From positions 4,692,501-4,756,500 of the forward strand of contig NZ_JACCFJ010000001.1 in the NCBI RefSeq assembly GCF_013410345.1: a stretch of 64,000 bases of DNA. The letters are read 5' to 3'. The notes under the pieces are model-generated. The model worked only from the letters and a program-made list of their open reading frames with translations, had not been told where the DNA came from and made no database searches. Source of the DNA: Saccharopolyspora hordei. GTDB taxonomy: Bacteria > Actinomycetota > Actinomycetes > Mycobacteriales > Pseudonocardiaceae. Made by a program: the position numbers and the translations under genes. Shown here in pieces: positions 1 through 64,000 of this stretch (within the stretch, counting starts at the first letter, position 1; each line of letters starts with the position of its first letter).

Positions 1-246
1 GCGCGGCACCAGCACGTCGTCGACGAGGACCTTGAACATCCAGATCGCCGCGGTGTCCAGCAGCGGTGCGACCAGGACGAGCAGCACCACCAGCGCCCAC
101 CACCGCCGGTAGGGCCGCGCGTGGGGCCAGAACCGGCGGAAGATCTCCCGCACGCCGACCACCGGCACCTGCTCGACCAGGCCGCCGGACTCCGGCGCCG
201 GAACGGACAGCAGCGCCCGCAGCCGGGCCAGCAACGGGATGGTCAT
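1..246 (-). CDS. ABC exporter, N-terminal part (runs off window)
   Basis: The 82 visible codons start at ATG 246 and leave the window at base 1. The hydrophilic start leads into an arginine-rich stretch and a first membrane helix around residues 43-60, then a stretch reading WMFKVLVDDVLVPR, typical of the first transmembrane region of homodimer-type ABC exporters whose ATPase domain lies downstream, here outside the window. The family exports lipids, peptides or drugs; the substrate cannot be told. The gene starts 37 bases after the stop of a His-rich small ORF on the same strand, so the two are probably co-transcribed. No clear Shine-Dalgarno sequence precedes the ATG, which could fit coupling to the small ORF. 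Confidence 0.7.
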   Translation of the reverse strand, partial: MTIPLLARLRALLSVPAPESGGLVEQVPVVGVREIFRRFWPHARPYRRWWALVVLLVLVAPLLDTAAIWMFKVLVDDVLVPR

Positions 247-283
247 GGCTCGTGCGGAGCGGCGCCGCCGCCCACCGATGGGG

Positions 284-442
284 TCAGTAGATCACCGGGA
301 AACCGGGGTCCAGGGTCCTGGTCCGCGTCCGGTGCCGACCGGTCGTCCGGTGACCGTGGTGGTGGTGGTGATGGTTGTGGTGGCTGTGGTGCCCGTGCCT
401 CCGGCTCGCCGGCACGTGCGCGGTGAACAAGGCGTTGAGCAT
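284..442 (-). CDS. His-rich 52-residue peptide upstream of ABC exporter
   Basis: This is a short ORF of 52 residues. It has 14 histidines, twelve of them within residues 16-31, including a run of six. The start is MLNALFTAHVPASRR and the end is LDPGFPVIY. An almost ideal ribosome site (GGGAGGGG) lies just before the ATG at 442, and nearly all codons end in G or C, as in the real genes around it. It precedes an ABC exporter gene by 37 bases. I do not recognise the family. A metal-binding (Ni, Zn, Cu) microprotein or a peptide exported by the neighbouring transporter are both possible. A chance ORF is the main alternative. Confidence 0.5.
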   Translation of the reverse strand: MLNALFTAHVPASRRHGHHSHHNHHHHHHGHRTTGRHRTRTRTLDPGFPVIY

Positions 443-621
443 CGTCCCCTCCCAGGGTTCGAGGTGCGGATCGGCTCTTCCCAGGGTCGCGGCCCAGCGG
501 GGCCCGGAACAGAGACCTTCTTCCCCCTCGGCACCCGGTTTCGACGACGGTCCACGTCGCGGGAGCCCGGCTCGCCTGCCGGGGCGGCCCGGCTGCGCCA
601 TGATGCCCCTGGGGGGCCGTG
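443..621. promoter_or_regulatory. Divergent intergenic region, His-rich ORF / hyuA
   Basis: This 179-base gap separates two divergently read units and must hold both promoters. I see the ribosome site of the His-rich ORF at its left end and a G run (611-616) that serves hyuA at its right end. No convincing paired promoter hexamers or operator palindrome were found. Confidence 0.35.
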
Positions 622-2570
<1,949 letters not shown>

Positions 2571-2574
<4 letters not shown>

Positions 2575-4121
2575 CCGAGCTGTCCGCGGTGGAGCTGGAG
2601 GTCTTCCGGCACGCGCTCGCCGGCGTCGCCGACGAGATGGGCGCGGCCCTGCGCCGCGCCGCCTACTCCCCCAACATCAAGGAACGCGCCGACTGCTCGG
2701 CGGCGGTGTTCGACGCCGACGGTGAGATGGTCGCGCAGGCCGAGCACATCCCGGTGCACCTCGGCGCGATGCCCGCCAGCGTCCGCGCGGTCCTGGACAC
2801 GTGCGGCGAGCTCGAACCGGGTGCGCAGGTGTGCGTCAACGACCCGTACCTGGGCGGCACCCACCTGCCGGACCTGACGATCGTCGCCGCGGTCGGCTAC
2901 GGGGACCGGTTGCTGGGGTACGTCGCGAACCGCGCCCACCACGCCGACGTCGGCGGCGCGGCGCCCGGCTCGATGCCCGCCTCCGCCACCGAGATCGCGG
3001 TGGAGGGCGTGCGGATCCCGCCCGTCCGCATCGCCGACGCCGCTGGTGAGCGCGAGGACGTGGTCCGCTTGATCGCCGCCAACTCGCGCACCCCGGCCGA
3101 ACGGCGGGGCGACCTGCGCGCCCAGTTCGCGGCCAACCACGTCGGCACCGTGCGGTTGCGCGAACTCGCCCACCGGATGGGCTCGGCGCGGCTGCGCGCG
3201 GCGATGTCGGCGGTGTGCGACTACTCCGACCGCCGGGTGCGCGCGGCGATCCGCGAGATCCCCGACGGCTGCTACCGCAACGAGGACGTGCTGGAGGTCG
3301 GTGACGGCGTGCCGATCCGGGCGGCGGTGACCGTCTCCGGCGAGGAGGTGGCGGTCGACTTCGCCGGCAGCGCCCGGCAGGTCCCGGTGAACTGCAACGC
3401 GGTGCTGGCGGTGACGACGTCGGCGTCGATGTTCGTGCTGCGGATGCTCACCGACCCCGACGCGCCGCCCAACGCGGGGTGCTACCGGGCGCTGCGGGTG
3501 AGCGCGCCCGAGGGCACCGTGGTCAACCCGACGTTCCCGGCACCGACGGCGGCCGGCAACGTCGAGACCAGCCAGCGCATCGTGGACGTGCTGCTCGGCG
3601 CGTTCGCCCAGGCCGTGCCCGACCGGGTCCCGGCGGCCAGCCAGGGCACGATGAACAACCTGCTCATCGGCGGCAGCGACCCGGCGTTCAGCTACTACGA
3701 GACGCTCGGCGGCGGCGAGGGCGGAACGCCCGACCGGCCGGGGATGTCCGGGGTGCACACCGGCATGACCAACACGCAGAACACCCCGGCCGAGGCGGTG
3801 GAGCTCGGCTACCCGCTGCGGGTGTGGCGCTACGAGCTGCGCCCCTCCTCCGGCGGCGCCGGCCGCCACCCCGGCGGCGACGGCCTGGTGCGGGAGGTCG
3901 AGGCCCTGGCCGACTGCACCCTCACCATCCAGTCCGAGCGCCGCACGCACGCCCCGTGGGGCGTCCGCGGCGGCCGCCCCGGCGAGGTCGGCCGCAACGT
4001 CCTGGTCCACGCCGACGGCACCGAGGAGGAGCTGCCGGCCAAGGGCACCTGGCCGCTGCGCCGAGGAGACCGCATCCGCATCGAAACCCCAGGTGGCGGG
4101 GGCTGGGGAACGCCCGGCTGA
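2571..4121 (+). CDS. hyuB: Hydantoinase/oxoprolinase subunit B
   Basis: This 516-residue protein is the partner subunit of HyuA and carries the hydantoinase B fold over its whole length. Diagnostic stretches are NDPYLGGTHLPDLTIV near residue 87 and the conserved NRAHHADVGGAAPGSMP stretch near residue 120, which supplies metal ligands in the family. The ATG at 2571 overlaps the hyuA stop by four bases. With HyuA it should form a cytoplasmic ATP-dependent ring-opening enzyme for a cyclic amide such as a hydantoin or 5-oxoproline. A hairpin follows at 4194-4218. The LysR gene facing it could be its regulator, although the two are convergent rather than divergent. Confidence 0.87.
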
Positions 4122-4193
4122 GCGCTACCCTGGAGGTGCGGGCCGGGAGCTCCGCGCTGGCACGTGGAGCATCCGAAAACCCGGCACCGCGGG

Positions 4194-4218
4194 GCCTCCG
4201 ACCCGAGCGGCCGGAGGC
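4194..4218. terminator. Hairpin between hyuB and lysR genes
   Basis: GCCTCCG and CGGAGGC form a perfect 7-bp stem with an 11-base loop in the gap between the convergent hyuB and LysR genes. There is no T tract. It is probably a bidirectional terminator. Confidence 0.45.
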
Positions 4219-4235
4219 TTCCGCGTCGTGCGGGG

Positions 4236-5180
4236 TCAGTGCTGGGCGGGGAGCTCCGGTGACGGGGCCTCGGCCAGCAGGCTGCGCAGCGCGTCCCCGG
4301 CGCGGGTGCTGGTGCGGTCGCTGCGCCACCACAGGGCCACCTCGCGGTCGCGGGGCGCGTCGGCGATGGGGACGACCCGGACGCCGTCGGTGTTCGCCAC
4401 CCGCACCGCCAGGGCGTTGACCACGCCGACCCCGATCCCGCCGCGCACCAGGGAGATCAACGTCTGCGGCTGGTTGGTGCGGAAGACGACGTCGGGCGCC
4501 AGCCCGGCCTGTTCGAAGGCCAGGGACGTCTCGACGTGGTCGTTGCCGCGGCCGCTGTTGTCCCCGGCGGTGATCAGCGGCCGCGCGGCGAGGTCCGCCA
4601 GCCGCAGCGGGCCGGCCGGGGCCTCCGCACCGGGCACGACCGCCACCAGCGGTTCCCGCCACAGCGGCTGGCAGGTCAGCGCGTCGCTGGCCGGGACCGG
4701 CAGCACCGGCCGGACCGCGAGGTCGACCTCGCCGGAGAGCAACGCCGCCTCCAGCTCCAGCGCCGTCCCCTCCTGCAGCACCAGCTCCACCCCGGGGTGG
4801 CGGAGCCTGCTCTGCTCCACCAGGAACGGGAACAGGTGCGCCGCCGCGCTGGGGTCGGCGCCGAGCCGCACCGTGCCCCGCACCCGGTGCGCGGCGCGCG
4901 CCGCACCGTCGGTGGCCGCCTGGAGGTGCTGGAGCATGCCGTGCGCGTGCGGCAACAGCTCCCGGCCCTCCGCCGTGAGCACCACGGGCGTGCGCCCGCG
5001 GTCGAACAGCCGCACGCCCAGCGCCCGCTCCAGTTCGGCGACGTGGGTGCTGATCCGGGACTGCGACCGGTAGAGGGCGTGGGCCGCGGCGGAGAAACCG
5101 CCGTGCTCCACCACGGACACGAAGCTGATGAACCAGTCGAGGCGGAAGCGGTACGCCTCCGCGGCCTTCACCGCGACCAC
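4236..5180 (-). CDS. LysR-family transcriptional regulator
   Basis: The 314-residue product has an N-terminal winged helix-turn-helix (about residues 13-72, with FSAAAHALYRSQSRISTHVA as the recognition region) and a C-terminal effector-binding domain resembling periplasmic binding proteins. This is the standard LysR architecture and length. The start is uncertain among GTG 5180 and the in-frame GTG 5171. It lies 48 bases upstream of the Nramp-like gene (stop 5229 on the same strand) and is convergent with hyuAB. Its target may be the hyuAB genes or the two transporter genes. The inducer is unknown. Confidence 0.85.
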   Translation of the reverse strand: MVAVKAAEAYRFRLDWFISFVSVVEHGGFSAAAHALYRSQSRISTHVAELERALGVRLFDRGRTPVVLTAEGRELLPHAHGMLQHLQAATDGAARAAHRVRGTVRLGADPSAAAHLFPFLVEQSRLRHPGVELVLQEGTALELEAALLSGEVDLAVRPVLPVPASDALTCQPLWREPLVAVVPGAEAPAGPLRLADLAARPLITAGDNSGRGNDHVETSLAFEQAGLAPDVVFRTNQPQTLISLVRGGIGVGVVNALAVRVANTDGVRVVPIADAPRDREVALWWRSDRTSTRAGDALRSLLAEAPSPELPAQH

Positions 5181-5228
5181 CTCATGTCCACCACCCCGTC
5201 CGGTCCACCTCCGCCGGCCACATCATCG

Positions 5229-6659
5229 TCAGGACCCGAACACCTTGTCCAACTGCTGGTGCACGGTCAACACCGCGAGCACGCCGAACAGCAGGATCGA
5301 CCAGACCAGCGCCACCAGCCGGTAGCCGCGGACGCGGATCGCCTCGGGCAGCATCGTGCGGTTGATCGCGATGAGCAGGCCGGAGTAGATGAACATCATC
5401 ACCCCGCCCGTGCAGGCCGAGATCGTCGCCAGCAGCAGCGGCTGGCCGAGCCCCGCGATGACGACGACGATGCCGATGACCACCAGTCCCCACACCAGGG
5501 CCGCGTAGATCTTGCTCTCCGAGGCCTGCGGGAAGTACGTCGTCTTCAGCACGTCGGCGGCGAGCCGGCTGGTGTAGTCGACGATGCCCAGCGCCGCGGC
5601 GAACAGCGAGAACGCGCCCACGATCCAGAAGAAGTAGCCGAACCAGCCGCCGGCCGCGGCCATCATCGCCTCGCCCTCGATGCGCAGGAACGACACGTCG
5701 TTGGACGCCTCACCGGAGCCGAAGACGGTCGCGTGCGCCAGCAGCGACATGAAGGTGATGGACAGGAAGGTGATGGCCACGAAGGTCAGCGCCTGCTCCT
5801 TGTTCGCGAAGCGCCACCACACCTTCCAGCGGGACAGGTTCTCGTCGGTGGCCGGGAAGATGAACCCGGCCTGGCCGCGCGCTTCGGCCTCGCCGGTCAG
5901 CGGCGAGACGATCTTCGGCACGTAGCGGCCCATGCCGAAGCCCTTGTCCCGGATCCAGTTGCTCTGCACCAGGTTCTGGCCACCGCCGGCCCCGGCGAAG
6001 GCCAGCGCCCCCATCAGCACGGCGAAACCCAGCTCCGCGGCGGGGAAGCGCGGTTCGGTGACGATCGTCGGCACCGAACGCCACGTACCGGCGCCGATCA
6101 CGAACAGCGAACCGACCACGATGAGCAGCAGGATGGCGGCGACCTTGACCATCTGCGCCCGCTCCAGCGCGTTGTAGACCGCGGGTGCCAGGGTGAGGAT
6201 GAGCGCCACGGCCACCAGGATCACCGCCGACACCACCGCGACGTCGCCGCCGAAGGCGTAGGTGAACAGGGTCGCCGAGCTCGTCGCCCACGCCGGCCAC
6301 AGGTTCGCGAAGTAGGCCATCACCGCGAACACCAGGCCCCAGTGCTTCCACAACCGGCTGAACCCGGTCACCGCGGTCTCCCCGGTGGCGAGCGTGTAGC
6401 GCTCGATCTCCATGTTGAGGAAGTACTGCGTGAGCAGGCCCAGCAGCGCGGCCCACACGAAGGTCAGGCCGACCTGCGAGGTGATGTAGGGGAACAGGAT
6501 GAACTCGCCGCTGGCCAGCCCCACCCCGGCCGCGACGATCCCGGGGCCGATCAGCCGCCACTGCCGGGTCGGCGGTTCCGGCAGGTCGCGCACCTGGGGG
6601 CGCGGGATGTGCTTGTCCGGGAAAGCTCTCGCGGGATCGATGGACTCTGAGGAAACCAT
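5229..6659 (-). CDS. Nramp-like transporter lacking the metal motifs
   Basis: This 476-residue integral membrane protein has about 11 hydrophobic segments and the overall Nramp (SLC11/LeuT-fold) pattern. Canonical Nramp proteins have DPGN in helix 1 and a MPH motif in helix 6. Here helix 1 reads GPGIVAAGVGLASGEF, and the helix 6 region reads AGAGGGQNLVQSN, so both metal-ligand motifs are absent. It is therefore a divergent Nramp relative whose substrate need not be a divalent metal. I chose ATG 6659 because GGAGGGG lies 5 bases upstream; reading further upstream would run through the MFS gene. The short gap (38 bases) to the upstream MFS gene suggests co-transcription. Confidence 0.75.
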   Translation of the reverse strand: MVSSESIDPARAFPDKHIPRPQVRDLPEPPTRQWRLIGPGIVAAGVGLASGEFILFPYITSQVGLTFVWAALLGLLTQYFLNMEIERYTLATGETAVTGFSRLWKHWGLVFAVMAYFANLWPAWATSSATLFTYAFGGDVAVVSAVILVAVALILTLAPAVYNALERAQMVKVAAILLLIVVGSLFVIGAGTWRSVPTIVTEPRFPAAELGFAVLMGALAFAGAGGGQNLVQSNWIRDKGFGMGRYVPKIVSPLTGEAEARGQAGFIFPATDENLSRWKVWWRFANKEQALTFVAITFLSITFMSLLAHATVFGSGEASNDVSFLRIEGEAMMAAAGGWFGYFFWIVGAFSLFAAALGIVDYTSRLAADVLKTTYFPQASESKIYAALVWGLVVIGIVVVIAGLGQPLLLATISACTGGVMMFIYSGLLIAINRTMLPEAIRVRGYRLVALVWSILLFGVLAVLTVHQQLDKVFGS

Positions 6660-6697
6660 GTGCACCCCTCCGTGTCGTCTGCTGTGGACAGTGCCGG

Positions 6698-7960
6698 TCA
6701 CCGGCTCGGCACGGTCTCCGCCTCGGTCAGGCCGACGGGCTTGCCGACCAGGAACGCGTAGCTGAGCGCGGCGGCGATGGCGATCCCGCTGGCCGCCAGC
6801 AGCGCGATGACGAACGAACCCGTCCGGTCGACGATGATCCCGGTGATCAGCGGCGCGAACGCCCCGCCGAAGTAGCCGCCGAAGTTCTGCAGGCTGCCCA
6901 GCGACGCGGTGATGCGCTCGGCCCCGACCGTGGTGGCCAGCGACCAGGCGCCGGCGCTGGCGTTGTTCATGAAGAACTGCGCCCCTGAGATGCACACCAG
7001 CGCGAGCGTGGTGCTCGGGGTGAGCGCGACCGGGATGGTGCACAACCCACCGAGCAGCAGCCCCGCGCAGATCGGCACCTTGCGCGCGATCATCGTCCGG
7101 ACCCCGCGCCGCACCAGCAGGTCACCGACGCCGCCGCCGGAGAGCATGCCCAGCGTTCCGGCCAGGTAGGGCACGACGAGCGCGAGTCCGGTGTCGGCCA
7201 CGCTCAGGCCGCGCTCGCCCTCCAGGTAGGCGGGCAACCACGTCAGGTACAGGTAGACGGAGTAGATGACGCCGGAGAAGCCGATCATCATGCCCCACGT
7301 GCTGCGGTGCCGCAGCAGGCTGACCCACTCGCGCACCGACACCGGTTCCGGCGCGGCCTCCGGTTCGGGCTCGTCGGCCACCTGTCCGCGGTCCCGGTAG
7401 ACGACGAACCAGACCAGTGCGAGCACGATCCCGGCGACCCCGGCCGCCACGAACATGGTGCGCCACCCGTAGCTGAGCATCAGCCAGGTCAGCAGCGGTG
7501 GTGCGATGGCGGGTGCCAGCGTCGACGCGGTGTTGAACAGCCCGACCGGCAAGCCGCGGGACTCGCGCGGGAACCAGTCGGCGACGACCTTCGCCCCGCC
7601 GGGGAACGCCGGTGCCTCACCCAGGCCGAGGACCAGCCGGCCGGCCAGCATCTGCTTGAACCCGGCGGCCAGCCCGCAGAACGCCTGCGCGGCCGACCAC
7701 AGCAGCAGACCGCCGCCGAGGACCTTCCGCGGCCCGAACCGGTCGAGCAGGCCGCCGGCGGGCAGCTGCGCGAAGGCGTAGGCCCAGGAGAACACCGACA
7801 ACAGCAGCCCCATCTCGGTCGGGCCGATGCCGAACTCGTCCTGGACGCTGTTGTTGGCGATGGCCAGCGTGCTGCGGTCGACGTAGTTGACGATGCCGAT
7901 GAGCACCAGCAGGACGAGCAGCAGCACACGCATCCGGCGGATGCTCTGCGGTGGCCTCAT
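6698..7960 (-). CDS. MFS permease, ACS (anion:cation symporter) type
   Basis: The 420-residue product has 12 predicted membrane helices and family signatures such as NYVDRSTLAIA in helix 1 and DRFGPRKVLGG in the first cytoplasmic loop. The long central loop lies between helices 6 and 7. These features fit the ACS branch of the major facilitator superfamily, whose members take up organic acids such as galactonate, glucarate or phthalate. A good ribosome site (GGAG) precedes ATG 7960. It reads in the same direction as the Nramp-like gene downstream, making a likely two-transporter operon near the hyuAB genes. Confidence 0.82.
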   Translation of the reverse strand: MRPPQSIRRMRVLLLVLLVLIGIVNYVDRSTLAIANNSVQDEFGIGPTEMGLLLSVFSWAYAFAQLPAGGLLDRFGPRKVLGGGLLLWSAAQAFCGLAAGFKQMLAGRLVLGLGEAPAFPGGAKVVADWFPRESRGLPVGLFNTASTLAPAIAPPLLTWLMLSYGWRTMFVAAGVAGIVLALVWFVVYRDRGQVADEPEPEAAPEPVSVREWVSLLRHRSTWGMMIGFSGVIYSVYLYLTWLPAYLEGERGLSVADTGLALVVPYLAGTLGMLSGGGVGDLLVRRGVRTMIARKVPICAGLLLGGLCTIPVALTPSTTLALVCISGAQFFMNNASAGAWSLATTVGAERITASLGSLQNFGGYFGGAFAPLITGIIVDRTGSFVIALLAASGIAIAAALSYAFLVGKPVGLTEAETVPSR

Positions 7961-8119
7961 GTGTTTCTCCCGGACGGCGGTGTCCTCTTCGAGCTGACGT
8001 GTCCGGAACCACCGCGGCGCGAAGATCGCCCGCCCGATTCCGGCGCTTGACCATAAGCAGCCGTCACACCCCGGTGAAGCGCATGTTTCGCATGCCCGCC
8101 ATCCGCGGTGCGGATGGGT

Positions 8120-9103
8120 TCAGCGCCCCTCGGCGCCCCGCACCCGCTCCTCGGCCGCGTCGCGGTCGCGCCGCGCGCGCTCCCGGCGCTGCCGGGCGCT
8201 CTTGGTCTCGCGCCGGAGCTCGCGCTGCTCGTCCTCCGCGCGCTCCAGCTCGTCGCGGCGCTGTTCCAGTCGCGCGCGCAGCTCGTCGATCTCGTCGCGC
8301 AGCCGCTCGCAGCGCTCCTCGGCGGCGCGCTCCGCGCGTTCGGCGCTCTCCAGCGCGTCCGCGGCCTCGTCGAGCTCGGCCTCGCTGCGCCGCAGCGCGT
8401 CGCGGGCCTCCGCCAGCCGTTCCTGCTCGGCCCGCTCGGCCTGAGTCCGCTTGGTCGTGCCCCGGGACTGCTCGGTCGTCCCCCGCCGCTCGGTCGTCCC
8501 CCGGGTGTGCTCCTTCGTCCTCCCTCGGGTCGATCCCGCCTCCCGGGGTCGCTCCGCCGGTTCCCGCGTCTGCTGCGCCGGTTCCCGCGTCTGCTGCGAA
8601 GCGCGCAGGACCGCGGTGGCGGCGACCTCGTCGAGCCCGAACCCGCTGTACTCCAGGGGTTTGGTGAGGGTGGCGGAGCGGACCGCGCGGGCCGCTTCCG
8701 GGTCGGAGAGCGCGGCGGTGAGGGTTTGCTCGACCTGCTCGCGGGTCGCCCCGGTCAGCGGATGGCCGTGCTCCTCGGCGAGGGCCGCGGCGCGTCCGGT
8801 GAGGTCGCGCAGGGTGCTGGTGCGTTCCCCGGCCAGGCTGCGGAGGTCGTCGCCGCGCAGCTCGCGCTGGGCCGACCGGAGCCGCTCGCCCAGGTCCAGC
8901 AGGGTCTCCAGCGCGTCGGGGTCGCGGTCCGACAGCAGGTTGACCGCCCACGCCGCGGTGGTGGGCTTGCGCAGCTTCTTCAGCGCGCTCGCGAGCTCGC
9001 CGTCGCCGCGCTCCTTGGCCTCCGCCGCTGCGCGGTCGCGGGCGGGGACGAACTCGGCCGGGTCGGCGGTGCACAGCTCGCGGGCGACCTGTTCGACGTC
9101 CAC
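8120..9103 (-). CDS. Conserved actinobacterial coiled-coil protein
   Basis: The 327-residue protein has an N-terminal globular region (about 1-160) containing LRKPTTAAWAVN, a stretch typical of a widespread uncharacterised actinobacterial family. A low-complexity linker follows with short repeats (QQTREPA twice; RGTT three times). The last 110 residues are a charged Glu/Arg coiled coil. I place the start at GTG 9103 because it matches the usual start of the family (VDVEQVARELC) and the frame upstream has no family-like sequence. The role is unknown. No membrane segment or signal peptide is seen. Confidence 0.7.
   Translation of the reverse strand: MDVEQVARELCTADPAEFVPARDRAAAEAKERGDGELASALKKLRKPTTAAWAVNLLSDRDPDALETLLDLGERLRSAQRELRGDDLRSLAGERTSTLRDLTGRAAALAEEHGHPLTGATREQVEQTLTAALSDPEAARAVRSATLTKPLEYSGFGLDEVAATAVLRASQQTREPAQQTREPAERPREAGSTRGRTKEHTRGTTERRGTTEQSRGTTKRTQAERAEQERLAEARDALRRSEAELDEAADALESAERAERAAEERCERLRDEIDELRARLEQRRDELERAEDEQRELRRETKSARQRRERARRDRDAAEERVRGAEGR
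8556..8600. repeat. Tandem 21-bp repeat inside coiled-coil gene
   Basis: Two adjacent copies of a 21-bp unit (CCGGTTCCCGCGTCTGCTGC plus one base) encode the duplicated heptad QQTREPA in the linker of the protein on the minus strand. Next to it, a CGGTCGTCCCCC-type unit recurs and encodes the RGTT motifs. This is local slippage within a coding linker. Confidence 0.7.
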
Positions 9104-9165
9104 CGGCTCAAGCTGCCACGGCCACCCGAGGTGCGCGACAGCTCGGGCGCTCGCAGGCTGTGGGC

Positions 9166-9348
9166 ATGAACAGCGTGGAACGCCCCCGCGAGGGCCGCAT
9201 GATCGGCGGGGTGTGCCGCGGGATCGCCCAGCGGTTCGGCTGGAACGTGGGGCTGGTCCGCCTGGCCTTCGTGGTCTCGTGCGTCCTCCCCGGGCCGCAG
9301 GTCCTGGTCTACGTGCTCCTGTGGGTCCTGATGCCGAGCGCCCCGTGA
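9166..9348 (+). CDS. Small PspC-domain membrane protein
   Basis: This 60-residue protein is a single PspC domain. The motif RMIGGVCRGIAQRFGWN near the start is diagnostic, and a hydrophobic segment (about residues 30-55) follows. PspC domains occur in phage-shock and envelope-stress proteins; stand-alone mini versions like this are common in actinobacteria. The start may be ATG 9166 or GTG 9160, six bases earlier in the same frame. It lies divergent from the coiled-coil gene and 60 bases upstream of the luciferase-like gene. Confidence 0.8.
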   Translation: MNSVERPREGRMIGGVCRGIAQRFGWNVGLVRLAFVVSCVLPGPQVLVYVLLWVLMPSAP

Positions 9349-9408
9349 GCCGCGGTGTGGTCTCGGCCGTGCGGGGAATGGCACGGCCCCGGCGGCGTTG
9401 ACCTGGAC

Positions 9409-10485
9409 GTGCGCCTTTCCGTGCTGGACCGCTCCCACGTGAGCCGCGGGACGAGCCCGCAGCAGGCGTTGCGGGACACGGTCCGCTTCGCCCAGCAGGT
9501 CGAGGACCTCGGCTACCACCGGTTCTGGGTGGCCGAGCACCACAGCGTGCCCGGGGTGGCCGGCTCCGCACCCACCGTCCTGGCCGCCGCCGTCGCCGCC
9601 GCGACCAGCAGGATCCGGGTCGGCACCGGGGGCGTCATGCTGCCCAACCACCAACCGCTGGTGGTGGCCGAGCAGTTCGGCGTGCTCGGTGCGCTGTTCC
9701 CGGACCGCATCGACGTCGGGCTGGGCCGCTCGGTCGGGTTCACCGACGGCATCCGGCGCGCGCTGGGGCGCGGCAAGGAGGCCGCGGACCGGTTCGGCGA
9801 GCAGCTGGCCGAGCTGCTGGGCTACCTGCACGGCCGGTCCGCCTCCGGGGTGCACGCCGTCGCCGCCGAGGGGCTGGACCTGCCGGTGTTCCTGCTCGCC
9901 ACCCGTTCCGGCGCGGAGACCGCGGCGGAGTTCGGGCTCCCGCTGGTCATCGCCGCCGTGCACGGTGACGACCGGATGCTCCGCACGATCGAGCAGTACC
10001 GGGCGGACTTCCGCCCGTCGGCGCAGGCCGCCGAGCCGTACGTGGTGCTCGCCCGGTCCGTCGCGGTCGCCGAGAGCGCCGAGCGGGCCCGGCGGCTGCT
10101 CGTCCCGGAAGCGTGGGCGACCGCCTACTCGCGCACCCACGGCGAGTTCCCGCCGCTGGAGCCGCCGGAGCAGGTGCTGGCCCGGTCGATGTCCGACCGG
10201 GAACGCGCGCTGTTCGACCGCGCCCTGCGCGGCCACGTGCACGGCACCCCGGACCAGGTCGCCACCGCGCTGGACGAGCTGGTCACGCGCACCGGCGCGG
10301 ACGAGCTCCTGGTCACCACCACCGCCCACGACCCGGCCGACCGGCTCACCTCCTACCGCCTGCTCAGCGAGGTCGCCGGGCTCTCCCCGACCCCGGTGGG
10401 CCCGGACCGCGGCGGACGTGACCGGGGGCCCGGTCGTCACGGTGGGTCCAGTGGCGGCTGGAGCGCAACTGCCACGGCACGCTGA
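9409..10485 (+). CDS. Luciferase-like flavin monooxygenase
   Basis: The product (358 residues from GTG 9409) is a bacterial-luciferase-like TIM-barrel oxidoreductase that would use reduced FMN or F420. Evidence is the start VRLSVLDRSHV, the stretch YHRFWVAEHHSVPG near residue 42 and VGLGRSVGFTDG near residue 103, all typical of the MsnO8-like alkanal monooxygenase subgroup. GTG 9409 matches the family N-terminus; an upstream GTG at 9355 is possible. The last 25 or so residues are Gly/Arg-rich, unlike relatives, and the final codons run into the decayed permease on the other strand. The tail is thus probably a recent extension after loss of the original stop. The substrate is unknown. Confidence 0.8.
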   Translation: MRLSVLDRSHVSRGTSPQQALRDTVRFAQQVEDLGYHRFWVAEHHSVPGVAGSAPTVLAAAVAAATSRIRVGTGGVMLPNHQPLVVAEQFGVLGALFPDRIDVGLGRSVGFTDGIRRALGRGKEAADRFGEQLAELLGYLHGRSASGVHAVAAEGLDLPVFLLATRSGAETAAEFGLPLVIAAVHGDDRMLRTIEQYRADFRPSAQAAEPYVVLARSVAVAESAERARRLLVPEAWATAYSRTHGEFPPLEPPEQVLARSMSDRERALFDRALRGHVHGTPDQVATALDELVTRTGADELLVTTTAHDPADRLTSYRLLSEVAGLSPTPVGPDRGGRDRGPGRHGGSSGGWSATATAR

Positions 10486-11012
10486 CCACGAGCACCCCGG
10501 CTCGAACCGCAGCCGCCGGGCCAGGCGCGACGAGCTCTGGTCGTGCAGCAGGTCCTCCCACCCGCGCCCGACCACGTACTCCGGGAGGTGGACGCACACC
10601 AGGTCGCGGGGCCCGCGCGGCGGATGTGCGTGGCGCGGTCGACGACGGGCCGGGTGATCTCCCGGCACGGCGACTCCACGACCTCCAGCGGGACGCCGAC
10701 GTCCCACCGCTGCCGCTCCCGGCGCAGGACCTCGGTGTCCCTCTCGTCCACGGTGAGCGCGACCACCGGGTCCGGCCGGTTCGCGCGAGCGAACGCCAGC
10801 GCGCGCACCACCTCGGCCAGCGCCACCCACGGCGCCAGGTGCAGCAGCGCGAGCCCGCCGATCGAAAGGACCAGCAGGACCTCCTGCGGGGCGCAGGTGA
10901 CCGAGGAGAGCGCATCGCTGGCGAAGACGGGCAGCAACGCCTCCGCCGCCCTGTCGCTGCGCAGCGGCCGCCCGAGCAGCAAGCGCTTCCCAGGCTCACG
11001 GCCGAGAGCACC
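10466..11012 (-). pseudogene. Decayed APC-type amino-acid permease
   Basis: The minus strand carries recognisable pieces of an APC-family permease in three frames. The N-terminal piece (GKRLLLGRPLRSDRAAEALL, then FASDALSSVTCAPQEVLLVL) lacks a start codon and a few residues. It jumps near 10805 directly to a C-terminal soluble region (DPVVALTVDERDTEVL ... VVESPCREITRPV), so nearly all membrane helices are deleted. Near 10615 the homology shifts frame to CVHLPEYVVGRGWEDLLH, and near 10505 it shifts again to VLVVSVPWQL. Intact relatives are about 600-700 residues. At least one large deletion and two frameshifts make this a clear relic. Confidence 0.75.
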
Positions 11013-11247
11013 GGTCGAGCGCAGGCCGGTCCGGCACGCCGCGCGAGCCGGCCGTGGTCGACCTGCCCGAGGACGCCGTCGACCGTCCACAGTGATCACC
11101 GTGGTCGCCGTGCGCGACCGGTCCCGGCCGTGTGCGGGAGTGTGACAGCTCGCGCCGCACGCCGGTCGGGCCGCGGTCGTTGCGAGCGGCACAGCGCTTC
11201 GGCGCCACCGCGGGGGTGGCTGGCTCGCGGTCGCGGCGCCGAGCCGA

Positions 11248-12333
11248 CTACGCCCCGAGCGCGGCGCGGGTCTGGCGGGCGATCTCCAGGTCCTCGCGCG
11301 CCTGGACCACGGCGGTGCGCACCGAGGCACCGGAGGCGGTGATGTCGGCGTCGGCCGACGCCGCGTCGTTCCGCTCCGGGTCCAGCGCCGTCCCGGCGAA
11401 CGACAGCGCGTCGCAGACCGCGGCACGCACCGGCGGCTGGTGCTCGCCGATGCCCCCGGTGAACACCACCAGGTCCACACCACCCAGCACGGCCACCATC
11501 GCGCCCGCGAACCGCACGAGGCTGCGGCAGTAGACGTCGAAGGCCACCGCCGCGTCCCGGTCGCCCGCCGAGCGGGCGGCCAGCACGTCGCGCAGATCAC
11601 CCGACGTCCCGGACAGGCCCGCCAGCCCGGAGCGCTTCGCCAGCCCTTCGAAGAGTTCGTGCGGCGCGACCCCTTTCGTGCCGATCAGGTAGCCGATGAG
11701 GCCCGGGTCGATCGTGCCGCTGCGCGTGGCCATCACCAGCCCCTCCTCCGGGGTGAAGCCCATCGTGGTGTCCACGCAGCGGCCGTCGCGCACCGCCGCC
11801 ATCGACGCGCCCGCGCCGAGGTGGCAGCTCAGCACCCGGCCCTCGTTCGGCCGCAGCCCCGTCAGGTCGGCGCCGCGCACCGTCGCGTAGGAGTGCGAGA
11901 GGCCGTGGAACCCGTAGCGGCGCAACGACCACGTGCGGTTCCACTCCCGCGGCAGCGCGTAGGTCGCGGCCGCCGGTGGGAGCCCGGCGTGGAAGGCGGT
12001 GTCCACGCACACCACCGACGGGGTCCCCGGAGCGATCGAGCGCGCCGCGCGCAGCCCCTCCAGGGCCCGCGGCTGGTGCAGCGGCGCCAGCTCGACCAGC
12101 GACGCGAGGTGGTCGACCACGTCGTCATCGGCCACCGTCGCCGCGACGATCCGGTTCCCGCCGTGCACGACGCGGTGCCCGATGGCGTCGGCCCCGTGCG
12201 TGTCCAGGAACCGGCGGAGCGGCTCCGGCTCGCCGTCCCACCGCTCCAGGTGCTCGTGGTCGACCACCTCGTCGTCGTCGAGCAGCACGAGCTTCAGGCT
12301 GCTGGAGCCCGCGTTGACGGTCAGCACCCTCAT
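11248..12333 (-). CDS. ackA: Acetate kinase
   Basis: The 361-residue enzyme converts acetyl phosphate and ADP to acetate and ATP in the cytoplasm. The N-terminal ASKHA signature [13 protein letters not shown] (residues 5-17), the stretch [10 protein letters not shown], the [10 protein letters not shown] phosphate loop, and [20 protein letters not shown] in the middle are all characteristic. The GGIGEH motif lies near the C-terminus. It is slightly shorter than the common 390-400 residues. Its ATG overlaps the phosphoketolase stop by four bases, so the product of that enzyme is handed to this one, giving substrate-level ATP. Confidence 0.93.
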
Positions 12334-14747
12334 CGAGCCGACCACGTCCAGTCCCGCACCTCCGGCAGGTCCTCGCCGTGGGTGGTCACGTAGTGCCGGT
12401 GCTCGATCAGCTTCGCCAGCAGCGCCTCCCGCGCGTACGCCGCGCTCGGCCCCAACCGCGGCACCCGGTCGATCACGTCGATGGCCAGGTTGAACCGGTC
12501 GATCTGGTTGAGCACGCACATGTCGAACGGGGTCGTCGTGGTGCCCTCCTCCTTGTAGCCGCGGGCGTGGATGTTGTCGTGGTTGTGCCGCCGGTAGGTC
12601 AGCCGGTGGATCAGCCACGGGTAGCCGTGGTAGTTGAAGATCACCGGCTTGTCGCGGGTGAAGAGGCTGTCGAACTCGGCGTCGGACAGGCCGTGCGGGT
12701 GCTCCCGCTCGTCCTGCAGCCGCATCAGGTCGACCACGTTGACCACGCGCATCCGCAGGTCCGGGAAGTACCCGCGGAGCAGGTCGACGGCGGCCAGCAC
12801 CTCCATCGTCGGCACGTCCCCGGCGCAGGCCAGCACCACGTCCGGCTCGCCGTCCTGGTCGTTGCTGGCCCAGTCCCAGATCCCGATGCCCCGGGTGCAG
12901 TGCGCCACCGCGGCGTCCATGTCCAGGTACTGCGGGGCGGGCTGCTTGCCGGCCACCACCACGTTGATGTAGTCGCGGCTGCGCAGGCAGTGGTCGGCCA
13001 CCGACAGCAGGGTGTTCGCGTCCGGGGGCAGGTAGACCCGCACGATCTCGGCCTTCTTGTTCACCACGTGGTCGATGAACCCCGGGTCCTGGTGCGAGAA
13101 GCCGTTGTGGTCCTGCCGCCACACGTGCGAGGTGAGCAGGTGGTTGAGCGAGGCGATCGGCGCTCGCCAGGACAGCCCGCGGCTGACCTTGAGCCACTTG
13201 GCGTGCTGGTTGACCATCGAGTCCACGATGTGCGCGAACGCCTCGTAGCAGGAGAAGAGACCGTGCCTGCCGGTGAGCAGGTAGCCCTCCAGCCAGCCCT
13301 GGCAGGTGTGCTCGGACAGCACCTCCATCACCCGCCCGCTGGGGGCCAGCGCGTCGTCGTCCGGCTCGGTCTCGGCGTCCCACGCGCGGGAGGTGGCTTC
13401 CAGGATCGCGTTGAGCCGGTTGGAGTTGTTCTCGTCCGGTGCGAACACCCGGAAGTTGCGGGCGTCGGCGTTGCGGCGCACCACGTCCCGCAGGAACTCG
13501 CCGAGCACCCGGGTGGCTTCGCCGGTCGTCGCGCCGGGTTCCTCGACCTCCACCGCGTAGTCGCGGAAGTCCGGCAACCGCAGCGCCCGCAGCAGCAGGC
13601 CGCCGTTGGCGTGCGGGCTGGCGCTCATCCGCCGGTCACCGGTCGGGTTGTGCTCCTGGATGCGGCGCACCGGGGCGCCGTCGTCGTCGAACAGCTCGGA
13701 GGGCACGTAACTGCGCAGCCAGGACTCCAGCAGGCGCAGGTGCTCGGGGTTGCCGCGCGGGTCGCTGATCGGCACCTGGTGCGAGCGCCACGACCCCTCC
13801 ACCGGATGTCCGTCCACCATGGACGGTCCGGTCCAGCCCTTCGGGGTGCGCAGCACGATCATCGGCCACCGCTGCCGCTGCGTCCAGCCGTCGCGGCGGG
13901 CGCGGCGCTGGATCGAGCGGATCTCGTCCAGGCACCGGTCCAGGGTCGCGGCGAACAGGTGGTGCATCGGCTCCGGCGCCGAACCGGACACCAGGTACGG
14001 CTCGTAGCCGCAGCCGCGCAGCATGCTCAGCAGCTCGTCGTCGGGGATGCGCGCCAGCACCGTCGGGTTGGCGATCTTGTAGCCGTTGAGGTGCAGGATC
14101 GGCAGCACCGCGCCGTCGGTGACGGGGTTGAGGAACTTGTTGCCGTGCCAGCTGGTGGCCAGCGGACCGGTCTCGGCCTCGCCGTCACCGACCACGCACG
14201 CCACGATGAGGTCCGGGTTGTCGAAGGCCGCCCCGTAGGCGTGCGACAGCGAGTAGCCCAGCTCGCCGCCCTCGTGGATCGACCCCGGCGTCTCCGGCGC
14301 GACGTGGCTGGGGACCCCGCCCGGGAACGAGAACTGGGTGACCAGCCGGCGCAGCCCCTCGTAGTCCTGCGCGACGTCGGGGTAGACCTCGCTGTAGGTG
14401 CCCTCCAGCCACGCCGCCGCGACCAGCCCGGGGCCGCCGTGACCGGGACCGATCACGTACATCATCTCCAGGTCGCGCTCCCGGATCGCCCGGTTCAGGT
14501 GCGCGTAGACGAAGTTCAGCCCGGGTGTGGTGCCCCAGTGGCCCAGCAGCCGGGGCTTGACGTGCTCGGGTCGCAGCGGTTCCCGCAGCAGCGGGTTGTC
14601 CATCAGGTAGATCTGCCCGACGGAGAGGTAGTTGGCGGCCCGCCACCACAGCTGCAGGCCGTCCAGTTCTGGCCGCTCGAGGTGCTCGGACACGGCCGGA
14701 GTGGTGATCCACTCGGCGCTGGCGGCTTCGACGCTGGTCTCGCTCAT
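12330..14747 (-). CDS. xfp: Xylulose-5-P/fructose-6-P phosphoketolase
   Basis: The 805-residue thiamine-diphosphate enzyme splits xylulose 5-phosphate (or fructose 6-phosphate) with phosphate to acetyl phosphate and glyceraldehyde 3-phosphate (or erythrose 4-phosphate). Family marks include [20 protein letters not shown] near residue 80, [18 protein letters not shown] near 110, and the ThDP/Mg site [19 protein letters not shown] near 185. Length is exactly as expected. A good AGGAG site precedes ATG 14747. It forms an operon with acetate kinase (4-bp ATGA overlap). Confidence 0.95.
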
Positions 14748-14865
14748 CCGCAGCTCCTTCGCGCTCGTCGGCCCGCCGTCCAGCGTGGGACGCCGAGGCG
14801 GGTTCGCAACTCGGCGCGACCCCGCAGACGACCGCGGGCGCGGCTGCGGCCTCCGGAGCGACCGG

Positions 14866-15915
14866 CTACAGCAGCCGCTCGACGGTGATCTCCGCGGCCG
14901 AGCGGTGGGCCGCGGAGATGATGTCCAGCGCCGCCACCGCGTCCGCCGGGTCGACCGGCGGCGGTGCGCCCTCGCGCAGCGCCTTCACGACGCCGTCGTA
15001 GAACGCCAGGTAGTCGCCCCGCTCGCTGGGCACGCGGCGGACCTCGTCGCCGACGCCCAGCACGCCCCAGCTCTCCTCGGGCTCGCGGCCCCAGGAGTCG
15101 TCCACCGGCCGGCGCCCGGCGCGCAGCGCCGCCTCCTGCGGGTCGACGCCGTGCTTGGTGAAGGTCGCCCGGTCGCCGAGCACCCGGAACCGCGGTCCGG
15201 GCTGGGCCGCGACCTTGCTCATCCACAGGTGCGTGCGCACGCCGTTGGTGTGGGTGAGCGCCAGGTAGGAGTCGTCGTCGGCCTGCACGCCCGCCCGGCG
15301 GCGGTCGATCTCCGCGTACACCGCCGCGACCGGTCCGAACAGCTGCAGGGCCTGGTCGATGAGGTGGCTGCCCAGGTCGTAGAGGATGCCCGCGACGTCC
15401 GCCGCGCCGCCGGAGTCGCGCCAGGTCGGCTTCGGGACCGGCGACCAGCGCTCGAACCGGGACTCGAAGCGGTGCACCCGGCCGAGCGCGCCCTGGTCGA
15501 GGAGCTTGGCCACGGTGCGCACGTCGCTGTCCCACCGGCGGTTCTGGAAGACCGTGAGCAGCACGCCCTTGGCCTCGGCGTGCTCGACCAGCCGCCGCCC
15601 CTCCACCGCGGTCGGCGTGAACGGCTTGTCCACCACCACCGGCAGCCCGGCGTCGATCGCCTTGGTGGCCAGTTCGACGTGCGTCCGGTTCGGACTCGCC
15701 ACCACGACCAGGTCCACGTCCCCGGCCAGCAGCGCGTCCACGTCGTCGACCACCGCGGCCTCGGGGTGCTCGGCGCGCACCCGCTGCTGCCGTTCGGGGT
15801 TGGCGGTGACCACCGCGGACAACTGCAGCGCCGGGTGCGCGGCGATCAGCGGCGCGTGGAAGACCGCGCCCCCGACGCCGTACCCGACGAGACCGACTCG
15901 CAGCGAAGGGCTCAT
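14866..15915 (-). CDS. Gfo/Idh/MocA-family dehydrogenase
   Basis: The 349-residue NAD(P)-dependent oxidoreductase has a Rossmann start ([20 protein letters not shown], residues 5-24) and the family stretch [20 protein letters not shown] with the conserved EKP-like DKP motif near residue 95. The [20 protein letters not shown] stretch near residue 175 carries the family histidine. It resembles the YdgJ/YvaA branch acting on inositol- or sugar-like polyols, but the substrate is not readable. It stands alone between the phosphoketolase operon and the response-regulator gene, on the same strand as both. Confidence 0.86.
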
Positions 15916-15982
15916 GTCCCCATTAGACCCCGAATCCCGAGCCGCGCCCCGGCCAGGCGGGTGCCGGTCCCGGGCCGTCGCC

Positions 15983-16678
15983 TCAGGCGGAGGCCCGGCG
16001 GAGGTTGCTGTTGTCCTGGCCGGGGCAGACCAGGCCGGTCTCGTAGGCCGTGATCACGAGCTGGGTGCGGGAGCTCAGGTGCAGCTTCTGCATCACGTGG
16101 TACAGGTGCGACTTGACCGTCAGCTCCGCCAGGCCGAGGTTGCGCGCGATCTCGGCGTTCGAACCGCCCTTGGCCACCTCCAGCAGCACGTCCAGTTCCC
16201 GCTCGGTCAGCGCGCTGAGCTCGCTGCGCGCGTCGCGCACGCCGAGCGCGGCGAAGCGCTGCAGCAGCCGCTTGGTGACCCGCGGGGCCAGCAGCGCCTC
16301 CCCGGCCGCGACCGTGCGCACCGCCTTGACCAGGTCTTCCGGGGCGGCGTCCTTGAGCAGGAACCCGCTGGCCCCGGCGCGCAGCGCCGCGTAGACGTAC
16401 TCGTCGAGGTCGTGCACGGTGAGCATGATCACCGCGGTCTCACCGCCGGTCTCGGCGATGATCTCGGTGGCGGCCCTGATCCCGTCCATGCCGGGCATGC
16501 GCACGTCCATGAGCACCACGTCGGGCCGGCGCCGCCGCACCGCGGCCAGCGCTGCCTCGCCGTCAGCGGCTTCGGCGAGCACGCGCAGGCCTGGCTCGTT
16601 GTTCAGCAGCGCCACCAGTCCCGCGCGGATCATCGCTTGGTCGTCGACGACCAGGACGGTCGTGTCCTCAGTACCCAC
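15983..16678 (-). CDS. NarL/FixJ-type response regulator
   Basis: This is a 231-residue response regulator. The receiver domain (residues 6-125) has the acidic pair D12-D13, the phospho-acceptor D58 in VVLMDVRMPGMDG, and the conserved lysine in FLLKDAAPEDLV. A LuxR-type helix-turn-helix follows (about 160-215, LTERELDVLLEVAKGGSNAE then LTVKSHLYHVMQKL). GTG 16678 has an AGGAGG site 6 bases upstream. It lies 36 bases downstream of the histidine kinase gene and is surely its partner. The signal and the targets are unknown. Confidence 0.92.
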   Translation of the reverse strand: MGTEDTTVLVVDDQAMIRAGLVALLNNEPGLRVLAEAADGEAALAAVRRRRPDVVLMDVRMPGMDGIRAATEIIAETGGETAVIMLTVHDLDEYVYAALRAGASGFLLKDAAPEDLVKAVRTVAAGEALLAPRVTKRLLQRFAALGVRDARSELSALTERELDVLLEVAKGGSNAEIARNLGLAELTVKSHLYHVMQKLHLSSRTQLVITAYETGLVCPGQDNSNLRRASA

Positions 16679-16714
16679 GCCGGTCCTCCTCGCTCCGGGC
16701 CGACCTGGTTCCGA

Positions 16715-17947
16715 TCAGGTCAGGTCCGAACCTTCCGCGCACGGTAACACGGCTTCGAGGTGAAAACCGTTCAGAACCGGGTGGGCGGTCAAGGTTCCGC
16801 CCAGCAGCGCAACGCGTTCCCGCAGACCGATGAGCCCGTGCCCCGGAAGAGGGGACACCGGCGGTGCCTCCCCCGGACCCAACTGGTTGGTCACCTCGAT
16901 GCGCAACGCGGTCGGCCCGTAGTCCAGCAGCACCCGCGCCCGCCCGGACCCGGCGTGCTTGAGCACGTTGGTCATCGCCTCCTGCACGATCCGGTAGGCG
17001 GTCATCTCCACCCCGGACCCGAGCTGGCGGACCTGCCCGCGCCGGTCCACCCGCCACTCGACCTGACCACCGCGGACCGAGTCGATCAGCGCGTCCACCC
17101 CGTCGAGGCCCGGCGTCGGCTGCCAGTCCCTCGGGTCCTGGCCGGCCGAGTCGCGGTCGCGCAGCGCGTTGAGCAGGTTGCGCATCTCCCCCAGCGCGCT
17201 GCGCGAGCTCTGCTCCAGTTCCTGCAGGGTCTGCCGCGCGTGCTCCTGGTCGCGGTCGATGAGCGCCCGCGCGACGCCCGCGCGCAGGGCCACCACCGAG
17301 AGGTTGTGCGAGACGATGTCGTGGAACTCCCGCGCGATCCGGGCCCGCTCGACGGCCGCCGCGTCCGCGGCCAGCTGGTCGCGCGCTTCGTCGAGCATGG
17401 TCAGGGTCTGCTCCAGCTGCGCCGCGCGCCGCCGTCCGACCTGCATCGCCCGCGCCCACCCGATGACCATCACCAGGTTGACCACCCCGCCGGTGAGCCG
17501 CAGGAAGGCCTCCACCGGGGTCAGCTCGAAGACGAGCACCTGGGCGACCGGGAAGGTCATCCCGAGCGTCGCGACGAGCACCGACACGGCCAGCGACGCG
17601 CGCACGCAGACCGAGTAGACCGCGACCAGGATCGCCAGGTTCAGGCCGCCGATGTAGAGCTTGAACAGGGTGAGCACGACGGTGACCGACAGGACCACCA
17701 GCAGCACCGTCCACGGCATCCGCCGCCGCAGCACCAGCATCGCGGTGGTCGGCACGCTCACCACCAGCGGCCACCACCAGTCCATCCACGGCGGGTGGTC
17801 CCCGATGGACAGGTCGAACCCGTGCGCCACCGCCAGCACCAGCACGAAGGCGATGTCGCCGATGACCGCGCGGTGCGCCACCAGCCGGCTCCACAGCCCC
17901 GTTCGCGGGCTCGGCACAGCAGTGCGGCTCAGCACCTGATCGACCAT
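16715..17947 (-). CDS. Histidine kinase, HisKA_3 type
   Basis: The 410-residue sensor starts at ATG 17947 with GAGGCAGG upstream; an in-frame ATG at 18052 gives an arginine-rich, unlikely extension. About six membrane helices fill residues 20-165 (no large extracellular sensor), so the signal is likely sensed in or at the membrane. A HisKA_3 dimerisation helix follows with the phospho-acceptor histidine in REFHDIVSHNL. The C-terminal ATPase domain has the N-box stretch AYRIVQEAMTNVLKHA and the G-box GHGLIGLRERV. It forms an operon with the response regulator downstream. Confidence 0.92.
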   Translation of the reverse strand: MVDQVLSRTAVPSPRTGLWSRLVAHRAVIGDIAFVLVLAVAHGFDLSIGDHPPWMDWWWPLVVSVPTTAMLVLRRRMPWTVLLVVLSVTVVLTLFKLYIGGLNLAILVAVYSVCVRASLAVSVLVATLGMTFPVAQVLVFELTPVEAFLRLTGGVVNLVMVIGWARAMQVGRRRAAQLEQTLTMLDEARDQLAADAAAVERARIAREFHDIVSHNLSVVALRAGVARALIDRDQEHARQTLQELEQSSRSALGEMRNLLNALRDRDSAGQDPRDWQPTPGLDGVDALIDSVRGGQVEWRVDRRGQVRQLGSGVEMTAYRIVQEAMTNVLKHAGSGRARVLLDYGPTALRIEVTNQLGPGEAPPVSPLPGHGLIGLRERVALLGGTLTAHPVLNGFHLEAVLPCAEGSDLT

Positions 17948-18101
17948 CGGACCTGCCTCACACGGCGCGCGGGTCGGCTCGTGGCGCCGACCGTGAGCAG
18001 CCCCGTCCCCGCTCACGACCAAGATCGTGCGCACTGCGCCGCGCAGCCTCATCCGCCGAAAGTGGTAACGGGGAACCTACCCGCCACGCGTGCCGCGTCG
18101 A

Positions 18102-18731
18102 TCAGCAGCCGCGCGCGACCCACTCGTCGAAGTGCGTCCGCACCGCGCCGATCGTGGTGCTCTCGCCGTGCCCGGGGCGCACCTCGGTGTCCTCGGGCAG
18201 CGGCAGCAACCGGTCCCGGATGGACTCGGTGATGGTGCCGAAGTCCGAGTAGGACCGGCCGGTCGCACCGGGGCCGCCGGCGAACAGCGTGTCGCCGGTG
18301 AACACCACGCCCAGCTCCGGCGAGTGCAGGCACACCGCGCCCGGCGCGTGGCCCGGCGTGTGCAGCACGCGCAGGCCGACGCCGCCGACCTGGACCACCT
18401 GGCCGTCGGTGAGCTCCCCATCGGGTTCGCGGTCCGGGTGGGTCAGCCGCCACAGCACCATGTCGTCGGGGTGCAGCAGGACCGGCGCGCCGACCGCCGC
18501 GGCCAGCTCCGGGGCCACGCGCACGTGGTCGTCGTGCGCGTGCGTGCACAGCACCGCCCGCACCGTGCGGTCGCCGACCAGCTCGCGGATGGCGTCGACG
18601 TCGTGCGGCGCGTCGATGACCACGCACTCGGCGTCGTCGCCGACGACCCACACGTTGTTGTCGACGTCGAAGGTCTGGCCGTCCAGCGAGAACGTGCCCG
18701 AGGTCGTGGTGTGGTCGATGCGCGCGGCCAT
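18102..18731 (-). CDS. Metallo-beta-lactamase-fold hydrolase (mycothiol pathway)
   Basis: The 209-residue protein has the metal-binding signature THAHDDHV near residue 62, then HTPGHAPGAVCLH, FTGDTLFAGGPGATGRS and the late RPGHGE histidine. This matches glyoxalase-II-like MBL hydrolases. It is translated directly after the MscR gene (TGATG overlap). In many mycothiol producers this hydrolase follows MscR and is thought to hydrolyse S-formylmycothiol to formate and mycothiol. The thioester substrate is inferred from context. Confidence 0.85.
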   Translation of the reverse strand: MAARIDHTTTSGTFSLDGQTFDVDNNVWVVGDDAECVVIDAPHDVDAIRELVGDRTVRAVLCTHAHDDHVRVAPELAAAVGAPVLLHPDDMVLWRLTHPDREPDGELTDGQVVQVGGVGLRVLHTPGHAPGAVCLHSPELGVVFTGDTLFAGGPGATGRSYSDFGTITESIRDRLLPLPEDTEVRPGHGESTTIGAVRTHFDEWVARGC

Positions 18732-19810
18732 CACAGCACCACCACCGAGCGCAGCACCTCGCCGCGTTCCATCTTCGCGAACGCCTGCTCCACCTCGTCC
18801 AAGGCGATCTCCTCGCTGACGAACCTCTCCAGCGGCAGCCGCCCCTGCTGGTAGAGCTCCACCAGCATCGGGAAGTCGCGCTCGGGCAGGCAGTCGCCGT
18901 ACCAGGACGACTTGATCGCCCCGCCACGGCTGAAGACGTCCAGCAGCGGCATCTCCAGCTTCATCTCCGGGGTCGGCACCCCGACCAGCACCACGGTGCC
19001 CGCCAGGTCCCGCGCGTAGAAGGCCTGCTGGAAGGTCTCGGGCCGGCCGACCGCGTCGATCACCAGGTCGGCGCCGAAGCCGCCGGTGAGTTCCTGCACG
19101 GCCGCGACGGTGTCGGTCTCGGAGGCGTTGACCACGTGCGTGGCGCCGAACTGCCGGGCCCAGTCCAGCTTCGTGGGGTCGGTGTCCACCGCGATGATCC
19201 GGCGTGCCCCGGCCATGTTCGCCCCGGCGATCGCGCCGTCGCCGACGCCGCCGCAGCCGATCACCGCGACCGTGTCGCCCGGCCCGGCCCCGCCGGTGTT
19301 GACCGCCGCGCCGATCCCGGCCATCACGCCGCAGCCGAGCAGCCCGACCACGGCGGGCCGCGCCGACGGGTCGACCTTGGTGCACTGCCCGGCGTGCACG
19401 AGGGTCTTCTCGGCGAACGCGCCGATGCCCAGCGCCGGGGACAGCGGGGTCCCGTCGAGCGTCATCGGGTTGGCGGCGTTGTGGGTGGCGAAGCAGTACT
19501 GCGGCCGACCGCGCTTGCACGCCCGGCACAGCCCGCAGACCGCGCGCCAGTTCAGCACCACGAAGTCGCCGGGCTGCACGTCCCGGACGCCCTCGCCGAC
19601 GGCCTCGACGACGCCGGCCGCCTCGTGGCCGAGCAGGAACGGGTAGTCGTCGCTGATCCCGCCTTCGCGGTAGTGCAGGTCCGTGTGGCACACCCCGCAG
19701 GCCTGCACCCGGACCACCGCTTCACCGGGGCCGGGGTCCGGGACGTCGATCGTCACCACCTCGACCGGTCTGCCCTTGCCGGTCGCCACCACTGCGCGCA
19801 CGTCGGTCAC
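18731..19810 (-). CDS. mscR: S-(hydroxymethyl)mycothiol dehydrogenase
   Basis: The 359-residue zinc-dependent class III alcohol dehydrogenase oxidises the formaldehyde-mycothiol adduct with NAD+. It has the catalytic zinc site [14 protein letters not shown], the structural zinc cluster [15 protein letters not shown] and the cofactor loop [12 protein letters not shown]. The stretch [20 protein letters not shown] is typical of the mycothiol-dependent enzyme. I chose GTG 19810 because GGGAGG lies 5 bases upstream; GTG 19816 overlaps that site. It forms an operon with the MBL hydrolase. Its presence is the best single sign that the host makes mycothiol. Confidence 0.92.
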
Positions 19811-19951
19811 GAGCACCTCCCGGGAGAACGTCGCGGAGGACCCATCGTGGTCTGGGTCACGACGATCAGCAAGGGCGGCACGCGAGCGGACCTGCGGACA
19901 CCCTGGGTCACGAGCCGGTTACTGTACGATTCCACCGAGGAGGGGAGGACC

Positions 19952-20764
19952 ATGGTCGACGCGCGCAACGCGCCGGTCCGCCAGATGGACATCACCCGGC
20001 CTGCCGCCGCCCGCATCTACGACGCGTTCCTGGGCGGGGGGCACAACTTCGGCGTGGAGCGCGACTTCGTCGAGCGCGTCGAGCGGGTGCTGCCGGGCAT
20101 CGGCGCCTCTTACCGGGAGAACCGCGCCTTCCTGCGCCGCGCCGTGGAGTTCCTGCTGGCCAGCGGGGTGCGCCAGTTCCTCGACCTGGGCTCTGGCATC
20201 CCGACCATCGGGCACCTGCACGAGGTGGCGCGGCGGCGCACCCGCGACTTCCGGGTGCTGTACGTGGACAACGAGCCGCTGACCGTCGCGCACAGCAGGC
20301 CGTTGCTGGCCGACGAGCCGCGCGCGGAGATCCTGCTGGCCGACTGCCGGGACCCCGAGTCGGTCCTGCGCTCCCCGGAAGCCCGGCGGATGCTCGACCT
20401 GCGCGAGCCGGTGGGCGTGCTGATGACCTCGGTGCTGCACTTCGTCCCCGACGCCGACGACCCCGCGGGACTGGTGGAGGCCTACCGGGACGCGGTGGTG
20501 CCGGGCAGCCACCTGGTCGTCTCGCACGTGACCGGCACCAGCGAACCGGAGGCGGTCCAGGTGCTGGCCGACTGCTACGCACAGACCTCCGACCCGCTGC
20601 ACCCGCGGGAGACGAGCTGGATCGACAAGCTCTTCGGCGACTTCGAGGTCCTGCCGCCGGGCACGACCCACCTCGCGGACTGGCGCCCCGACCCGGAGCA
20701 CCCGGTCGGCGCGGCGGGCCGGTACCGCGTCCTCCACGGCGGGGTGGCCCGCAAGTCGACGTGA
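19952..20764 (+). CDS. SAM-dependent methyltransferase (DUF574 family)
   Basis: The 270-residue product belongs to the actinobacterial methyltransferase family once called DUF574. It starts with ITRPAAARIYDAFLGGGHNF, the family signature, and has the SAM-binding motif FLDLGSGIPTIGHLHE near residue 75. The acidic loop VLYVDNEPLTVAHS follows. The strong AGGGGAGG ribosome site ends 4 bases before ATG 19952. Many paralogues exist in actinomycete genomes, often beside regulators, and no substrate is established. A TACGAT hexamer at 19925-19930 may be the -10 element. It converges with the MFS gene, the stops being 10 bases apart. Confidence 0.88.
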   Translation: MVDARNAPVRQMDITRPAAARIYDAFLGGGHNFGVERDFVERVERVLPGIGASYRENRAFLRRAVEFLLASGVRQFLDLGSGIPTIGHLHEVARRRTRDFRVLYVDNEPLTVAHSRPLLADEPRAEILLADCRDPESVLRSPEARRMLDLREPVGVLMTSVLHFVPDADDPAGLVEAYRDAVVPGSHLVVSHVTGTSEPEAVQVLADCYAQTSDPLHPRETSWIDKLFGDFEVLPPGTTHLADWRPDPEHPVGAAGRYRVLHGGVARKST

Positions 20765-20774
20765 CGCCCGCCGG

Positions 20775-21941
20775 TCAGCGGCGGACGAACAGCAGCAGGA
20801 CGCCCGCCACGATCGCCGCCGCGCCCGCGGCCAGCCAGGCCCCGGCCAGCCCGGCGTGCTCGGCGAGCAGGCCGAACAGCAGCGGTCCCAGGCTGCCCCC
20901 GAGGTAGACGCCGGTCTGGGTGAACGAGGTGGCGCTCGCGACCCGGTCCGGGGCGATCTTGGCGACGGCGAAGTTGAGCAGTCCGGGCCACGCCCAGCCG
21001 GCGCCGAACCCGATGGACACCCCGACCAGGAACGCCACCGGCGAGCTCACCGCCATCAGGCCGAAGCCGGCCGAGCCGATCACCAGCATCGCGGAGATGA
21101 CCCGCACCAGGTTCGGGTTGCGGCGGTCGGCGACCACTCCCGCGCACAACCGGATGGTCAGGCCGGTGGCCGAGCCCAGCGACAGCACCAGCCCGGCCGC
21201 CGACGGGCTGAACCCGACCTCGACCGCCGTGCTGGTGACGAACGCGCCGAGCGCGTTGGCCGCGGCCGACCCGAGCCCACCGGAGATGGCCAGCAGGAAC
21301 AGCGCCCCGCGCCGCCCGCCCGGGGGACCGCCGGCCGCGCCGCTGGACGTGGAGCGCTCCGCCTCCGGCAGCCGCGGCACCGCGGTGGCGGCGAGCAGGC
21401 CGATCACGCCGGCGATGACGAACACCCACCGCCAGCCGATGGTCAGCGCCACGGCGGGCACCGCCACCCCGGCCAGCAGCGTGGCCGCCGGGATCGAGGA
21501 CTGCTTGACGCCGAAGCCCATGCCGCGCCGGTTGACCGGGATGCCCTGCGCGATGAGCAGGTTCGACGCCGGCTGGGCCAGCGAGTTGGGCAGGCCGGCC
21601 ACCCACAGCAGCGCCAGCAGCAGGGCCGAGCTGGGCGCGGCGGCCAGCCCGAACAGGCACAGCGCACTGCCCAGCGCGCCGATCCGCATGCCCTTCCGCG
21701 CGCCGATCCTCTCGACGAGCCAGCCCATCGTCCGCGACGACAGCGCGGCGACGCCGAAGAACCCGGCCGCGCCGACGCCCAGCAGCGCCGCACCGAAGCC
21801 GAACTCCTGCTGCAGCTGCACGCCGAGCCCGCCCACGAGGAACACCGGGAACACCCCGACGGTGACCACCGCAGCGACCGACGACAGCACGCGCGCGGTC
21901 CCGACGCTCCGCTGCTGCCCGACTGCCGCCACTGCGGGCAT
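20775..21941 (-). CDS. MFS transporter
   Basis: The 388-residue protein shows about 12 hydrophobic helices in two six-helix halves separated by a hydrophilic loop with a short proline/glycine stretch (GGPPGGRRG). The motif GWLVERIGARKGMRIG between helices 2 and 3 is the MFS loop signature. No sequence feature gives the substrate; similar actinobacterial proteins are often CynX/NimT-like or drug permeases. GAGGAGG precedes ATG 21941. It is divergent from the amidase gene with two overlapping inverted repeats in the shared promoter region, so the permease may import the amidase substrate. Confidence 0.82.
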   Translation of the reverse strand: MPAVAAVGQQRSVGTARVLSSVAAVVTVGVFPVFLVGGLGVQLQQEFGFGAALLGVGAAGFFGVAALSSRTMGWLVERIGARKGMRIGALGSALCLFGLAAAPSSALLLALLWVAGLPNSLAQPASNLLIAQGIPVNRRGMGFGVKQSSIPAATLLAGVAVPAVALTIGWRWVFVIAGVIGLLAATAVPRLPEAERSTSSGAAGGPPGGRRGALFLLAISGGLGSAAANALGAFVTSTAVEVGFSPSAAGLVLSLGSATGLTIRLCAGVVADRRNPNLVRVISAMLVIGSAGFGLMAVSSPVAFLVGVSIGFGAGWAWPGLLNFAVAKIAPDRVASATSFTQTGVYLGGSLGPLLFGLLAEHAGLAGAWLAAGAAAIVAGVLLLFVRR

Positions 21942-21972
21942 CCCGGCTCCTCCTCGGCGTCGAGCGGTCCTG

Positions 21973-22021
21973 GTCACCTCAGCCTGAGAACCCGCATGGT
22001 TTTTAGCAACGCTAAGGTGAC
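21973..22021. promoter_or_regulatory. Nested inverted repeats between MFS and amidase genes
   Basis: GTCACCTCAGC (21973-21983) and GCTAAGGTGAC (22011-22021) are inverted copies matching at 10 of 11 positions. Each overlaps its own smaller palindrome: CTCAG-C-CTGAG (21978-21988) and TTAGC-AAC-GCTAA (22003-22015). The arrangement lies between the divergent MFS and amidase genes and looks like a two-site operator for one repressor, possibly allowing looping. No regulator gene is adjacent. Confidence 0.55.
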
Positions 22022-22118
22022 GTACGCCTCTGCGTGCCCGCTGCCGCCGGCAGGCGGTTGACGTGCGACGCCGGCACCGCAAGAGTCGGTGGAGTCGATC
22101 GAGCACAGGAGGACGCGC

Positions 22119-23585
22119 GTGTCGGTGGTGGCCCCCGGTTCCGGACTGCCCGCCTCGAAGATCCCCGACCTGGTGCTGCTCGACGCGGTCGAGCTGTCCT
22201 GGCTCATCTCCCGCCGCGAGGTCAGCTGCGTGGAGGTCATGGAGACCTACCTGGCGCACGTCGACCGGTTCAACCCGCAGGTCAACGCGATCGTCTCCCG
22301 CGTCGACGCCGACGAGCTGGTGGAGCAGGCCCGGGAACGGGACCGCGAGCTCGACCGGGGCGAGCGCCGCGGCTGGATGCACGGGTTCCCGGTCGCCGTC
22401 AAGGACCTCTCCGACGCCGCCGGGCTGCCCACCACGAAGGGCTCACCGCTGCTCGCCGACTCGGTCGCGGAGGCCGACGCGCTGCACGTGCGGCGGATGC
22501 GCGAGGCGGGCGCGATCGTGATCGGCAAGACCAACGTCCCCGAGTTCGGCCTCGGCTCGCACACCTTCAACCCGGTGTTCGGCACGACCCTCAACCCCTA
22601 CGACACCACGCGCAGCGCGGGCGGCAGCAGCGGCGGTGCCGGGGCGGCCTTGGCGCTGCGGATGCTCCCGGTCGCCGACGGCAGCGACTTCATGGGGTCG
22701 CTGCGCAACCCGGCCGCCTGGAACAACGTCGTGTCACTGCGGCCGAGCTTCGGGCGGGTCCCCTCCGAGGGCTTCCTCAGCTCGCCGTCGGTGATCGGTC
22801 CGATGGGGCGCACGGTGCGGGACGTGGCGCTGCTGCTCTCCACGATGGCCGGGCCCGACGAGCGCTCGCCGCTGAGCCTCGAGCAGGACCCCCAGCTGTT
22901 CGCCGGCCGGTTGGAGCACGACCCCGCCGGCGTCCGGATCGGCTGGGTCGGTGACTTCTCCGGCTACCTGGCCACCGAACCCGGGCTGCTGGAGCTGTGC
23001 GCCGAGTCCTTCGCCGCCTTCCGGGAGATCGGCTGCGAGGTCGAGCCGGTGGCCGCGCGGCTGCCGGTCGAGCAGGCGTGGGAGACGTTCCTGCTGTGGC
23101 GGTCGTGGACCGTCGGGCGCGACCACGCCGCGCTCTACGCCGACCCCGCCCGGCGCGCGCAGCTCAAGCCCGAGCTGGTGTTCGAGGTCGAGAACTACCA
23201 CCGGCTCAGCGTCGACGACATCAGCCGCGCGCTGACCGGCCGCGACGCGTGGTACGCGGCGGTGGCGGAGGTGTTCGACGAGTACGACTTCCTGCTCGCG
23301 CCGAGCGCGCAGGTCTTCCCGTTCGACGCCGGGCAGCGCTGGCCGCAGCAGATCGGCGACCGGACGATGGACACCTACCACCGCTGGATGGAAGTGGTGG
23401 CGCCGTGGACCCTGGCCGGGCACCCGGTGGCCAACCTCCCGGTGGGCTGCGCCGCGTCGGGCCTGCCGATGGGCGTCCAGCTGATCGGCCGCAACCACGG
23501 CGAGTGGCCGCTGCTGCAGCTGGCCCACGCCTACGAGCGCGCCACCGACTGGACCCACCGCGTCCTCCCGCCCCTGCTCCGCTGA
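22119..23585 (+). CDS. Amidase (amidase-signature family)
   Basis: The 488-residue enzyme has the amidase-signature core with all three catalytic positions: lysine in FPVAVKDLSD, the cis-serine in SAGGSSGGAGAALA and the nucleophile serine in GSDFMGSLRNPA. It would hydrolyse a small amide or acylamide to acid and ammonia in the cytoplasm. I chose GTG 22119 because AGGAGG lies 6 bases upstream (22107-22112); the longer frame from GTG 22089 would contain that site. The FM in place of the usual glycine or threonine before GSLR is a variation within the family. A linked SDR gene follows 94 bases downstream. Confidence 0.9.
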   Translation: MSVVAPGSGLPASKIPDLVLLDAVELSWLISRREVSCVEVMETYLAHVDRFNPQVNAIVSRVDADELVEQARERDRELDRGERRGWMHGFPVAVKDLSDAAGLPTTKGSPLLADSVAEADALHVRRMREAGAIVIGKTNVPEFGLGSHTFNPVFGTTLNPYDTTRSAGGSSGGAGAALALRMLPVADGSDFMGSLRNPAAWNNVVSLRPSFGRVPSEGFLSSPSVIGPMGRTVRDVALLLSTMAGPDERSPLSLEQDPQLFAGRLEHDPAGVRIGWVGDFSGYLATEPGLLELCAESFAAFREIGCEVEPVAARLPVEQAWETFLLWRSWTVGRDHAALYADPARRAQLKPELVFEVENYHRLSVDDISRALTGRDAWYAAVAEVFDEYDFLLAPSAQVFPFDAGQRWPQQIGDRTMDTYHRWMEVVAPWTLAGHPVANLPVGCAASGLPMGVQLIGRNHGEWPLLQLAHAYERATDWTHRVLPPLLR

Positions 23586-23679
23586 CCGCCGCGCCTGGCC
23601 CCGCCGAGCGATCACTGGTTCACTTCGCCCTGGCACTGGTGTCACGATCGCGGCGCAACCACGCGGAAAGGCGGGACGC

Positions 23680-24438
23680 ATGGGCAACGACGTCTTCTCG
23701 TTGCAGGACAGGGTCGCTCTGGTCACCGGCGGCGGCCAGGGCATCGGGCTGGAGATCGCCAAGGCGCTGCGCGGCGCGGGAGCGCACGTGGTGATCGCCG
23801 AGATCAACCCGGACACCGGGCGCAGCGCCGCCGAGGAGGTCGAGGGCAGCTTCCACCAGGTCGACGTCACGGACTCGGCCGCGGTGGCCGGACTGGTCGA
23901 GCGGGTCGTGGCCGACCACGGCCGCATCGACGTCTCGGTGCACAACGCGGGCATGGTCACCAACGAACCGGCCGAGTCCATGTCGGACGAGACGTGGCGG
24001 CGCGTGCTGGGGCTCAACCTGGACGCGGTGTTCTGGTGCTGCCGCGAGGTGGGCCGCGCGATGCTGGCCCAGGGCTCGGGGTCGATCATCAACATCGCGT
24101 CGATGTCCGGGATGATCTCCAACCACCCGCAGCCGCAGGCGCACTACAACACCTCGAAGGCCGCGGTGATCATGCTGACCAAGTCGCTGGCCGGGGAGTG
24201 GGGCGGCCGCGGCGTGCGGGTCAACTCCATCTCCCCCGGCTACACCGGGACGGACCTGCTCAAGGGCGTGCAGGACACGCAGCCCGAGTGGTACTCGCAG
24301 TGGCTGGCGCAGACCCCGATGGGCCGGGTCGCCGAACCCCGCGAGATCGGTCCCGCCGCGGTGTTCCTGGCCTCCGAGGCCGGCAGCTTCGTCACCGGCA
24401 GCAACGTCGTCGTCGACGGCGGCTTCACCGTCTGGTGA
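23680..24438 (+). CDS. Short-chain dehydrogenase/reductase
   Basis: The 252-residue classical SDR has the cofactor motif TGGGQGIG (residues 16-23), NAG near 90, the catalytic serine in NIASMSG, and the YNTSK catalytic Tyr-Lys pair near 157. The end IGPAAVFLASEAGSFVTGSN is also typical. AEI after the second strand suggests an acidic residue binding the adenosine ribose, so NAD(H) is the likely cofactor. Sugar-alcohol or hydroxyacyl oxidation is possible. An AAAGGCGGG ribosome site precedes ATG 23680. It follows the amidase gene on the same strand. Confidence 0.88.
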   Translation: MGNDVFSLQDRVALVTGGGQGIGLEIAKALRGAGAHVVIAEINPDTGRSAAEEVEGSFHQVDVTDSAAVAGLVERVVADHGRIDVSVHNAGMVTNEPAESMSDETWRRVLGLNLDAVFWCCREVGRAMLAQGSGSIINIASMSGMISNHPQPQAHYNTSKAAVIMLTKSLAGEWGGRGVRVNSISPGYTGTDLLKGVQDTQPEWYSQWLAQTPMGRVAEPREIGPAAVFLASEAGSFVTGSNVVVDGGFTVW

Positions 24439-24490
24439 CCCTCCCGGGGCGGCGTCCCCGGACGGCCCGCGGCGCGCGGTCCCGCGACTC

Positions 24491-24520
24491 CGGTGGGAAC
24501 CAGACGTCCGGTTCCCACCG
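24491..24520. terminator. Hairpin after SDR gene
   Basis: CGGTGGGAACC and GGTTCCCACCG form a perfect 11-bp stem with an 8-base loop 52 bases after the SDR stop. It lies between convergent genes and is a strong GC-type terminator without a T tract. Confidence 0.75.
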
Positions 24521-24609
24521 GGGTCGCACGTCGTCGTGGACCGCAGCTCCAGAGCAGAACCGGCACCGAGTGCCGGGGGTCCCGCGCGCCCACGGCACGA
24601 CGAGGTGAA

Positions 24610-24646
24610 GGGCACCGCTCGCCAAGCGGGTCGGCGAGAGGTGCCC
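24610..24646. terminator. Second hairpin, downstream of acyl-CoA dehydrogenase
   Basis: GGGCACCGCTCGCC pairs with GGCGAGAGGTGCCC (13 of 14 bp, one internal mismatch) around a 9-base loop. It lies 60 bases beyond the minus-strand acyl-CoA dehydrogenase stop and probably terminates that operon. Confidence 0.7.
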
Positions 24647-24706
24647 GTCACCCCTCAGCTGGTCGGCTGGCGGCACCGCCGCGGGAGGTGAGCCGGGGGC
24701 CGCCGA

Positions 24707-25900
24707 TCAGCCGCGGAAGGCGTTCTGGCCGGTGAGGGCCTGGCCGATGGTCAGGGCGTGCATCTCGCTGGTGCCCTCGTAGGTCAGCACCGACTCCAGG
24801 TTGGTCATGTGCCGGATCACCGGGTACTCCAAGGAGATCCCGTTCGCGCCGAGGATGGTGCGGGCGGTCCGGGCGACCTCCAGCGCGCCGCGCACGTTGT
24901 CCAGCTTGCCGAAGCTGACCTGCTGCGGGACGAGCTGCCCGGCGTCCTTGCGGCGACCGAGGTGCAGCGCCAGCAGCCGGCCGTTCTGCACGCGCACCGC
25001 CATGTCGGCGAGCTTGCCCTGGGTGAGCTGGAACCCGCCGATCGGCCGACCGAACTGCTCGCGGGTGGTCGCGTAGTCCAGCGCCGCCTCCAGGCAGGCG
25101 CGACCGGCCCCGACCGCGCCCCACACGATGCCGTAGCGCGCCTCGTTGAGGCAGGACAGCGGCCCGCGCAGGCCGGTGACCTCCGGCAGCACCGCGTCCG
25201 CGGGCAACCGGACGTCGTCGAGCACCAGCTCGCTGGTGACCGAGGCGCGCAGCGACAGCTTGTGCTTGATCTCCGGGGCGGAGAAGCCCGGCGTGTCGGT
25301 CGGGACGACGAAGCCGCGCACGCCCTCGTCGGTCTTGGCCCACACCACGGCCACCGAGGCGATGCTGCCGTTGGTGATCCACATCTTGCGGCCGTTGAGC
25401 ACCCAGTCGGAGCCGTCGCGCCGGGCGGTGGTGCGCATCGACGCGGGGTCGGAGCCGTGGTCGGGCTCGGTCAGGCCGAAGCAGCCGATCGCCTCCCCCG
25501 CCGCCATCTGCGGCAGCCAGTGCTGCTTCTGCTCCTCCGAACCCCACCGCCAGATGGCGAACATCGCCAGCGAGCCCTGCACCGACACCAGCGAGCGCAG
25601 CCCGGAGTCGCAGGACTCCAGCTCCTCGCAGGCGATGCCGTAGTCCACAGCGGACAGACCCGCGCAGCCGTAGCCCTCCAGGTGCATGCCCAGCACGCCG
25701 AGCTTGCCGAGCTCCCGGGCCAGTTCGCGGGCCTGCGGGAACTCCCCGCGCTCGAACCACTCCGCCACGTGCGGCTGCACGTGGTCGCGGCACAGCGCGC
25801 GCACGCTGTCGCGGATCGCCAGCTGCTCCGGGGTGAATTCGGCGTCGATCCCGAGCGGGTCGCGCGGGTCGAACGCGGGGCTCTTTCCACCGGCACTCAT
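24707..25900 (-). CDS. gcdH: Glutaryl-CoA dehydrogenase-like acyl-CoA dehydrogenase
   Basis: The 397-residue flavoenzyme matches the acyl-CoA dehydrogenase fold. Marks of the glutaryl-CoA branch are CFGLTEPDHGSDPASMRT near residue 155, and the catalytic base glutamate in TYEGTSEMHALTIGQALTG near the end. It would oxidise and decarboxylate glutaryl-CoA to crotonyl-CoA. AGGAGG lies 9 bases before ATG 25900. The neighbouring class III CoA-transferase and FCD-type regulator are the usual partners of gcdH. Assignment to glutarate rests on these motifs plus context; another short-branched acyl-CoA is the alternative. Confidence 0.85.
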   Translation of the reverse strand: MSAGGKSPAFDPRDPLGIDAEFTPEQLAIRDSVRALCRDHVQPHVAEWFERGEFPQARELARELGKLGVLGMHLEGYGCAGLSAVDYGIACEELESCDSGLRSLVSVQGSLAMFAIWRWGSEEQKQHWLPQMAAGEAIGCFGLTEPDHGSDPASMRTTARRDGSDWVLNGRKMWITNGSIASVAVVWAKTDEGVRGFVVPTDTPGFSAPEIKHKLSLRASVTSELVLDDVRLPADAVLPEVTGLRGPLSCLNEARYGIVWGAVGAGRACLEAALDYATTREQFGRPIGGFQLTQGKLADMAVRVQNGRLLALHLGRRKDAGQLVPQQVSFGKLDNVRGALEVARTARTILGANGISLEYPVIRHMTNLESVLTYEGTSEMHALTIGQALTGQNAFRG

Positions 25901-25995
25901 TGCGGGTTCCTCCTCGTTCCTCGTGTGAGCCGCGGCAAGCGACGCCTCACGCACTGATCGCGCGAGCGCGCAGCGCCCGACCCGCCCCCGCGCGG

Positions 25996-27162
25996 TCAGC
26001 GGGAGATGTGGGGAAGCGGTTGCGCGGGGTCCTTGAGCCAGGAGAGCACCTCCTGGCCGTGCTCGCCGAGCAGCGGCGGCGGGGTCGGTGCGGCGCTGCC
26101 GTGCGCGGAGAAGTCGATGGGCATCCGCACTTGCATCGCCGCCCCACCACCGGGGTCGACCATCGGCCGCAGGCCCAGGGACTCGGCGTAGTGCACCGCC
26201 CGCGACAGGTCGTTGACCTGCCCGCACGCGATCCCCACGCGCTGCAGGCGTTCCTGCCAGTCGGCCGCGGTGCGGGCGCCGAGCACGTTCTCCAGCAGCC
26301 GGGCCAGCTCGTCGCGGTGCGCGACCCGCTGCGCGTTCGTGGCGAAGCGCGGGTCGTCGGGCAGCTCGACCAGCCCCAGCGCCTCGCAGAGCTTGCGGAA
26401 CTGGCCGTCGTTGCCGACCGCGACGGCCAGGAAGGCGTCCTCGCAGCGCAGCGTCTCGTACGGGGCGATGCTCGGGTGCCGGTTGCCCATCCGCTGCGGC
26501 GCGACACCGGTGGTCAGCAGCCCGCTCATCTGGTTCACCAGCGACGCCAGCAGGCTGGACAGCAGGTTCACCTCGACGTGCTGCCCCTCGCCGGTGAGCT
26601 CGCGGTGCCGCAGCGCGGCCATGATGCCCAGCGCCGCGTCCTTGCCGGTGAGCACGTCCACCAGGGCCACGCCGACCTTCGTCGGCGGGCCGTCGGGGTC
26701 GCCGGTGATGCTCATCAGCCCGCCCAGCGCCTGCACCACGAAGTCGTAGCCGGGCAGGTCCGCACCCCCGGCGCTGCCGAACCCGGAGATCGAGGTGTAG
26801 ACGAGCCGGGGGTTGAGCTCGCGCGCGGCGGCGTGGTCCAGCCCGTGGCGGGCCAGGCCGCCGGGCTTGAAGTTCTGCACCATCACGTCGGCGCGGCGGA
26901 CCAGCTCGTGCGCGGTCGCCCGGTCCTGCGGGTCGTCGAGGTCGAGGACGATGCTGCGCTTGCTGCGGTTGACCGACTCGAAGTAGGAGGAGCTGTGCTC
27001 GGTCCAGGGCGGTCCCCACGAGCGGGTGTCGTCGCCGGTACCGGGACGCTCGACCTTGATCACCGTGGCCCCGAGGTCCGCCAGCAGCATGGTCGCGTAC
27101 GGCCCGGCGAGGACCCGGCTGAAGTCCGCGACGACCACGCCCTCCATCGGCAGCGTTGCCAT
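25996..27162 (-). CDS. CaiB/BaiF class III CoA-transferase (glutarate?)
   Basis: The 388-residue protein is a formyl-CoA-transferase-family enzyme. It has the family start GVVVADFSRVLAGPYATMLL, the stretch FESVNRSKRSIVLDL, and the catalytic aspartate in GVALVDVLTGKDAALG near residue 165. It would move CoA from a donor such as succinyl-CoA to a dicarboxylate. Sitting directly upstream of glutaryl-CoA dehydrogenase on the same strand (95-base gap), it is probably a succinyl-CoA:glutarate CoA-transferase. ATG 27162 fits the family N-terminus; an in-frame ATG at 27207 adds 15 unlikely residues. Confidence 0.83.
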   Translation of the reverse strand: MATLPMEGVVVADFSRVLAGPYATMLLADLGATVIKVERPGTGDDTRSWGPPWTEHSSSYFESVNRSKRSIVLDLDDPQDRATAHELVRRADVMVQNFKPGGLARHGLDHAAARELNPRLVYTSISGFGSAGGADLPGYDFVVQALGGLMSITGDPDGPPTKVGVALVDVLTGKDAALGIMAALRHRELTGEGQHVEVNLLSSLLASLVNQMSGLLTTGVAPQRMGNRHPSIAPYETLRCEDAFLAVAVGNDGQFRKLCEALGLVELPDDPRFATNAQRVAHRDELARLLENVLGARTAADWQERLQRVGIACGQVNDLSRAVHYAESLGLRPMVDPGGGAAMQVRMPIDFSAHGSAAPTPPPLLGEHGQEVLSWLKDPAQPLPHISR

Positions 27163-27214
27163 CCACCCGCCTTTCCCCAGCACGACCGTGCTGGTGGCTT
27201 GCGTCACCGCGATT

Positions 27215-27224
27215 TTGGATCCAA
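27215..27224. promoter_or_regulatory. TTGGATCCAA operator palindrome
   Basis: A perfect 10-bp palindrome, TTGGATCCAA, lies in an AT-rich patch in the 123-base gap between the CoA-transferase gene and the divergent GntR gene. FCD-type GntR proteins bind short palindromes of this kind, so it is a good candidate operator for the adjacent regulator controlling both directions. Confidence 0.65.
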
Positions 27225-27285
27225 TATACAGTTGCGGCGCAGCCGGTCAAGGGATCAGCGGACCACGAGCAACGGAGGACCGGGG

Positions 27286-27939
27286 ATGCAGCGACCACCC
27301 ACCACGCAGGAGTTCGTCCTCGGCGAGCTGCGCCGGTCCATCGTGTCCGGGGAGCTGGCACCGGGTCAGCCGATCCGGCAGGACTCCATCGCCCAGCGCT
27401 TGGGCGTGAGCCGGGTGCCGCTGCGCGAAGCGCTGAAGACGCTGGAGGCGGAGGGCCAGGTCGTCTACCAGCCGCACCGCGGCTACTCGGTGGCCGAGCT
27501 GTCGCTGCGCGACCTGCTGGAGGTCTACCGGATGCGGCAGCTGCTGGAGGCGGAGGCCGCGACCGTGGCCACCGAGCGGTTCACCGACACCGACCTGGCA
27601 CGCATCGCCGACGCCCAGCTGGACGTGGAGAAGGCGGCCGACAGCGACGACCTGGTCGCCATGATCGCGGCCAACCGCCGCTTCCACTTCGCACTGCTGG
27701 AGCCGTCGGGCATGCCGCGGCTGCTGCGCGTCGTGCGTACCCTGTGGGACGCCACCGACGCCTACCGCGCGGTCTACTACAACTCCGACGCCAACCGCGC
27801 GCGCGTCCGCCAGGAGCACGACGCGATCGTCGCGGCGGCGCAGGAACGGCGGGCCGAGGACCTCGTCCGGATGCTCGACGAGCACCGACAGCACGCGGTC
27901 GACGCCCTGCGCGCCACCATCACGCCCGGCGCGGACTGA
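27286..27939 (+). CDS. GntR-family regulator, FCD (FadR C-terminal) type
   Basis: The 217-residue regulator has an N-terminal winged helix (about 8-70, with RQDSIAQRLGVSRVPLREAL as the recognition helix-turn-helix) and an all-helical FCD ligand domain (about 85-205) with histidines in FHFAL and EHRQHAVDAL that commonly hold a metal. Such proteins respond to small carboxylates. It is divergent from the CoA-transferase/glutaryl-CoA dehydrogenase operon and probably represses it until glutarate or a related acid appears. ATG 27286 has GGAGG upstream. Confidence 0.87.
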   Translation: MQRPPTTQEFVLGELRRSIVSGELAPGQPIRQDSIAQRLGVSRVPLREALKTLEAEGQVVYQPHRGYSVAELSLRDLLEVYRMRQLLEAEAATVATERFTDTDLARIADAQLDVEKAADSDDLVAMIAANRRFHFALLEPSGMPRLLRVVRTLWDATDAYRAVYYNSDANRARVRQEHDAIVAAAQERRAEDLVRMLDEHRQHAVDALRATITPGAD

Positions 27940-27955
27940 CCGCACCCCCGGCGAG

Positions 27956-28534
27956 TCAGGCGCCGAGCAGCGCCGCCGCGGCCCGCCGCGCCCGCTCCAC
28001 CGCCCAGGGGAACTCGGTCGACGCCACGACCGTCGCCCCCTCGTAGAGCAGCAGCGCGCTCTCCGCGAGCCCCGCCGGGTCGGCGACACCGGCGTCGGAG
28101 GCGAGCCGCTCGAAGTAGTCGCGCATCCACCGCTTCTGCTCGAGGACGACCGACCGCCCGGGGTGGTCGGGCTCCGGGATCTCCGCCAGCGCGTTGACGA
28201 AACCGCAGCCGCGGAAGTCCTCGCGCTCCATCCACGCGCCGAGCGCGTCGAAGGTGGCCAGCAGCTGCTCGCGCGGACCGCTCGCGTGCTCGGCCACCCA
28301 GTCCTGCAACCACCGCCGCCAGCGCCGGTCGCGCTCGACCAGGTACGCGGCGACGAGCCGGTCCTTCGACCCGAAGCACGAGTAGAGCGTCTTCTTGGTC
28401 ACCCCGGCGTCGGAGGCGATGGCCTCGACGCCGACGGCGTGGATGCCCTGCCGGTAGAACAGCTCGGCCGCCACGTCGAGCACCTTCCGGCCGGCCGGGG
28501 TCAGCTTCTCCAGCGTTCCAACGACGTCACCCAT
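27956..28534 (-). CDS. TetR-family repressor
   Basis: The 192-residue protein has a TetR helix-turn-helix (about residues 14-60: GVEAIASDAGVTKKTLYSCF) and a mostly helical ligand domain. ATG 28534 is chosen since the ORF upstream of it (to 28576) would run through the operator. It is divergent from the oxidoreductase/hydrolase pair. ATACCGACCGGT-type sites flank the promoter of that pair, which fits autoregulation and repression of the pair. The aromatic residues in the helix-turn-helix region (LYSCFGSKDRLV) are usual for the family. The ligand is unknown. Confidence 0.88.
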   Translation of the reverse strand: MGDVVGTLEKLTPAGRKVLDVAAELFYRQGIHAVGVEAIASDAGVTKKTLYSCFGSKDRLVAAYLVERDRRWRRWLQDWVAEHASGPREQLLATFDALGAWMEREDFRGCGFVNALAEIPEPDHPGRSVVLEQKRWMRDYFERLASDAGVADPAGLAESALLLYEGATVVASTEFPWAVERARRAAAALLGA

Positions 28535-28543
28535 GCCGCGACG

Positions 28544-28610
28544 ATACCGACCGGTGGGTTGACACGCACGCAGCACCGAGGTCTACGGTGGTAACCACAC
28601 CGGTCGGTAT
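28544..28610. promoter_or_regulatory. TetR operators flanking a TTGACA promoter
   Basis: ATACCGACCGGT (28544-28555) and its exact inverse ACCGGTCGGTAT (28599-28610) flank a rightward promoter: TTGACA at 28559-28564 and TACGGT at 28584-28589, with a 19-base spacer. Each half-site extends imperfectly towards an 18-bp palindrome. The second site lies 23 bases before the oxidoreductase start and the first lies just upstream of the repressor start, so one repressor could shut both directions. Confidence 0.75.
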
Positions 28611-28633
28611 ACCTCGATGGGAGAGCGATCACC

Positions 28634-29680
28634 ATGCGTGCAGTGCTGCTCACCGGCTTCGGAGGGCCGGAGAAGCTGGAGTACCGCGACGACGTGCCCG
28701 CCCCGGAGCCCGGTCCCGGCGAGGTCCGGGTCCGCGTCGCCGCGACGGGCATCAACAACACCGACGTCTGGACCCGCGAGGGCGCCTACGGCTCGGCGGA
28801 GGACCCGACGAGCACGGCGGGGTGGCGGCGCGAGCCGCTGGCGTTCCCCCGCATCCAGGGCGCCGACGTGGTCGGCCGCATCGACCAGGTCGGGGAGGGC
28901 GTGCCCCGGTCGCGGCTCGGCGAGCGCGTCCTCGTCGACCCGATGCTCTACACCGGTGGCGAGCGCGAGCTCGTCGACACCGAGTACCTGGGCAGCGAGC
29001 GCGACGGCGGCTTCGCCGACTTCACCACCGTCCCGGCCGGCAACGCCCACCCGGTGCAGAGCCGGCTCAGCGACGCCGAGCTCGCCACCTTCCCGACGGC
29101 CTGCACGACCGCGATGCGCATGCTCAACCGGGCTGACGTGCGGGCCGGGGAGACCGTCGTGGTCACCGGCGCGTCCGGCGGCGTCGGTTCCGCCCTCGTC
29201 CAGCTCGCGACGCTGCGCGGCGCGCGGGTGGTCGCGGTGACCAGCTCGGCCAAGCGCGAACGCGCGCTGCGGCTCGGGGCGCACGCGACGGTGGACCGCG
29301 ACGCCCCCGACCTGGCCGCGGCGGTGCGCGCGGAGGTCGGTCCCGTCGACGTGGTGGCCGACGTGGTGGCCGGGCCCGCCTTCGCCCCGCTGCTGCGCGT
29401 GCTCGGCCCGCTCGGGCGCTACGTCGTGGCCGGCGGCATCGCCGGGCCGCTGGTGGAGACCGACCTGCGCACCGTCTACCTGCGGCAGCTGCAGTTGATC
29501 GGCTCGTCCTTCGGCACGCACGAGGACTTCGCCCAGCTGGTCGACCACGTCCAGCGCGGCGAGCTGACCCCGCTGCTGGCGGGCACCTACCCGCTGCCCG
29601 AGCTCCGCGAAGCCCAGCGGGCCTTCGCGGCCAAGGACTTCTTCGGCAAGCTCGTCATCACCGTGGAGGGATCGGCGTGA
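28634..29680 (+). CDS. Zinc-independent MDR oxidoreductase (quinone reductase-like)
   Basis: The 348-residue medium-chain dehydrogenase has a GroES-like N-terminal domain starting MRAVLLTGFGGPEKLEY and a Rossmann domain with the cofactor motif VTGASGGVGSALVQLA near residue 175. The usual catalytic and structural zinc cysteines are missing, so it belongs to the quinone-oxidoreductase/enoyl-reductase-like branch and would use NADPH. It is under the TetR-operator promoter at 28544-28610 and overlaps the hydrolase start. It could reduce an enone or quinone-like xenobiotic, the hydrolase acting on the same compound. Confidence 0.84.
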   Translation: MRAVLLTGFGGPEKLEYRDDVPAPEPGPGEVRVRVAATGINNTDVWTREGAYGSAEDPTSTAGWRREPLAFPRIQGADVVGRIDQVGEGVPRSRLGERVLVDPMLYTGGERELVDTEYLGSERDGGFADFTTVPAGNAHPVQSRLSDAELATFPTACTTAMRMLNRADVRAGETVVVTGASGGVGSALVQLATLRGARVVAVTSSAKRERALRLGAHATVDRDAPDLAAAVRAEVGPVDVVADVVAGPAFAPLLRVLGPLGRYVVAGGIAGPLVETDLRTVYLRQLQLIGSSFGTHEDFAQLVDHVQRGELTPLLAGTYPLPELREAQRAFAAKDFFGKLVITVEGSA

Positions 29681-30537
29681 AGCTCGACGCGCACACCCTC
29701 GTCGACGGCGTCCGGCTGGCTCACCGGCACGTGCCGGGGAGCACCGGGGAGGTCCTGGTCTTCGTGCACGGCACGCCGTCGCACTCCCACATCTGGCGGA
29801 ACGTGGTGCCGGCGTTCGAGGCGGCGGGCCACGGCGTGCTGGTCTACGACCTGCTGGGCTACGGCGCCTCGGAACGGCCGGTCGACCGCGACACGTCCGT
29901 CACCGCGCAGGCCGACCTGCTCGCGGAGCTGTTGCGGCAGCTCGACGTCCCGCGGTGCACGCTGGTCGGGCACGACATCGGGGGCGCGGTGGCGCAGCTC
30001 TTCACCACCGCGCACCCGGACCGCGTCGAGCGGCTGGCCCTGATCGACTCGGTCAGCTACGACTCCTGGCCGTCGAGCACCTGGCAGCAGATCATCCGCG
30101 ACCACCTCGACGAACACGCGGCCATGCCGGAACGGGAGTTCGCCGCCATGCTCACCGGCCAGCTGGCGATGACGGTCGCGGACCCCGCCCGGATGACCGG
30201 CGAGACCCTGGAGGCCTACTTGCGTCCACATCGGACGCCGGTCGGCCGGGCGTCGTTCTTCGAGCACCAGGTCCGCCACTACGACTCGACGCCGACCCAG
30301 CGGGTGGCTCCGCTGCTGGGCACCCTGACCGTGCCGACCCGGGTCATCTGGGGCGCCGAGGACCGCTGGCAACCGGTGGACCACGCCCACCGCCTGGCCC
30401 GGGACATCCCGAACGCCACCCTCGCCACGATCCCCGACGCGGGCCACTTCCCCATGGAGGACGACCCGTCCCGCGTCACCGAGGAGCTCTTCACCCTCCT
30501 CAGCACCCCCGCGCACCACCACGCGGGACGCTGCTGA
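29677..30537 (+). CDS. Alpha/beta hydrolase with aspartate nucleophile
   Basis: The 286-residue protein is an alpha/beta hydrolase. The oxyanion motif HGTPSHSHIW is near residue 28, and the nucleophile elbow is VGHDIGGAVAQLF near 100, with Asp rather than Ser. The acid lies in VIWGAEDRWQPVD and the histidine in PDAGHFPMEDD. An Asp nucleophile points to the epoxide-hydrolase/haloalkane-dehalogenase branch rather than to an esterase. GTG 29677 overlaps the upstream stop (GTGA), so the two genes are translationally coupled and share TetR control. Confidence 0.84.
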   Translation: MKLDAHTLVDGVRLAHRHVPGSTGEVLVFVHGTPSHSHIWRNVVPAFEAAGHGVLVYDLLGYGASERPVDRDTSVTAQADLLAELLRQLDVPRCTLVGHDIGGAVAQLFTTAHPDRVERLALIDSVSYDSWPSSTWQQIIRDHLDEHAAMPEREFAAMLTGQLAMTVADPARMTGETLEAYLRPHRTPVGRASFFEHQVRHYDSTPTQRVAPLLGTLTVPTRVIWGAEDRWQPVDHAHRLARDIPNATLATIPDAGHFPMEDDPSRVTEELFTLLSTPAHHHAGRC

Positions 30538-30568
30538 ACGGACGACCGAGACGAAGGCAGGACGTGGG

Positions 30569-30632
30569 TCGGGCCTGGTCCTGGTGATCCGCACATCGCG
30601 CAACACCGCGCGAAGATCACGACCAGGCCCGA
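30569..30632. terminator. Long hairpin after the hydrolase gene
   Basis: TCGGGCCTGGTC plus GTGATC (split by a 3-base bulge, 30569-30589) pair with GATCACGACCAGGCCCGA (30615-30632), giving an 18-bp stem around a 25-base loop. It lies between two convergent genes. It may be a terminator; its perfection and size would also suit a remnant of a small inverted-repeat element. Confidence 0.6.
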
Positions 30633-30748
30633 AACCGCGCGAGACCTCGCCTCGGGAACCGAGGTGTCCACATCGGATCGATCGCCACGAGCGCCAGCGG
30701 GCCACGGTCGAGCGGATCGATGGGGACACTGCCGAAGGGCACTGGAGA

Positions 30749-31309
30749 TCACCTGCTGCGGGGTGGTCCGTTCCAGCCACCGGACGCGGGAGGCGGGGGC
30801 TGGTTCCTGCGCCGCAGACCAGGCGGGGGCGGATCGTCCCTCATGAACTCCGCGAACCGCTGAGCTTGCACGGCGCGTCGGTGGTGGACAGCGGCGTGGA
30901 AGTAGCGGTTCGAGGCAGGCAGCCACGAGCACACGATCCCTGTGACGCCCAGTGCGCCGACGAGCGCGCTGAACGCCTTCAGCCCGAGGCCCCACGCCGG
31001 GTCGAGGAACCCGAACGGGACGAGAACCGCGTAGCAGCCGGAGAGGACGGTGAAGAAGACTCGCCAGCCGTTGTGCCCGGAGCGGACCTTCCAGCAGCCG
31101 AACACGAGGATCCCGGCGACTGCGACACCGAAGACCACGCTCGCGATGACGGCACCTCCGGTGGTGAGCGCAGCGAGCAGCCAGTAGAGCACCGCGTCCG
31201 TCGCCCACGCTCCGACTGCCAGTTCCAGAGCGGCAGGCCGCTGGGGCGCTCGGCCGGGCGGCGAGAAGTGAGCGCCACTCGGTCGGCCCGGGTACAACTG
31301 GTCAGTCAT
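30749..31309 (-). CDS. Unrecognised four-helix membrane protein
   Basis: The 186-residue protein starts MTDQLYPGRPSGAHF, has about four hydrophobic segments between residues 28 and 130, and a basic, proline-rich C-terminal tail (PPPPGLRRRNQPPPP region). I do not recognise the family. Codon use is noticeably less G/C at third positions than in its neighbours, which suggests recent acquisition. Its start lies inside the end of an upstream reading frame (ATGACTGA overlap), so it was probably the second gene of a coupled pair whose first gene is now incomplete. Confidence 0.6.
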   Translation of the reverse strand: MTDQLYPGRPSGAHFSPPGRAPQRPAALELAVGAWATDAVLYWLLAALTTGGAVIASVVFGVAVAGILVFGCWKVRSGHNGWRVFFTVLSGCYAVLVPFGFLDPAWGLGLKAFSALVGALGVTGIVCSWLPASNRYFHAAVHHRRAVQAQRFAEFMRDDPPPPGLRRRNQPPPPASGGWNGPPRSR

Positions 31310-31590
31310 CGTGGCCCTCCAACCACGTCATGTCGGAGAAGTCCACGTCGTCAGCCCACGTGACACCGCGATCGCGGCCATCGCGCGTTTCCTGTTGTGG
31401 TTGCTCATGTTCACCCCGCTGGTCGACACCTCGCGTCAGAATCCGCTCCAGCGCCTCAGAACCACGCAGTGTCGCATCGCGAAACGCCTGCTCTTCGTCG
31501 CGCAGCGCGGCGAGGGAACGCTGGCGAGGCGAGACCGGGGACGAAGGTCGTGGAACGCCCCGCTTCCAGTCCAGCGAGCGGACCGCCCAC
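31302..31590 (-). pseudogene. Headless ORF coupled to the membrane protein gene
   Basis: A minus-strand frame reads coherently for about 90 codons: residues like SLDWKRGVPRPSSPVSPRQR, then SLAALRDEEQAFRDATLRGS, and ending DFSDMTWLEGHDD at a TGA that overlaps the start of the membrane protein gene. The amino-acid pattern (amphipathic helix EEQAFRDATLRGSEALERIL, acidic end) looks like a real protein. The frame has no ATG or GTG start before it runs into the hairpin at 31607. It is best read as the truncated remains of a coupled upstream gene. The family is unknown. Confidence 0.4.
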
Positions 31591-31606
31591 CGAGGAGGCG
31601 TCCTGC

Positions 31607-31647
31607 GCGAGGGCGCCTCCCGCCGTTGCCGCGGAAGGCGCCCTCGC
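31607..31647. terminator. Terminator hairpin after 3-hydroxyacyl-CoA dehydrogenase
   Basis: GCGAGGGCGCCT and AGGCGCCCTCGC form a perfect 12-bp stem with a 17-base loop, 12 bases past the minus-strand stop at 31659. It should terminate that gene. Confidence 0.7.
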
Positions 31648-31658
31648 TCCGGGCCGCG

Positions 31659-32519
31659 TCAGTTGTAGTCGTAGAAGCCCTTGCCGGACTTCTTGCCCTT
31701 CAGGCCCGCGTCGACCATGCGGCGCAGGAGCGGCGGCGCCGCGTAGTTCGGGTCGCCGTACTCCTCGAACATCGAGTCCGCGATCGCCTTGAGCGTGTCC
31801 AGGCCGACCAGGTCGGACAGGCGCAGCGGGCCCATCGGGTGGGCGCAGCCCAGCACCATGCCCTTGTCCACGTCCTCGGCGCTGGCGAACCCGCCCTCGA
31901 CCATCCGGATCGCCGACAGCAGGTACGGCACCAGCAGGGCGTTGACGACGAACCCGGAGCGGTCCTTGGCCCGGATGGTCTCCTTGCCCAGCTGCTCGGT
32001 GGCGAAGGCGGCCGCACGCTCGACCGTCTCCTCCGAGGTCAGCAGCGACGGCACCAGCTCGACGAGCTTGAGCACCGGGACCGGGTTGAAGAAGTGCACG
32101 CCGAGCACCTGCTGCGGCCGGCCGGTGGCACCGGCCAGCTTGGCGATCGGGATGGACGAGGTGTTCGAGGCCAGGATCGCGTCCGGGTCCGACACCACCT
32201 CGTCCAGGTCGGCGAACAGCTTGGTCTTGAGCTGCTCGTCCTCGGCGATGGCCTCGATGACCATGGAGCGGTCCGCCAGGTCGCTCAGGGAGGTGGTGAA
32301 GCGCAGTCGCTCCAGCGCGGCGTCGCGGTCGGCCTCGGTGAGCTTGCCGTTCTGCACCGCGCGGTCCAGCGACTTCGACAACCGGGCCCGGCCGGCGGTG
32401 GCGGCGTCCTCGTTGACCTCGCACACGACGACGTCGAGCCCGGCCCGCGCGCCGACCTCCGCGATGCCGCCGCCCATCTGCCCGCCGCCGACGACTCCCA
32501 GGCGTTCGATCTTGGTCAC
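31659..32519 (-). CDS. 3-hydroxybutyryl-CoA dehydrogenase
   Basis: The 286-residue NAD-dependent enzyme oxidises or reduces 3-hydroxyacyl-CoA (short chain). The N-terminal Rossmann motif GVVGGGQMGGGIAEVGARAG, the stretch ASNTSSIPIAKLA, the catalytic region VLGVHFFNPVPVLKLVELV and the C-terminal KSGKGFYDYN are all typical. GTG 32519 has AAGGA upstream; GTG 32522 is directly adjacent. The palindrome TTACTGGCCGGTAA lies 59 bases upstream, and similar sites precede the thiolase at 63139, so the two beta-oxidation or acetoacetyl-CoA pathway genes may share a regulator. Confidence 0.9.
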   Translation of the reverse strand: MTKIERLGVVGGGQMGGGIAEVGARAGLDVVVCEVNEDAATAGRARLSKSLDRAVQNGKLTEADRDAALERLRFTTSLSDLADRSMVIEAIAEDEQLKTKLFADLDEVVSDPDAILASNTSSIPIAKLAGATGRPQQVLGVHFFNPVPVLKLVELVPSLLTSEETVERAAAFATEQLGKETIRAKDRSGFVVNALLVPYLLSAIRMVEGGFASAEDVDKGMVLGCAHPMGPLRLSDLVGLDTLKAIADSMFEEYGDPNYAAPPLLRRMVDAGLKGKKSGKGFYDYN

Positions 32520-32577
32520 CACACGATCCTTCCCGATTCCGGCTGCGCTGCCTCGCCGATCATGCCAGGAGAGGCGG

Positions 32578-32591
32578 TTACTGGCCGGTAA
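32578..32591. promoter_or_regulatory. TTACTGGCCGGTAA operator
   Basis: This 14-bp near-perfect palindrome lies 59 bases upstream of the 3-hydroxyacyl-CoA dehydrogenase start. It differs at one base from the perfect palindrome 63072-63085 in front of the thiolase gene. It is most probably an operator for a fatty-acid or acyl-CoA responsive repressor, which is not encoded in the window. Confidence 0.65.
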
Positions 32592-32760
32592 TACGTGCGC
32601 TAGACCACGTGATCGCCTGCGCGGACGGGCGGCGCGGAGCCGGCCCCACGCCCCCACGGCTTCCCGGCTCCGCGCGGTCGAACCCCCCGATCCGACCCTG
32701 ACCCCCGAAACGCGTTCAGGTTACCCCACGTTCCGTGCACGACCGCATGCGCTCCGAACA

Positions 32761-33561
32761 TCACTGCGGTTGGCAGGTGGGGCACCACAGCGTGCCGCGC
32801 CCGCCGATCCGCGTCCGCCGCAGCGGCGTCGAGCACCGCGGGCACCGCGGGTCCGGCTCGTCGCGGTGCCCGGTCAGCCAGGCCGCGTCGTCGGGCACGT
32901 GCCCGGCCCGGACGGCGGCACGCAGCATCGCGCGCATCTCCCCGTGCATGCGTTCCAGGTCGTCGGAGCTCAGCTGGGTCGTGGTCCGGTTCGGGTGGAC
33001 GCGGGCGCGCCACAGCAGCTCGTCGGTGCAGATGTTGCCCAGCCCGGCGAGCACGGACTGGTCCATCAGCGCCGCCTTGGTCCCGCGCCGGGTGCGGGTG
33101 AGCCGCTCGCCGAACTCCCCGAGGCCGATCCGCTGCGCGTCCGGCCCGAGCTCGGCCAGCAGGTCGTCCACGTCGTCCTGCCTGCGCGCCAGGTGCAGCC
33201 CGGTGAGCTTGCGCATGTCGTGGTACCGCAGCTCCCCGGCGGAGAAGTCGAACACCACCCGGTCGTGCTGGTGGGCCTCGGTGCCGTGGTCGCACCACTC
33301 GAAGCTGCCGGTCATCCCGAAGTGCGCCACCACGACGGGTTCCGCCGGCGTCGCGTTCGGCGCGCCGCCGGTGGGGATGAGCAGCCACTTGCCGTGCCGC
33401 CGCGGCTCGCCGAAGTACCGGCGCCGCACCGCCTCCCGGAACTCCTCGCCGCCCACACCGCGCAGCACCTGCGCGTCGTGCACGCGGACGTCGCGCACCT
33501 GCCGCTTCTCGGCGTGCCGCGCGACCCGGCGGAAACCCTCGACGTCCGGCAGCTCAGGCAT
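32761..33561 (-). CDS. Fpg/Nei-type DNA glycosylase
   Basis: The 266-residue base-excision enzyme starts MPELPDVE; after Met removal Pro2 is the Schiff-base nucleophile and Glu3 the general acid. The helix-two-turn-helix region is visible in MDQSVLAGLGNICTDELLW near residue 165, and the C-terminal zinc finger has its four cysteines in CPRC and CPTC. It removes oxidised bases (formamidopyrimidine, 8-oxoguanine or oxidised pyrimidines) and nicks DNA. The divergent neighbour is a peroxiredoxin, so both deal with oxidative damage. The Fpg versus Nei assignment is not settled by sequence alone. Confidence 0.9.
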   Translation of the reverse strand: MPELPDVEGFRRVARHAEKRQVRDVRVHDAQVLRGVGGEEFREAVRRRYFGEPRRHGKWLLIPTGGAPNATPAEPVVVAHFGMTGSFEWCDHGTEAHQHDRVVFDFSAGELRYHDMRKLTGLHLARRQDDVDDLLAELGPDAQRIGLGEFGERLTRTRRGTKAALMDQSVLAGLGNICTDELLWRARVHPNRTTTQLSSDDLERMHGEMRAMLRAAVRAGHVPDDAAWLTGHRDEPDPRCPRCSTPLRRTRIGGRGTLWCPTCQPQ

Positions 33562-33673
33562 ACCACCGACTACCCCACCGAGGGGTCCACCGGAACCCCG
33601 AGCGCCCGCGCCGCCACCCGGTCGGCGCGGTCCTCCCCCTACCCTGGTCATGATCGACCGGGAAGGAGCGAGG

Positions 33674-34126
33674 ATGCGCGAGGGTGACGTGGTGCCGGAC
33701 TTCGCGCTGCCGGACCAGGACGGCGAGGAGCGCACGCTCTCCGGGCTCGTCGCCGGTGGCCCGGTCGTGCTGTTCTTCTACCCTGCGGCGATGACCACCG
33801 GGTGCACCAAGGAGGCCTGCCACTTCCGGGACCTGGCCGCGGAGTTCGCCGAGGTCGGGGCGCAGCCGGTGGGGATCAGCGCGGACCAGGTCGGCAAGCA
33901 GCGGCGGTTCGCCGAGGCGCACGGGTTCCCGTTCCCGCTGCTGTCCGATGCCGACGGTGCCGTCGCGCGCCGGTTCGGCGTAAAGCGCCGGTTCGGGCCG
34001 CTGCCGGTCAAGCGGCACACCTTCGTCCTCGACGAGCAGCGCCGGGTGCTGGCGGTGATCCGCAGCGAGTTCCGCGTGGAGGCGCACGCCGACCAGGCCC
34101 TGGCGGTCCTCAGGCAGCGCTCATAG
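33674..34126 (+). CDS. Peroxiredoxin, BCP/PrxQ type
   Basis: The 150-residue thiol peroxidase reduces hydroperoxides in the cytoplasm. It has the peroxidatic cysteine C44 and the resolving cysteine C49 in TTGCTKEACHF, an atypical two-cysteine arrangement of the PrxQ/BCP group. The arginine of the active site lies in the region PVKRHTFVLD. I chose ATG 33674 because GGAAGGAG lies 5 bases upstream; ATG 33650 is only 4 bases from a -10-like TACCCT and is probably untranslated leader. The stop overlaps the stop of the convergent TRIC gene by 6 bases. Confidence 0.88.
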   Translation: MREGDVVPDFALPDQDGEERTLSGLVAGGPVVLFFYPAAMTTGCTKEACHFRDLAAEFAEVGAQPVGISADQVGKQRRFAEAHGFPFPLLSDADGAVARRFGVKRRFGPLPVKRHTFVLDEQRRVLAVIRSEFRVEAHADQALAVLRQRS

Positions 34127-34765
34127 CGAGCCCCCACCGCGCGCCAGCGGCGCACGCCAGCCGTAGTGCAGGGCGAGCAGCCGCACCACCACCGCCAGCA
34201 GCGCGGCCAGCGCGCTGGTGATCGGCGTCAGCGTGCCCGTGACCGCCAGCACCGCGACGAGGCCGCTGCCCACCAGCGCCGGCACCGCGTAGATCTCGCT
34301 CTCCGGGTGCAGCAGCGCCGGGACGTCGCCGGCCAGCAGGTCGCGGGCGGCCCCACCGCCGATGGCGGTCGCCGCACCGAGCGCGACCGCGGCCAGCGGG
34401 TGCATGCCGTGGTTCAGCGCCTTGAGGCTGCCCGCCACGCAGAACACACCCAGCCCGATCGCGTCGAAGAACAGCACGAACCGGCGGATCCTCGTCAGGC
34501 GCGGGTGCCAGAAGAACACCACCACCGAGGCGACCAGCGGCGTGGTGAAGTACGAGGTGGTGGTGAACGCCTCCGGCGGCACAGCGCCGATCACCAGGTC
34601 GCGGAACAGCCCGCCGCCCAGCGCGGTCACCTCGGCCAGCACCACGATGCCGACCACGTCGAAGCGCTTGCGCACGGCGAGCAGCGCCCCGGAGAGCGCG
34701 AAGGCGAAGATGCCGATCAGGTCGAGGACCTGCTGGACCAGAGGGTTGAGGATCACGGTGCCCAC
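34121..34765 (-). CDS. TRIC-type (UPF0126) membrane channel
   Basis: The 214-residue protein has seven hydrophobic helices arranged as two related halves plus one. The glycine-rich repeats GGGLFRDLVIGAVPPEAF and GGGAARDLLAGDVPALLH mark the bacterial trimeric intracellular cation channel family. These form K+-permeable or other cation channels in the inner membrane; the role in bacteria is not settled. It starts at GTG 34765 and converges with the peroxiredoxin gene, their stops overlapping by 6 bases. Confidence 0.88.
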   Translation of the reverse strand: MGTVILNPLVQQVLDLIGIFAFALSGALLAVRKRFDVVGIVVLAEVTALGGGLFRDLVIGAVPPEAFTTTSYFTTPLVASVVVFFWHPRLTRIRRFVLFFDAIGLGVFCVAGSLKALNHGMHPLAAVALGAATAIGGGAARDLLAGDVPALLHPESEIYAVPALVGSGLVAVLAVTGTLTPITSALAALLAVVVRLLALHYGWRAPLARGGGSL

Positions 34766-34802
34766 CGCACCGTTCTACCTCCCGCCCCACCGGCCTACCC
34801 GG

Positions 34803-34925
34803 TCAGCGCTCCTCGGCCTGCGCGGCGATCGCGCGCAGGATCGCGACGACGTCCTCGCCGCTGGGTGCGCGGTCCGGGTGCCGCACCTGCCCGGCGCGGC
34901 CGGCGCCGTCGGACTGCCGGACCAC
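34803..34925 (-). CDS. Possible 40-residue ORF after the sugar ABC operon
   Basis: A minus-strand frame ends GEDVVAILRAIAAQAEER at 34803 and has a helix-friendly composition with strong G/C third positions. The first candidate start is GTG 34925; the frame is open further upstream, under the end of the binding-protein gene. No ribosome site is seen. It may be a small gene, the tail of a degraded one, or chance. I do not recognise it. Confidence 0.25.
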   Translation of the reverse strand: MVRQSDGAGRAGQVRHPDRAPSGEDVVAILRAIAAQAEER

Positions 34926-34950
34926 GGTGCCGGCCGCGCTCGCTGGACCG

Positions 34951-35955
34951 TCAGGCGGGCGGGTTCTCGCAGGACGGGTTGAGCAGCTTCTGCACCTCGG
35001 GGCTGTCCAGGTTCTCCTCGGTGATCAGCGTCGAGCCCGTGTCGGTCTCCGGCGACGGGTTCTGCTCACCGCGGATCTCGGCCACCGCCGCGTTCACGGC
35101 CGCGTAGCCCATCTTGAACGGGTTCTGCGCGATCAGGCCGGTGATCACACCGTCGCGCAGCGCCTGGATCTCACCTTCCGAGGTGTCCCACCCGATGATC
35201 TTCACCTGGCCGACCTTGCCGGCCTGCCGGACCGCTTCGGCGGCCCCGAGCACGCTGGGCTCGTTGGCCGCGTAGATGCCGTCGAGGTCCGGGTTCGCGG
35301 TGAGGATGTCCTGGGTGACCTGCAGCGCGCGGTTGAAGTCGCTGTCGCTGGACTGCTGCGCCACCAGCTGCAGGCCCGGGTGCTTGGCCATGCCCCGCTC
35401 GAAGCCCTCGGCCCGGGTCTCGTTGGTGCTGGTGCCCGGCTGGAACTCGATGAACGCCACCTTGCCGGTCCCGCCGAGCTGCTCGGCCAGCAGGTCGGTG
35501 GCCTGCTCGGCGGCGGCGACGTTGTTGGTGGCGTAGACCGGGACGTCCGGGGGCTGGGGGTCGGTGCCGGAGTCCATGTTGACCACCGTGGTGCCCTGGC
35601 CCTGCGCGGACTTGGTGACGTCGGCCAGCGCCTTGGCGTCCGTCGCGGCGTACACCAGGCCCTTGACGTCACCCTGCGACAGCAGGTCCTGCAGCAAGCT
35701 CTGCTGGCCGCTGACGTCGCTCTCCGCGTTGACCCCGTCCCAGTGCACGGTGACGTCCTGGTGCTGGGAGCCCGCGCACTCCGCGCCGACCCGCACCTTC
35801 TCCCAGAAGTCGAAGCCGATGGCCTTCGGCACCACGGCGAGCTTGATCGGCCCGCCCTGGTCGCCACCCCCACCGGTCTGCTCGCGCACTCCGACGCTGC
35901 ACCCGGCCGCTGCCACCGAGACCAGCACGCACGCCGCGGTCAGAACCTTCTTCAT
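34951..35955 (-). CDS. Sugar ABC transporter binding lipoprotein
   Basis: The 334-residue protein is a periplasmic-binding-protein-family lipoprotein. It starts MKKVLTAACVLVSVAAAGCS, with a lipobox ending at C19, so it is anchored outside the membrane. Family stretches are LAVVPKAIGFDFWEKVRVGAE near residue 40, DGIYAANEPSVLGA near 225, and IIGWDTSEGEIQALRDG near 255, all typical of ribose/rhizopine-type CUT2 binding proteins. It is the last gene of an operon with the ATPase and permease. A ribose, xylose or polyol-like ligand is likely but not certain. Confidence 0.9.
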   Translation of the reverse strand: MKKVLTAACVLVSVAAAGCSVGVREQTGGGGDQGGPIKLAVVPKAIGFDFWEKVRVGAECAGSQHQDVTVHWDGVNAESDVSGQQSLLQDLLSQGDVKGLVYAATDAKALADVTKSAQGQGTTVVNMDSGTDPQPPDVPVYATNNVAAAEQATDLLAEQLGGTGKVAFIEFQPGTSTNETRAEGFERGMAKHPGLQLVAQQSSDSDFNRALQVTQDILTANPDLDGIYAANEPSVLGAAEAVRQAGKVGQVKIIGWDTSEGEIQALRDGVITGLIAQNPFKMGYAAVNAAVAEIRGEQNPSPETDTGSTLITEENLDSPEVQKLLNPSCENPPA

Positions 35956-36007
35956 CCTCGAGCTCCCTTGCTCGTCACCGGTTTCCCACGGGCTGCGAGG
36001 TCGTCGC

Positions 36008-37006
36008 TCACCCGGCGTCGCCGCCGAGCCTGCGCCGCTGGTAGCGGTCCCACCAGACCGCCAGCCAGATGATCACGCCGATCAGCACGTTCTGGTAGAA
36101 GGTGCCGATGTTGAGCTGGACCGCGCCGTTGCGGATGACCGCGACCAGGAACGCGCCGATCAGCGAGCCCAGCACGGTGCCGCGACCGCCGAACAGGCTG
36201 GCGCCGCCGATGACGACCGCGGCGATGACGTCCAGTTCCAGGCCTTCGCCGAAGTTCGGCTGGCCGGAGTTGATCCGCGAGGCCGCGATCATGCCGCCCA
36301 GCCCGGCCAGCGCACCGGAGAGCACGTAGACCAGGGTCGTGTAGCGCTTGACCGGCACACCGGACAGCCGCGCGGCCTCCATGTTCGAGCCCATCACGTA
36401 GGCGTAGCGGCCGAGCCTGGTCCGGGTCAGCACCAGGTGCCCGAGGACCGCGACCACCGCGATGAGCAGCACCGGGATCGGGACGCTGTTGATGACGCCC
36501 TGGCCCAGCAGCCGGAACGAGTCCGGCGCGCCGAACACCGCGACCGCGCCGGTGGCGATGAGCACCAGGCCCCGGCCCACGCTGAGCATGCCCAGCGTGG
36601 CGATGAACGGCGGCAGCCCGACCACCGACACCAGCAGCCCGTTGACCAGCCCCGCCACCGCACCGACCGCGATGCCGCCGACGATCCCGACCAGTGGGTT
36701 CAAGCCGTGCTCGGCCATCAGCAGCACGCCGACCACGCCGGACAGCGCGGCCACCGAGCCCACCGACAGGTCGATGCCGCCGGTGATGATCACCAGCGTC
36801 ACGCCGACCGCCATCACGGCGTTCACCGAGGTCTGCGAGCCCAGGTTGAACAGGTTGTCCGCGGTCAGGAACGACGGCGCGATGATCGACAGCACCACGA
36901 ACACGACGATCAGCGCACCCGCCGCCGCGACCTGCGAGACCGCACCGGACATGCGGTCCCCCAGCGCGCCCAGCAGACCGCGGTCCGCTGTGGACGGTTC
37001 AGCCAT
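36008..37006 (-). CDS. Sugar ABC transporter permease (RbsC-like)
   Basis: The 332-residue membrane protein has about ten helices and the branched-chain/ribose permease pattern. Marks are SQTSVNAVMAVGVTLVIITG, GGIDLSVGSVAALSGVVGVL and the cytoplasmic coupling loop YVMGSNMEAARLSGVPVKRY near residue 215. The ATG at 37006 lies inside the end of the ATPase gene (8-base overlap) with GGGGA upstream. With the ATPase and the binding protein it makes a complete CUT2 importer for a monosaccharide or polyol. Confidence 0.92.
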   Translation of the reverse strand: MAEPSTADRGLLGALGDRMSGAVSQVAAAGALIVVFVVLSIIAPSFLTADNLFNLGSQTSVNAVMAVGVTLVIITGGIDLSVGSVAALSGVVGVLLMAEHGLNPLVGIVGGIAVGAVAGLVNGLLVSVVGLPPFIATLGMLSVGRGLVLIATGAVAVFGAPDSFRLLGQGVINSVPIPVLLIAVVAVLGHLVLTRTRLGRYAYVMGSNMEAARLSGVPVKRYTTLVYVLSGALAGLGGMIAASRINSGQPNFGEGLELDVIAAVVIGGASLFGGRGTVLGSLIGAFLVAVIRNGAVQLNIGTFYQNVLIGVIIWLAVWWDRYQRRRLGGDAG

Positions 37007-38522
37007 GGTTTCCCCCGTTCGAGACGTTGCGGGCACCGGTCGCCAGCGCGACGACGCGCTCCTCGGAGAACTCCGCGCGGCCGACCTCGCCGGTGATCCG
37101 GCCGCCGCGCATCACCAAGATCCGGTCGCACATGTTCAGCAGCTCCGGGAGGTAGCTGGAGATGAACACCACCGCCGCGCCGCGCGCCGCCAGCGAGTCC
37201 ATCTGCTGGAACATCTCCGACTTGGCCCCGACGTCCATGCCACGGCCGGGCTCGTCGAAGAACAGCACGTCCGCGCCGGTCTCCAACCAGCGCGCCAGGA
37301 CCACCTTCTGCTGGTTGCCGCCGGAGAGCTGGCGGACCGGCCGCCCCACCCACGGCACCCGGATGCGCAGGCTGTCGCGCTCCCGCTCGGCGATGCGGCG
37401 CTCGGCGGCCAGGTCGATCAGGCCCGCGCGCATCGGCAGCTTGGCCAAGGTGATGTTCTTGTCCACGCCCAGCTGCAGGGCCAGCCCGTCGGTCTTGCGG
37501 CTCTCGGTGAGGTAGCCGATCCCGGCGGCGATCGCGTCGGCCGGGCCGCGGATGCGCAGCACCTCGCCGTCCAGCTCGACAGTGCCTGCGTCGGGCGGCT
37601 CCGCGCCGAACACCGTGCGCGCCAGCTCGGTCCGGCCCGCGCCGACCAGCCCGGCCAGGCCGACGATCTCCCCGGCGCGGACCTCGAAGGACACGTCGCG
37701 CACCACGTCGCCCCGGATCAGCCCGGAGACGCGCAGCCGGACGGGCCCGGGTTCGTGGTACGTGCGCGGGTAGAGGTTGTCCACGTCGCGGCCGACCATG
37801 AGCTGCACCAGCTGCGCTTCGTCCAGTTCGGTCACCGCCCGCGTGGCCACCACCGCCCCGTCGCGCATCACCGTGACCCGGTCGCCGATCTCGAAGATCT
37901 CGTCCAGCCGGTGCGAGATGTAGAGCACCGCGATGCCCTTGGCGGTCAGCCCCCGGACGATGCCGAACAGCTCTTCGGCCTCCCGCTCCGTCAGGCTCGC
38001 GGTGGGCTCGTCCAGGATGAGCACCTTCGCCTGCACCGCCAGGGCTTTCGCCAGCTCGACGCGCTGCTGCTCCGCTGTGGACAGCTGCGCGACGCGGCGC
38101 CCCGGGTCGATGTCGAGCCCCACCTCGGCGAGCAGTTCGCGCGCGGCGCGGCGCTCAGCCGACCGGGAGATCCAGCCACCGCGGCCGGGTTCGTGGCCGA
38201 TGAACAGGTTCTCCGCCACCGACAGGTCCGGGGCGAGGGCGAACTCCTGGTGCACCATCGACACGCCGAGGCGCCGCGCCGCGCCCGGGCCGTGGTACTC
38301 GACGCGCTTGCCGTCGAGTTCGATGTGGCCGGTCGACGGCGGCTCGACCTGGGCGATCAGCTTCATCAGCGTCGACTTGCCCGCACCGTTCTCGCCGGCG
38401 AAGACGTGCACCTCGCCGGGCGGGATGCTCAGCGTCACGTCGGAGACCGCGACCACCCCGGGGAACGACTTGCCGACTCCGTGCAGCGCCACAGCGGGCC
38501 GGAGCTGGTCGGTGGGCGTCAC
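36999..38522 (-). CDS. Sugar ABC transporter ATPase (RbsA-like)
   Basis: The 507-residue protein is a fused double ATPase. The first half has Walker A FAGENGAGKSTLMKLIA near residue 40, the signature LSTAEQQRVELAKAL and Walker B VLILDEPTASL. The second half keeps LAGLVGAGRTELARTVFG and LSGGNQQKVVLARWL with a weaker Walker A, as in RbsA/XylG. It energises the permease downstream. GTG 38522 has GAGGGAGG 5 bases before it. A TATGAT hexamer at 38576-38581 (minus strand) is a likely -10 element for the whole operon. Confidence 0.93.
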   Translation of the reverse strand: MTPTDQLRPAVALHGVGKSFPGVVAVSDVTLSIPPGEVHVFAGENGAGKSTLMKLIAQVEPPSTGHIELDGKRVEYHGPGAARRLGVSMVHQEFALAPDLSVAENLFIGHEPGRGGWISRSAERRAARELLAEVGLDIDPGRRVAQLSTAEQQRVELAKALAVQAKVLILDEPTASLTEREAEELFGIVRGLTAKGIAVLYISHRLDEIFEIGDRVTVMRDGAVVATRAVTELDEAQLVQLMVGRDVDNLYPRTYHEPGPVRLRVSGLIRGDVVRDVSFEVRAGEIVGLAGLVGAGRTELARTVFGAEPPDAGTVELDGEVLRIRGPADAIAAGIGYLTESRKTDGLALQLGVDKNITLAKLPMRAGLIDLAAERRIAERERDSLRIRVPWVGRPVRQLSGGNQQKVVLARWLETGADVLFFDEPGRGMDVGAKSEMFQQMDSLAARGAAVVFISSYLPELLNMCDRILVMRGGRITGEVGRAEFSEERVVALATGARNVSNGGNHG

Positions 38523-38870
38523 GTGCGCCTCCCTCGATCTGCGTTGATCGTTCCTCAGGGCTGGCAGTGCGCCGGATCATACCCACAACACCCACGCCGA
38601 GAAAGGGTTGGAACGAAGCCAAGTATTCGATTACCAAGACCCGTCTCCCGCGGCGACCGCAGGCGCTGCCGCGGTGCCGCCGGAGCCGTCCCGGCGGTGG
38701 GTCCGCGCACCCGCCCGCACCAGCCTCCGACCTGGACCGCCGGGCCGCAGCGCGACTCGCCCACCCCTGTGATCTGCGCGGGCTCGCGCCAACGCACCGC
38801 ACGGGTGCACAGCCAACCTCTAAGCTCGGGAGGGACGACAGCGTGATCCGTCGGAGGAGGCCGATACCCC
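38523..38870. promoter_or_regulatory. Divergent region, sugar ABC operon / Ser-Thr kinase
   Basis: This 348-base gap holds promoters for two divergent units. On the minus strand TATGAT (38576-38581) sits 54 bases before the ATPase start, with a weak TTTCTC at 38599-38604 as -35. The part nearer the kinase is GC-rich and shows no clear hexamers. No operator palindrome for a sugar repressor was recognised. Confidence 0.45.
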
Positions 38871-40544
38871 GTGCAGCCACTGCTGGCCAGCGACCCGCGC
38901 CGGGTCGGCGACTACCGGCTGCTCGCCCGGTTGGGGCGCGGGGCGATGGGCGGGGTCTACCTCGGTCGCTCGCGCGGTGGCCGGGTCGTCGCGGTCAAGG
39001 TGATCCGGCCGGACCTGGCCGAGGACGCCGAGTTCCGGGAGCGCTTCCGCCGCGAGGTGGCCGCCGCCAGCTCGGTCGGCGGCTTCTGGACGGCCGCCGT
39101 GGTGGACGCCGACCCGAACGCCGAGCAGCCCTGGCTGGCCACCGAGTACGTGCCCGGCCCGACGCTGCACCAGGCGGTGAGCGACCACGGGCCGCTGCCG
39201 GAACCCACCGTGCGCGGGCTCGGCGCCGGGCTGGCCGAGGCGCTCAAGGCGATCCACCGCGCCGGGCTGGTGCACCGCGACCTGAAGCCGGCCAACGTGC
39301 TGCTCGGCCCGGACGGCCCCCGGGTCATCGACTTCGGCATCTCGCGGGCGATGACCGGCAACGCGCTGACCGCGACCGGGATGTTCATGGGCACCCCCGG
39401 CTACTTCTCCCCGGAGCAGACGCTGGGCCACGAGGTCGGCCCGCCCAGCGACGTCTTCGCGCTCGGCGCGGTGCTGGTGTTCACCGCCACCGGACAGGGG
39501 CCGTTCGGCGAGGAGAGCACCGCGACGCTGCTGTACCGGGTGGCGCACGCCGAGCCCGACCTGTCCGAGGTGCCGGAGGGGCTGCGCCCGCTGCTGGCCG
39601 CGTGCTTGGCCAAGGACCCGGCGGCCCGTCCCACGCCCGACGAGATGCTGGACGAGATCGGCGAGACCAGCCCGCAGGGCCACCAGTGGCTGCCGCCGGC
39701 GATCACCGACGTGATCGCCCAGCACGCCACCCAGCTGCAGGAGACGACGAGCGCCGAGCTGCCCGACACTCCCCCGCCGCAGTCGGTCGCCGCGCCCAAG
39801 CCCGCCACGCTCGCCTACACCCAGGCCGCCCCCGCGGCGGCAGCAGCACCGGCAGCGGCGCCGCCCGCACCGCAACCCCCGCCGAGCGCACCCCACCCGC
39901 CGGCACCGCAGCCACCGCCGGCGCCCGCGCCCCGACCGGCGCCGGGCCCGCAGCCGGTGACGGAGGGGATGCGGGACGAGATCGTGCCCGCGAAGCCGCG
40001 GCAGACCTCCCGGCAGCCCCAGGTGCGCCGCGACAACCCGGGGCCGGTGTTCAGCACCACCGGGCGCTTCCGGGCGCTGCTGTCGGCGCTGGTCTACTTC
40101 GCGATCATGGTCGGGGCGTACCGGCTGTACGACGCCGGTTTCGGCTCCCGCCACCTGGTGATCTTCCAGCTCGGCATGCTGCTGCTGGGCATCAGCGCGG
40201 TCTGGTCGCTCGGCCGGGCGGTGATGCCCAGCTTGCACCTGAAGGTCAACAGCGACGGACTGCTGGTCTCGCGGATGGGCATGGTGCGCGAGATCCCGTG
40301 GAGCCAGGTCCAGCGCGTCGGGGTGGCGGGCACCGGCAAGCGGGCCGCGGTCGCGGTGTGGTTCACCGACGGGGCCGCCCAGCGCTCGACGCTGTGGCAC
40401 CGGCTCCGCCCGCACCACGGCGGGGCGCGCGTCTTCCCCATCGGCTCGGTCAGCGGCTGGCTGACCCGCCGCCAGGAGATCCGCCGCGTGCGCACCGCCC
40501 TCCAGCAGTACGCCCCCGGCCGCTACGACAGCCGGGTGCTCTGA
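38871..40544 (+). CDS. Ser/Thr protein kinase with membrane anchor and tail domain
   Basis: The 557-residue protein carries an N-terminal Hanks-type kinase (about 13-265): glycine loop LGRGAMGGVYLG, VAVKVI lysine, catalytic loop HRDLKPANVLL, metal loop DFGIS and GTPGYFSPEQ. A Pro/Ala-rich linker follows (about 300-370). Two hydrophobic segments (about 405-445) then anchor it. The C-terminal 100 residues (KVNSDGLLVSRMGMVREIPW onward) resemble a PH-like membrane domain rather than PASTA repeats. The tail is probably cytoplasmic. GTG 38871 has GGAGGAGG 11 bases upstream, a slightly long gap. The substrates are unknown. Confidence 0.87.
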   Translation: MQPLLASDPRRVGDYRLLARLGRGAMGGVYLGRSRGGRVVAVKVIRPDLAEDAEFRERFRREVAAASSVGGFWTAAVVDADPNAEQPWLATEYVPGPTLHQAVSDHGPLPEPTVRGLGAGLAEALKAIHRAGLVHRDLKPANVLLGPDGPRVIDFGISRAMTGNALTATGMFMGTPGYFSPEQTLGHEVGPPSDVFALGAVLVFTATGQGPFGEESTATLLYRVAHAEPDLSEVPEGLRPLLAACLAKDPAARPTPDEMLDEIGETSPQGHQWLPPAITDVIAQHATQLQETTSAELPDTPPPQSVAAPKPATLAYTQAAPAAAAAPAAAPPAPQPPPSAPHPPAPQPPPAPAPRPAPGPQPVTEGMRDEIVPAKPRQTSRQPQVRRDNPGPVFSTTGRFRALLSALVYFAIMVGAYRLYDAGFGSRHLVIFQLGMLLLGISAVWSLGRAVMPSLHLKVNSDGLLVSRMGMVREIPWSQVQRVGVAGTGKRAAVAVWFTDGAAQRSTLWHRLRPHHGGARVFPIGSVSGWLTRRQEIRRVRTALQQYAPGRYDSRVL

Positions 40545-40667
40545 CCGCCGGACGGGGACGTCGCCGTACGAGGTGCGGGCTCGCACCGCCTCCTCGTCGG
40601 CCTCGGCCGGGCCGTCCACCGCAGCGAGCACGCTCCCGGCGAACGTCGCGACCCCGGTGTGGCGCCG

Positions 40668-41717
40668 TCATGGCACCGGGAGGACGCAGACCGGCGTCGG
40701 GGCGGGCACCGGGTCGCCGAGCGGGGTCAGCTCGCCGTCCGGCGAGAGCGCGAACGCCTGGACGTCGTCGCTGCGCTGCCCGGCGGCGAACAGGACCCGC
40801 CCGTCCGGGGACAGCGCGATGTGGCGGGGCTCGGCCACCCGTGCCGAGTGGATGCCGAGCAGCCGGAACTCGCCGTCGCTGGCGTCGGTCTGGAACACCG
40901 CGACGCTGTCGTGGCCGCGGTTGGAGGCGAGCACGAACCGGCCGTCCGGGGTCACCACCACCTCCGCGGACAGGTTCGTCCGCCCGTAGTCCGGCGGCAG
41001 CGCGCTGAGCGTCCGCCCCGGCTCCAGCGCGCCCGACAACCGGTCGTAGCCGAACTCGGTGACCGACGACGCCAGCTCGTTGACCAGGTACGCGCGGTCG
41101 CCGGCCGGGTGGAACGCCAGGTGCCGCGGCCCCGCCCCGGGCCGCACCGGCACCTCGCGCCGCAGCGCCAGGTGCCCGCTGTCCTCGTCGAAGTCGTAGA
41201 CGTGCACCGAGTCGGTGCCGAGGTCCACCGCGAGCACGAACCGCCCGGTCGGGTCGGGCAGCACCTGGTGCGCGTGCGGCCCCTCCTGGCGCTGCGGGTT
41301 CGGGCCGCTGCCGCTGTGCTGCACGACGTGGCACGGTTCGCGCAGCACCCCACCGGCCCCGATCGGGTGCACCACCACGTTGCCGGTCCGGTAGTTCGCG
41401 GTGAACAGGTGCTTCCCCGACGGGTGCACGCTCAGGTGGCACGGGTCCCCGCCGAGCGTGGGCTGCGAGGTGAGCTCGCGGAGGGCACCGCCCTCGCCGA
41501 CCTCCAGCGAGACGACCCGCCCGGCGTGCTGCTCGCTGACCGCGAAGACCGTCCGCCCGTCCGGGGCGAGCGCCAGGAACGACGGGTCGTCGGCCTCGGC
41601 CGCGGTGCCCTCGCAGCGCAGCGCGCCGCTGCTGTCCGCGGTGGCCGCCTGGATGCCGTCGGCCGCCGTGTCCGCGCCCGTGTAGGCCCCCAGGTACACG
41701 CGGTACTCACCCGCCAT
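40668..41717 (-). CDS. Lactonase, YbhE/Pgl-type beta-propeller
   Basis: The 349-residue protein is a seven-bladed beta-propeller of the 6-phosphogluconolactonase YbhE type. Repeated blade motifs are DGRTVFAVSEQ, GKHLFTANYRTGNV, GRFVLAVDLGTDSVHVYDFD, DGRFVLASNRGHDSVAVF and DGRVLFAAGQRSDDVQAF. The HAHQVLPDPTGRF stretch holds conserved residues of the active cleft. It may hydrolyse 6-phosphogluconolactone, but many members act on other lactones. ATG 41717 has GGAGG 10 bases upstream. It stands alone, convergent with the kinase. Confidence 0.84.
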   Translation of the reverse strand: MAGEYRVYLGAYTGADTAADGIQAATADSSGALRCEGTAAEADDPSFLALAPDGRTVFAVSEQHAGRVVSLEVGEGGALRELTSQPTLGGDPCHLSVHPSGKHLFTANYRTGNVVVHPIGAGGVLREPCHVVQHSGSGPNPQRQEGPHAHQVLPDPTGRFVLAVDLGTDSVHVYDFDEDSGHLALRREVPVRPGAGPRHLAFHPAGDRAYLVNELASSVTEFGYDRLSGALEPGRTLSALPPDYGRTNLSAEVVVTPDGRFVLASNRGHDSVAVFQTDASDGEFRLLGIHSARVAEPRHIALSPDGRVLFAAGQRSDDVQAFALSPDGELTPLGDPVPAPTPVCVLPVP

Positions 41718-41879
41718 CGACGTCGCACCTCCACAGCCGCGGACCCCGCCCACCACATGGTGCCAAGCCGCACCGCAGCGCCCCAGGCGAGCAACGATCA
41801 GCCGCACGATGCCCTGACGACGCAACGAAGTGACGCCACGAGCAACACCTCGCGGCTGAAATCTCCGCTGGTCGCGGCA

Positions 41880-41891
41880 TAACCTTGTGCC
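41880..41891 (+). promoter_or_regulatory. Leaderless promoter of rocD
   Basis: TAACCT (41880-41885) lies 6 bases before the rocD ATG, with CTGAAA at 41856-41861 as a possible -35 (18-base spacer). Transcription starting the usual 6-7 bases after the hexamer would begin at the start codon, so the mRNA should be leaderless; no ribosome site is present. Confidence 0.6.
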
Positions 41892-43124
41892 ATGACTGCC
41901 GTTCCGTCCCACCTCGAGGCGTCGTCGGGGGCAGCGGAGCTCCGCGCCCTCGACGACCAGTACAGCGCGCACAACTACCACCCGCTGCCGGTCGTGATCG
42001 CCGAGGCGTCCGGCGCCTGGATGACCGATGTGGACGGACGGCGGTACCTGGACTTCCTGGCCGGGTACTCGGCGCTGAACTTCGGCCACCGCCACCCGGC
42101 GCTGGTCGCCGCCGCCACCGAGCAGCTCGGCCGGCTCACGCTGACCAGCCGCGCGTTCCACCACGACCAGCTCGGCCCGTTCTGCAAGGAGCTCGCCGAG
42201 CTCACCGGCACCGACCGGGTGCTGCCGATGAACTCCGGCGCCGAGGCCGTCGAGTCCGCCATCAAGATCGCCCGGAAGTGGGCCTACCAGGTCAAGGGCG
42301 TGCCGGAGAACCAGGCGGAGATCATCGTCGCCGGCTCGAACTTCCACGGCCGCACCACCACCATCGTGTCGTTCTCCACCGACCCGGTGGCGCACGACGA
42401 GTTCGGGCCCTACACGCCCGGCTTCCGCATCACCGACTACGGCGACGCCGCCGCCGTGGAGGCCGCCATCAGCGAGCGCACCGCGGCGGTCCTGGTCGAG
42501 CCGATCCAGGGCGAGGCGGGCGTCATCGTGCCGCCCGCCGACTACCTGCCGCGGCTGCGGCGGCTCTGCGACGAGCACGGCGTGCTGCTGATCGCCGACG
42601 AGATCCAGTCCGGGCTGGCCCGCACCGGGGAACTGCTGGCCAGCGAGCACGACGGCATCCGCGCCGACCTCTACACCCTCGGCAAGGCCCTCGGCGGCGG
42701 CATCCTGCCGGTGTCGGCGGTGGTGGGCCGGGACGACGTGATCGGCGTCCTGCGCCCCGGCCAGCACGGCTCCACCTTCGGCGGCAACCCGCTGGCCTGC
42801 GCGGTGGGGCGCGCCGTGATCAGGCTGCTCAGCACCGGCGAGTTCCAGCAGCGCTCGCGCGAGCTCGGCGCGCACCTGCACGCCCGGCTCGGCGAGCTCG
42901 TCGGGCGCGGCGTGCTGGAGGTCCGCGGGCGCGGGCTGTGGGCCGGGGTCGAGATCGCGCCCGGCGGGCCGACCGGCCGCCGGGCCAGCGAGGCCCTCGC
43001 CGAGCGCGGCGTGCTGTGCAAGGAGACCCAGGACACCACCCTGCGCCTGGCGCCGCCCCTGGTGATCACCCGCGAGGAGCTCGACACCGGGCTGGACGCC
43101 ATCGCCGAGGTCCTCACCCGCTGA
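41892..43124 (+). CDS. rocD: Ornithine aminotransferase
   Basis: The 410-residue PLP enzyme moves the delta-amino group of ornithine to 2-oxoglutarate, giving glutamate semialdehyde. The start RALDDQYSAHNYHPLPVVI and DVDGRRYLDFLAGYSALNFG are characteristic of OAT rather than of acetylornithine or GABA aminotransferases. The cofactor lysine lies in YTLGKALGGGILPVSAV, and the base-stacking region in SGAEAVESAIKIARKW. ADEIQSGLARTG holds the aspartate contacting the pyridine nitrogen. It feeds arginine or ornithine carbon into proline or glutamate. Confidence 0.92.
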   Translation: MTAVPSHLEASSGAAELRALDDQYSAHNYHPLPVVIAEASGAWMTDVDGRRYLDFLAGYSALNFGHRHPALVAAATEQLGRLTLTSRAFHHDQLGPFCKELAELTGTDRVLPMNSGAEAVESAIKIARKWAYQVKGVPENQAEIIVAGSNFHGRTTTIVSFSTDPVAHDEFGPYTPGFRITDYGDAAAVEAAISERTAAVLVEPIQGEAGVIVPPADYLPRLRRLCDEHGVLLIADEIQSGLARTGELLASEHDGIRADLYTLGKALGGGILPVSAVVGRDDVIGVLRPGQHGSTFGGNPLACAVGRAVIRLLSTGEFQQRSRELGAHLHARLGELVGRGVLEVRGRGLWAGVEIAPGGPTGRRASEALAERGVLCKETQDTTLRLAPPLVITREELDTGLDAIAEVLTR

Positions 43125-43130
43125 CGCGGT

Positions 43131-43159
43131 CGCGGGCCGCTCGGTGCGAGCGGCCCGCG
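43131..43159. terminator. Bidirectional terminator, rocD / zapE
   Basis: CGCGGGCCGCTCG and CGAGCGGCCCGCG form a perfect 13-bp stem with a 3-base GTG loop. It starts 7 bases after the rocD stop and ends directly against the stop of the convergent ZapE C-terminal ORF. No T tract is present. Confidence 0.85.
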
Positions 43160-43516
43160 TCAGGAAGCGGCGAGGTCACGGGAGAGCGCGGTCAGCCGGC
43201 TGATCGCGCGCAGGTACTTCTTGCGGTACCCGCCGTGCAGCATCTCCTCGGTGAACAGCGACGACAGCGACTCGCCCGAGACGCGCACCGGGATCGAGCG
43301 GTCGTAGAGCCGGTCGGCCAGCGCCACCAGGCGCAGCGCGACGTCCTGGTCCGGCGCCGCGTGCACCCCGCGGAGGTGCACCGCGGTCACCCCGTCGACC
43401 AGGCGCCCGTACTTCGAGGCGTGCAGGCCGGCGAGGAACTCGCAGAGCTCGTCGAAGTCGTCCAGCGTCGAGCCGTCGGTCGCCTCCGCGAGCCGGGCCA
43501 GCTCCTCGTCGCTCAT
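43160..43516 (-). CDS. zapE: ZapE/AFG1-like ATPase, C-terminal part (separate frame)
   Basis: This 118-residue frame begins MSDEELARLAEATDG and continues SKYGRLVDGVTAVHLRGVHA, then LRLVALADRLYDRSIPVRVS and EEMLHGGYRKKYLRAISRL, which are the conserved C-terminal region of ZapE/AFG1 ATPases including the sensor arginine stretches. In most actinobacteria this is one protein of roughly 340-370 residues with the ATPase part. Here its ATG overlaps the stop of the N-terminal frame (ATGA), with GGAGG 10 bases upstream. It may be made by coupled reinitiation, or the pair may reflect a frameshift. Confidence 0.75.
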   Translation of the reverse strand: MSDEELARLAEATDGSTLDDFDELCEFLAGLHASKYGRLVDGVTAVHLRGVHAAPDQDVALRLVALADRLYDRSIPVRVSGESLSSLFTEEMLHGGYRKKYLRAISRLTALSRDLAAS

Positions 43517-44184
43517 CGGCGGGGCGCCTCCGGCAGCCCGCGGTGCCGGTAGTCGGGGCCGTCCACCCGCACCACGTCGAACCGCGCCGACATCGCGTGG
43601 ATCTCGCGGAGGAAGTCCGCGGCCGCGAACCGGCCCTCGCCGAGCTTGTCGGGCAGCGTGTTGGACGTGGCCGCCACGTGCACGCCCGCGTCGGTGAGCT
43701 TCGCGATCAGCTGGGTGACCAGCATGGTGTCGCCCGGGTCGTCCAGCTCGAACTCGTCGATGGCGAGCAGCTTGTGCTCGGACAGCCGACGCACCGTCTC
43801 GGCGAAGCCGAGCGCCCCGACCAGGCTGGTGACCTCGACGAAGGTGCCGAAGGACTTGCGGCCCTCGGTGGCGTGCCACAGCGAGGCGAGCAAGTGGGTC
43901 TTGCCGACGCCGAAGCCGCCGTCGAGGTAGAGGCCCTGCTTGCCGGCGGCGGCCTTCTTCCGGCCGAACACGCCGCGCAGCCACGACCCGCCCCCGCCGC
44001 TGCCGTTGATCCGCGCGGCGAACGCCGCGCACTCCCGCACGGCCTGCGCCTGGCTGGGCTCCTCGGGGTTCGGGATGTAGGTGTCGAACCGCACCGCGTC
44101 GAACATGGGCGGCGGGGTCATCGCCTCGACCAGCTCGTCCGGGGTGAGCGCGGGACGGCGGTCGACCAGACGCGGGAAGCTCAT
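43513..44184 (-). CDS. zapE: ZapE/AFG1-like ATPase, N-terminal part
   Basis: The 223-residue frame carries the AAA+ half of the AFG1/ZapE cell-division ATPase: Walker A LDGGFGVGKTHLLASLW near residue 95, Walker B LLAIDEFELDDPGD near 140 and the sensor-1 region HVAATSNTLPDKLG near 175. It stops at GLPEAPRR followed by TGA, just where relatives continue into the C-terminal domain, which is encoded in the overlapping frame (43160-43516). The core lacks its C-terminal sensor-2 region unless a frameshift or complementation occurs. Start ATG 44184. Confidence 0.8.
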   Translation of the reverse strand: MSFPRLVDRRPALTPDELVEAMTPPPMFDAVRFDTYIPNPEEPSQAQAVRECAAFAARINGSGGGGSWLRGVFGRKKAAAGKQGLYLDGGFGVGKTHLLASLWHATEGRKSFGTFVEVTSLVGALGFAETVRRLSEHKLLAIDEFELDDPGDTMLVTQLIAKLTDAGVHVAATSNTLPDKLGEGRFAAADFLREIHAMSARFDVVRVDGPDYRHRGLPEAPRR

Positions 44185-44278
44185 GGGCCGACTCTATAAC
44201 CGGTCACCGCCCCGCCCGGGCGCGTGGGCACGTGCTCCTGCTCACCCGAGCACGCCCGCGACGTGGTGGGATGGGTCC

Positions 44279-45031
44279 GTGGTGGACTGTCTCTGGCCGG
44301 TGGACGGCGCGCAGCAGGTGGACGACGACCTGGAACGGTTCTACGCCTACCCCGAGCAGCTGGACCGCCCGTGGGTGCGGGTCAACTTCGTCTCCAGCCT
44401 CGACGGGGCGGTCACCGTGCGGGGCAGCTCACGCGGGCTGTCCGCGCCGGTGGACCAGCGGGTGCTGGGGCTCATCCGCGACCTCTCCGACGTGGTGCTG
44501 GTCGGTGTGGGCACCGCGGTGGCCGAGGGCTACCGCGGGGTGAAGCGCACCGAGGTCCGCGCGGAGCGGCGCGAGCGCCGCGGCCTGTCGCCGGTCCCGC
44601 CGATCGCGCTGGTCACCGCCCGCGCCTCGCTGCCCCCGGACTCGCCGCTGCTGACCGACACCGTGGTGCCGCCGATCGTGCTCACCACCGAGGCCGCCCC
44701 CGCGCAGCGCCGGGCCGAGCTCGCCGACGCCGGTGCCGACGTGGTCGTGGCCGGGGACGCGGAGGTCGACCTGCGGGCGGCGCTGGCCGCGCTGGACGAG
44801 CGCGGGCTGCGCCGCATCGGCTGCGAAGGCGGGCCGCGGCTGTTCGGCTCCCTGGTCGACCAGGACCTGGTCGACGAGCTGTGCCTGACCCTCTCCCCCT
44901 TGCTCACCAGCGGCGACGCGAGACGGATCGCGGTGGGCGCGGGCGCTGAGCCGCCCCGGGCGATGCGGCTGCGGTCGGTGCTGCACGCGGGATCGCTGCT
45001 GCTGGTGCGTTACGCAAGAATGCGCGAGTGA
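44279..45031 (+). CDS. RibD C-terminal-like pyrimidine reductase
   Basis: The 250-residue protein (GTG 44279) is a single RibD C-terminal reductase domain related to 5-amino-6-(5-phosphoribosylamino)uracil reductase. Marks are RPWVRVNFVSSLDGAVTVRG near residue 28, VVLVGVGTAVAEGYRGV near 75, and GCEGGPRLFGSLVDQDLVDE near 185, which is the family GGxxL motif region. Stand-alone forms occur in riboflavin-like or deazaflavin pathways and in drug resistance (dihydrofolate reductase-like). GTG 44282 is an alternative start. Its exact substrate is unknown. Confidence 0.82.
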   Translation: MVDCLWPVDGAQQVDDDLERFYAYPEQLDRPWVRVNFVSSLDGAVTVRGSSRGLSAPVDQRVLGLIRDLSDVVLVGVGTAVAEGYRGVKRTEVRAERRERRGLSPVPPIALVTARASLPPDSPLLTDTVVPPIVLTTEAAPAQRRAELADAGADVVVAGDAEVDLRAALAALDERGLRRIGCEGGPRLFGSLVDQDLVDELCLTLSPLLTSGDARRIAVGAGAEPPRAMRLRSVLHAGSLLLVRYARMRE

Positions 45032-45264
45032 CCGTTGGGGCGCGAGAGGCGGTCGTGACCGCTGCCGGCGCGAGCGCCTCCGACCGACGGCACGCCACCG
45101 CGAGCGCGCCGACGACACCGGACCTGGGGTCGGCAGCTCCAGCACGGGCTGACCGCCACGCGCGACGCGGTGGTGCCGGACACCTGCGCGCACGACGGGT
45201 GCGCGCCGCACTGAGCACGCCGGGCCGCCACGGCGCCGGCGCGACCGGGGAAGGAACGCCAGGC

Positions 45265-45774
45265 ATGGCACAGAGCAACGGGAGCACGCAGAACTCGCAG
45301 ACCACGACCGAACGCGGCGACCGGTGGGTCCCGGAGGCCCGGACGCCGAACGGGGTCCCGGACCGGCTCGCCGACGACACCTCGCACGGCAAGACCACCA
45401 TCGCCGCCTCGGTGGTGCAGAAGATCGCCGGGATCGCGGCGCGCGAGATCTCCGGCGTGCACGCCTTGGGCGGCGGGGTCTCCCGGGCGTTCGGCGCGCT
45501 CCGGGAGCGGATCCCCGGTGGCAGCGGCACCTCCTCCGTCGCCGGTGTGCAGGTGGAGGTCGGCGAGAAGCAGGCCGCGGTCGACCTGGACGTCGTGGTG
45601 GAGTACGGGGCGTCCATCGTGGACCTCGCGCGCGCGGTGCGGCGCAACGTGATCACCGCGGTCGAGCGGATGACCGGCTTGGAGGTCATCGAGGTCAACA
45701 TCGCGGTCAACGACATCCACCTGCCCAACGAGGACGGCGACGAGGCCGCCGCGTCGACCTCCCGCGTCGAATGA
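45265..45774 (+). CDS. Asp23/Gls24 envelope-stress protein
   Basis: The 169-residue protein is an Asp23/Gls24 domain. The stretch GKTTIAASVVQKIAGIAARE near residue 42 starts the domain; SGVHALGGG, the strand pair with VQVEVGEKQAAVDLDVVVEYG and the ending VEVNIAVNDIHLP-like segment complete it. The first 40 residues are hydrophilic. In Gram-positives such proteins assemble at the membrane through AmaP, whose gene is the last of this cluster. It opens a run of seven small genes mostly coupled by ATGA overlaps. ATG 45265 has AAGGA upstream. Confidence 0.85.
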   Translation: MAQSNGSTQNSQTTTERGDRWVPEARTPNGVPDRLADDTSHGKTTIAASVVQKIAGIAAREISGVHALGGGVSRAFGALRERIPGGSGTSSVAGVQVEVGEKQAAVDLDVVVEYGASIVDLARAVRRNVITAVERMTGLEVIEVNIAVNDIHLPNEDGDEAAASTSRVE

Positions 45775-46124
45775 CCACGACGGGCGGGGCCGGTGCCCGC
45801 CCGGCCCCCCGGACCGAGGAGGACGTCCACCGGATGCCGGACCAGGTCTCCGCTGACGAGCTCGCCGACCGGCTGCTGGCGCACCCCTCGGTGGCGCGGC
45901 TGCACGGCGGGCAGTACGGCGAGATCGCCACCTACCTGCCCGGGCGGCGGATCACCGGGGTGCGGGTCGGCGAGCGCGCGGTCGAGGTCGCGGTGGTGCT
46001 GCGGCTGGACCGGCCGCTGCCGCCGGTGCTGGCCGAACTGCGCGCCGGACTGGCGGACGCCGTCGGCGGCGTGCCGCTGGACATCACCGTGGCCGACGTG
46101 GTCGCACCCGGGGAGGGCGGGTGA
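45771..46124 (+). CDS. Small Asp23-cluster protein
   Basis: The 117-residue protein overlaps the previous stop by ATGA. After a flexible start it reads DELADRLLAHPSVARLHGGQ, then YLPGRRITGVRVGERAVEVA and LAELRAGLADAVGGVPLDIT. The alternating strand-helix pattern resembles a shortened Asp23/Gls24 domain. It is always near such genes in actinobacteria, as far as I know. A structural role in the same membrane-associated assembly is likely. Confidence 0.7.
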   Translation: MTTTGGAGARPAPRTEEDVHRMPDQVSADELADRLLAHPSVARLHGGQYGEIATYLPGRRITGVRVGERAVEVAVVLRLDRPLPPVLAELRAGLADAVGGVPLDITVADVVAPGEGG

Positions 46125-46363
46125 CGACCGTGCAGCACGACCCGGACACCCGCCGCGCGGTCCGCGCGTTCGTCCGGGCCCACCACCCGGACGTCGGTGG
46201 TGATCCGGAGGCCTTCGCCGCCGGGCTCGCCGAGCTGCGCGCGGGCCGCGACCGCGCCGACGCGCCGGTCGTGGTCGTGCACCGGCCGCGCGGCGTCCGC
46301 GGCCTGCTGCGCCGGTTCCGCGACTGGCGAGCCCGCCGCCACCGACCACCCCGGGTCCGGTGA
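46121..46363 (+). CDS. J-domain-like miniprotein in Asp23 cluster
   Basis: The 80-residue protein begins with GTG 46121 overlapping the previous stop (GTGA). The N-terminal half reads VRAFVRAHHPDVGGDPEAFA followed by GLAELRAGRD, matching helices II and III and the HPD motif of a J-domain; helices I and IV are missing. The rest is a basic tail rich in arginine (RGVRGLLRRFRDWRARRH). HPD is the motif that stimulates Hsp70 ATPase. Whether such a small fragment binds DnaK is unknown. Its position inside an envelope-stress cluster suggests a chaperone link. Confidence 0.65.
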   Translation: MTTVQHDPDTRRAVRAFVRAHHPDVGGDPEAFAAGLAELRAGRDRADAPVVVVHRPRGVRGLLRRFRDWRARRHRPPRVR

Positions 46364-46418
46364 CCACCGGACCCCGACGAGCCGAACACCCAGCCAGACC
46401 CACGGAGGGCATTGCCAG

Positions 46419-46598
46419 ATGAACTGGACGCAGACCGGTCTGCTCGCCGGCCTGATCCTCGGCGCGGCCGCAGCGCTCGGCGGCTTCACCGGCTTCCTGA
46501 TCGCACTGCTGGTCGGTGCGCTCGGGCTGGTGGTCGGCAGGCTGCTGGACGGCGAGCTGGAGATCGGTGACATCCTCGGCCGCGGGCGGGACCGATGA
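46419..46598 (+). CDS. Small membrane protein, DUF2273-like
   Basis: This 59-residue protein has two hydrophobic segments (about residues 6-22 and 25-42, GLLAGLILGAAAALGGF and FLIALLVGALGLVVGRLLD) and an acidic end. It matches the DUF2273-type small proteins found in Asp23/AmaP operons. GGAGG lies 10 bases before ATG 46419. It overlaps the next gene (ATGA). A role as a membrane partner of the Asp23 proteins is likely. Confidence 0.75.
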   Translation: MNWTQTGLLAGLILGAAAALGGFTGFLIALLVGALGLVVGRLLDGELEIGDILGRGRDR

Positions 46599-46963
46599 GC
46601 ACCGGCGCCGGGCGCGCCGACCCGGCCGACCGGGGCCGGTTGCACGTCAGCCGCACCGTCCTGCGCAAGATCGCCGAGCACACCGCCGACCAGGACCCGG
46701 GGTGCGCGCCGACGCGGCGCCGGATCGCCGGGCTCGGGCTCGGCGCGCACGGGGCGAGCGCCCACGTGTCCGGCCCGGACGACGCGCTGCGCGTCCGGCT
46801 GGACGTGGCGCTGCGCTACCCGGCACCGATCCGCGAGGCCGTCGCGGCGCTGCGCACCCGCGTCGGCGAGGAGCTGTCGCGCCTGGCCGACTGCGAGGTG
46901 CGCAGCGTCGACGTGACCGTGTCCGCGCTGGTCCCCGCGGACACCCCACCACGGGTGGAGTGA
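46595..46963 (+). CDS. Second Asp23/Gls24-family protein
   Basis: The 122-residue protein has a short Asp23-like domain: LHVSRTVLRKIAEHTADQDP near the start, then RVRLDVALRYPAPIREAVAA and VRSVDVTVSALVPADTPPRV. The strand-helix order matches the first Asp23 protein, but it is more compact. It overlaps the DUF2273-like gene by ATGA and lies before the two membrane-anchored proteins. It probably forms mixed assemblies with the first Asp23 protein. Confidence 0.75.
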   Translation: MSTGAGRADPADRGRLHVSRTVLRKIAEHTADQDPGCAPTRRRIAGLGLGAHGASAHVSGPDDALRVRLDVALRYPAPIREAVAALRTRVGEELSRLADCEVRSVDVTVSALVPADTPPRVE

Positions 46964-47015
46964 AGCCCGCCGCGGGTGGAGCCACCACGACCACAGGAGA
47001 CAGGTTCTCGAAGAC

Positions 47016-47552
47016 ATGCGGTTCCTCGTCCGTCTGATCACGACGTTGCTGGGGCTGGCCGTGGCCGCTGCCGGGGCGCTGCTGGCGGTCGAGGCCGCCG
47101 GTGCGCTGGTGCGGCCCGACCGCGGCGGCCTGCTCGTGCCCTGGTCCCGGGTCCACGACGCGCTGAGCGCGGTGTCGTGGGACGACGCGCCGGTGCTGCT
47201 GACCGCCGGCGGGCTGGTCCTGGCCGGACTGCTCCTGCTGCTGGTCGCGACGGCCTCCGGGCGGCGGGAGGTCCGGCTGCACGACCCGGCGCCCGAGGTG
47301 ACGGTGACGACCGACCCGCGCTCGCTGGCGCGGCTGGTCGGGCACCAGGTGCGCGCCCAGGACGGGGTGGCCACCGCCTCGGTCACCGCCAGCGCCACGC
47401 GCGTGCGGGTCCGGGCCAGTTCGCTGTTCCGCGAGGCCGAGGACCTGCGGGAGCGGTTGACCGAGACCGCCGAGCACGCCGTGCACGACCTCCCGCTGCG
47501 CAGCACCCCGACGGTGCTGGTGCAGGTGAGCACCCCCAAGGAGCGGCGATGA
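47016..47552 (+). CDS. Membrane protein of the Asp23 cluster (DUF6286-like)
   Basis: The 178-residue protein has two membrane helices (about 4-25 and 66-84) around a short loop, followed by a soluble domain: VTTDPRSLARLVGHQVRAQD and RASSLFREAEDLRERLTETA. The arrangement is a bitopic or hairpin anchor plus an alpha/beta domain, similar to AmaP. It overlaps the AmaP-like gene by ATGA. A role anchoring the Asp23 assembly is probable. Confidence 0.75.
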   Translation: MRFLVRLITTLLGLAVAAAGALLAVEAAGALVRPDRGGLLVPWSRVHDALSAVSWDDAPVLLTAGGLVLAGLLLLLVATASGRREVRLHDPAPEVTVTTDPRSLARLVGHQVRAQDGVATASVTASATRVRVRASSLFREAEDLRERLTETAEHAVHDLPLRSTPTVLVQVSTPKERR

Positions 47553-48148
47553 CCGAGATCCGACCGAGCACCACCCCCACCGGCCGCAGCCTGGGCTTCG
47601 AGCGCCGCGTCGTCGTGCTGGCCGCGGTGCTCGCCGTGCTGGTCGGCCTCGCGCTGCTGCTGGTCGGGACCGGGTGGTTCGGCTCGTACCGGGCGCAGCG
47701 CCCGGTGGCCGACCCGATCCTGGTGCAGTGGCTGGGCGAGAACGCCCAGCTCGCCCTGCCGGTCGGCATCGCGGCGGGCCTCGGGCTGGTCGTGCTCGGC
47801 CTGTGGTGGGTCGCCCGGGCGCTGCGCCCGGAGCCCCGGCCGGACGTGCGCCTGGAGCGCGGCAGCGAGGAGCTGACGGTGACCGCCCCGGCCCTGACCG
47901 AAGCGGTGCGCGCGGACGCCGAGCAGGTCACCGGCGTCACCCGGGCCCGGGTGCGGATGGCCGGGGACGAGCGGCGCCCGGCGCTGCGGCTGACGCTGTC
48001 GCTGCAGGAGGGCACCAACGTCCGCCAGGTGTGGGAGGAGCTCGACGCGAAGGTGCTCTCCCGGGCCCGGGAGGCGCTGGGCACCGATCCCCTGCCCACG
48101 GCGATCTGCCTGGAGCTCGACCGGGTGCCCCGACGGCGCGTCACCTGA
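47549..48148 (+). CDS. amaP: AmaP-like Asp23 membrane anchor
   Basis: The 199-residue protein has two membrane helices (about 22-43 and 68-90) and a soluble C-terminal domain starting DVRLERGSEELTVTAPALTE. Its layout matches AmaP, the alkaline-shock membrane anchor that holds Asp23 at the membrane. It is the last gene of the seven-gene cluster, and the next gene starts 108 bases downstream. The symbol is by domain layout and context; sequence similarity to firmicute AmaP is weak. Confidence 0.7.
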   Translation: MTEIRPSTTPTGRSLGFERRVVVLAAVLAVLVGLALLLVGTGWFGSYRAQRPVADPILVQWLGENAQLALPVGIAAGLGLVVLGLWWVARALRPEPRPDVRLERGSEELTVTAPALTEAVRADAEQVTGVTRARVRMAGDERRPALRLTLSLQEGTNVRQVWEELDAKVLSRAREALGTDPLPTAICLELDRVPRRRVT

Positions 48149-48256
48149 CCGGTCCCGCGCTCGTCCAGGGCGGCGCGGCGAGCGAGACTGCGCAGGTGGG
48201 GTCGCGACGGCGCGAACGCCGGCCGTGGCCCACGCCGATCACCCGGGAGGTCCGCC

Positions 48257-49366
48257 GTGCTGCCCCTGAACCCGCCGGTGAAACCGATGCTGGCGACTCC
48301 GACCGACCGCATCCCGCGGCGGGGCGGGCTGCTGTTCGAGCCGAAGTGGGACGGCTACCGCTGCCTCGTCTTCGCCGACCCGCAGGCCGACGCCCCGGTG
48401 CAGCTGCAGTCCCGCACCGGCCGGTCCCTCGACCGCTACTTCCCCGAGGTGCTGGCCGCCGTCGCCGAGCACGTCCCACGGCCGGCGGTGCTGGACGGCG
48501 AGCTGGTGGTGGTCCGGCACGACGACCCCGGCGACCGGCTGGACTGGGACGCGCTCAGCGAACGCATCCACCCCGCCGCCAGCCGCGTCCGGACGCTCGC
48601 CGAGCGCACCCCGGCCACCTTCATCGCCTTCGACCTGCTGGCGCTGGACGACCGCGACCTCACCGGTGTCCCGCAGCGCGAGCGCCGCGAGCTGCTCGAG
48701 GGGCTCGGGCTCGACGCCCGCGGTCTGCGCACCACGCCGGTCACCGACGACCCGGACACCGCGGAGGAGTGGTTCCGGCTGTTCGAGGGCGCCGGCCTGG
48801 ATGGCATCATCGCCAAGCCCACCGACGGCACCTACCAGCCGGGCAAGCGGACCATGCTCAAGATCAAGCACTCGCGCACCGCCGACTGCGTGGTCGCCGG
48901 GCTGCGCTGGCACGCCAAGAGCCGGCCCGGCACCGCGGTCGGCTCCCTGCAGCTGGGCCTGCACGACGAGCACGGGGTGCTGCACCACGTCGGCGTCGTG
49001 GGCGCGTTCTCCGACGCCCGCCGGCGCGAGCTGGCCACCGAACTCGCCGAGCTCATCACCGACGGCGAGCACCCGTGGCTGGACCGGAGGACGAGCGGCC
49101 AGCGGCTGCCGGGCTCGGTGAACCGCTGGAACACCAGCGAGCAGCCCTGGGTGCCGCTGCGGCCGGAACGGGTCGTCGAGGTCTCCTACGACCACACCGA
49201 GGGCGCGCACCCCGCCCGGTTCCGGCACACCACGCAGTTCGTGCGGTGGCGGCCGGACCGCGACCCGGGGTCCTGCCGCTACGACCAGCTCGACGAACCG
49301 GCGCGCTACGACCTCGACGCGGTGCTGGCCGGCGACGTGGGTCGTGGGACCCCGTCGAGCGGGTAA
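48257..49366 (+). CDS. ATP-dependent DNA ligase (LigC-type)
   Basis: The 369-residue ligase has the adenylation motif I FEPKWDGYRCLVF, with the nucleophilic lysine near residue 29. Motif III is in FIAFDLLALDDRDL, motif IV in DGIIAKPTDGTYQPG and motif V in MLKIKHSRTADCVV. A C-terminal OB-fold region follows. It lacks the polymerase and nuclease domains of LigD, so it is a LigC-like enzyme probably used in repair or backup end joining. GTG 48257 has GGGAGG upstream. The stop provides the TAA of the next gene's -10 box. Confidence 0.9.
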   Translation: MLPLNPPVKPMLATPTDRIPRRGGLLFEPKWDGYRCLVFADPQADAPVQLQSRTGRSLDRYFPEVLAAVAEHVPRPAVLDGELVVVRHDDPGDRLDWDALSERIHPAASRVRTLAERTPATFIAFDLLALDDRDLTGVPQRERRELLEGLGLDARGLRTTPVTDDPDTAEEWFRLFEGAGLDGIIAKPTDGTYQPGKRTMLKIKHSRTADCVVAGLRWHAKSRPGTAVGSLQLGLHDEHGVLHHVGVVGAFSDARRRELATELAELITDGEHPWLDRRTSGQRLPGSVNRWNTSEQPWVPLRPERVVEVSYDHTEGAHPARFRHTTQFVRWRPDRDPGSCRYDQLDEPARYDLDAVLAGDVGRGTPSSG

Positions 49367-49376
49367 TGTCCGTGCC
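49364..49376 (+). promoter_or_regulatory. Leaderless promoter of PanE-like gene
   Basis: TAATGT (49364-49369) overlaps the ligase stop codon (TAA) and lies 7 bases before the GTG of the reductase gene. Transcription should begin at or next to the start codon. No ribosome site is present. Confidence 0.6.
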
Positions 49377-50267
49377 GTGCACATCGCGGTGATCGGATCA
49401 GGTGGTATCGGTGGGGTCCTCGCGGCGGCGGCGGAGGCCGCCGGGCACGAGGTGACGTTGTGCGTGCGGACCCCGTTCGACCGGTTGACGGTGGAGACCC
49501 CGGAGGGCACCAGCGAGGTCCCGGCGACGGTGGTGACCGACCCCAGCTCGGTGGGCGCGGCCGACTGGGTCCTGCTGACCACGAAGGTCCAGGACGTGCC
49601 GAGCGCGGCCGGCTGGCTGAAGGCGCTCGACGACGGCCGCGCGCCGATCGTGGTGGTGCAGAACGGCGTCGAGCACCGCTCGTCGGTCGCCGGGATGGGC
49701 CTGCGCGGACCGGTGCTGCCCGCGCTGGTCTACGTGGCGGCGGAGCGGGTGCGGCCCGGGCACGTGGTGCGCCGCTCGCCGGTCACCATGCAGGTGGAGG
49801 CCGGTGAGGTCGGCGACCGGTTCCGGGAGCTGATCTCCGGCGGACCGCTGACCGTCCGCACCACCACGGACTTCCGGACCGCGGCGTGGCGCAAGATGTT
49901 GACCAACGTGGCGCCGAACCCCATCACCGCGCTCACCCTGCGCCGCCTCGACGTGCTGGCCGACCCCGACGTCCAGGAGCTCAGCACCGGTGTGCTCGCC
50001 GAAGCCGTCGAGGTGGCGCGTGCCGAAGGCGCCGACCTCGAGCCGGAGGACGCCGAGCGCGTGCTGGCCGACTACATCGAGAAGTTCCCGCCGACCAACG
50101 GCACGTCGATGCTCTACGACCGCCTCGCGGGTCTGCCGACGGAGCACGAGCACATCACCGGCGCCCTGGTCCGCGCCGCGGACCAGCACGGCATCCCGGT
50201 CCCGCTGAACAGGGCCCTCCTGACCCTGATGCGGGCCCTCCGCCCCACCAAGCTCCCCCCGGTCTGA
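49377..50267 (+). CDS. Ketopantoate reductase-family protein (PanE/ApbA)
   Basis: The 296-residue NADPH-dependent reductase has the Rossmann start IAVIGSGGIGGVLAAAAEAA, the stretch WVLLTTKVQDV near residue 65, VVVQNGVEHRSSVAG with the family asparagine, and the catalytic lysine region FRTAAWRKMLTNVAPNPITA near 175. The end NGTSMLYDRLAGLPTEHEHI fits the family. It may reduce 2-dehydropantoate for CoA synthesis, but many such paralogues have other substrates, and no pan genes are near. GTG 49377 follows a -10 box directly. Confidence 0.82.
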   Translation: MHIAVIGSGGIGGVLAAAAEAAGHEVTLCVRTPFDRLTVETPEGTSEVPATVVTDPSSVGAADWVLLTTKVQDVPSAAGWLKALDDGRAPIVVVQNGVEHRSSVAGMGLRGPVLPALVYVAAERVRPGHVVRRSPVTMQVEAGEVGDRFRELISGGPLTVRTTTDFRTAAWRKMLTNVAPNPITALTLRRLDVLADPDVQELSTGVLAEAVEVARAEGADLEPEDAERVLADYIEKFPPTNGTSMLYDRLAGLPTEHEHITGALVRAADQHGIPVPLNRALLTLMRALRPTKLPPV

Positions 50268-50323
50268 GCGACCCCGGCACCGAACGGGCGACGCGTGCAG
50301 GGCACCTCCCGGCCGACTGGACT

Positions 50324-50345
50324 GGCGGAAGGGGCCCTTCACGCC
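50324..50345. terminator. Hairpin between PanE-like and EamA genes
   Basis: GGCGGAAGG pairs with CCTTCACGCC (one bulged A) around a 3-base loop, just downstream of the convergent stops at 50267 and 50356. It is a probable bidirectional terminator. Confidence 0.5.
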
Positions 50346-50355
50346 GTGTCGAGAG

Positions 50356-51294
50356 CTAGTTGGCGGCGGTGTCCTCGGGGGTGCGGGCCGACTTGGCCGT
50401 GGTGACCGAGCCGACCGAGGCGATGACCACGCAGCCGATCGCCACCCACTGCCACGCGCCGAGGAGCTCGCCCAGCACCACCAGCCCCGCCAGGGCGGCC
50501 ACCGCCGGCTCCAGGCTCATCAGCACGCCGAAGACCCGCGCCGGGATGCGGCGCAGCGCCTCCAGCTCCAGCGAGTACGGGACCACCGAGGACATCAGCG
50601 CCACGACCAGGCCCGCGACCAGCACCGCGGGGTTGAGCAGCGCGGTGCCCGCCTCGGCGATGCCGAACGGGGCCGCGACCAAGGCACCGAAGGCCATGCC
50701 CAGCGCCAGGCCGGAACCACCGGTGGTGCGGCTGCCGAGCTTCGCGCCGACCAGGATGTAGGTCCCCCACAGCGCACCGGCCACGAGCGCGAAGCCCACG
50801 CCCACCAGGTCCAGGCCGCCTTCGACACGGGCCAGCAGGAACACGCCCAGCCCGGCCAGCACCGCCCACAGCACGTCCAGCTTGCGGCGGGACCCGAGCA
50901 CCGCCACCGCCAGCGGCCCGAGGAACTCGATGGTCACCGCCGCGCCCAGCGGGATGCGCTCGAACGCCTGGTAGATGCAGACGTTCATGCCCGCCAGCAC
51001 CGCGCCGTACCCGGCCACCACCGCCAGCGTCGTCCGGTCCAGTCGCAGCGACGGGCGCCAGACCACCAGCAGGACCAGCGCGGCGAACGTCAGCCGCAGC
51101 GCCACCACACCGGACGCGCCCGCCATGGTGAACAGCTGCTTGGCGAAGGCGGCACCGACCTGGAGGCTGATCACGCCCAGCAGCACCAGCAGCGGGGGCG
51201 GGACCGCCCCGAGCGCCCGGGCCGGGACCTGCACCAGGCCGGACAGCGGTCGCCTGCCCGACGAGGCACCCGAGTCGATCTGCGCGACGTGCAC
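50356..51294 (-). CDS. EamA-family exporter (RhtA-like)
   Basis: The 312-residue membrane protein has ten helices in two EamA repeats. Helix-loop signatures are VGAAFAKQLFTMAGASGVVA near residue 48, GMNVCIYQAFERIPLGAAVT near 100, and ARVFGVLMSLEPAVAALAGLV near 255. The pattern matches RhtA-like threonine/homoserine exporters. A few variants act on other amino acids or metabolites. AGGGGGA precedes GTG 51294. It stands alone, converging with the PanE-like gene. Confidence 0.85.
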   Translation of the reverse strand: MHVAQIDSGASSGRRPLSGLVQVPARALGAVPPPLLVLLGVISLQVGAAFAKQLFTMAGASGVVALRLTFAALVLLVVWRPSLRLDRTTLAVVAGYGAVLAGMNVCIYQAFERIPLGAAVTIEFLGPLAVAVLGSRRKLDVLWAVLAGLGVFLLARVEGGLDLVGVGFALVAGALWGTYILVGAKLGSRTTGGSGLALGMAFGALVAAPFGIAEAGTALLNPAVLVAGLVVALMSSVVPYSLELEALRRIPARVFGVLMSLEPAVAALAGLVVLGELLGAWQWVAIGCVVIASVGSVTTAKSARTPEDTAAN

Positions 51295-51540
51295 GTTCCC
51301 CCTTCGCGGTCCGAGAGTTCGCCCGGCGGGCCGACGCCGGCGCGGGCCGCGGCTCCGACGCCGCGCGTCCCGCGGTCCGCGCGGGCGCGGGGACCGCCGA
51401 ACCGGCCGGTCCTCGCCGGTGAACGTTAACGCGGCGCTGCGGCCGGCAACATCGGAATGTCAGGGCCCTCACCGAGGCCTCACGTCGATCATGCGATGCT
51501 GGCCGAGTTCCGCCACCGCGCTCGCCGACGAGGAGTACCC

Positions 51541-53100
51541 GTGCCGCGCACCTCTCATCGTGCCGGGGCCGTGCTGCTGCCGTTGCTGCTGGTGGTGCTC
51601 GCGGCGTGCTCGGCCGGCCCCTCGGACCGCCCGGCCGTCGCCTTCCAGGACGGCGACCAGCAGGTCGCGCCCGCTCCGCAGCCGCCGAAACCGGCTCCGG
51701 TCCCGGAGCTCGGCGGCCCCAGCGACGACGTGCTCCCCTGGTCGGACTGCACCGAGCAGACCCGCGAGGAACTGGGTGGGCTGCCGCCGGGCACGCAGGT
51801 GAGCTGCTCGCACCTGCTCACCACGCTCGACTCCCCGGAGGCCCCGGAGCGCGGCACCGCGCGCAACGCGCTGCTGCGCGTCGGTCCGGGCGGGCGCGTG
51901 CCGCTGGTGGTGGTCGGTGACGTGGGCGGGGAACCCGGCACCACGTTCGCGGCGCGGATGGCGACGCAGGTGCCCGAGCTGCTGGGCACCTTCGACATCA
52001 TCGGCATCGACCGGCGCGGCACCGGGGAGTCCGACCCGGCCGACTGCGTGCCGCAGCTGGAGCGGGAGAACATCGTCGACTTCGACGCCCGCGCCACCGA
52101 CCGCGCCGACCTGGACCGGCTGCTGGACTCGGTGCTGCGCGCCAGCCAGGAGTGCCTGCTCGACCTGGACGAGCGGCTGCAGGCCTACGACACCTGGCGG
52201 GCCGCCTCCGACCTGGAGGAGCTCCGCTTGGACCTGGGCGTGCCGAAGCTGCACGCGATCGGCCGCGGTGAGGCGGCCCGGCTGCTGACGACCTACGCCG
52301 AGCGGTTCCCGACCTCGGTGGGCCGCGTGGTGCTGGACGGCGCACCGGACCCGACCCGGGACACCATCGGGCAGGAGGAACTGCGGGCGCAGAGCGCGGA
52401 GCAGGTGTTCGACGTGTTCGCCGCGGACTGCGTCGCGCGCGGCTGCCCGCTGGGCCCGGACCCGCGGAAGGCGGTCAGCGACCTCGTGGAACGCACCCGC
52501 CACCAGCGGTTGCCGGCTCCGGGGACCGAGGTGGGCAGCGGCCGCGTGGTGCAGGCGGTGCTGCGCGGCCTGTCCGACCGCAGGAGCTGGCCCGCGCTGG
52601 CCGACGCGCTGGCGGCGGCGGACCGCGGGGACGGTGCCGGGGTGGCGGACTTGAGCGCCCCGCTGGTCACCGAGCAGGGCGGCGACCCCCCGTGGCTGGA
52701 CGGCGATCTCATCACCAGCTGCAACGACACCACGCTGCGGGTGCCGCCGCAGCGCACCGGGGAGCTCGCGGCGGACTGGGTGAGCAGGTTCCCGCTGTTC
52801 GGCGGGGTCGCCGTGCAGCGGCTCGTGTGGTGCGGGTCGTGGCCGGTCCCGCAGCAGCCGTTGCCCGCGCCGCGCCGCCCCGACCTGCCACCGATCCCGG
52901 TGATCAGCACCGCGAACGACCCGCTGGTGCTGGCGGCGGGCAGCGAGCACATGGCCGACCAGCTGCCGACCGGCGTGCTGGTGCGCTGGCAGGGCGCCGG
53001 GCACGGCGCCATCGGCCGCTCCGCGTGCGCGACGGGCGCCGTCACGCGCTACCTGCTCCAGGGCACCGTGCCGACGGACGGCATGGCCTGCCCGGAGTGA
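51541..53100 (+). CDS. Lipoprotein of the TAP peptidase family without nucleophile
   Basis: The 519-residue protein has a lipoprotein signal with the lipobox LAAC near residue 20 and belongs to the tripeptidyl-aminopeptidase/S33 alpha/beta-hydrolase family (RRGTGESD near 160, CNDTT near 400). Where relatives have a GxSxG nucleophile elbow, it reads LHAIGRGEAARLLTTYAERF near 240: serine is replaced by glycine. The acid in STANDPLVLAAGSEHM and the histidine in GAGHGAIGRS remain. It should therefore lack ordinary peptidase activity and may be a binding or scaffold protein. GTG 51541 has AGGAG 5 bases upstream. Confidence 0.82.
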   Translation: MPRTSHRAGAVLLPLLLVVLAACSAGPSDRPAVAFQDGDQQVAPAPQPPKPAPVPELGGPSDDVLPWSDCTEQTREELGGLPPGTQVSCSHLLTTLDSPEAPERGTARNALLRVGPGGRVPLVVVGDVGGEPGTTFAARMATQVPELLGTFDIIGIDRRGTGESDPADCVPQLERENIVDFDARATDRADLDRLLDSVLRASQECLLDLDERLQAYDTWRAASDLEELRLDLGVPKLHAIGRGEAARLLTTYAERFPTSVGRVVLDGAPDPTRDTIGQEELRAQSAEQVFDVFAADCVARGCPLGPDPRKAVSDLVERTRHQRLPAPGTEVGSGRVVQAVLRGLSDRRSWPALADALAAADRGDGAGVADLSAPLVTEQGGDPPWLDGDLITSCNDTTLRVPPQRTGELAADWVSRFPLFGGVAVQRLVWCGSWPVPQQPLPAPRRPDLPPIPVISTANDPLVLAAGSEHMADQLPTGVLVRWQGAGHGAIGRSACATGAVTRYLLQGTVPTDGMACPE

Positions 53101-53132
53101 TCCCGCACGCACCCCGGGCAGGCCCGCGCCGC

Positions 53133-53237
53133 TCAGCCGCAGCTGGAGCAGCAGCCACAGGACGGACCGGTGCAGCTACCGCAGCAGCTGCAGCCACCCT
53201 GGGCGTGCGGAGCGCGCTCGACTTCGGTGCAGACCAT
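53133..53237 (-). CDS. Cys-rich 34-residue peptide
   Basis: The ORF encodes 34 residues with nine cysteines, eight in the last 19 residues (GCSCCGSC, then SCGCCSSCG). The N-terminal half MVCTEVERAPHAQG is hydrophilic. A strong GGGAGG ribosome site lies 5 bases before ATG 53237. Its upstream region is unusually AT-rich for this genome and has a 10-bp inverted repeat (53269-53278 and 53358-53367). It is too short for usual gene finding. A metallothionein-like Cu/Zn buffer or a small exported or modified peptide are possibilities. I do not recognise the family. Confidence 0.65.
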   Translation of the reverse strand: MVCTEVERAPHAQGGCSCCGSCTGPSCGCCSSCG

Positions 53238-53268
53238 AGGGGCCTCCCGTTCGTGGCGATTACCAGCG

Positions 53269-53367
53269 ATTGCGATGGTGCTCGCCAACGGAGCAACGTC
53301 GACACCGCTGGCCGAGCGAACCGCTGTCCGCCATCGAGATGATCACTACCCATCAATCCATCGCAAT
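53269..53367. promoter_or_regulatory. Inverted repeat upstream of Cys-rich peptide
   Basis: ATTGCGATGG (53269-53278) and its exact inverse CCATCGCAAT (53358-53367) bracket an 80-base stretch upstream of the Cys-rich ORF. The first copy is preceded by a direct repeat of GCGATT. The area has lower GC content than its surroundings. It probably contains the promoter and metal- or redox-responsive operator sites, but no known box was recognised. Confidence 0.5.
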
Positions 53368-53444
53368 GCGTAGTCGATCACAGAGCGCGACGATCCGTCA
53401 CGCGTGCGTGACGAAGATCGCTGCACGTCTTCGGGAGGAGCACC

Positions 53445-53581
53445 GTGCTGGACGAGGCCGTCCTGCTGATCACCGGCATCTCCGCCGCCGGGAAGTCGGG
53501 CTGTGGCTGGACACCTCCGCCCAGCCCCCGGAGCAGACCGTCGACGAGGTCCTGCGCCGCTGGCGCGAGGCCGTGGCCTGA
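53445..53581 (+). pseudogene. Collapsed P-loop kinase gene
   Basis: A GTG with a strong GGGAGGAG site starts MLDEAVLLITGISAAGKS, a complete Walker A start of a small AAA/chloramphenicol-phosphotransferase-like kinase. Right after the lysine-serine, the sequence jumps in another frame to GLWLDTSAQPPEQTVDEVLR, then RWREAVA and a stop, which is the C-terminal end of the same family. The 120-150 residues between are missing. A single internal deletion with a frameshift explains this. The gene is dead. Confidence 0.75.
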
Positions 53582-53623
53582 CCGTCCGCACCGACGGAGC
53601 TCGTTGCCGGGGCGGCCAGGCGC

Positions 53624-53635
53624 TACGGTGGTGCC
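53624..53635 (+). promoter_or_regulatory. Leaderless promoter of 95-residue membrane protein gene
   Basis: TACGGT (53624-53629) ends 6 bases before GTG 53636, with no ribosome site. Transcription should begin at the start codon. Confidence 0.55.
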
Positions 53636-53923
53636 GTGCCGGACGACCCGACCAGCCGCCTCGGCGACGACCTCGACGGGCTCGACCCGGACGACCCCGA
53701 GGTCAAGGCCTTCGCGGCGCACCGCGACCGGATGCGGCGACCGAACGCCGACGCCACGGTCGAGGGGATGCTGCGCGGCGTGGACGACTTCGCCCAGAGC
53801 GTCAACCGCACCGACGGGCACCGGCGCCTGGTGGCGGTCTGCGTGGTCGCGCTGATCCTGCTGGGCGTGCTCCACACGGTGTGGAACGCCCTCGCGTTCG
53901 TGGTCAGCACCTTCGTCGGGTGA
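53636..53923 (+). CDS. Small single-helix membrane protein
   Basis: The 95-residue protein has an acidic, hydrophilic N-terminal half (LGDDLDGLDPDDPEVKAFAA) and one hydrophobic helix near the C-terminus (about 66-90, LVAVCVVALILLGVLHTVW). It is thus a tail-anchored type membrane protein of an uncharacterised actinobacterial family. The gene starts 6 bases after a -10 element. No domain was recognised. The upstream kinase relic is unrelated. Confidence 0.6.
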   Translation: MPDDPTSRLGDDLDGLDPDDPEVKAFAAHRDRMRRPNADATVEGMLRGVDDFAQSVNRTDGHRRLVAVCVVALILLGVLHTVWNALAFVVSTFVG

Positions 53924-53979
53924 GCTGTCGGCCGCGCGTGCCATCCTCGCGGCAGAGTCCCCGCCCCGTCGGAGCCGCG

Positions 53980-55059
53980 ATGATCGACGTCGACCGCGAG
54001 CGCGTGCAGGCCTACCGGTACGCCGCCCAGCAGCTGGACCGCTCCGCCGCGCACGTCGGCGACCTCGCGGTGCTGTCGCTCGGGGTCCCGGACAGCCCGG
54101 CCGGGTCTGCGGCCCAGTCGGTGCGCGCCCGAGTGCCCGGCGCGGAGGTCCCCGCCGACCTCGTGCTGGCCTGGTCGGTCCGCGGCAGCCCGCACCTGCA
54201 CCGGCCCGCCGACCTGCCCGCGCTCGCCCGGCAGCTCTACCCGACCTCGGACGCGGACGTGGTGGCCAGGATGCCGGTCATGAGGGCCGTCGACGCCCCG
54301 CTCCGGGTGTTCGCCAGGACGGTCGCGGCGATGCGCGAGCACGCGCGGGAGACGACGGACCGCGGCACGCTGAGCGCGGCGGTCACCGCCGAGGTTCCGG
54401 AAGCCTCGGCGTGGTGCCAGGCCTGCGGGGCCACGCACGTCTTCTACTCGCTGTACCTGCAGTCCGGGCTGGCGGCGGGCGTCCGGCTGGTCCGCCGGTC
54501 CGGGCGGCTGCAGATCACGGCGACCGGGGACTGGACGATCCCGCAGCGGACCGAGGACCTCCCGGCGCTGGTCGAGCAGGTGCTGCGGTTGCAGGGGCCG
54601 GGCTCGGTCGCCGACGTCGCGGCGTTCCTCGGCACCAGCGCCGCAGCGCTGCGACCCAGCTGGCCGGAGGGCCTGGCCGAGGTCTCGGTGGACGGCCGGC
54701 GCGCCTTCCTCCCGCCGGAGGCGACCGCCGCGCTGGAGTCGCCACCGCCGGCGCGGGGCGTGCGGCTGCTGCCGCCCGGCGACCCGTTCCTGCGCGTCCG
54801 GGACCGCGCACAGCTGCTGCCCGATCCCGGGCTGCGCGCGCTGCTCTGGCGGGCGACCGCCTCCCCCGGAGCGCTGCTGGTGGACGGCGCGGTCCGCGGG
54901 ACCTGGCGAGCCCGCAAGGCCGGACGCGAGCTGCAGGTCGCGGTCACCGCCTTCGGGGAGCTGACCGCGGGCGTCCGCGCCGAGGTGGAGATCGAGTCCC
55001 AGCAGCTGGCCGCGACGCGGGGCGCGGCGTCGGCCGCGGTGGTGTACGACTCGATCTGA
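53980..55059 (+). CDS. Winged-helix protein, AlkZ/HTH_42 family
   Basis: The 359-residue protein belongs to the HTH_42 family, which includes the DNA glycosylase AlkZ that unhooks crosslinks or alkylated bases. Tandem winged-helix units are expected over the length. Visible family stretches are RVQAYRYAAQQLDRSA at the start, LAWSVRGSPHLHRPADLPAL near residue 65, and GDPFLRVRDRAQLLPDP near 268. A protective glycosylase role is possible, but many members are uncharacterised, and the catalytic motif cannot be verified here. CGGAG precedes ATG 53980. Confidence 0.75.
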   Translation: MIDVDRERVQAYRYAAQQLDRSAAHVGDLAVLSLGVPDSPAGSAAQSVRARVPGAEVPADLVLAWSVRGSPHLHRPADLPALARQLYPTSDADVVARMPVMRAVDAPLRVFARTVAAMREHARETTDRGTLSAAVTAEVPEASAWCQACGATHVFYSLYLQSGLAAGVRLVRRSGRLQITATGDWTIPQRTEDLPALVEQVLRLQGPGSVADVAAFLGTSAAALRPSWPEGLAEVSVDGRRAFLPPEATAALESPPPARGVRLLPPGDPFLRVRDRAQLLPDPGLRALLWRATASPGALLVDGAVRGTWRARKAGRELQVAVTAFGELTAGVRAEVEIESQQLAATRGAASAAVVYDSI

Positions 55060-55092
55060 CCCCGGGACGGTGCAGTCGATCTCGGCACGGAT

Positions 55093-55105
55093 TAGCGTGG
55101 GAACC
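55093..55105 (+). promoter_or_regulatory. Leaderless promoter of msrB
   Basis: TAGCGT (55093-55098) lies 7 bases before the msrB ATG. No ribosome site is present in the gap, so a leaderless transcript is likely. Confidence 0.55.
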
Positions 55106-55525
55106 ATGGACTCGGTCGCAGGAACCCCCAAGGTCAACAAGACGGACGAGGAGTGGCGGCAGCAGCTCAGCCCCGCCGAGTACGCCGTGCTGCGCCAGGC
55201 CGCCACCGAACCGGCCTGGCAGGGCGAGTACGTCGACACCAAGACCACCGGGGTCTACGAGTGCCGCGGCTGCGGTGCGGAGCTGTTCCGCAGCGAGACC
55301 AAGTTCGAGTCGCACTGCGGCTGGCCGTCGTTCTACGACCCGGCCGACAGCGACGCGGTGATCCTCCGCGAGGACCGGTCCCTGGGCATGGTCCGCACCG
55401 AGGTCCTGTGCGCGTCCTGCCACGGGCACCTGGGGCACGTCTTCGAGGGCGAGGGCTTCCCCACCCCCACGGACCAGCGCTACTGCATCAACTCCATCGC
55501 GGTCCGCTTGGTCCCCTCGGAATGA
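55106..55525 (+). CDS. msrB: Peptide-methionine (R)-S-oxide reductase
   Basis: The 139-residue enzyme reduces the R-form of methionine sulfoxide in proteins using thioredoxin. It has two CxxC zinc sites (YECRGCGAELF and VLCASCHGHLGHVF), the substrate stretch FESHCGWPSFYDP and the catalytic cysteine in QRYCINSIAVRL. Length and order are standard for a free MsrB. ATG 55106 directly follows a -10 box. It is a second oxidative-repair gene of the window, not linked to the peroxiredoxin. Confidence 0.95.
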   Translation: MDSVAGTPKVNKTDEEWRQQLSPAEYAVLRQAATEPAWQGEYVDTKTTGVYECRGCGAELFRSETKFESHCGWPSFYDPADSDAVILREDRSLGMVRTEVLCASCHGHLGHVFEGEGFPTPTDQRYCINSIAVRLVPSE

Positions 55526-55679
55526 CGGGCAGCAGCGGGACCGCACGCGGTCGCGCGGCACGCGCTCGACGGGGAACCGCCGGCCGGCCGGGACCGCGTG
55601 CCGCGCGGATGCGGAATCGCAACCCAAGAGTGTCCGCACCCGGGACAGCGGCCCAGCCCGGTGTGCCAAGTTCTCGATC

Positions 55680-56417
55680 ATGAGTTGGGAGCAGGTGGTC
55701 ACCTGGGTCGCCGCGGGGCTGGCGATCATCGCCGTCGGGGTCGCCGGGTGGCAGCTGTGGTCGGCCCGCCGCGAGGCGCGGGAGGCCGTGCAGCGGTCGG
55801 AAGCGATGCGCCGCATGATGACGGCCGCCGAAGCGCACGCCGAGCAGGCGACCAAGGCCGCGCACAACGCCCGCACGCAGGCCGAGCGGGCGTGGGAGCA
55901 GATCAAGCACGCGCAGGCCCAGCTGGACGAGGCGCGGCAGGAGCGCCACCGCAGCACGCAGACCGAGCAGTGGGAGTGGGCGTACGCGGTGACCACCAGC
56001 GCCCGCGAACTGGTCGACAGCAGCCAGGAGCTCATCCGCACCGCGCTGGACGCCCAGGTCGCGCCGCACTACCGGGTCGCCGCGGACCGGCACTACCGGC
56101 AGACCGCGCAGCGCTGGCAGGAGACCGTGATCAAGGCGGTGGCGCGCACCTCACCGCCGCTGGAGACGCAGCAGCAGATCGTCAAGTTCGTCGACGTGCA
56201 CCAGCGGCTGCACGGGCAGCTGGGGGTGCTGCTGCGCGCGGTCGAGACCGACACGCTGACCGAGGGCGACGCGCTGAGCAGGCAGATCCTGGGCCTGCGT
56301 CAGGAGCTCACCAGCGTTCACCGGCAGATGCAGCGCACCATCAGCGCGAGCCTGTCCGCCCCGGACACGCCGACCCAGCAGATCGCGCCCGCCGGCGGGC
56401 GGCTGACCGAGTCGTAG
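55680..56417 (+). CDS. Membrane-anchored coiled-coil protein
   Basis: The 245-residue protein starts with a membrane helix (about residues 5-25, VVTWVAAGLAIIAVGVAGW). A long charged coiled coil (about 30-105) with alanine/glutamate/glutamine repeats follows, and then a mostly helical soluble part with DVHQRLHGQLGVLL. No family was recognised. The stop region carries a perfect 15-bp tandem duplication (56409-56438) that repeats the stop codon. It converges with hemQ. Confidence 0.6.
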   Translation: MSWEQVVTWVAAGLAIIAVGVAGWQLWSARREAREAVQRSEAMRRMMTAAEAHAEQATKAAHNARTQAERAWEQIKHAQAQLDEARQERHRSTQTEQWEWAYAVTTSARELVDSSQELIRTALDAQVAPHYRVAADRHYRQTAQRWQETVIKAVARTSPPLETQQQIVKFVDVHQRLHGQLGVLLRAVETDTLTEGDALSRQILGLRQELTSVHRQMQRTISASLSAPDTPTQQIAPAGGRLTES

Positions 56418-56438
56418 CGGCGCGAGTCGTAGCGGCGC
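56409..56438. repeat. 15-bp tandem duplication spanning a stop codon
   Basis: GAGTCGTAGCGGCGC occurs twice in a row (56409-56423 and 56424-56438). The first copy holds the stop codon TAG of the upstream gene; the second repeats it. It is a recent slippage event with no effect on the protein. Confidence 0.85.
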
Positions 56439-56476
56439 GGTCCGCGCGGTGGCCTGCCGGCCTCGCGCGGACCGCG
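56436..56476. terminator. Bidirectional terminator before hemQ stop
   Basis: CGCGGTCCGCGCG and CGCGCGGACCGCG form a perfect 13-bp stem around a 15-base loop between the convergent stops at 56417 and 56490. It probably ends the hem operon and the upstream gene. Confidence 0.8.
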
Positions 56477-56489
56477 GACGGCCCGAGCG

Positions 56490-57185
56490 TCAGGGCAGGC
56501 GGCTGACCAGGTCGGCGACGTCGACGCGGTGGCCGGTGAAGAACGGGACCTCCTCGCGGACGTGCAGCCGGGCCTCGGTGCCGCGCAGGTGGCGCATCAG
56601 GTCCACGATGCGGTGCAGTTCGTCGGCCTCGAAGGCCAGGACCCACTCGTAGTCGCCGAGCGCGAACGACGCCACGGTGTTCGCCCGGACGTCCGGGTAG
56701 TCCCGGGCTTCCTTGCCGTGGTCGGCGAGCATCTGGCGGCGCTCGTCGTCGGGCAGCAGGTACCACTCGTAGGACCGCACGAACGGGTACACGCACAGGT
56801 ACTTGCGCGGCTCCTCACCGGCCAGGAACGCCGGGACGTGGCTCTTGTTGAACTCCGCGGGGCGGTGCAGCGCCACGCTGCTCCACACCGGCTCGGACGC
56901 CTGCCCCAGCGGGGTCTCGCGGCGGAACCCGGTGTAGGCGGCCTGCACCTGCTCGACCTGCTCGGCGTGCCACCAGATCATGAAGTCCGCGTCCGCGCGC
57001 AGCCCGGAGACGTCGTAGACGCCGCGGACGACGACACCCGAGTCGGCGAGGGACTCCAGGTACTCCTGGGTCGCTCGCGCGGCCTTCTCCCGTTCCTCGG
57101 GCAGCGCACCCTGCTCGATCCGGAAGACCGACCACATGGTGTAGCGGATGGTGTTGTTGAGCTCGTCGTAGTTCAGCCGCGCCAT
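56490..57185 (-). CDS. hemQ: Coproheme decarboxylase (ChdC/HemQ)
   Basis: The 231-residue protein of the chlorite-dismutase-like family turns Fe-coproporphyrin into heme b with peroxide. The stretch [13 protein letters not shown] near residue 14, [14 protein letters not shown] near 68, [17 protein letters not shown] near 130 with the conserved tyrosine, and the histidine in [15 protein letters not shown] near 152 are characteristic. It marks the coproporphyrin-dependent route. It is last in an operon after hemE and hemY; its start is 4 bases from the hemY stop. Confidence 0.95.
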
Positions 57186-57189
57186 GCCT

Positions 57190-58626
57190 TCATCGTCCCA
57201 CTCCTCGGGGCGGGTCCCCCAGCAGGGCCCGCGTGATGTCCGTCGCCGCGGCCTCGCCCGTCGCGATGCACGCGGGAACGCCGACGCCGTGCAGCGCCGC
57301 CCCGGCGAGGGCCAGGCCGGGCACCTCGGCGACCGCCCGCTCCACGTCGGCGACCAGGTCGAGGTGGCCCACGCCGTACTGCGGCAGTCCGCCGCCCCAG
57401 CGCACCACCACGGAGTCCACCGGTTCCGCCGAGATCCCGGTCAGCTCGGCGAAGTCGGCCCGCACCCGCCGCCGCAGCTCGTCGTCGTCCAGCTGCAGGT
57501 CGGCGGTCTCGCCGAACCGGCCGACCGAACCGCGCACCAGCAGCTCGCCGTTCGCGCCGCGCAGGTGCGGCCACTTGTTGCTGGAGAAGGTGAACGCCTT
57601 GGCGGTGAACGGGGTCCCGTCCGCGTGGCGCTCGCCGCGCGCGATGAGCACGCCGGAGGCGTTCGGCAGGCGCACGTCCGCGGGCAGCGCGAAGCCGACG
57701 ACGACCATGGAGGCCAGCTCGACCTCACCGAGCTTGGCCGCCGCGCTCGGCACGACGTCCTGCAGCAGGCGGCGCGCCGCGGGAGCGGGGACCGCGAGCA
57801 CGACGCCGTCGACGTCGAGGTGCTCCGGGCTCGGTGCCGCGCCGATCTCCAGCCGCCAGCCGCTGCCGGTCCGGGACAGGCGCCGCACCGGCAGCCCGAG
57901 CCGCAGCCGCGCGTCGGCGGCGATCAGCAGCTGGTCGAGGAGCCGGCGGTAGCCGTGGTGGAAGGCGCCGAACACCGGCTTCTTCGGCACGTCGGGCTTC
58001 GGGGCGGGCAGCGCCGCGGCGGCGGCCGCGGTGATCGACCCCGCTCCGGCGTCCAGCGCCGCGGCCAGCGCCGGGATCGTGGCCCGCAGCCCGAGCCGGT
58101 TCGCGTCGCCCGCGTAGACCCCGCCGAGCAGCGGCTCCACCAGCCGGTCCACGACCTCGTCGCCGACCCGGCCGCGCAGCAGGTCCCCCACCGACACGTC
58201 CGCGCCGTCGAGCTGCACGGGCGGCAGCTGCGCCTCCGCGCGGAGCGCGGCCAGCCCGGACTCGGACAGCACGTCCCGCACCGACTCGGGCGCGGCGGGC
58301 ACGCCCATCACGGTCCCGGTCGGCAGGCGGTGGGTGCGCCCGCCGGCGTGCACGGTGGCCGGTGCACCGGCCGGGTGCACGACGTCGGCGCCCACGCCCA
58401 GTTCGTCGGCCAGCCGCAGCACCTCGGGGCGCCGCGCGAGGAACGCCTCGGCCCCGAGGTCGTAGGCCCGCCCGGCCAGTTCGACCGTGCGCAGCTTCCC
58501 GCCGACGCGGGAGGCCTGCTCGACCACGTGGACCTCGGCGTCCGGGCCCAGCTCCACGCGCAACCGGTGGGCGGCGACCAGTCCCGAGATGCCGCCGCCG
58601 ACGACCGCGACCCGGGGTGCGCTCAT
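57190..58626 (-). CDS. hemY: Coproporphyrinogen III oxidase (CgoX/HemY)
   Basis: The 478-residue FAD enzyme oxidises coproporphyrinogen III to coproporphyrin III, the step before iron insertion and HemQ in the coproporphyrin route. The N-terminal FAD motif [17 protein letters not shown] (residues 5-21), [19 protein letters not shown] and the C-terminal [19 protein letters not shown] fit the family. Its ATG overlaps the hemE stop by four bases, and its stop is 4 bases from the hemQ start, so all three are translated as a unit. Older annotations call it protoporphyrinogen oxidase. Confidence 0.94.
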
Positions 58627-59708
58627 CGCTGCTCGCTCGCGGTGTGCACGAGCTCGACGACGCGGGTCAGCACCTCGGGGTCGGTGCTCGGCAGCACGCC
58701 GTGGCCGAGGTTGAAGACGTGCCCGCCGGCCGCGGCGCCCTCGGCGAGGATGCGGCGCACCTCGCGCTCCACCGCGTCCCACCCGGCGAACAGCACCGCC
58801 GGATCGAGGTTGCCCTGCACCACCGGCTCCCCCGCGTCCGGCGCCGCTGCCCGCAACCGCGCCGCGGCCTCGTCCAGCGGCACCCGCCAGTCCACGCCGA
58901 CCACGTCGGCCCCGGCCTGCCGCATCGCCCCGAGCAGTTCCCCGGTGCCCACCCCGAAGTGGATCTTGGGCACGTCGGCGACCTCCGCCACCCCGGCGAA
59001 GATGCGCTCGCTGTGCGGCAGCACGAACTCGCGGTAGTCCCGCAGCGACAGCGCCCCGGCCCAGGAGTCGAACAGCTGGACCGCGTCGACCCCGGCCGCC
59101 AGCTGCGCCCTGAGGAACTCCAGCGTGGTCTCCGCCAGCTTCTCCAGCAGCGCGTGCCAGGTCCGCGGGTCCGAGTGCATCAGCGCCTTGGTCCGCTCGT
59201 GGTTGCGGCTCGGCCCGCCCTCGACCAGGTAGGAGGCCAGCGTGAAGGGCGCCCCGGCGAAGCCGATCAGCGGCGTCTCCCCCAGCTCTCCCACCAGCAG
59301 CCGGACCGCCTCGGCGACCGGGGCCACCGCGTCCTGGTCCAGCTTCGGCAGCGCTTCGACGTCGGCGGCGCTGCGGACCGGCGAGGCCACCACCGGCCCG
59401 GTGCCCGCGACGATCTCCAGCCCGATGCCCGCGGCGTGCAGCGGCAGCACGATGTCGCTGAACAGGATCGCGGCGTCCACCCCGTGCCTGCGCACCGGCT
59501 GCAGGGTGATCTCGCTGACCAGCTCCGGGGTCATGCAGGCCTGCAGCATCGGCACGCCCTCGCGGACCTGCCGGTACTCCGGCAGCGAGCGGCCGGCCTG
59601 GCGCATGAACCAGACCGGGGTGTGGCGCGGGGTGCCGCCGCGGGCGGCGACGAGGAAGGGAGCGTCGGCGAGGTCTCGGCGGGCCGGGACCGGTGCGGGT
59701 GTCGTCAT
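58623..59708 (-). CDS. hemE: Uroporphyrinogen decarboxylase
   Basis: The 361-residue enzyme removes four acetate carboxyls from uroporphyrinogen III, giving coproporphyrinogen III. It has the diagnostic [19 protein letters not shown] near residue 30 and the catalytic-aspartate region [15 protein letters not shown] near 78. The stretches [19 protein letters not shown] and [16 protein letters not shown] are also typical. ATG 59708 fits; the in-frame ATG 59753 adds 15 arginine-rich residues. It opens the hemE-hemY-hemQ operon. Confidence 0.96.
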
Positions 59709-59895
59709 CGGGGGTCTGCGTCCGTACGTCGTTCGATCCCGGTGGTACCGCACGGGCGCTGCCTCGGCGGCGGACCGGGCTTGCGCGGCAATCTTCGCAC
59801 GTCGCTCCGAGCGGCTCGTCGCCGAACCCCAGCCCGCGGCCGGGCACCGGCGGGGCCGATCGGCGTGCCTCCGCCACCGCGCGGGCCCGGCCGCC

Positions 59896-59909
59896 TAGAG
59901 TCTGCGGGC
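59896..59909 (+). promoter_or_regulatory. Leaderless-type promoter of DUF3000 gene
   Basis: TAGAGT (59896-59901) lies 8 bases before GTG 59910, with no ribosome site between. A leaderless or nearly leaderless transcript is expected. Confidence 0.55.
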
Positions 59910-60488
59910 GTGACGGAGATGGCGGCGGCGCCCGAGGCTTTTCGGCAGGCAGTTGCCACGTTGACGTCCGCCCGCCCGCGCGCGGAGGTCGAGCTGTCCG
60001 AGGTCGGTCCGCCCAAGCGACTCGCCCCGTGGGCGCACGCGCTGGCGGCCGAGGCGAACGGTCCGGCCGGGGAACTGGCCACCGCCCGGCTGGTCCTGCT
60101 GCACGACCCGGACGGCCAGGAGGCGTGGGACGGCGTGCTGCGGCTCGTGGTGTACCTGCGGGCCGAGCTGGACCCGGAACTGGCCACCGACCCGCTGCTG
60201 CCCGCCGTCGGCTGGTCGTGGCTCACCGACGCGCTCGAGGGCTCCGGGGCGGCGTGGACGGCGCTCGGGGGCACGGTCACGCTCACCTCCTCGGCGCGCT
60301 TCGGTGACATCGCCGGGCCGCCCCGCACCCACGACCTGGAGCTGCGCGGGTCGTGGACGGCCACCGACGTCGACCTGGGCCCGCACGCGGCCGCCTTCCA
60401 CGAGCTGATGGCGAGCGCGGCGGGGCTGCCGCCGGAAGGCGTCTCGGTGCTCGGCCGTCGGTCCGACGGCGCTGGGCCGCGCGCCTGA
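59910..60488 (+). CDS. DUF3000 family protein
   Basis: The 192-residue protein belongs to DUF3000, an actinobacteria-specific family usually next to hemE and the LuxR-type regulator. Marks are PEAFRQAVATLTSARPRAEV near the start, RLAPWAHALAAEAN, and PAVGWSWLTDALEGSGAAW followed by GTVTLTSSARFGDI. No catalytic motif, membrane helix or signal is visible. GTG 59910 is preceded by a -10 box at leaderless distance; ATG 59919 is a fallback start. Function is unknown. Confidence 0.88.
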   Translation: MTEMAAAPEAFRQAVATLTSARPRAEVELSEVGPPKRLAPWAHALAAEANGPAGELATARLVLLHDPDGQEAWDGVLRLVVYLRAELDPELATDPLLPAVGWSWLTDALEGSGAAWTALGGTVTLTSSARFGDIAGPPRTHDLELRGSWTATDVDLGPHAAAFHELMASAAGLPPEGVSVLGRRSDGAGPRA

Positions 60489-60893
60489 CCGATCGTCCCC
60501 CGATCACCGGCCGTGTCGGCCGGTTGCCGTGCGTGAAGGGGCGTGACGAGCCGACCGCGCGACACGCCGGGGCCGCGTTCCCGTTCGCGAAGAACCGCCA
60601 GGCACGGCGAAGACGTTGATCGTGCAAGTTTTTCACGATACGTATTCACGTTACGTCGGGAAGCCACGCTCTGACGTTACGGCGATCGCAGATAGTCACC
60701 CGAAAGTGCGATGCGATCATGCTCAGGTAACAACTCGATCGGGATAGATACCCGATTGATCGTCCCGCTGACCCGCTTGGGCGGTTACGCTGCCACCCGA
60801 CGACACCACTTTCGGTCGATCAGTGGCGCGGCTGATTGGTCGAGAGTCCCGGTGCCGGTCGGGGGGCACGACCGACTCCAGGGAGGTAGTGAC
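60489..60893. promoter_or_regulatory. Long AT-rich structured leader of the orphan regulator
   Basis: This 405-base gap has no gene. The middle (about 60610-60830) is clearly richer in A/T than the rest of the window and holds several inverted repeats: ATCGTG/CACGAT (60619-60639), ACGTA/TACGT (60640-60656) and ATCGGG-N7-CCCGAT (60738-60756). It probably contains more than one promoter and regulator sites for the conserved downstream regulator. A structured untranslated leader is possible. Confidence 0.5.
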
Positions 60894-61610
60894 GTGGCTG
60901 CCGTCGGCTTAGGTCAGGCCGCTCGAACCACGCCCGCCGGCACGTTGCCGGCCAACATGGTCCCGCACCCGCGGGAAGAGCTGTTCACGGTGCTCGTGGT
61001 GGACGACCATCCACTGCTCCGGGAGGCCATCGCCGCCCGGTTGCTGCAGATGGGCGCCGGCACGGTGCACGAGGCCGCATCCATGGCCGAGGCCAGGGCT
61101 CGCGCTCTGGCGACCGGTCCGTGCGACCTCGCGATCCTCGATCTCGGGCTCCCGGACGGGACCGGTATCGAACTGGTCACCGAGCTCCGGAGCCAGGGAT
61201 GGCCGCGGATCGTGGTGCTCGCGTCGTCCGATGACCCGTACGCGGTGCGGGCCGCCTTCCAGGCAGGTGCGCAGGCGTACCTGCTGAAGTCGGCCTCGCC
61301 GATGGTGGTCACCGACGGCGTGCGCCGCGTGCTCGACGGCGGGGTGTACGCCGACCCCAGCGTGGCGCCGGTGCTCGCCGCCGGTACCCGCGTGCCGGGG
61401 ACCGACAACACCCCTCGCGAGCTGTCCGGGCGCGAGGTCGAAGTGCTCCAGTTGGTGGCCGACGGCCGTTCCAACAAGGAGATCGGCGAGGCCCTGAACC
61501 TCTCCGCGCTCACGGTGAAGAGCCACCTGTCGCGGATAGGGCGCAAGCTGGGCACGGGTGACCGGGCCCAGATGGTCGCGCTGGCCATGCGGGCCGGCGT
61601 GATCCGCTGA
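60894..61610 (+). CDS. Conserved orphan response regulator, LuxR type
   Basis: The 238-residue regulator (GTG 60894, GGAGG 7 bases upstream) has a receiver domain after a 30-residue lead: VLVVDDHPLLREAIAARL, the phospho-acceptor aspartate in LAILDLGLPDGTGIELV near residue 85, and the lysine in QAYLLKSASPMVV. A LuxR helix-turn-helix ends the protein (LSGREVEVLQLVADGRSNKE, LTVKSHLSRIGRKLG). No kinase gene is adjacent, so it is an orphan. It is conserved in this neighbourhood (DUF3000, ribonuclease D, thiolase) across actinobacteria. Its targets are unknown to me. Confidence 0.88.
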   Translation: MAAVGLGQAARTTPAGTLPANMVPHPREELFTVLVVDDHPLLREAIAARLLQMGAGTVHEAASMAEARARALATGPCDLAILDLGLPDGTGIELVTELRSQGWPRIVVLASSDDPYAVRAAFQAGAQAYLLKSASPMVVTDGVRRVLDGGVYADPSVAPVLAAGTRVPGTDNTPRELSGREVEVLQLVADGRSNKEIGEALNLSALTVKSHLSRIGRKLGTGDRAQMVALAMRAGVIR

Positions 61611-61693
61611 TCAGGGCACGGACGCACCTGGGCCGGAGCGGTCGGCCCCGACGAGCTCGGGCGGAAAGCCCCCACGACCCGGACCGGAGCACG

Positions 61694-61708
61694 TAAGGTC
61701 TGGTAGCC
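61694..61708 (+). promoter_or_regulatory. Promoter element of ribonuclease D gene
   Basis: TAAGGT (61694-61699) lies 9 bases before GTG 61709, with no ribosome site. A very short leader or leaderless transcript is expected. Confidence 0.5.
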
Positions 61709-62953
61709 GTGGAAGCTGCAAGCCCCGAGACCGTCGGGTCCGACCGCCCGGAACCGGTGTTGTTGACCGAACCCGCCGAAGGCGTTCCGCCGGTGGTGGA
61801 CACGCCGTCGGCCCTGCGCGCCGCCGCAGAGGCGCTCGCCGCGGGCACCGGACCGGTGGCCGTGGACACCGAGCGCGCGTCGGGATACCGCTACTCGCAA
61901 CGCGCCTACCTGGTGCAGCTGCGCCGGGACGGTGCCGGGACCGTGCTCGTGGACCCGATCGCACTGCGCGGCGACCTCAGCCCGCTGGTGCCGGCGCTGG
62001 CCGACACCGAGTGGGTGCTGCACGCCGCTTCGCAGGACCTGCCGTGCCTGGCGGAGCTCGACCTGCGCCCGGCGAAGCTGTTCGACACCGAGCTGGCCGG
62101 TCGGCTGGCGGGGTTCGAGCGCGTCTCGCTCGGCGCCCTCGTGGAGCGCATGCTCGGGTACCGGCTCGAGAAGGGGCACGGCGCCGCCGACTGGTCGCGC
62201 CGCCCGCTGCCCGAGGACTGGCTGGTCTACGCGGCGCTCGACGTCGAACTGCTGGTCGCGCTGCGCGACGCGATGCACGACGAGCTGGTGCAGCAGGGCA
62301 AGCTGGCGTGGGCGCTGGAGGAGTTCGAGGCGGTCCGCACCGCCGAACCCGCGCCCCCGCGCGACGAACCGTGGCGCCGCACCTCGGGCATCCACCGGGT
62401 GCGCAACCCGCGGCAGCTGGCGGCGGTCCGCGCGCTCTGGCAGACCCGCGACAAGTTCGCCCGGGAACGCGACCTCGCCCCGGGCCGGGTGCTGCCCGAC
62501 TCCTCGATCGTGCAGGCCGCGCAGGCCAACCCGAAGACGGAGGCCGACCTGGTCGCGCTGCCGGTCTTCGGTGGCCGACAGCAGCGGCGCCGGGCCTCGA
62601 TGTGGTTGCAGGCGCTGCGGTCCGCGCGGCGCCTGAGCGACGACGAGCTGCCCGCGCCGTCCACCCCCAACGACGGCCCGCCACCGACCAACCGGTGGGC
62701 CGACCGCGACCCGGACGCGGCCGCGCGGCTGGCCGCGGCCCGCGCGGCGCTGGCGGAGATCGCCGAGCGGCACCGGCTCCCGGTGGAGAACCTGCTGCTG
62801 CCCGACCTGGTCCGGCGCACCTGCTGGACCCCGCCCGAGGACCGGAGCCTGGCGTCGGTGACCGCGCTGCTGCGCGAGAAGGGCGCCCGCGAGTGGCAGC
62901 TCGAGCTGACGGCGGAGGCCATCACCAACGCCCTCCAGGCCACCGCGGGCTGA
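61709..62953 (+). CDS. rnd: Ribonuclease D-like 3'-5' exonuclease with HRDC domain
   Basis: The 414-residue protein has a DEDD exonuclease domain: the DxE motif in AVDTERASGYRYSQRAYLVQ near residue 52, the second aspartate in HAASQDLPCLAELDL near 110, and the C-terminal YAALDVELLVALRDAMHDEL region near 175. An HRDC domain follows (about 225-310, KFARERDLAPGRVLPDSSIV). It would trim the 3' ends of RNAs such as tRNA precursors, using two metal ions. GTG 61709 is at leaderless distance from TAAGGT. It lies between the orphan regulator and the thiolase. Confidence 0.9.
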   Translation: MEAASPETVGSDRPEPVLLTEPAEGVPPVVDTPSALRAAAEALAAGTGPVAVDTERASGYRYSQRAYLVQLRRDGAGTVLVDPIALRGDLSPLVPALADTEWVLHAASQDLPCLAELDLRPAKLFDTELAGRLAGFERVSLGALVERMLGYRLEKGHGAADWSRRPLPEDWLVYAALDVELLVALRDAMHDELVQQGKLAWALEEFEAVRTAEPAPPRDEPWRRTSGIHRVRNPRQLAAVRALWQTRDKFARERDLAPGRVLPDSSIVQAAQANPKTEADLVALPVFGGRQQRRRASMWLQALRSARRLSDDELPAPSTPNDGPPPTNRWADRDPDAAARLAAARAALAEIAERHRLPVENLLLPDLVRRTCWTPPEDRSLASVTALLREKGAREWQLELTAEAITNALQATAG

Positions 62954-63040
62954 GCGCGGCGTGCGGCCGCGTGCCACGATCGGCACGGCCGGGACCGGCG
63001 AGATCAGCATGTGAGACACCCGACAGGGGTGGGCGTGTGG

Positions 63041-63085
63041 TTACCGGCGGGTAATGAGCGCTAGAGTTCGGTTACCGGCCGGTAA
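63041..63085. promoter_or_regulatory. Paired TTACCGGCCGGTAA operators at thiolase promoter
   Basis: TTACCGGCGGGTAA (63041-63054) and the perfect palindrome TTACCGGCCGGTAA (63072-63085) sit either side of a -10-like TAGAGT (63062-63067), 54 bases upstream of the thiolase start. The same element, with one change, lies before the 3-hydroxyacyl-CoA dehydrogenase gene at 32578-32591. A repressor sensing acyl-CoA is likely. Confidence 0.75.
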
Positions 63086-63138
63086 GTCCTCCGTGGGCCC
63101 GGCCGAGCACCATCCACCAAGCCAGTGAGGAGCACGCC

Positions 63139-64000
63139 GTGGCCGCACCTGCGTCGGCACCCGCCGACAGCCGCAGCCGCCCCGCGGTTCGGGACGTGGT
63201 CTTCGTCGACGGCGTACGCACGCCGTTCGGCAAGGCCGGTTCGAAGGGCATCTACGCCGAGACCCGCGCTGACGACCTGGTCGTCAAGGTCATCCGGGAG
63301 CTGCTGCGGCGGCACCCGGAGCTGCCGCCGGAGCGCATCGACGAGGTCGCCATCGCCGCCACCACCCAGACCGGTGACCAGGGCCTGACCATCGGCCGCA
63401 GCGCCGCGCTGCTGGCCGGGCTGCCCAAGTCGGTCCCCGGCTTCGCCATCGACCGGATGTGCGCGGGCGCGATGACCGCGGTGACCACGGTCTCCAGCGG
63501 CATCGCCTTCGGCGCCTACGACGTGGCGATCGCGGGCGGTGTCGAGCACATGGGCAACCACCCGATGGGTGAGGGCGTCGACCCGAACCCGCGCTTCGTG
63601 TCGGACAAGATCGTCGACCCGTCCGCGCTGGTCATGGGCTCGACCGCGGAGAACCTGCACGACCGCTTCCCGGCGCTGACCAAGGAGCGCACGGACGCCT
63701 ACGCGGCCCTGAGCCAGCAGCGCTACGACGAGGCGCTGAAGGCCGGCAAGATCACCCCGGACCTGGTCCCGGTGTCCACCCGTTCTTCGGAGAACGGCTG
63801 GGGCCTGGCCACCACCGACGAGCCGCCGCGCCCGGGCACCACGGTCGAGGCGCTCAGCGGCCTCAAGACGCCGTTCCGCCCGCACGGCCGGGTCACGCCG
63901 GGCAACGCCGCGGGTCTCAACGACGGCGCCACCGGCTGCCTGCTGGCCGACGCCTCCACCGCCGCCGAGCTGGGCCTGCCGGTCGGCATGCGGCTGGTCG
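63139..64000 (+). CDS. fadA: Acetyl-CoA acyltransferase (thiolase), N-terminal part
   Basis: At least 287 codons run to the window end. GTG 63139 has GAGGAG 6 bases upstream. The stretch VFVDGVRTPFGKAGSKGIYA near residue 25, the catalytic cysteine in GFAIDRMCAGAMTAVTTVSS near 107, and AGGVEHMGNHPMGEGVDPNP near 135 are typical of thiolase I (beta-ketothiolase). It cleaves 3-ketoacyl-CoA to acetyl-CoA and a shorter acyl-CoA. The histidine and second cysteine lie outside the window. Two upstream operators suggest fatty-acid-responsive control; in related genomes a fadB-like gene follows. Confidence 0.92.
   Translation, partial: MAAPASAPADSRSRPAVRDVVFVDGVRTPFGKAGSKGIYAETRADDLVVKVIRELLRRHPELPPERIDEVAIAATTQTGDQGLTIGRSAALLAGLPKSVPGFAIDRMCAGAMTAVTTVSSGIAFGAYDVAIAGGVEHMGNHPMGEGVDPNPRFVSDKIVDPSALVMGSTAENLHDRFPALTKERTDAYAALSQQRYDEALKAGKITPDLVPVSTRSSENGWGLATTDEPPRPGTTVEALSGLKTPFRPHGRVTPGNAAGLNDGATGCLLADASTAAELGLPVGMRLV

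Follow-up and report, generated by a model that had tools for sequence, protein, structure and literature searches.

Metallothioneins are characterized by CxC, CC and CxxC motifs and by the absence of aromatic residues. The mini copper metallothioneins of fungi (Neurospora) have a length of about 25 residues. In a review (PMC7558416), the same motif features are given for metallothioneins, and the mycobacterial MymT is described as a 4.9 kDa protein predicted to bind up to six Cu(I). Zinc metallothioneins of the SmtA/BmtA/PflQ2MT type (PF02069) adopt a GATA-type zinc-finger fold (PMC10612145). The metallothionein from Pseudomonas is conserved, is induced in stationary phase and is needed for long-term survival, not for metal resistance (PMC7387436). 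It is thus a precedent for a metallothionein without metal-resistance genes. In Streptomyces, MtpA (SCO4227) is annotated as a metallothionein and is encoded beside phoU (PMC2267785 and PMC7866108).

Here we describe a cysteine-rich peptide from Saccharopolyspora hordei. This genus is known as a source of erythromycin and spinosad (PMC7752772) and belongs to the Pseudonocardiaceae, the host family of the peptide. The peptide and its relatives probably form a new family of miniature, metallothionein-like peptides that would bind metal and that have their own promoter. The peptide does not belong to PF02069; that it works like a metallothionein is what we infer. The term window denotes the whole stretch of DNA that was analyzed (64,000 nucleotides). 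The features of the locus are as follows.

53301–53319, minus strand: promoter box TCGCTCGGCCAGCGGTGTC, partly palindromic, from a motif search of upstream stretches
53275–53280, minus strand: putative -10 element CACCAT (fits nAnnnT), starting 20 nt after the box
53243–53248, minus strand: Shine-Dalgarno sequence GGGAGG, with the ATG 5 nt downstream
53133–53237, minus strand: gene for the Cys-rich peptide, from translation, relatives and substitution pattern
53139–53192, minus strand: 18-residue core CSCCGSCTGPSCGCCSSC, a pair of CxCCxxC units with [TS]GPx between them
53085–53124, minus strand: strong hairpin past the stop codon of the peptide gene, a possible terminator (fold -39.2 kcal/mol, z -3.8)

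Translation of the ORF gives MVCTEVERAPHAQGGCSCCGSCTGPSCGCCSSCG and a stop codon. These are 34 residues with nine cysteines in two clusters, just as a first-pass annotation of this DNA had described, and the ribosome-binding site that it named is also in place. The peptide has the features of the metallothionein class, being small and very Cys-rich, with few aromatic residues and with CxC, CC and CxxC motifs; Phe, Trp and Tyr are absent. The window contains two 20-residue stretches with at least eight cysteines. One is the peptide itself and the other, CGCGRCCTRDRCCWCVTQEC, is found near 44964 (plus strand) and has a Cys spacing unlike that of the peptide family.

The ORF is a real, conserved gene. 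In a search of 61 genomes, it was found in its own genome and in all 21 other Saccharopolyspora genomes. Internal stop codons or a lost Cys spacing in close relatives, which the first-pass annotation had named as a reason to abandon the gene, were encountered in none of the 21. The peptide sequence is under purifying selection: for 13 sequences from the genus, pN/pS is 0.21 for the whole peptide and 0.10 for the core, while the remaining five frames of the same DNA have values from 0.37 to 2.44.

A profile search in Pseudonocardiaceae, also proposed earlier, resulted in matches of profile A1 in 220 of 390 genomes, representing 41 of 46 genera and including all 22 Saccharopolyspora genomes, while 170 genomes are without a match (E<=0.001 in both cases). 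Carriers include Saccharopolyspora, Halosaccharopolyspora, Lentzea, Saccharomonospora and Longimycelium. In Lentzea (genus g8), there are two copies per genome in all 24 genomes listed as matching. In the order sample, 56 of 397 genomes matched, and all 56 are Pseudonocardiaceae. In the phylum sample, the only match among 296 genomes is the own genome. The class sample yielded 6 matching genomes among 394, four of which are from outside the family. These four weak matches were judged not credible. Two (L088, L089) are the Cys-bearing part of a 168-residue frame that is devoid of the first CxCC unit, and two (L086, L087) have no 30-residue stretch with seven cysteines. Thus, the order, class and phylum samples contain no credible member of the peptide family beyond Pseudonocardiaceae. 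Searches against plasmids and phages gave no match.

The peptide has no relative in Pfam, NCBIfam, PHROGs or the PDB sequences, so that the gene was previously unlisted there. The PF02069 model has no match in any of 22 Saccharopolyspora genomes, while its positive control was found in Synechococcus elongatus. No description of the peptide family was found in the open-licence PMC literature. That we are dealing with a spurious ORF, as its very short length and the lack of a library match may suggest, can be dismissed with near certainty in view of the relatives throughout genus and family, the substitution pattern and the promoter unit described below.

Sequence comparison was based on 78 mutually related, hand-picked loci with the required pattern CxCCxxC-x(3-5)-CxCCxxC. 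They were derived from a set of 88 (87 of 159 loci plus the window) by removal of one locus without the pattern and nine duplicates. The conserved core, C-x-C-C-x-x-C-[TS]-G-P-x-C-G-C-C-x-x-C, has 18 residues and consists of two similar units around a turn. All eight core cysteines are cysteines in 78 of 78 loci, which is partly by construction because the loci were chosen by their Cys spacing. This does not apply to the codons, which interchange between TGC and TGT. Family members are about 20–36 residues long. The N-terminal tail comprises about 14 residues in the window peptide but is nearly absent from those members with just 20–22 residues, which suggests that the core alone suffices. The ninth cysteine of the window peptide (C3) was rejected as part of the motif, as relatives mostly have Arg, Gly or His at this position. 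In this respect, the earlier proposal of a new mini-metallothionein had to be corrected. It stands in that no known metallothionein model matches and in that the core cysteines vary like metal ligands (see below).

Several residues other than Cys are also strongly conserved: the Gly that follows [TS] (77/78), the Pro (75/78) and the Gly of CGCC (78/78). They suggest a defined fold and thus a structural zinc knuckle or adaptor, which would fold around one or two Zn and bind a partner protein, RNA or a membrane, without buffering. A cationic N-terminus such as MIKRLLKVVLR, found in part of genus g16, is in line with this. However, the tail is otherwise variable or missing, and the rest of the core is mostly Ser or Gly, which leaves little surface for a specific partner. 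We consider such a role unlikely.

Natural variants were found in three genera. In g16, a His-form query detected a divergent form in 64 of 80 genomes (E<=0.05). Of these 64 matches, 42 were loaded, and 41 fit the reading pattern CCxxC-x4-CGCCxxC. In all 41, which represent eight distinct cores, His replaces the first core cysteine. The weight of this observation is reduced since the loci were drawn with the His-form query itself, since other g16 loci (L133, L149-L151, L222) retain all eight cysteines, and since the His form may go back to one evolutionary event. In part of g16 (L260-L275), the HGCC core is preceded by a cationic, partly hydrophobic tail (MIKRLLKVVLR and variants), hinting at binding to a membrane or a partner. 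Single examples from g48 (MGGCCGCSNC...) and g39 (...AGCGCGCSNC...) have permuted Cys positions in the first half of the core but keep eight cysteines; among the 16 g39 genomes, a credible case of this form was recovered from one. As read from these sequences, the ligand count is better kept than the ligand order, and His appears able to replace Cys, which points to behavior as metal ligands. The His form and the permutations would be difficult to reconcile with disulfides, thioethers or codon-counting attenuators.

With 44% Cys in the core, the peptide could also be a thiol or redox buffer, a gene-encoded thiol reservoir against oxidative or disulfide stress to which metal is incidental. In 10 of 78 loci, the upstream region has a divergently oriented gene related to NADPH-dependent FMN reductases (Pfam FMN_red), which is directly adjacent in 9, and the window has an msrB gene (SelR) about 2 kb from the peptide gene. 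Both would suit such a reservoir. However, a thiol pool would need neither a precise spacing nor a His form nor the retention of eight ligands. The sequence GGAAT, typical for sigma-R-type promoters, occurs in some loci but has no position that is shared across loci upon inspection by eye. We assign this explanation a low probability.

In the window, the neighbor of the peptide gene is a convergent gene for a TAP-like alpha/beta hydrolase (51457–53100, plus strand; Pfam Abhydrolase_4), and the hairpin overlaps its final codons. A corresponding hairpin folds in loci L039 (z -3.3) and L054 (z -7.1). On the other side (53445–53581, plus strand), there is a remnant of a P-loop kinase-like gene with start- and end-like stretches while the middle is gone; several relatives from the genus keep a gene of about 176–180 codons there (Pfam AAA_33 in one of them). 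This hydrolase gene converges on the peptide gene in 42 of 78 loci. Lentzea loci have a thioesterase-like gene as neighbor, and unrelated genes adjoin where neither these nor the FMN reductase-like gene are present. Up to two genes per side were collected with a simple, purpose-made gene caller. For the 36 loci without hydrolase, this resulted in 98 neighbor-cluster representatives, and each Pfam family occurs in at most 3 of them. A metal exporter, a metal sensor or a RiPP maturase was recognized neither among 25 of the 143 matched Pfam families nor among 20 of the 98 representatives viewed singly. In hydrolase-type loci, inspection of neighbors by eye revealed no metal exporter or RiPP maturase. 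The peptide gene thus has the looks of a stand-alone gene, and the co-occurrence with metal exporters that the first-pass annotation had envisaged did not materialize among the inspected neighbors.

The neighborhood also bears on two further explanations. As a RiPP precursor, the peptide would have a leader (MVRTE...QGG) and a Cys-rich core that is modified and then exported. Many members have a GG before the core, and the core is rich in Cys, Ser and Thr; but the members with 20–22 residues are nearly leaderless, no recurring maturase was recognized among the inspected neighbor clusters, and the family is spread over 41 of 46 genera. The short modified peptide considered in the first-pass annotation is thus very improbable. 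Mycobacteria have uORFs that act as Cys-codon attenuators, and the ORF might accordingly control a downstream gene. However, what follows the ORF in 42 of 78 loci is the convergent hydrolase, the downstream genes vary between groups without a conserved co-directional gene, and it is the protein sequence on which selection acts. An attenuator is hardly conceivable.

A motif search in 300-nt upstream stretches uncovered the 19-nt box TC[AG]CTCGnnn[AG]G[CT]GGTGTC, which is present in 75 of 78 loci (>4 bits) and scores at least 12 bits in 72. In 72 of these 72, a hexamer nAnnnT starts 19 or 20 nt past the box. This is a loose -10 pattern with just two fixed bases, and it is found at other offsets in 0–8 of 72 loci singly and in 0–12 of 72 per adjacent pair. 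Upon cross-validation between the two neighborhood classes, for which the joint fit supplied the site positions, the 99% shuffle level was exceeded in 37 of 42 loci of one class and in 22 of 36 of the other. The unit of box and -10 element recurs across differing gene neighborhoods. For the divergent g16 loci, the promoter was found in 41 of 41, a looser count because the box was shortened and the spacing window widened to about 4 positions. The dyad symmetry of the box is imperfect (3.1 of 4 pairs on average, a value without control). We predict that the box is bound by a regulator and coincides with the -35 region or immediately precedes it, a placement that would be activator-like. The first-pass annotation is borne out in that the small gene is real, and a conserved promoter unit precedes it.

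Other elements upstream fared differently. The 200 nt ahead of the gene have 61.5% GC, compared to 75% across the surrounding 14.5 kb, so that the region is AT-rich in relative but not in absolute terms. The reported 10-bp inverted repeat has arms of 8 bp, CGTCACGC-AC-GCGTGACG, at about 53396–53413, further upstream than the box. Among 13 loci from the genus, it occurs only in the window and is absent from the 12 others. It was rejected as an operator; the conserved element is the box. Another sequence, approximately TCACnTAGCGA...GCATG, recurs about 23 nt upstream of the box in loci such as L136, L144-L146, L149 and L152, and 16 of 72 loci have a half-site-like match at this offset. Control via PHO boxes was rejected, since half-sites with 11-nt spacing are absent around the box. 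We know of no metal-regulator site that the box resembles.

Exact matches to the box were searched in 150 genomes. There are 36 matches in 35 genomes, while a reversed-pattern control had 3. By position, 24 of the 36 lie away from the peptide gene, an excess over the control that argues against a strictly private box. For the 29 matches that were examined, nAnnnT is found at 19–20 nt in 10 of 10 cases at the peptide gene but in 0 of 19 elsewhere. Most of these 19 are located within long open frames, and a single recurring sequence, apparently inside a coding frame, accounts for six. Thus, where examined, the complete unit looks private to the peptide gene. In the own genome, the box is exact at one site and has one mismatch at three sites; with up to two mismatches, there are 41 sites in all, compared to 113 for the control. 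Neither the exact matches in 150 genomes nor the own genome at up to two mismatches revealed a wider regulon. It is unusual that a promoter site is so well kept for a single gene.

Returning to the metallothionein-like reading, the core would present eight ligands, either all Cys or with one His besides seven Cys, and would wrap a few soft metal ions, e.g., in two Zn(II)/Cd(II) sites or in a small Cu(I)-thiolate cluster. Metal-free, Cys-rich peptides of such shortness are expected to be disordered. In the cytosol, the peptide may store or buffer metal. Its own promoter would yield a single-gene transcript, with the conserved box at or next to -35 probably being read by an activator. As to the metal, Zn(II)/Cd(II) is somewhat favored by the eight-ligand count and by the His form, while analogy to the mycobacterial MymT somewhat favors Cu(I). 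The metallothionein-like reading is based on the 220 carriers among 390 family genomes, the core pN/pS of 0.10, the ligand variation and the recurrent promoter unit. It is weakened by the lack of a match to a metallothionein model, by the lack of a metal exporter or sensor recognized among the inspected neighbors, by the box being unlike the metal-regulator sites that we know and by the 170 genomes without a match. A stricter version, in which the peptides of about 20–36 residues are stand-alone metal stores throughout the family and the box of a private regulator forms a promoter before the peptide gene only, is possible but rather doubtful.

If the peptide binds metal, few known gene-encoded metallothioneins would be as small as its versions with 20–22 residues. 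The natural all-Cys, Cys/His and Cys-permuted versions are a ready-made series for tests of metal specificity, and the promoter unit is a handle on its regulator.

With Streptomyces MtpA, the peptide shares that it comes from an actinobacterium, where that gene carries a metallothionein annotation. MtpA, which we compare by its description, differs from it in that the box of the peptide gene lacks PHO-box-like half-sites spaced by 11 nt, and the class-wide profile search did not point to a credible relative outside Pseudonocardiaceae. SmtA, BmtA and PflQ2MT are similar in using Cys plus some His as ligands. They differ in that the peptide does not match the PF02069 model, and their GATA-type zinc-finger fold is unlikely for a core of 18 residues. 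The mini copper metallothioneins from Neurospora are alike in size and Cys density, by which we claim no homology, and have a Cys arrangement other than CxCCxxC twice. The comparison with MymT is indirect, through the A1 profile, which has no match outside Pseudonocardiaceae among the 397 genomes of the order. The conserved core of the peptide is much shorter than MymT. Like MymT, however, it is the product of a small, Cys-rich actinobacterial ORF that was at first not annotated.
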